12,496 bases of DNA, from positions 1 to 12,496 of the forward strand of contig WQXD01000079.1 in NCBI GenBank assembly GCA_009785015.1, written 5' to 3'. The notes under the pieces were generated by a model. It ran no database searches and was not told the origin of the DNA. It saw only the letters and a list, made by a program, of their open reading frames with translations. The DNA comes from Oscillospiraceae bacterium. Its GTDB lineage: Bacteria > Bacillota_A > Clostridia > Oscillospirales > WRJC01. Positions 1 to 12,496 of the stretch are shown here, one piece after another (position 1 is the stretch's first letter; each line of letters starts with the position of its first letter). Both the position numbers and the translations under genes were made by a program.

Positions 1-2593
1 AAGCCGCGGCCATCGGGTCGATAGCGGCGTCTGCCGGCTTGACGGCGGGTTCTATTTTGACGGGAACATTTCTGTCTGTATTCGAGCCGTCGCCGATCTG
101 CCCGTGCTCGTTATATCCCCAAACCCAGAGGCTGCCGTCGTCCGCCATCGCTATCGTGTGCTCGAAGCCCGCCGAAACTTCGACGAACTTCGTCCCGGCT
201 TTTATCTGCACCGGCGCGGTTTTGTCTTCTGTCGTGCCGTCGCCCAGCTGCCCGTACTTGTTCCACCCCCACGCCCAGAGGCTGCCGTCTTCCGCTATCG
301 CCGCCGTGTGATTGCTGCTCGCCGAAACCTGCGCGAATTTCATTTGGGCTTTTATTTGCGTCGGATTTTGTTTGCCTGCCGTCGTGCCGTCGCCGAGTTG
401 CCCGTACCAGTTATAACCCCATGCCCAGAGATTGCCTTCGCTGTCTATTGCCGCCGTGTAACTGCCGCCCGCCGAAACCTGCGCGAATTTCGTTTGGGCT
501 TTTATTTGCGTCGGATTTTGTTTGCCTGCCGTCGTGCCGTCGCCGAGCTGCCCGGACCCGTTATTCCCCCAGGCCCAGAGGTTGCCGCCGCTGTCGAGCG
601 CCACTGTGTGCGATCCGCCCGCCGAAATTTGGACGAACTTCGTTTTGGACGATATCTGCACCGGAGCGGTTTTGTCTGCCTTCGAACCGTCGCCCAGCTG
701 CCCGTGCAGGTTATTCCCCCAGGCCCAGAGGTTGCCGTCGCTGTCGAGCGCCGCCGTGTGCTGCCAGGTACCCGCAGAAACCTGCGTGAATTTCTTTCCG
801 GACGCTATTTGCACCGGCGCGTTTTTGTTTTCTGTCGTGCCGTCGCCGAGTTGCCCCATGTCGTTTCTTCCCCATGCCCAGAGGCTGCCCTCGCTGTCGA
901 GCGCCAGCGTGTGATATTCGCCCGCTGAAACCTGCGCGAACTTCGTACCGGATGCTGTCTGCACCGGCTCGTTTTTGTTTTTCGCCGTGCCGTCGCCCAG
1001 CTGTCCGTACCCGTTATACCCCCACGCCCAGAGGCTGCCGCCGCTGTCGAGCGCCGCCGTATGATAGCTGCCCGCGCCGATTGTATATTTGTAGTCGCCG
1101 CTCGTCAGAGGCAGCCCCACCGTGAGCTTGAAATCCAGCTTCGAAACTGCCCCGCCGTCAAATTCGAATGTGATCGTGTGAGTTTTCAATTCGAGCCCTT
1201 CGAGATATGCCGCCGTAAGCGTCACTTCGTCGCCGTTGACTTTGTAATCGGTGCCTTCCTTGAATGTGTGGGCGCCGCTTTTGATGCTTTTCAGATTGTG
1301 ACCGCCCGGATTCACCGTTACGAAGATATCTTCGCCGCTCCCTTTCACGTAGTCCCCCGCCGCAGGGTCGATGGCGGGATCCGTTTTCACCGCCGTCCAT
1401 TTCGCGTACAGCGTGAAGCCCGATTCCACCGGGTCGTCAAAACTATACCGGACGGTACACCCCGCATCCTCGTGCCACCCTTCGAATTCATAGCCCTCTT
1501 TTGCCGGGTCGGCCGGCTCTGCCGGCTTTTCACCCGATTTGACAACCTGAGCGCTCACATTGCCGCCGCCGTCGGTGTCAAATGTTATTGTATATTCCGC
1601 CAGCTTTACCGTGACGCCTTCTATCGGGAAAAAGCCGGTATTCGCGCCGTTGGAGTAGGCTATGCCCCCCTGGCCCCCGCCGAGTCCCCATACGGCCGAA
1701 CCGGCGGGGTCGGAAAATATATCATCCGCCGTTTTCGAGGTATATTCCTTGCCCGGCGCGCCCGGTTTCCACGCGCAGACGATGCCCGCGCCTTCGATTT
1801 TGAGTGTTGCGCCGCCGGCTGTGCTGATAACACCGCTGAGGGCCGTTCCCCATGCAAACACAAACCCTCCGCTCACAGTGACAGTGGAATCGCTGCCTTT
1901 GATATAAACGGCTTCCTTGTCCGCGGCGCTCACCACGCCCCCGCTTATATCGATGGCGCTGTTTTTTGAGTCGAAAAAATAGATGGTGGGATACGATTTG
2001 GATGCGGCGCTCACCGCACCGCCGCTTATATCCACGCTGCAGTTTGTCGTTGTGCCGGCAAAACTGATAGCCGGCCGGTCGTTGGAACTCACCGTGCCGC
2101 CGCTTACATTGACGGCTACATTTGTCCCGCTTTCGACGCGGACGGCGTTTTTGCCCGAGTCCGACGCGCGCACCGTGCCGCCGCATATATTTACCGTGGC
2201 GTTCACTCCGGAAACACTGATGACATTTCCCGTACTGCTGTTTGCGATATGACCGCCCTCCGCGACTTCAAACGTGCCGCCGCCGGTCAGCTCGATCAAA
2301 CTGTTGTTGCCGCTGAGCGGCGCCTCATAGATTGCTTTCCAAATGACCGTCACGCCGGCATCGATGTCCAACTTAAGCGGTTTTTTCGTGCCTGTGACCG
2401 TACCGGTCACCGTGACTGTACGGCTGCCGGTATCTGCAAAGATAATCAAGCTGTAATCCGGGTAAGCGGCGCGGATTGCGGCCGCCACTGCGTTTTCGTC
2501 ACCCGCGCTCACAGGCAAAGGGGACGCGAAAGTAAAAACCGACATGATCATCGCCGTTATCAGAACCGCCGCGATAAGTTTTTTTCTTTTCAT
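1..2593 (-). CDS. Secreted mosaic protein with beta-helix-like repeats, Flg_new repeat, X2 module and RCC1 repeats (C-terminus outside window)
   Basis: The reverse strand is open from an ATG at 2593 to the left edge (864 codons, no stop). GGAG lies 7 nt upstream of the ATG. Residues 1-30 are a signal peptide (MKRKK, hydrophobic core, cleavage likely after PVSA). Residues about 60-290 carry repeated VNVSGGTVSS / VDISGGAVSA units, resembling right-handed beta-helix surface repeats. Residues about 333-398 match the Listeria/Bacteroides (Flg_new) repeat (YTITFDTDGG ... GYEFEGWHEDAG ... FTLYAKW). Residues about 400-490 match the X2 Ig-like module (DPAIDPAAGDYVKG ... GTDYKVNGDEVTL ... HTITFEF). Seven RCC1 units (SLWAWGYNxxGQLGDGT) follow from about residue 501. 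The last visible residues (ADAAIDPMAA) resemble the start of the X2 module, so a second copy may lie beyond the edge. The cell-surface role is inferred from the signal peptide and modules; the ligand is unknown. Any anchoring signal would be outside the window. Confidence 0.9.
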   Translation of the reverse strand, partial: MKRKKLIAAVLITAMIMSVFTFASPLPVSAGDENAVAAAIRAAYPDYSLIIFADTGSRTVTVTGTVTGTKKPLKLDIDAGVTVIWKAIYEAPLSGNNSLIELTGGGTFEVAEGGHIANSSTGNVISVSGVNATVNICGGTVRASDSGKNAVRVESGTNVAVNVSGGTVSSNDRPAISFAGTTTNCSVDISGGAVSAASKSYPTIYFFDSKNSAIDISGGVVSAADKEAVYIKGSDSTVTVSGGFVFAWGTALSGVISTAGGATLKIEGAGIVCAWKPGAPGKEYTSKTADDIFSDPAGSAVWGLGGGQGGIAYSNGANTGFFPIEGVTVKLAEYTITFDTDGGGNVSAQVVKSGEKPAEPADPAKEGYEFEGWHEDAGCTVRYSFDDPVESGFTLYAKWTAVKTDPAIDPAAGDYVKGSGEDIFVTVNPGGHNLKSIKSGAHTFKEGTDYKVNGDEVTLTAAYLEGLELKTHTITFEFDGGAVSKLDFKLTVGLPLTSGDYKYTIGAGSYHTAALDSGGSLWAWGYNGYGQLGDGTAKNKNEPVQTASGTKFAQVSAGEYHTLALDSEGSLWAWGRNDMGQLGDGTTENKNAPVQIASGKKFTQVSAGTWQHTAALDSDGNLWAWGNNLHGQLGDGSKADKTAPVQISSKTKFVQISAGGSHTVALDSGGNLWAWGNNGSGQLGDGTTAGKQNPTQIKAQTKFAQVSAGGSYTAAIDSEGNLWAWGYNWYGQLGDGTTAGKQNPTQIKAQMKFAQVSASSNHTAAIAEDGSLWAWGWNKYGQLGDGTTEDKTAPVQIKAGTKFVEVSAGFEHTIAMADDGSLWVWGYNEHGQIGDGSNTDRNVPVKIEPAVKPADAAIDPMAAA
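50..1092 (-). repeat. Seven tandem RCC1-type repeats, 150-bp period
   Basis: The motif cccagag (coding for the LWAWG box) starts at 124, 274, 424, 574, 724, 877 and 1027. The spacing is exactly 150 bp except for one 153-bp step, caused by a one-residue insertion (GTWQHT instead of GxxHT). Each unit reads roughly xHTAALDSxGxLWAWGxNxxGQLGDGTxxxKxxPVQIxxxxKFxQVSAG. Seven blades match the classical RCC1 propeller. The units lie in frame inside the secreted protein. Confidence 0.93.
321..547 (-). repeat. Recently duplicated RCC1 unit (near-identical 77-bp stretches)
   Basis: Bases 321-397 and 471-547 are identical except for one substitution (342 versus 492) at an exact 150-bp offset. Both copies encode GTTAGKQNPTQIKAQ followed by T or M and then KFAQVSA. 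The other units are much more diverged in DNA. This indicates a recent unit duplication or gene conversion inside the array. Confidence 0.9.
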
Positions 2594-2621
2594 ACATTTT
2601 CTCCTTTTTCTGCTTTTTTTT

Positions 2622-2651
2622 ATTATATCATACCGTCTCGAGCCGTGTCAA
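2622..2651 (-). promoter_or_regulatory. Sigma-A-type promoter of the RCC1 surface-protein gene
   Basis: On the reverse strand TTGACA (2651-2646) is separated by 18 nt from TATAAT (2627-2622). A TG one base before the -10 makes it an extended -10 element. Predicted transcription start is near 2615, giving a leader of about 22 nt that contains the GGAG ribosome-binding site. Both boxes match consensus. Confidence 0.85.
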
Positions 2652-2703
2652 CAATTTTAAATCGTCAAATCGGGCGGCGCGGAAAAAATTTTTATTTTAT
2701 CCA

Positions 2704-2732
2704 TTGAATTTTGCGTTTTTTCGTGATATAAT
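2704..2732 (+). promoter_or_regulatory. Sigma-A-type promoter of the pseudo-ATPase / mnmE transcript
   Basis: TTGAAT (2704-2709), 17-nt spacer, TATAAT (2727-2732), preceded by TG plus one base (extended -10). Transcription would start near 2739, leaving a leader of about 40 nt before the ATG at 2778. It is divergent from the promoter at 2622-2651. The about 50 bp between the two -35 boxes are mostly AT-rich around a short GC block, and I see no clear operator there. Confidence 0.82.
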
Positions 2733-2777
2733 TAAAAAAACTTTTGTGGTGGAGATATAAGTCAAAGTGGGCGCACG

Positions 2778-5522
2778 ATGGAGATAAACTGGTCGGAAAA
2801 AAATATAGCGGAACTCGAGCTCTATTTTTCGACCGATGCGAAAAAGGGGCTGACAAAAGAACAGCACAGAATATCCAAAGCTCAGTACGGGGAAAATATA
2901 ATAGACTCCGATCTGCTGACCCGGCAGAATTTTTACGGGCTGAAAAGAAAACACAGGAATATAAAGGCCATGCTTTCGGGTTCGGTGGGGATCGTAGGGG
3001 TGCTTTACGCGCTTACGCTCGCCATTCTCGCAGTCATGGATTTTGACGTGAACCTTTTTTTGTTTTTGCCTTTTTACGTGTTTTTGGCGGCCTTCTCGTT
3101 TTCCTTGAATATGCTGTCCGAAAAAAAATACGAATACCTGTACAAAATCGCGCGCCCGAAGGCATTGGTCATACGCGACAGCAAGAGAAAAAATGTGTTC
3201 ATCGAAAATATCGTGCCCGGGGACCTCATACTTTTGTCAGCGGGGGATATCGTGCCCGCGGATGCCAGAATTGTCTCGGCCGCGTATTTGTCCTGCGTGC
3301 ATATAACCGAAAGCGGAACACCGGTCAAAGAGGGGAAAACGGCGGAGATATTGAAGTACAACCCGGCCGAAATACCCGCGAACATCGTGTGCGCGGCGGA
3401 TGTGGTGGACTACGGCAGCGCCGCGGCCGTGGTGGTCGCCACGGGGGAAAACACGCACATAGCCAAAACGGCGGACGCCGAAATTTCAAAAAACACGGAT
3501 TTGAACGAGGATATAAACAAGGCCGACCCGGCGGCTGAAGACGAGTATTCGTTCATGCAAAAGCGCGCGCACACCATTTCCAAAATTTTCTTCCTTTTGT
3601 CGGTCGCGTTTTCGATGGTCATAATTTTTTCGGGAATAATGCAAAAAAGGGACACTCTCGCGGTGATTATGAGCTGCGCGGCGTTTTTGGCGGCTTGTTT
3701 TTCCGAGCAGATCCCGATCATCGCGGATTTCGCCGCGATCCACGGGATGCACAGATCGGCGAAATCCGGCATACTCATCAAAAAAACCGCGATAATAGAC
3801 GACATAAATGAAATAGACACGATAATCGCCAAAAAGACGGAATCGTTCACCCAAAACAAAATGCTGCTGAAAAAAGTGTCGGATCATGATCCCTCCGGCG
3901 GGAATCTGTACGAGATAGGCCATATCTTAAGCTGTATGGCGATGTGCGCGAATGTGGAGCAGCACCGCGGCGGCGCCAAACCCGTATATTCGGGCTCGGC
4001 GGTCGACGTGGCGGTGTTTGAGGCGCTGAACAGATGCGGGCTCGGCCATGAAGCGGTGACCAATACATACCAAAAAATCGGGAAAACCATGTACAACCCG
4101 AAAAGCGGGATAAAAAGCGCGTATATCATAAAGGACGGCAAAGCGAACCTCATATGCTTCGGCGAGGCCTTCAACATATTGAGCCGCTGCTCCGGGGTAA
4201 AAGGGAGCATGCTGGATAAAAGGAGCTTGGATTTCTACAAAGGCAAAATCGACGGGTTGTATAAAGAATACGATTTGGTTATGGCCGTGGCGACAAAGGA
4301 TTTCGCTTACGGCACAAGGGGCGCTTTGGAGGATGAAACGGATGGCAATCTGGATTTTCTGGGATTTGCGGGTTTTGCCGAGCCGAAGACGCGGGCGGTG
4401 TTTGAAAGCATAGACTATCTGAAAAAAAGCGGGGTGGCCCCCGTCATGATCGCGGGCGGGGAAGAGGCATACACCAAAAACGCGGCGCTCAAATTCGGGA
4501 TAATAAAAAACGCCGAAACGGCGCCTGTCATAGACGACGAATCGCTCTTCTCCATGGGCGACGATATGTTTTTTATCAATGCGGACAAATTCAGGCTGTT
4601 TGCCCCGATCGCCACGGAAAACAGGATAAAACTCATAAGGGCGCTCATATTCAAAAACAAGCGGCCCGCCGTGACGGTGAGTCACATCGAGGAAATCTCG
4701 CTGATGAACGAGCGCTGTGTGTCCTTTACTTCGGTGAGCGCCGAAACGGGCATTTTAAAAAACAAAGCCTCGGTGATAACCAAAAACCTGACAGTCTCCA
4801 CCATCGCAAAAACGCTCCAGAACGCCGTTTTGATCTACCGCAACATATGCGGAATCCTGCATTATCTGTCCATGCTGTTTTTTTCGCAGTATCTTCTGAT
4901 GCTGCTTCCGGTTCTGTCGGGGGGTGAATACATACTGAGCCCGCCGGGGATGATATGGGCCGGGATAGGGGCGGGATACCTGTTCGCGGTCTCGCTGTGC
5001 TTCAATGAAAACAACGGCGGCTGGCATACCGCGAGAAACAGGATAAAAAAATACAAAACCCCGAAAAAATACGAGGGGGCAGTGCTCAAAAACGGGTTCG
5101 TCTACGCGCTTCTGGCGTTCGCCTGCGCGGTTTCGTGTTTTTTCATATGCCTGACTCTCCGGGACCCCTCGGGAGCCGGCGCGTTTAAAAAATATCTGAG
5201 CGCGCCTTTTGCAATTGACCCGAGTATAAAATCCGCGCAGACGGCGGCGCTTGTCTCGTATCTGACTTTGTGCGCGGCGGTCGCGGCGCGGTATATAAAG
5301 GGCAGGCGGCCCTTTGATTTCGGGATATTCAAAAACAAGCTCTACGCCGCCGCACTGACGCTGAATCTGGGCGGTATCGCATTTGCGGTTTTTGTGCCGG
5401 CCGTCAGGGATTTTTTGGGCTTCGGGGAGATAAGCGCGGGGATGTTCGGCGTTTCGGCGGGTATGGGCGCGCTGTTTGCGGCAGTCACGGTTTTTTTCAA
5501 AAAAAATATATTGTCAAAATAA
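2778..5522 (+). CDS. P-type ATPase-like membrane protein with degenerate catalytic motifs (pseudo-ATPase)
   Basis: At 914 residues it has the length and order of a P2-type cation ATPase. A Cation_ATPase_N-like domain lies at about 1-45 (GLTKEQ, YGENII). The A-domain is at about 120-235, and the P/N domains lie between helices 4 and 5. Ten hydrophobic segments fall near 67-87, 91-113, 267-288, 294-320, 692-713, 721-742, 772-794, 819-840, 854-876 and 885-907. Every hallmark motif is altered: TGES reads TESG (177-180), PEGL reads SEQI (309-312), DKTGT reads KKTES (352-356, followed by intact TQNKM), KGAP reads FGEA (461-464), DPPR reads EPKT (535-538), TGD reads AGG (559-561), and GDGxxND reads SHIxxEI (635-640 region). 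With Lys352 replacing the phosphorylated Asp, classical ion pumping is not expected. The frame is intact and has its own promoter, so this does not look like decay. Inferred role: membrane scaffold, sensor or regulator; substrate unknown. No in-frame start lies upstream of ATG 2778 within the leader. The best SD-like sequence (GGTGGAG, 2748-2754) is 23 nt away. Confidence 0.88.
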   Translation: MEINWSEKNIAELELYFSTDAKKGLTKEQHRISKAQYGENIIDSDLLTRQNFYGLKRKHRNIKAMLSGSVGIVGVLYALTLAILAVMDFDVNLFLFLPFYVFLAAFSFSLNMLSEKKYEYLYKIARPKALVIRDSKRKNVFIENIVPGDLILLSAGDIVPADARIVSAAYLSCVHITESGTPVKEGKTAEILKYNPAEIPANIVCAADVVDYGSAAAVVVATGENTHIAKTADAEISKNTDLNEDINKADPAAEDEYSFMQKRAHTISKIFFLLSVAFSMVIIFSGIMQKRDTLAVIMSCAAFLAACFSEQIPIIADFAAIHGMHRSAKSGILIKKTAIIDDINEIDTIIAKKTESFTQNKMLLKKVSDHDPSGGNLYEIGHILSCMAMCANVEQHRGGAKPVYSGSAVDVAVFEALNRCGLGHEAVTNTYQKIGKTMYNPKSGIKSAYIIKDGKANLICFGEAFNILSRCSGVKGSMLDKRSLDFYKGKIDGLYKEYDLVMAVATKDFAYGTRGALEDETDGNLDFLGFAGFAEPKTRAVFESIDYLKKSGVAPVMIAGGEEAYTKNAALKFGIIKNAETAPVIDDESLFSMGDDMFFINADKFRLFAPIATENRIKLIRALIFKNKRPAVTVSHIEEISLMNERCVSFTSVSAETGILKNKASVITKNLTVSTIAKTLQNAVLIYRNICGILHYLSMLFFSQYLLMLLPVLSGGEYILSPPGMIWAGIGAGYLFAVSLCFNENNGGWHTARNRIKKYKTPKKYEGAVLKNGFVYALLAFACAVSCFFICLTLRDPSGAGAFKKYLSAPFAIDPSIKSAQTAALVSYLTLCAAVAARYIKGRRPFDFGIFKNKLYAAALTLNLGGIAFAVFVPAVRDFLGFGEISAGMFGVSAGMGALFAAVTVFFKKNILSK

Positions 5523-5534
5523 GGAATCAAAAAA

Positions 5535-6929
5535 ATGCATGAAAGAACAATCGCCGCGATAGCGACGCCCAAAGGGACCGGCGGTTTGGCGGTGATACGA
5601 ATATCGGGCCCCTTAGCTTTTGAGATCGGGGCGAAAATATTTTCGCCCGGCGGCAAAAAATACCGGCATTTTTCAAGTGTCCCCCCGAATACGGCGGTTT
5701 TCGGGGATATATCCGGTATCGACCGCGGTATAGCCGTGAAATTCGCCGCCCCGCATTCGTATACCGGCGAAAATACGGTGGAAATCTCGTGCCACGGAGG
5801 GCTGTATATATCAAATGCGGTGCTCGGCGCCTCCATCAAAGCCGGGGCGAGCCCGGCCATGGCGGGCGAGTTCACCAAGACCGCCTACCTCAACGGCAAA
5901 ATTTCGCTCACGGGGGCCGAGGCGGTGGGCAGGCTGATTTGCGCAGCCAACAAAACCGGGGCGAAGCTCGCCCATATGCAGGCAGAAGGCGCCCTGTCCA
6001 AAAAAATATCGGAGATATCGGAGAAGATAAAGGACATCATAAGCGAAGTCTACGTCTTCATAGATTACCCCGGGGAAGATTTGGCAGATGTGAGCTCACA
6101 GGCCATGTTTGAAAAATCGCTTGCGATAAAAGAAGAGCTCGAAGCTCTTAAAGCGACGTATGGCATCGGAAAAATCATCTCGGACGGGATAAACTGCGCC
6201 ATCGTGGGCAAGCCCAATTCGGGAAAATCCACCCTGCTCAACATGCTCTCAAAAGACGAAGTGGCGATAACCCACGAAACCCCCGGCACCACGCGCGATA
6301 TCGTCTTTTCGAGGGTAAACACGGGCGAATTTGTGCTGAATCTGCACGACACGGCGGGCATACGGGAAAATTACGGCGAGATAGAAGGCCTCGGCATAAA
6401 AAAAACCCTCGCCAAAATCGGCGAGTGCGAACTCATCATAGGGGTCTTCGATGCGTCCGGTCCGGAGGGCGGAGATTCGGAAATCCTCGGAATTTTAAAG
6501 CGCGAGAAAACAAACGGCAAAAAAATAATACCCGTGATAAACAAATGCGACCTGCCGAAGCGCGCAAATTTCGGCGGCGTCGATTTCGGGGCGGTTCCGC
6601 TTTTTATCTCGGCGAAGCAAAACAGCGTGCCGGATTCACAGCTCTCCGCCTTTGAGGCAATTGCGAAATACCTCGAAGATATATACAAGCCCGGCAGCTA
6701 CGGCCTTGATTCGGGGGAAATACTCACGGAGGAGCGCCAATACGCGGAAATCTGCGCCGCCTGCGAGAATCTGGCATCGGCGGTATCGGCGCTCGAATCC
6801 GGGTTCACCCCCGACGTCGCGGGCTTTGATCTGGAGCTCGCCGCCAAAAATTTAGACCGCTGCGATTCAAAGGATATATCCGCGGATATAGCGGACAGGA
6901 TATTTAGAAACTTCTGCGTGGGCAAATAG
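5535..6929 (+). CDS. mnmE: tRNA uridine-5-carboxymethylaminomethyl(34) synthesis GTPase MnmE
   Basis: At 464 residues it is normal length for MnmE. With MnmG this GTPase modifies the wobble U34 of several tRNAs (the cmnm5 group) using a folate one-carbon unit and NAD/FAD chemistry in the cytoplasm. The N-terminal folate-binding domain begins TIAAIATPKGTGGLAVIRISG and contains AGEFTKTAYLNGKISLTGAEAV-type sequence (110-131). The inserted G-domain has G1 GKPNSGKS (225-232), PGTTRD (250-255), DTAG (272-275), NKCD (336-339) and SAK (359-361). The C-terminus ends FCVGK, preserving the catalytic C-x-GK Cys (C461). AAGGA (5521-5525) overlaps the stop codon of the upstream pseudo-ATPase and lies 9 nt before the ATG, so the two genes are probably co-transcribed. 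No mnmG follows, unlike the common mnmE-mnmG arrangement. Confidence 0.97.
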   Translation: MHERTIAAIATPKGTGGLAVIRISGPLAFEIGAKIFSPGGKKYRHFSSVPPNTAVFGDISGIDRGIAVKFAAPHSYTGENTVEISCHGGLYISNAVLGASIKAGASPAMAGEFTKTAYLNGKISLTGAEAVGRLICAANKTGAKLAHMQAEGALSKKISEISEKIKDIISEVYVFIDYPGEDLADVSSQAMFEKSLAIKEELEALKATYGIGKIISDGINCAIVGKPNSGKSTLLNMLSKDEVAITHETPGTTRDIVFSRVNTGEFVLNLHDTAGIRENYGEIEGLGIKKTLAKIGECELIIGVFDASGPEGGDSEILGILKREKTNGKKIIPVINKCDLPKRANFGGVDFGAVPLFISAKQNSVPDSQLSAFEAIAKYLEDIYKPGSYGLDSGEILTEERQYAEICAACENLASAVSALESGFTPDVAGFDLELAAKNLDRCDSKDISADIADRIFRNFCVGK

Positions 6930-6945
6930 GGAAAAATTTAAAAAA

Positions 6946-6969
6946 CGGCGCAACATCGAAGCTGCGCCG
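6946..6969. terminator. Bidirectional intrinsic terminator between mnmE and rpsU
   Basis: The stem cggcgca (6946-6952) pairs with tgcgccg (6963-6969) around a 10-nt loop. On the plus strand it is followed by CCTTTATTTTTGTTTT, ending mnmE. On the minus strand it is followed by TTTTTTAAATTTTT, ending rpsU. One hairpin therefore serves both convergent genes. Confidence 0.88.
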
Positions 6970-6983
6970 CCTTTATTTTTGTT

Positions 6984-7157
6984 TTAATACTTGCGTTTTC
7001 TTGCCGCTTCCGATTTTTTCTTGCGTTTTACGCTTGGTTTATCGTAATGCTGTCTTTTTTTCAATTCCGCCAAAACGCCGCTCTTGGCGCAGGACCGCTT
7101 GAATCTGCGCAAAGCGCTGTCCAAAGTTTCGTTTTCTTTTACTTTGACTTCTGCCAT
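6984..7157 (-). CDS. rpsU: 30S ribosomal protein S21
   Basis: This is a 57-residue protein read on the reverse strand from ATG 7157 to TAA 6984-6986. It begins [20 protein letters not shown], continues with [20 protein letters not shown] and ends in a basic [14 protein letters not shown] tail. This is the standard bacterial S21 pattern (ESLDxALRRFKR, KxGxLxExRxRxxYxKPSxxRKxK). S21 binds the 30S platform near the anti-Shine-Dalgarno region and helps translation initiation. It is monocistronic, with its own promoter (7212-7240) and the shared terminator. AGGGGGG (7171-7177) lies 13 nt upstream of the ATG, a rather long SD spacing. Confidence 0.97.
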
Positions 7158-7175
7158 ATACCGTTATCTACCCCC

Positions 7176-7193
7176 CTCTCGCCCCGCAGAGAG
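7176..7193 (-). other. Small hairpin in rpsU leader next to the SD
   Basis: In the rpsU mRNA, CTCTC (7193-7189) can pair with GAGAG (7180-7176) around an 8-nt loop. The 3' arm is directly followed by the G-run that serves as the SD. Only five base pairs form, so a regulatory role is speculative. Confidence 0.3.
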
Positions 7194-7211
7194 AATCAAA
7201 ATCATAGCTAT

Positions 7212-7240
7212 ATTATACTATATAAAAAAGATAAAGTCAA
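7212..7240 (-). promoter_or_regulatory. rpsU: Promoter of rpsU
   Basis: Reverse-strand TTGACT (7240-7235), 17-nt spacer, TATAAT (7217-7212). The AT-rich run 7250-7285 just upstream could act as an UP element. The start would be near 7205, giving a leader of about 48 nt that contains a small hairpin. Confidence 0.87.
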
Positions 7241-7291
7241 GGGAGTACAGACAATTTTTTTAAATTTTATATAAAAATTTATACTTTTCCC

Positions 7292-7321
7292 TTGAAATAG
7301 GCCGCGGCCATGAGGTATAAT
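7292..7321 (+). promoter_or_regulatory. Promoter of the GH99-like gene, with a palindrome in its spacer
   Basis: TTGAAA (7292-7297), 18-nt spacer, TATAAT (7316-7321). The spacer holds a perfect 10-bp palindrome, ggccgcggcc (7300-7309), GC-rich in an otherwise AT-rich region and placed where a repressor would block RNA polymerase. Transcription would start near 7328, only a few bases before AAGGAG (7336-7341). Confidence 0.78.
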
Positions 7322-7350
7322 ATAAAAAAAGAACTAAGGAGCGTATATAT

Positions 7351-9072
7351 ATGCAAAATTATTTCGAAAACGCGAAAATCCAGACCACTTTAAAGGCCGC
7401 GGACGACCTGTCCCGCGAGCTTCCCGTCAGCGGCACGGCGGGCGAACCGAAGAAAAACAGACAGGTGGGGCTCTTCTATTTTACCTGGCTCGGCGAGCAC
7501 GACTACAACGACGGCGACCGGACGCGTTTCGCCCCGCCGTTGGACGTCACTAAAATTCTGGCCGCGAATCCTCGGGCGGGATACGACCCCTCGAGCGGCG
7601 TATGGGGAGGGGTGGGCGTGATGCACCACTGGGGCGAGCCGCTCTTCGGGTATTACCACTCGCGCGACGAGTGGGTGATGCGCCGGCATGTGGAAATGCT
7701 CACCCACGCCGACATAGATTTTTTGATTCTGGACGCCACCAACACCCTCATATATGAAGAAAACGCGAAAATGCTTCTGCGGTTGACGGATTTTTACAGG
7801 GATGAGGGCTGGAACACCCCGAAAGTGGCTTTTTACACGAATACCAGATCGGGCGAGACCGTGCAAAAACTGTATAAAGCGATATATGAGCCCGGCTATA
7901 TGGCAAATTCATGGTACCGCTTAGAGGGCAAACCGCTTGTGATCGCGGACGCTGCGGACTGCTCGCCCGAAATGCGCTCGTTTTTTACGATACGCGAGTC
8001 CCAGTGGCCTAACGAGCCCGCGAAGGCTTCAGGGGGTTGGCCCTGGATGGATTTCGAGTGCCCGCAGCGCGTGTTCTGCGACGCCGACGGCAATCCGGAG
8101 ATAATAAACGTCTCCGTGGCGCAGCACCCGCAGATATTCCACGGCGACTCGGCCATGTACGGGGAGACGGCGAACCGGGGCCGCTCGTACCACGGCGGCA
8201 GGGCGGATTTATTCGACAAGTCATACATATACGGCTTCAACTTCGCGGAACAGTGGGAGCGCGCGATAGAATGCGACACCCCGTTTGTGTTCGTGACCGG
8301 CTGGAACGAATGGATAATGGGGCGCTGGGCGGGAAGCCGCCCGGAGCGGCCGATCGGCTTTGTGGACTGCGCGAATGTGGAATATTCGCGCGACTGCGAA
8401 CCGATGAAGGGCGGCTATTTTGACAATTACTATATGCAGCTGATCTTCTATGTCAGAAAATACAAAGGCGTAAAGCCGATAACCGAAGCCGCAGAAATGA
8501 CGATCGACATTTCGGGGGACTTCTCTGTTTGGGACGCGGTGGAAACCGAGTACAGGGATTTTTCCAACGGGGCCTGTCCGAGGCATTGCAGCGGCTATGG
8601 GGGAATCTACGAGGACGACACCGGAAACAACGAGATAATTTTGTCCAAATGCGCCCACGACGAGACCAACATATATTTTTACGCGAAGGCCTCAAAAGAT
8701 ATAACGGACCCCCTGTACGCGGGCGGCACGTGGCTGAATCTGTATCTCAAAGTAAATACAGACGAACGCGAAAACGCCAAGACCGGATACGACTACATAG
8801 CCAACTATTTCCCCTTTTCAAAAAATATGACCTCGCTCGCCGAATTTGCAGACGGCGGATTCGAGATCATGTCGGATTTGGAATACAAATGCGCGGGAAG
8901 CGAGTTTATGATCTGCGTCCCGAAGGGGAAAATAGGGCTGGATGGCAAGGGGAGCTTTGAGCTGGAATTCAAATGGGCCGACGCGAAAACGCGGTTTTTG
9001 TCGGCTGAGGATTTCTACACCAAGGGCGACTGCGCGCCCATCGGCAGGCTCAACTTTGTCTTCAAGGCATAG
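7351..9072 (+). CDS. Cytoplasmic GH99/WbsX-like (beta/alpha)8 protein with C-terminal CBM9/DOMON-like domain
   Basis: 573 residues; AAGGAG lies 9 nt before the ATG. There is no signal peptide or membrane segment, so it should act in the cytoplasm. Residues about 36-375 look like a GH99/GH71/WbsX-type barrel: an early strand QVGLFYFTW (38-46), the strand DFLILDATN (123-131), and the hallmark TGWNEWIMG (316-324). In GH99 and WbsX-like proteins that motif is usually WNEWxEG with two carboxylates. Here the first Glu (E320) is kept and the second is Met (M323). Residues about 382-573 form a separate beta-rich domain with TIDISGDFSVWD, ETNIYFYAKAS and TWLNLYLKVNT segments, resembling CBM9-like or DOMON domains. 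Transcribed alone and convergent with the COG2122 gene. It may act on a glycan or glycoside; activity and substrate cannot be named. Family placement is from motif recognition only. Confidence 0.6.
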   Translation: MQNYFENAKIQTTLKAADDLSRELPVSGTAGEPKKNRQVGLFYFTWLGEHDYNDGDRTRFAPPLDVTKILAANPRAGYDPSSGVWGGVGVMHHWGEPLFGYYHSRDEWVMRRHVEMLTHADIDFLILDATNTLIYEENAKMLLRLTDFYRDEGWNTPKVAFYTNTRSGETVQKLYKAIYEPGYMANSWYRLEGKPLVIADAADCSPEMRSFFTIRESQWPNEPAKASGGWPWMDFECPQRVFCDADGNPEIINVSVAQHPQIFHGDSAMYGETANRGRSYHGGRADLFDKSYIYGFNFAEQWERAIECDTPFVFVTGWNEWIMGRWAGSRPERPIGFVDCANVEYSRDCEPMKGGYFDNYYMQLIFYVRKYKGVKPITEAAEMTIDISGDFSVWDAVETEYRDFSNGACPRHCSGYGGIYEDDTGNNEIILSKCAHDETNIYFYAKASKDITDPLYAGGTWLNLYLKVNTDERENAKTGYDYIANYFPFSKNMTSLAEFADGGFEIMSDLEYKCAGSEFMICVPKGKIGLDGKGSFELEFKWADAKTRFLSAEDFYTKGDCAPIGRLNFVFKA

Positions 9073-9073
9073 C

Positions 9074-9092
9074 GGCGGGATCAGAATCCGCC
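9074..9092 (+). terminator. Weak hairpin between convergent genes
   Basis: ggcggg (9074-9079) pairs with tccgcc (9087-9092) including one G-T pair, followed by only TTT. It begins just after the stop of the GH99-like gene and overlaps the 3' end of the COG2122 gene. It may be a weak terminator for the plus-strand gene. No T-tract exists on the minus side. Confidence 0.3.
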
Positions 9093-9833
9093 TTTGCCGG
9101 CTGCCAGCTTCACATCGCCCCTCACGCCCAAATGATCCCCGATTATAATCACAGCGCCGGAAACCGCCTTGATTTTTGCCGCGAAATCCAAGGCTTTTTC
9201 CAAGTCGTCCGCGCTTTGCACGATGTTTCCGCAAGCTGTCGCGACTGCGTCGGCCAGGGCGGCCGACTTTGAAAGTATGACCACCGCGTCGGTTTTCCCG
9301 AAGCTCAGCGAAGGGCCCACCTTTCCCGAAGAGGTGCATATGCCGAGCGGCGTCTGTTCCGGCGCGATCTCGATCGCCACGCGGCCGGACAAAGCGGACT
9401 CGCCGGCGAAGATCCCCACTCGCCTTGCCGAGTTTGATTTCATGTATATATCCCCGCCGTTTTCCACTATCACTTCCCGGCAGAACACGGCCAGCGCCCC
9501 GCCCACCGCCTCGGCTATCGCGCCCGCCACGGCGGCCATCGGCCCCACATTCGCGGCAAAGGCGGCCTCCGCCATGACCCCGGCGATTTTCGGGCAGCCG
9601 GGAAGCATCTCGCGGGGGGTCAGAGAGGTCAGAAACCCCGGGTCCCTTTTTATATATTCCTCCAAGGGGCGGCGGACGCTTTTGATTATATCTTTGGCGC
9701 GGGAAACGAGCTCCGGGGTATACTGGTCGCTTTTGACCGCTATGTCGAGGTCCGTCTCGGCCACGGCGGCATTAAAATGCGTCATATCCGCCTGACGGCA
9801 GCCGCGCCTGTAAAAACGGTGCGTATACTCCAA
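9081..9833 (-). CDS. UPF0280 / COG2122 family protein (ApbE-like fold), homocysteine-cluster member
   Basis: 250 residues starting at TTG 9833, one base after the stop of the ferredoxin gene, with GGAGGT (9850-9845) 11 nt upstream. This start keeps the family's HRFYRR N-terminus, which the next Met (residue 17) would remove. Family signatures are ETDLDIAV (26-33), PxLxxYIxxxPxFxxSLTP-like sequence (56-73), VGPMAAVAGAIAEAVG (96-111), VENGGDIYM (123-131) and CTSSGKVGPSLSFGK (166-180). Most relatives I know read CTSSGTVGHS at the last site, so K171 and P174 may be unusual. The exact function of COG2122 is not established. Its gene neighbours in methanogens and here are COG1900 and the NIL-ferredoxin, implying a role in the same sulfur pathway. 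Last gene of the minus-strand transcript. Confidence 0.88.
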   Translation of the reverse strand: MEYTHRFYRRGCRQADMTHFNAAVAETDLDIAVKSDQYTPELVSRAKDIIKSVRRPLEEYIKRDPGFLTSLTPREMLPGCPKIAGVMAEAAFAANVGPMAAVAGAIAEAVGGALAVFCREVIVENGGDIYMKSNSARRVGIFAGESALSGRVAIEIAPEQTPLGICTSSGKVGPSLSFGKTDAVVILSKSAALADAVATACGNIVQSADDLEKALDFAAKIKAVSGAVIIIGDHLGVRGDVKLAAGKGGF

Positions 9834-9834
9834 G

Positions 9835-10245
9835 TTACAGCCGCACCTCCATGGCCTTGGCCGGGCACAGCTTGACGCACAGCTGACATACTATGCAGTT
9901 GTTTTCGTCAAAGCACACTTCCATGGACGGGCGCTCGAGATACAGGGCCCCAGTCGGGCAGACGCCCGTGCAGGCGCCGCACATGAAGCATTTATCCTCA
10001 TTGCGCCTTATCTCCCGGTCAAAACTCTGGACTACGACTCCCGACTGGCGCAGATAATCCATCCCTTCGCAATATCGCTGCCCGCCGACTTCCAGAACCA
10101 TGATGCCCTGCTTCTGGGGGTTGACGTTGGCCTGGACGATATTGACCACCAAGTCGTAATTCTTGACCAAATTGTAGACTATCGGTTTGGCCGATATATC
10201 GGTGCCGAACCGCAAAACGATTTTTTTCGACTCCACAACGCTCAT
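9835..10245 (-). CDS. NIL domain plus two [4Fe-4S] ferredoxin protein
   Basis: 136 residues. The N-terminal about 75 residues form a NIL-type domain (KIVLRFG, PIVYNLVKNYDLVVNIVQAN, GIMVLEVGG), as at the end of methionine ABC transporter ATPases. The C-terminal half has two complete CxxCxxCxxxCP clusters: C86, C89, C92, C96 and C117, C120, C123, C127. In Methanosarcina an equivalent protein (MA1822) works with the COG1900 protein MA1821 to make homocysteine from aspartate semialdehyde and sulfide, presumably supplying electrons or handling sulfur. The ATG overlaps the upstream stop (ATGA). AAAGGGG (10246-10252) abuts this ATG, so GTG 10236 (codon 4), 9 nt after the SD, is an alternative start. 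Translational coupling is likely. Cytoplasmic. Confidence 0.92.
   Translation of the reverse strand: MSVVESKKIVLRFGTDISAKPIVYNLVKNYDLVVNIVQANVNPQKQGIMVLEVGGQRYCEGMDYLRQSGVVVQSFDREIRRNEDKCFMCGACTGVCPTGALYLERPSMEVCFDENNCIVCQLCVKLCPAKAMEVRL
9845..9850 (-). promoter_or_regulatory. SD that fixes the TTG start of COG2122
   Basis: Reverse-strand GGAGGT lies inside the last codons of the ferredoxin gene, 11 nt before TTG 9833. It is the only strong SD near the 5' end of the COG2122 frame, so translation probably starts at TTG. Confidence 0.7.
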
Positions 10246-11456
10246 CCCCTTTCTTCAGTCTTTTCTGTTTTTTCATTCAAAAAGTTCAGCTTTACGTTAT
10301 CTTCCGGGGAGGGGAGCATTTTCACGGGCTGCGTCAGCAAGAAACAATTTTCCGAAATCCAGCTTTTGAGCGTTGCGGCTATCTCTCTGGCCTTCGGCAT
10401 ACTGGACAGCGGAGCGGTCCGCACCTTTTTGCCGTTTACCGTTATTTCGCCGCTTTTTAAATCGGCATAGCTGACCAGGCACAGCACCTCGCCCGATCTG
10501 GACGGATACGCGCTCGAGTAATCCACCACCGGCGCGTACAGGTCCCTGTCGCCGAGTGCGGCGTAATACGCGCTTTCCTCGTTCAGTATGGGGATCGGTA
10601 CGCCCACGCCCACCGCAAGCGAGGCGCCGTACCCGAGGATGCTGAGCCCCAAAAGCCATTTCGGGCTCATCTGCTTGAGATCTCCGATCAGCGCGAGCGT
10701 GCCCCCGGCGCTGCCCATCTGCCCTCCGTCCGTTTCGAGCATGGAGGGCGAGTGCTGGGTCCCGTTCCAGGCCACATATCCCACCCCCCCGCCGAGGAAA
10801 ATTTTCGTCCCGACGCCGATCGCCTTGAAGTGCGGGTCCTTGAACAGCGGGCTCAGCTGCCCCGAGGTCGAGTAGTTGGCGTTTTCCATGTTCGGCCTGA
10901 GCATGCCCATGTATGTGTAAATCGTCCGCTCGGACAGATTCACGGCGCAGTTGTAGTTCTGGTAGGCGTTGCGCGGGTTGAAAAGCACGGCCTCGTTGAT
11001 TTCATCCAAGGTTATCGTCGTCTCTATGCTCCGGCGCGGATAGCAGTCGGTTCCGTAGCTCTGCGCCCTGAGCCTGACCGGGCGCCTTGCGGCCAGGTCT
11101 TCGATCACATGGCCGCCGCCGTAGCGGAATTCGCCCGGATGATTTTTGTTGAGCGGGTCGTCGTCGGGGACCTCCGTGGCCCCTATGTAGGCGTCGACGG
11201 CCGCGATTCCGGCGTATGCCGAGACCCCGTTGAGCCAGACCTTCTGCATCCTCATTCTGGGCGAAGTGTGGCCGAAGCTCAGAAAGGCGCCCGACGAACA
11301 CATGGGCGCGAAAGTGCCGGTGGTCACCACGTCCACCTCCGCAGCCGCTTTGGATACTCCTTTTTGTCCGGCCAATTCCGAGAGTTCCTCGGCGGTCACG
11401 ATGACCGCTTTGCCGGTTTTTATCTTTTCGTTTATTTCGTCATATGTTTTTTCCAT
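10242..11456 (-). CDS. COG1900 / DUF39 homocysteine biosynthesis protein (aspartate semialdehyde sulfurtransferase-like)
   Basis: 404 residues matching the DUF39/COG1900 family: TTGTFAPMCSSGAFLSFGH (45-63), VWLNGVSAYAGIAAVDAYIG (73-92), YGGGHVIEDL (112-121) and YGTDCYPRR (134-142). In Methanosarcina acetivorans the homologue MA1821 with MA1822 is required for homocysteine synthesis independent of the acyl-homoserine routes. C53 and C138 sit in the two most family-like segments and are candidates for sulfur-carrying cysteines. The chain ends shortly after the DUF39 region with a charged tail (NEKTEKTEERG), so it lacks the C-terminal CBS pair found in some homologues. The stop overlaps the next start by 4 nt. 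No convincing SD lies close to ATG 11456: AGGGAAA is about 18 nt upstream, and the frame is closed by TAG at 11481-11483. Translation may depend on the upstream gene, which ends 28 nt before. Confidence 0.92.
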   Translation of the reverse strand: MEKTYDEINEKIKTGKAVIVTAEELSELAGQKGVSKAAAEVDVVTTGTFAPMCSSGAFLSFGHTSPRMRMQKVWLNGVSAYAGIAAVDAYIGATEVPDDDPLNKNHPGEFRYGGGHVIEDLAARRPVRLRAQSYGTDCYPRRSIETTITLDEINEAVLFNPRNAYQNYNCAVNLSERTIYTYMGMLRPNMENANYSTSGQLSPLFKDPHFKAIGVGTKIFLGGGVGYVAWNGTQHSPSMLETDGGQMGSAGGTLALIGDLKQMSPKWLLGLSILGYGASLAVGVGVPIPILNEESAYYAALGDRDLYAPVVDYSSAYPSRSGEVLCLVSYADLKSGEITVNGKKVRTAPLSSMPKAREIAATLKSWISENCFLLTQPVKMLPSPEDNVKLNFLNEKTEKTEERG

Positions 11457-11484
11457 AAATACAATATCCGTTTGCTTTCCCTAA

Positions 11485-12459
11485 TCACTTAGACTTTTTT
11501 TTCAATGCGGCAAAACCCGCCGAAAGGAGCGCGGCCAAGGCGGTTATCATGAGCGGGTCGCCCGTAGCGGGGGATGGGGGCGCCTGTACGGGGGGAGGAG
11601 TTTCGGGGGCGGGATCGCCGCCGCCCGCCGCCGCGGGGGGAGCCGCCGTATCGTTTGCGCCGCTGTCTGGGGCCGGCGCTTCGGGAGCCGCATACGCGCC
11701 GCCGAGCGTCATGACGCCGCTGCACGCCGTGGGGGTCGACCACTGCAGATCGTTCCACGGGACGTCGGCGACATATATCTGCGCGCCTCTTCCGCTGCCG
11801 TCGATATTGTCGCCTATGCCGAAGTCAAAACCGATCGTCTTGCCTTCGGAAAGGCTGACGCCCCCGGGAAGATGCACTTTGATTTCGACGATGTATCCGT
11901 TGGAGTAATTGCCGTCGAGCGGCCCCGCGAAATATTCATGGGCTTCCGAGGCCCATTCGACTCCGCCCCAGTCCATGTCAAACCATATCGCCCCGCTCAA
12001 TTCCGAACCGTCCGCGGGGACCCTGACTTGCCAGTAGGGGTATCCGTCTTCCGTTCCCACGCTGTCGGTCCCCCAGCTGTCGCCGTTGTCGACCACCGGC
12101 GCGCCCAATCCGGCGCCTTTCGCGTTGTTCCAGTCGATATAGATTTCAATGTTGTCCACATTGTGCCCGCCCTCTGTTTCGGAAGTGAAGTTGGGCGTTT
12201 TGTCGTAAATCTCGATGTAGTAGTACAAAGCCGAGCCGTCCCAGGCGATCCAGGCGTTTCCGGTGGCGCCGCTCATGCTGTTGGTCCCGTCCCCGTTCTG
12301 GAAGAACGAAGCTATGGCGACGGGCCCGCTGTACGCTTCGTCGCGCACCCCGTCTATGGCCGGTGAAGCGTTGTTTACAGTCAGCGAAACGGCCCCCGCA
12401 GGAACCGCAAGCGCGAACGCCATTGTCAAAATTACCGCGAATGCCAAAAGTTTTTTCAT
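11485..12459 (-). CDS. Secreted CBM9-like protein with SPATG cell-wall sorting signal
   Basis: 324 residues. Signal peptide 1-23 (MKKLLAFAVILTM ... AGA). Residues about 25-253 form a CBM9-like carbohydrate-binding domain (PAIDGVRDEAYSGPVAI at 33-49, AWIAWDGSALYYYIEIYD, DNIEIYIDWNNAK, YWQVRVPADG, GYIVEIKVHLPGG). Residues about 256-295 are a Pro/Ala-rich linker suited to spanning the wall. The C-terminus has SPATG (296-300), a hydrophobic segment (302-318) and KKKSK. This matches the (S/P)PxTG motif used by clostridial class-B-type sortases. It probably displays a glycan-binding module on the surface; the ligand is unknown. GGGAGG (12475-12470) lies 10 nt before the ATG. It is the first minus-strand gene of a run ending at 9081, with no terminator before COG1900. 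Confidence 0.9.
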   Translation of the reverse strand: MKKLLAFAVILTMAFALAVPAGAVSLTVNNASPAIDGVRDEAYSGPVAIASFFQNGDGTNSMSGATGNAWIAWDGSALYYYIEIYDKTPNFTSETEGGHNVDNIEIYIDWNNAKGAGLGAPVVDNGDSWGTDSVGTEDGYPYWQVRVPADGSELSGAIWFDMDWGGVEWASEAHEYFAGPLDGNYSNGYIVEIKVHLPGGVSLSEGKTIGFDFGIGDNIDGSGRGAQIYVADVPWNDLQWSTPTACSGVMTLGGAYAAPEAPAPDSGANDTAAPPAAAGGGDPAPETPPPVQAPPSPATGDPLMITALAALLSAGFAALKKKSK

Positions 12460-12496
12460 AAATATACTGCCTCCCTGATATTTTAATCGTGTGTGA

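Follow-up and report, generated by a model that had tools for sequence, protein, structure and literature searches.

A clostridial family of very probable P2-type pseudo-pumps that keeps the P-type ATPase fold and has replaced its catalytic motifs

A contig of an Oscillospiraceae bacterium (WQXD01000079.1, assembly GCA_009785015.1) encodes a protein that has the shape of an ion pump but in which the parts that burn ATP are replaced, as they are in its relatives, and which probably does a new job in the membrane. The whole stretch of DNA that we analysed, hereafter the window, is 12,496 nucleotides long, and its positions 2778-5522 (+ strand) hold an intact open reading frame of 914 amino acids with an ATG start and zero internal stops. 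We are highly confident that the product is a P2-type pseudo-pump, i.e., a pseudo P-type ATPase, that is maintained by selection. Our judgement is evenly poised on the whole explanation that we favour: a vertically inherited clostridial P2-type pseudo-pump working as a non-hydrolysing membrane sensor or scaffold. Textbooks present P-type ATPases as engines, and the family is named for a conserved aspartate. A clade without this residue and other motifs, whose membrane body is nevertheless under selection, would show that the P-type fold can be useful without ATP.

By descent and by fold the protein belongs to the P-type ATPase superfamily: it has the actuator (A), phosphorylation (P) and nucleotide-binding (N) domains and a ten-helix P2 membrane domain. 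A Pfam scan found E1-E2_ATPase (PF00122, residues 125-329) and Cation_ATPase_C (PF00689) above cut-off, with no match to the HAD hydrolase domain PF00702. The P2A Ca2+-ATPase models TIGR01116 and TIGR01522 stayed below their cut-offs (82.8 vs 703.4 and 142 vs 798.3 bits), the latter score being the best of any NCBIfam pump model. An AlphaFold2 model built from 134 alignment rows (38 family, 96 canonical) reached a pLDDT of 90.8 and a pTM of 0.87 and shows all three cytosolic domains and ten membrane helices, although an alignment so rich in canonical pumps pulls the model towards the canonical fold; it replaced an earlier model from 30 family rows (pLDDT 67.5), in which the A domain was poor. 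In Foldseek searches the model matched P-type pumps over its whole length, for example human SPCA1 in its CaE1 form (8iwp; TM 0.79/0.80, 18% identity), and structural alignments with P2A pumps gave 14-19% identity. The nearest solved proteins by sequence are the Listeria Ca2+-ATPase LMCA1 (lmo0841) and SPCA1, with LMCA1 ahead at 229 bits among the best 60 of 77 PDB chains matched by the family profile. The full-length fold and ten hydrophobic helices proposed in an earlier note, made from the DNA letters, were thus borne out.

Residues in the catalytic columns were counted for 37 family rows against 96 canonical rows, and the motifs were also compared with four canonical homologues. Columns are given in SERCA residue numbering; P0128, a 389-aa fragment, was left out of these counts and of the string counts, segment identities and tree. 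Relative to canonical homologues the window protein carries SGTP for TGES (residues 179-182), SEQIP for PEGLP, KKTES for DKTGT, FGE for KGA, EPKT for DPPR, AGG for TGD and VSHIEE for GDGVND. The former phosphorylation motif (residues 352-356; 3831-3845, + strand) opens with K352 at the D351 column, as the earlier note had read it, in the string KKTESFTQNKM (352-362). This column is K in 31 family rows, R in three, and Q, S or A in one each, against D in 96 of 96 canonical rows, and it is without D in all 38 family clusters. Intact sequences flanking the replaced motifs had also been noted, and both are in place: TQNKM after the P-motif and IPIIADFAAIHGMHRSAKSGI from residue 312. In the former Mg2+ motif (residues 634-639; 4677-4694, + strand) all 37 family rows have E at the last Asp of GDGxND, the D707 column, where 95 of 96 canonical rows have D. 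The D703 column holds N (21 rows), S (11), D (3), A (1) and G (1). That three rows retain this Asp runs counter to total loss, as does the free variation of some altered sites, for instance in the TGES loop.

None of the 37 family rows keeps the TGES Thr, and the D627 column of TGD is never D in the family. The former ATP site of the N domain, Y439 (SERCA F487) and F461-G-E463 (the SERCA K515 site), lies at 4092-4166 (+ strand). Its F487 column is Y in 32 of the 35 family rows present and F in 94 of 96 canonical rows; its K515 column is F in 32 and L in three of 35, and K in 93 of 96 canonical rows. With R560, the Arg of the LRxLA block, equivalent to L500 of the window protein, the canonical residue is absent from all three columns (0 of 35 rows present each), and the family mostly has Y, F and L where the window protein has Y439, F461 and L500. 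A plain string search for DKTGT, TGES and GDGxND finds them in no family row and in 95, 92 and 93 of the 96 canonical rows.

Some positions were kept. The Lys that follows the former phosphorylated Asp (K353) is present in 35 of 37 family rows, the GDxxPAD of the A domain likewise in 35, and the K684 column is R or K in 32 (R616 in the window protein). The earlier claim that every catalytic motif is altered is thus a little overstated: it holds for DKTGT, TGES, GDGxND and the others listed above, while K353, GDxxPAD, E310 and a basic residue (R616) remain. Its reading of AGG for TGD is confirmed at 559-561; its SHI for GDG was right in that the motif has changed and one column off, GDG corresponding to V634-S635-H636 and the last Asp to E639.

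The membrane ligands have changed in a similar way. On M4, residues 310-317 (3705-3728, + strand) keep an acidic residue at the SERCA E309 position and have Asp for T316: the E310 column is E in 31 and D in six of the 37 family rows, and the D317 column is D in 37 of 37, versus T in 90 of 96 canonical rows. In M5 and M6 (4878-4976, + strand) the P2A ligand set N768/E771 and N796/T799/D800 is replaced by F701, Q704, G729, A732 and G733. N768 has become F in 36 of 37 rows and E771 has become Q in all 37, a residue that also stands in this column in five of 96 canonical rows; N796 has become G in 29 of 36 rows present, and D800 in 36 of 36. Taken together, the alignment shows what has been lost: from the N domain the residues that bind ATP, from the P domain those for phosphorylation and Mg2+, from the A domain those for dephosphorylation, and from M5 and M6 the usual cation ligands. 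It also shows that most of them have given way to family-specific residues that are themselves conserved. In 25 columns the family and the canonical pumps are fixed to different residues (at least 85% of family and at least 80% of canonical rows), many of these at or beside the old active sites. From these replacements we infer that the pseudo-pump would form no phosphoenzyme.

One could imagine that ATP continues to drive the protein as a pump and that its catalytic residues have been displaced, for instance with another residue being phosphorylated. The fold is kept, Y439 could still stack on a base, most rows have K353 and a basic residue in the K684 column, and D703 survives in three. Against this, the positions of SERCA F487, K515, R560, D351, D627, D703, D707 and TGES are altered family-wide, and two members are entirely without an N domain. 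We consider an active pump very improbable, and we rejected it on the absence of DKTGT, TGES and GDGxND from all 37 rows.

Those two members belong to a family that comprises, with the window's own, 38 protein clusters; a first search gave 30 of them and a second eight more. This count is a lower bound: 7997 candidates were scored per search, and the first search's clusters come from the best 120 of 183 matches. The 29 other clusters found first share 34-87% identity with the window protein, and a wide score gap separates the family from the canonical pumps that come next (E 2e-137 to 4e-44 in the first search, 1e-93 to 1e-78 in the second). Among the rows listed, these pumps have PF00702 and are 19-28% identical to the window protein, and no close orthologue with intact motifs was found among the family clusters. 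PF00702 is absent from the 38 clusters in the precomputed domain listing, and also from five family members scanned at E up to 10, with the canonical control P0031 having it. In an unrooted tree with 51 canonical rows, the 37 family rows form one side of a long-stemmed branch with an SH-aLRT support of 100, no sister pump being resolved. One clade, conserved replacements and the pN/pS values given below lend good support to the suggestion of a selected pseudoenzyme that forms its own P-type-ATPase-derived family.

The two members without an N domain, P0028 and P0029, share 75% identity. Missing from both are query residues ~360-611, i.e., the N domain and a large part of the P domain, and they retain the N-terminal segment, the A domain, the hinge and all helices; the frame of the one that sits in genome G003 is open. 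Their existence suggests that the ATP-driven motor is dispensable, and it makes the part that carries the function testable. It also fits a passive conduit, in which the body of the pump, freed from its motor, would be a channel, uniporter or lipid scramblase with M4 carboxylates lining an ATP-independent path. All 37 rows keep the ten-helix bundle and its acidic M4 positions, which is compatible with this reading, and the palytoxin-opened Na,K-ATPase channel (9vj0) ranks fifth in Foldseek, weak evidence amid many E1 and E2 pump forms. However, N768 to F, N796 to G and D800 to G would look like the filling of a site and not its opening, and a plain channel does not need strong conservation of the A domain and the N-terminus. 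We regard a conduit as rather unlikely.

We assessed whether the gene could simply be decaying. Catalytic motifs are lost, and the pseudo-pump evolves faster than its neighbour MnmE and a canonical pump: between genomes G001 and G002 it is 54% identical, against 71% for MnmE and 76% for the canonical pump orthologue. Yet compared with its nearest relative examined (locus L001; 62.1% identical, with 68.2% for MnmE) it shows pN 0.236 and pS 0.706, a pN/pS of 0.33, and, dS being near saturation in all six locus pairs, we claim no exact dN/dS ratio. Purifying selection is clear, and a dN/dS near 1, which the earlier note had named as a result that would speak against its reading, is not what we see. 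The note had also argued that random decay would have left stops, and our simulations agree: under neutral drift of the window reading frame only 2, 1 and 0 of 100 runs still had no stop at 0.05, 0.1 and 0.25 substitutions per site, and the mean number of stops at 0.25 was 12, whereas the real frame has no stops or frameshifts. Besides, decay yields scatter, and many replacements here are conserved, which is unlike decay; the similar replacements in the other 37 clusters already refute a pseudogene. A recent or ongoing decay is, in our estimation, a practically negligible explanation. Sequencing error or a frameshift was ruled out by family members on other contigs. With its catalytic motifs lost and its fold under purifying selection, the protein is very probably a pseudoenzyme.

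Where selection acts gives some indication of what the protein does. For 32 of the 37 family rows (P0009, P0017, P0021, P0028 and P0029 left out) and the 96 canonical rows we computed mean pairwise identity by segment. The N-terminal cytosolic segment (residues 1-60; 2778-2957, + strand; INWSEKN..ELELFFSTD..GL ... QNFYGL) is the top of 16 segments in the family, with 0.595 against 0.318 in canonical pumps. The pseudo-actuator domain (residues 125-256; 3150-3545, + strand), which keeps GDIVPAD and has lost TGES, contains the most conserved 12-residue block of the family (153-164); the leading blocks are LSAGDIVPADAR in the A domain, LKNKASVITKNL in the hinge that precedes M5 and KNVFIENIVPGD at the start of the A domain. 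Selection is thus tightest on the N-terminal segment, on the core of the A domain and on this P-domain hinge, together with E310 and D317 of M4 and Q704 of M5. The N domain too is more conserved in most members (0.467) than in canonical pumps (0.347). If it is useless for ATP, as we propose, it must have some function, although two members do without it.

A sensor or scaffold fits best because conservation in the cytosolic parts equals or exceeds that in the membrane core. That the protein is a non-hydrolysing membrane sensor or scaffold is something to which we give close to, and at most, even odds; scaffold, ion sensor and regulator are the candidate roles that the earlier note had put forward. 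In such a working model a pseudo-pump descended from a Ca2+-ATPase-like pump would have its old active site closed electrostatically, by the Lys at the phosphorylation site facing the invariant Glu at the Mg2+ site, while F701 and the glycines of M6 would pack the old cation cavity. E310, D317 and Q704 may form a new polar core, a candidate binder of H+, a monovalent cation or a lipid. Binding of a proton, a monovalent cation or a lipid head group by this M4-M5 core could shift the helices, and the pseudo-actuator and N-terminal segment might relay the state to a partner protein, candidates being a canonical pump or a partner from the envelope or from tRNA modification. More tentatively, and with less confidence than we would need to prefer it, the family could be seen as a dedicated non-hydrolysing device in which the active site is closed by Lys and Glu, the cation site has been rebuilt (M4 Glu/Asp plus M5 Gln) and one branch has deleted the motor, leaving the A domain and membrane core as a free-standing sensor or gate.

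The closest likeness is with P2A Ca2+-ATPases (LMCA1, SPCA1 and SERCA), which share the fold, the domain order, the ten helices, GDxxPAD and the M4 Glu, and from which the pseudo-pump differs in that residues for phosphorylation, dephosphorylation, Mg2+, ATP and the M5/M6 ligands are replaced. P-type-fold proteins without full catalytic motifs are already known in eukaryotes. Human TMEM94 (ERMA) is a disputed precedent: it combines ten helices and A, P and N-like domains in a P-type-like fold, lacks TGES, and showed no ATPase activity, no nucleotide at the proposed site and no Mg2+ binding in detergent, with a micromolar affinity for AMPPCP by MST (PMC12134183), whereas passages of another paper argue that it is an active Mg2+ ATPase with motifs DKQGI and GSSANL (PMC13322241). 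The pseudo-pump resembles TMEM94 in having a P-type fold without TGES; according to those passages TMEM94 keeps the Asp (DKQGI, with GSSANL for GDGVND), while our family mostly has Lys or Arg. TMEM94 was absent from the best 60 of 77 PDB chains matched by the family profile, from 50 structure-match rows and from the Foldseek matches listed, which is compatible with kinship all the same. An independent origin seems likely, and the family would offer a natural and simple bacterial counterpart to a human protein about which pump and pseudo-pump readings conflict. A degenerate P4-ATPase domain also occurs in Plasmodium GC-beta, as described in passages of PMC6592433; it is eukaryotic, P4-type and linked to a guanylate cyclase, unlike the bacterial, stand-alone, P2-type protein described here. 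A lost motif in a kept fold is also what passages on pseudoenzyme families such as bacterial pseudokinases describe (PMC12599244, PMC10211241). The main text of the latter review is without the words 'ATPase', 'P-type' or 'pump', and the passages of another review (PMC10654040) hold nothing on inactive members. In the open-access literature we found no paper on a bacterial stand-alone P-type pseudo-pump family and none that pairs P-type ATPases with the terms pseudoenzyme or pseudo-ATPase.

The family is sparse. Within the GTDB family of G001 the pseudo-pump was present in all three genomes examined (G001, G002 and G003), and an even draw from the order gave true members in 3 of 394 genomes; the tally of 11 in this draw includes eight genomes with canonical pumps (272-282 bits, DKTGT and GDGxND intact). 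A draw from the class gave 1 of 391 genomes at E 1e-90, namely G001, and of 394 relatives of G003 three were positive at E 1e-100. Spread on known plasmids was rejected: six plasmid records matched at E 1e-30, the best five being only 22-25% identical (three annotated as P-type ATPases, two unannotated).

G001, G002 and G003 each also encode P-type ATPases in which DKTGT is intact, and one of these shares 68-76% identity among the three genomes. If the pseudo-pump were a regulatory subunit that binds the cell's own canonical P2 pump and modulates it dominantly, it would find its partner there, and MgtA dimers are solved P-type dimers of similar fold. However, no canonical pump neighbours the pseudo-pump in the window, L001, L096 or L097, and P2A pumps function mostly as monomers. 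We think such a subunit unlikely.

Among the window, the loci L001, L096 and L097 and the genome G001, no constant partner gene was found other than mnmE, which encodes the tRNA uridine modification GTPase (5535-6929, + strand; TIGR00450, 305 bits over a cut-off of 252.6). It lies downstream and in the same direction in four of four loci: the distance is 12 bases in the window, ~1.7 kb in L001 and ~1.4 kb in L097, and in L096 the two genes are adjacent. This position shows common descent of the locus; a functional link between the pseudo-pump and MnmE is possible, and the association may be due simply to vertical inheritance within a small lineage. One membrane gene, oriented divergently to the pseudo-pump, stands beside it in L096, near it in L097 and elsewhere in G001. 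The named relatives of the window pseudo-pump are Oscillospiraceae MAGs. L001, for instance, comes from a termite-gut MAG (Oscillospiraceae bacterium isolate Nt197P3bin116), whose name we read after passages of PMC7024585, in which Nt197 stands for the termite Neocapritermes taracua and P3 for a gut compartment.

At L096 and L097, two other loci in which mnmE lies downstream of a pseudo-pump family member, a single-helix-looking membrane protein of ~230-240 aa is encoded divergently from the pseudo-pump (L096 12346-13074 and L097 12846-13538; 45% identity between the two). G001, a genome of the same GTDB family as two other pseudo-pump-bearing genomes, also carries a protein of this type, on a different contig from its pseudo-pump. 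The family member of L097 is the motorless P0029 (665 aa; 8985-10982, minus strand), followed by a C39-peptidase-like ORF, a PIN-domain-like ORF and then mnmE, both ORF labels being assigned by eye. At L001, from an Oscillospiraceae MAG, a sigma-factor-like ORF and an adjoining membrane ORF (12967-14327, minus strand; labels again by eye) stand between pseudo-pump and mnmE, and a relative of this membrane ORF is found at L096 103-648, ~7.4 kb beyond mnmE.

In the window, the minus strand encodes at 2-2593 a large protein, incomplete because it runs off the edge, with Pfam matches to RCC1 repeats, a Listeria-Bacteroides repeat and CBM_X2. The 573-aa protein at 7351-9072 (plus strand) is weakly GH99-like in Pfam (24.4 bits vs a cut-off of 33) and had no match in NCBIfam. 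By domain matches, 9081-11456 (minus strand) holds a three-gene set: HcyBio/DUF39 (505 bits, Pfam), NIL plus two 4Fe-4S ferredoxin domains, and a PRK04334-type protein (NCBIfam). The set resembles that for homocysteine biosynthesis in methanogens; the host here is presumably a clostridium.
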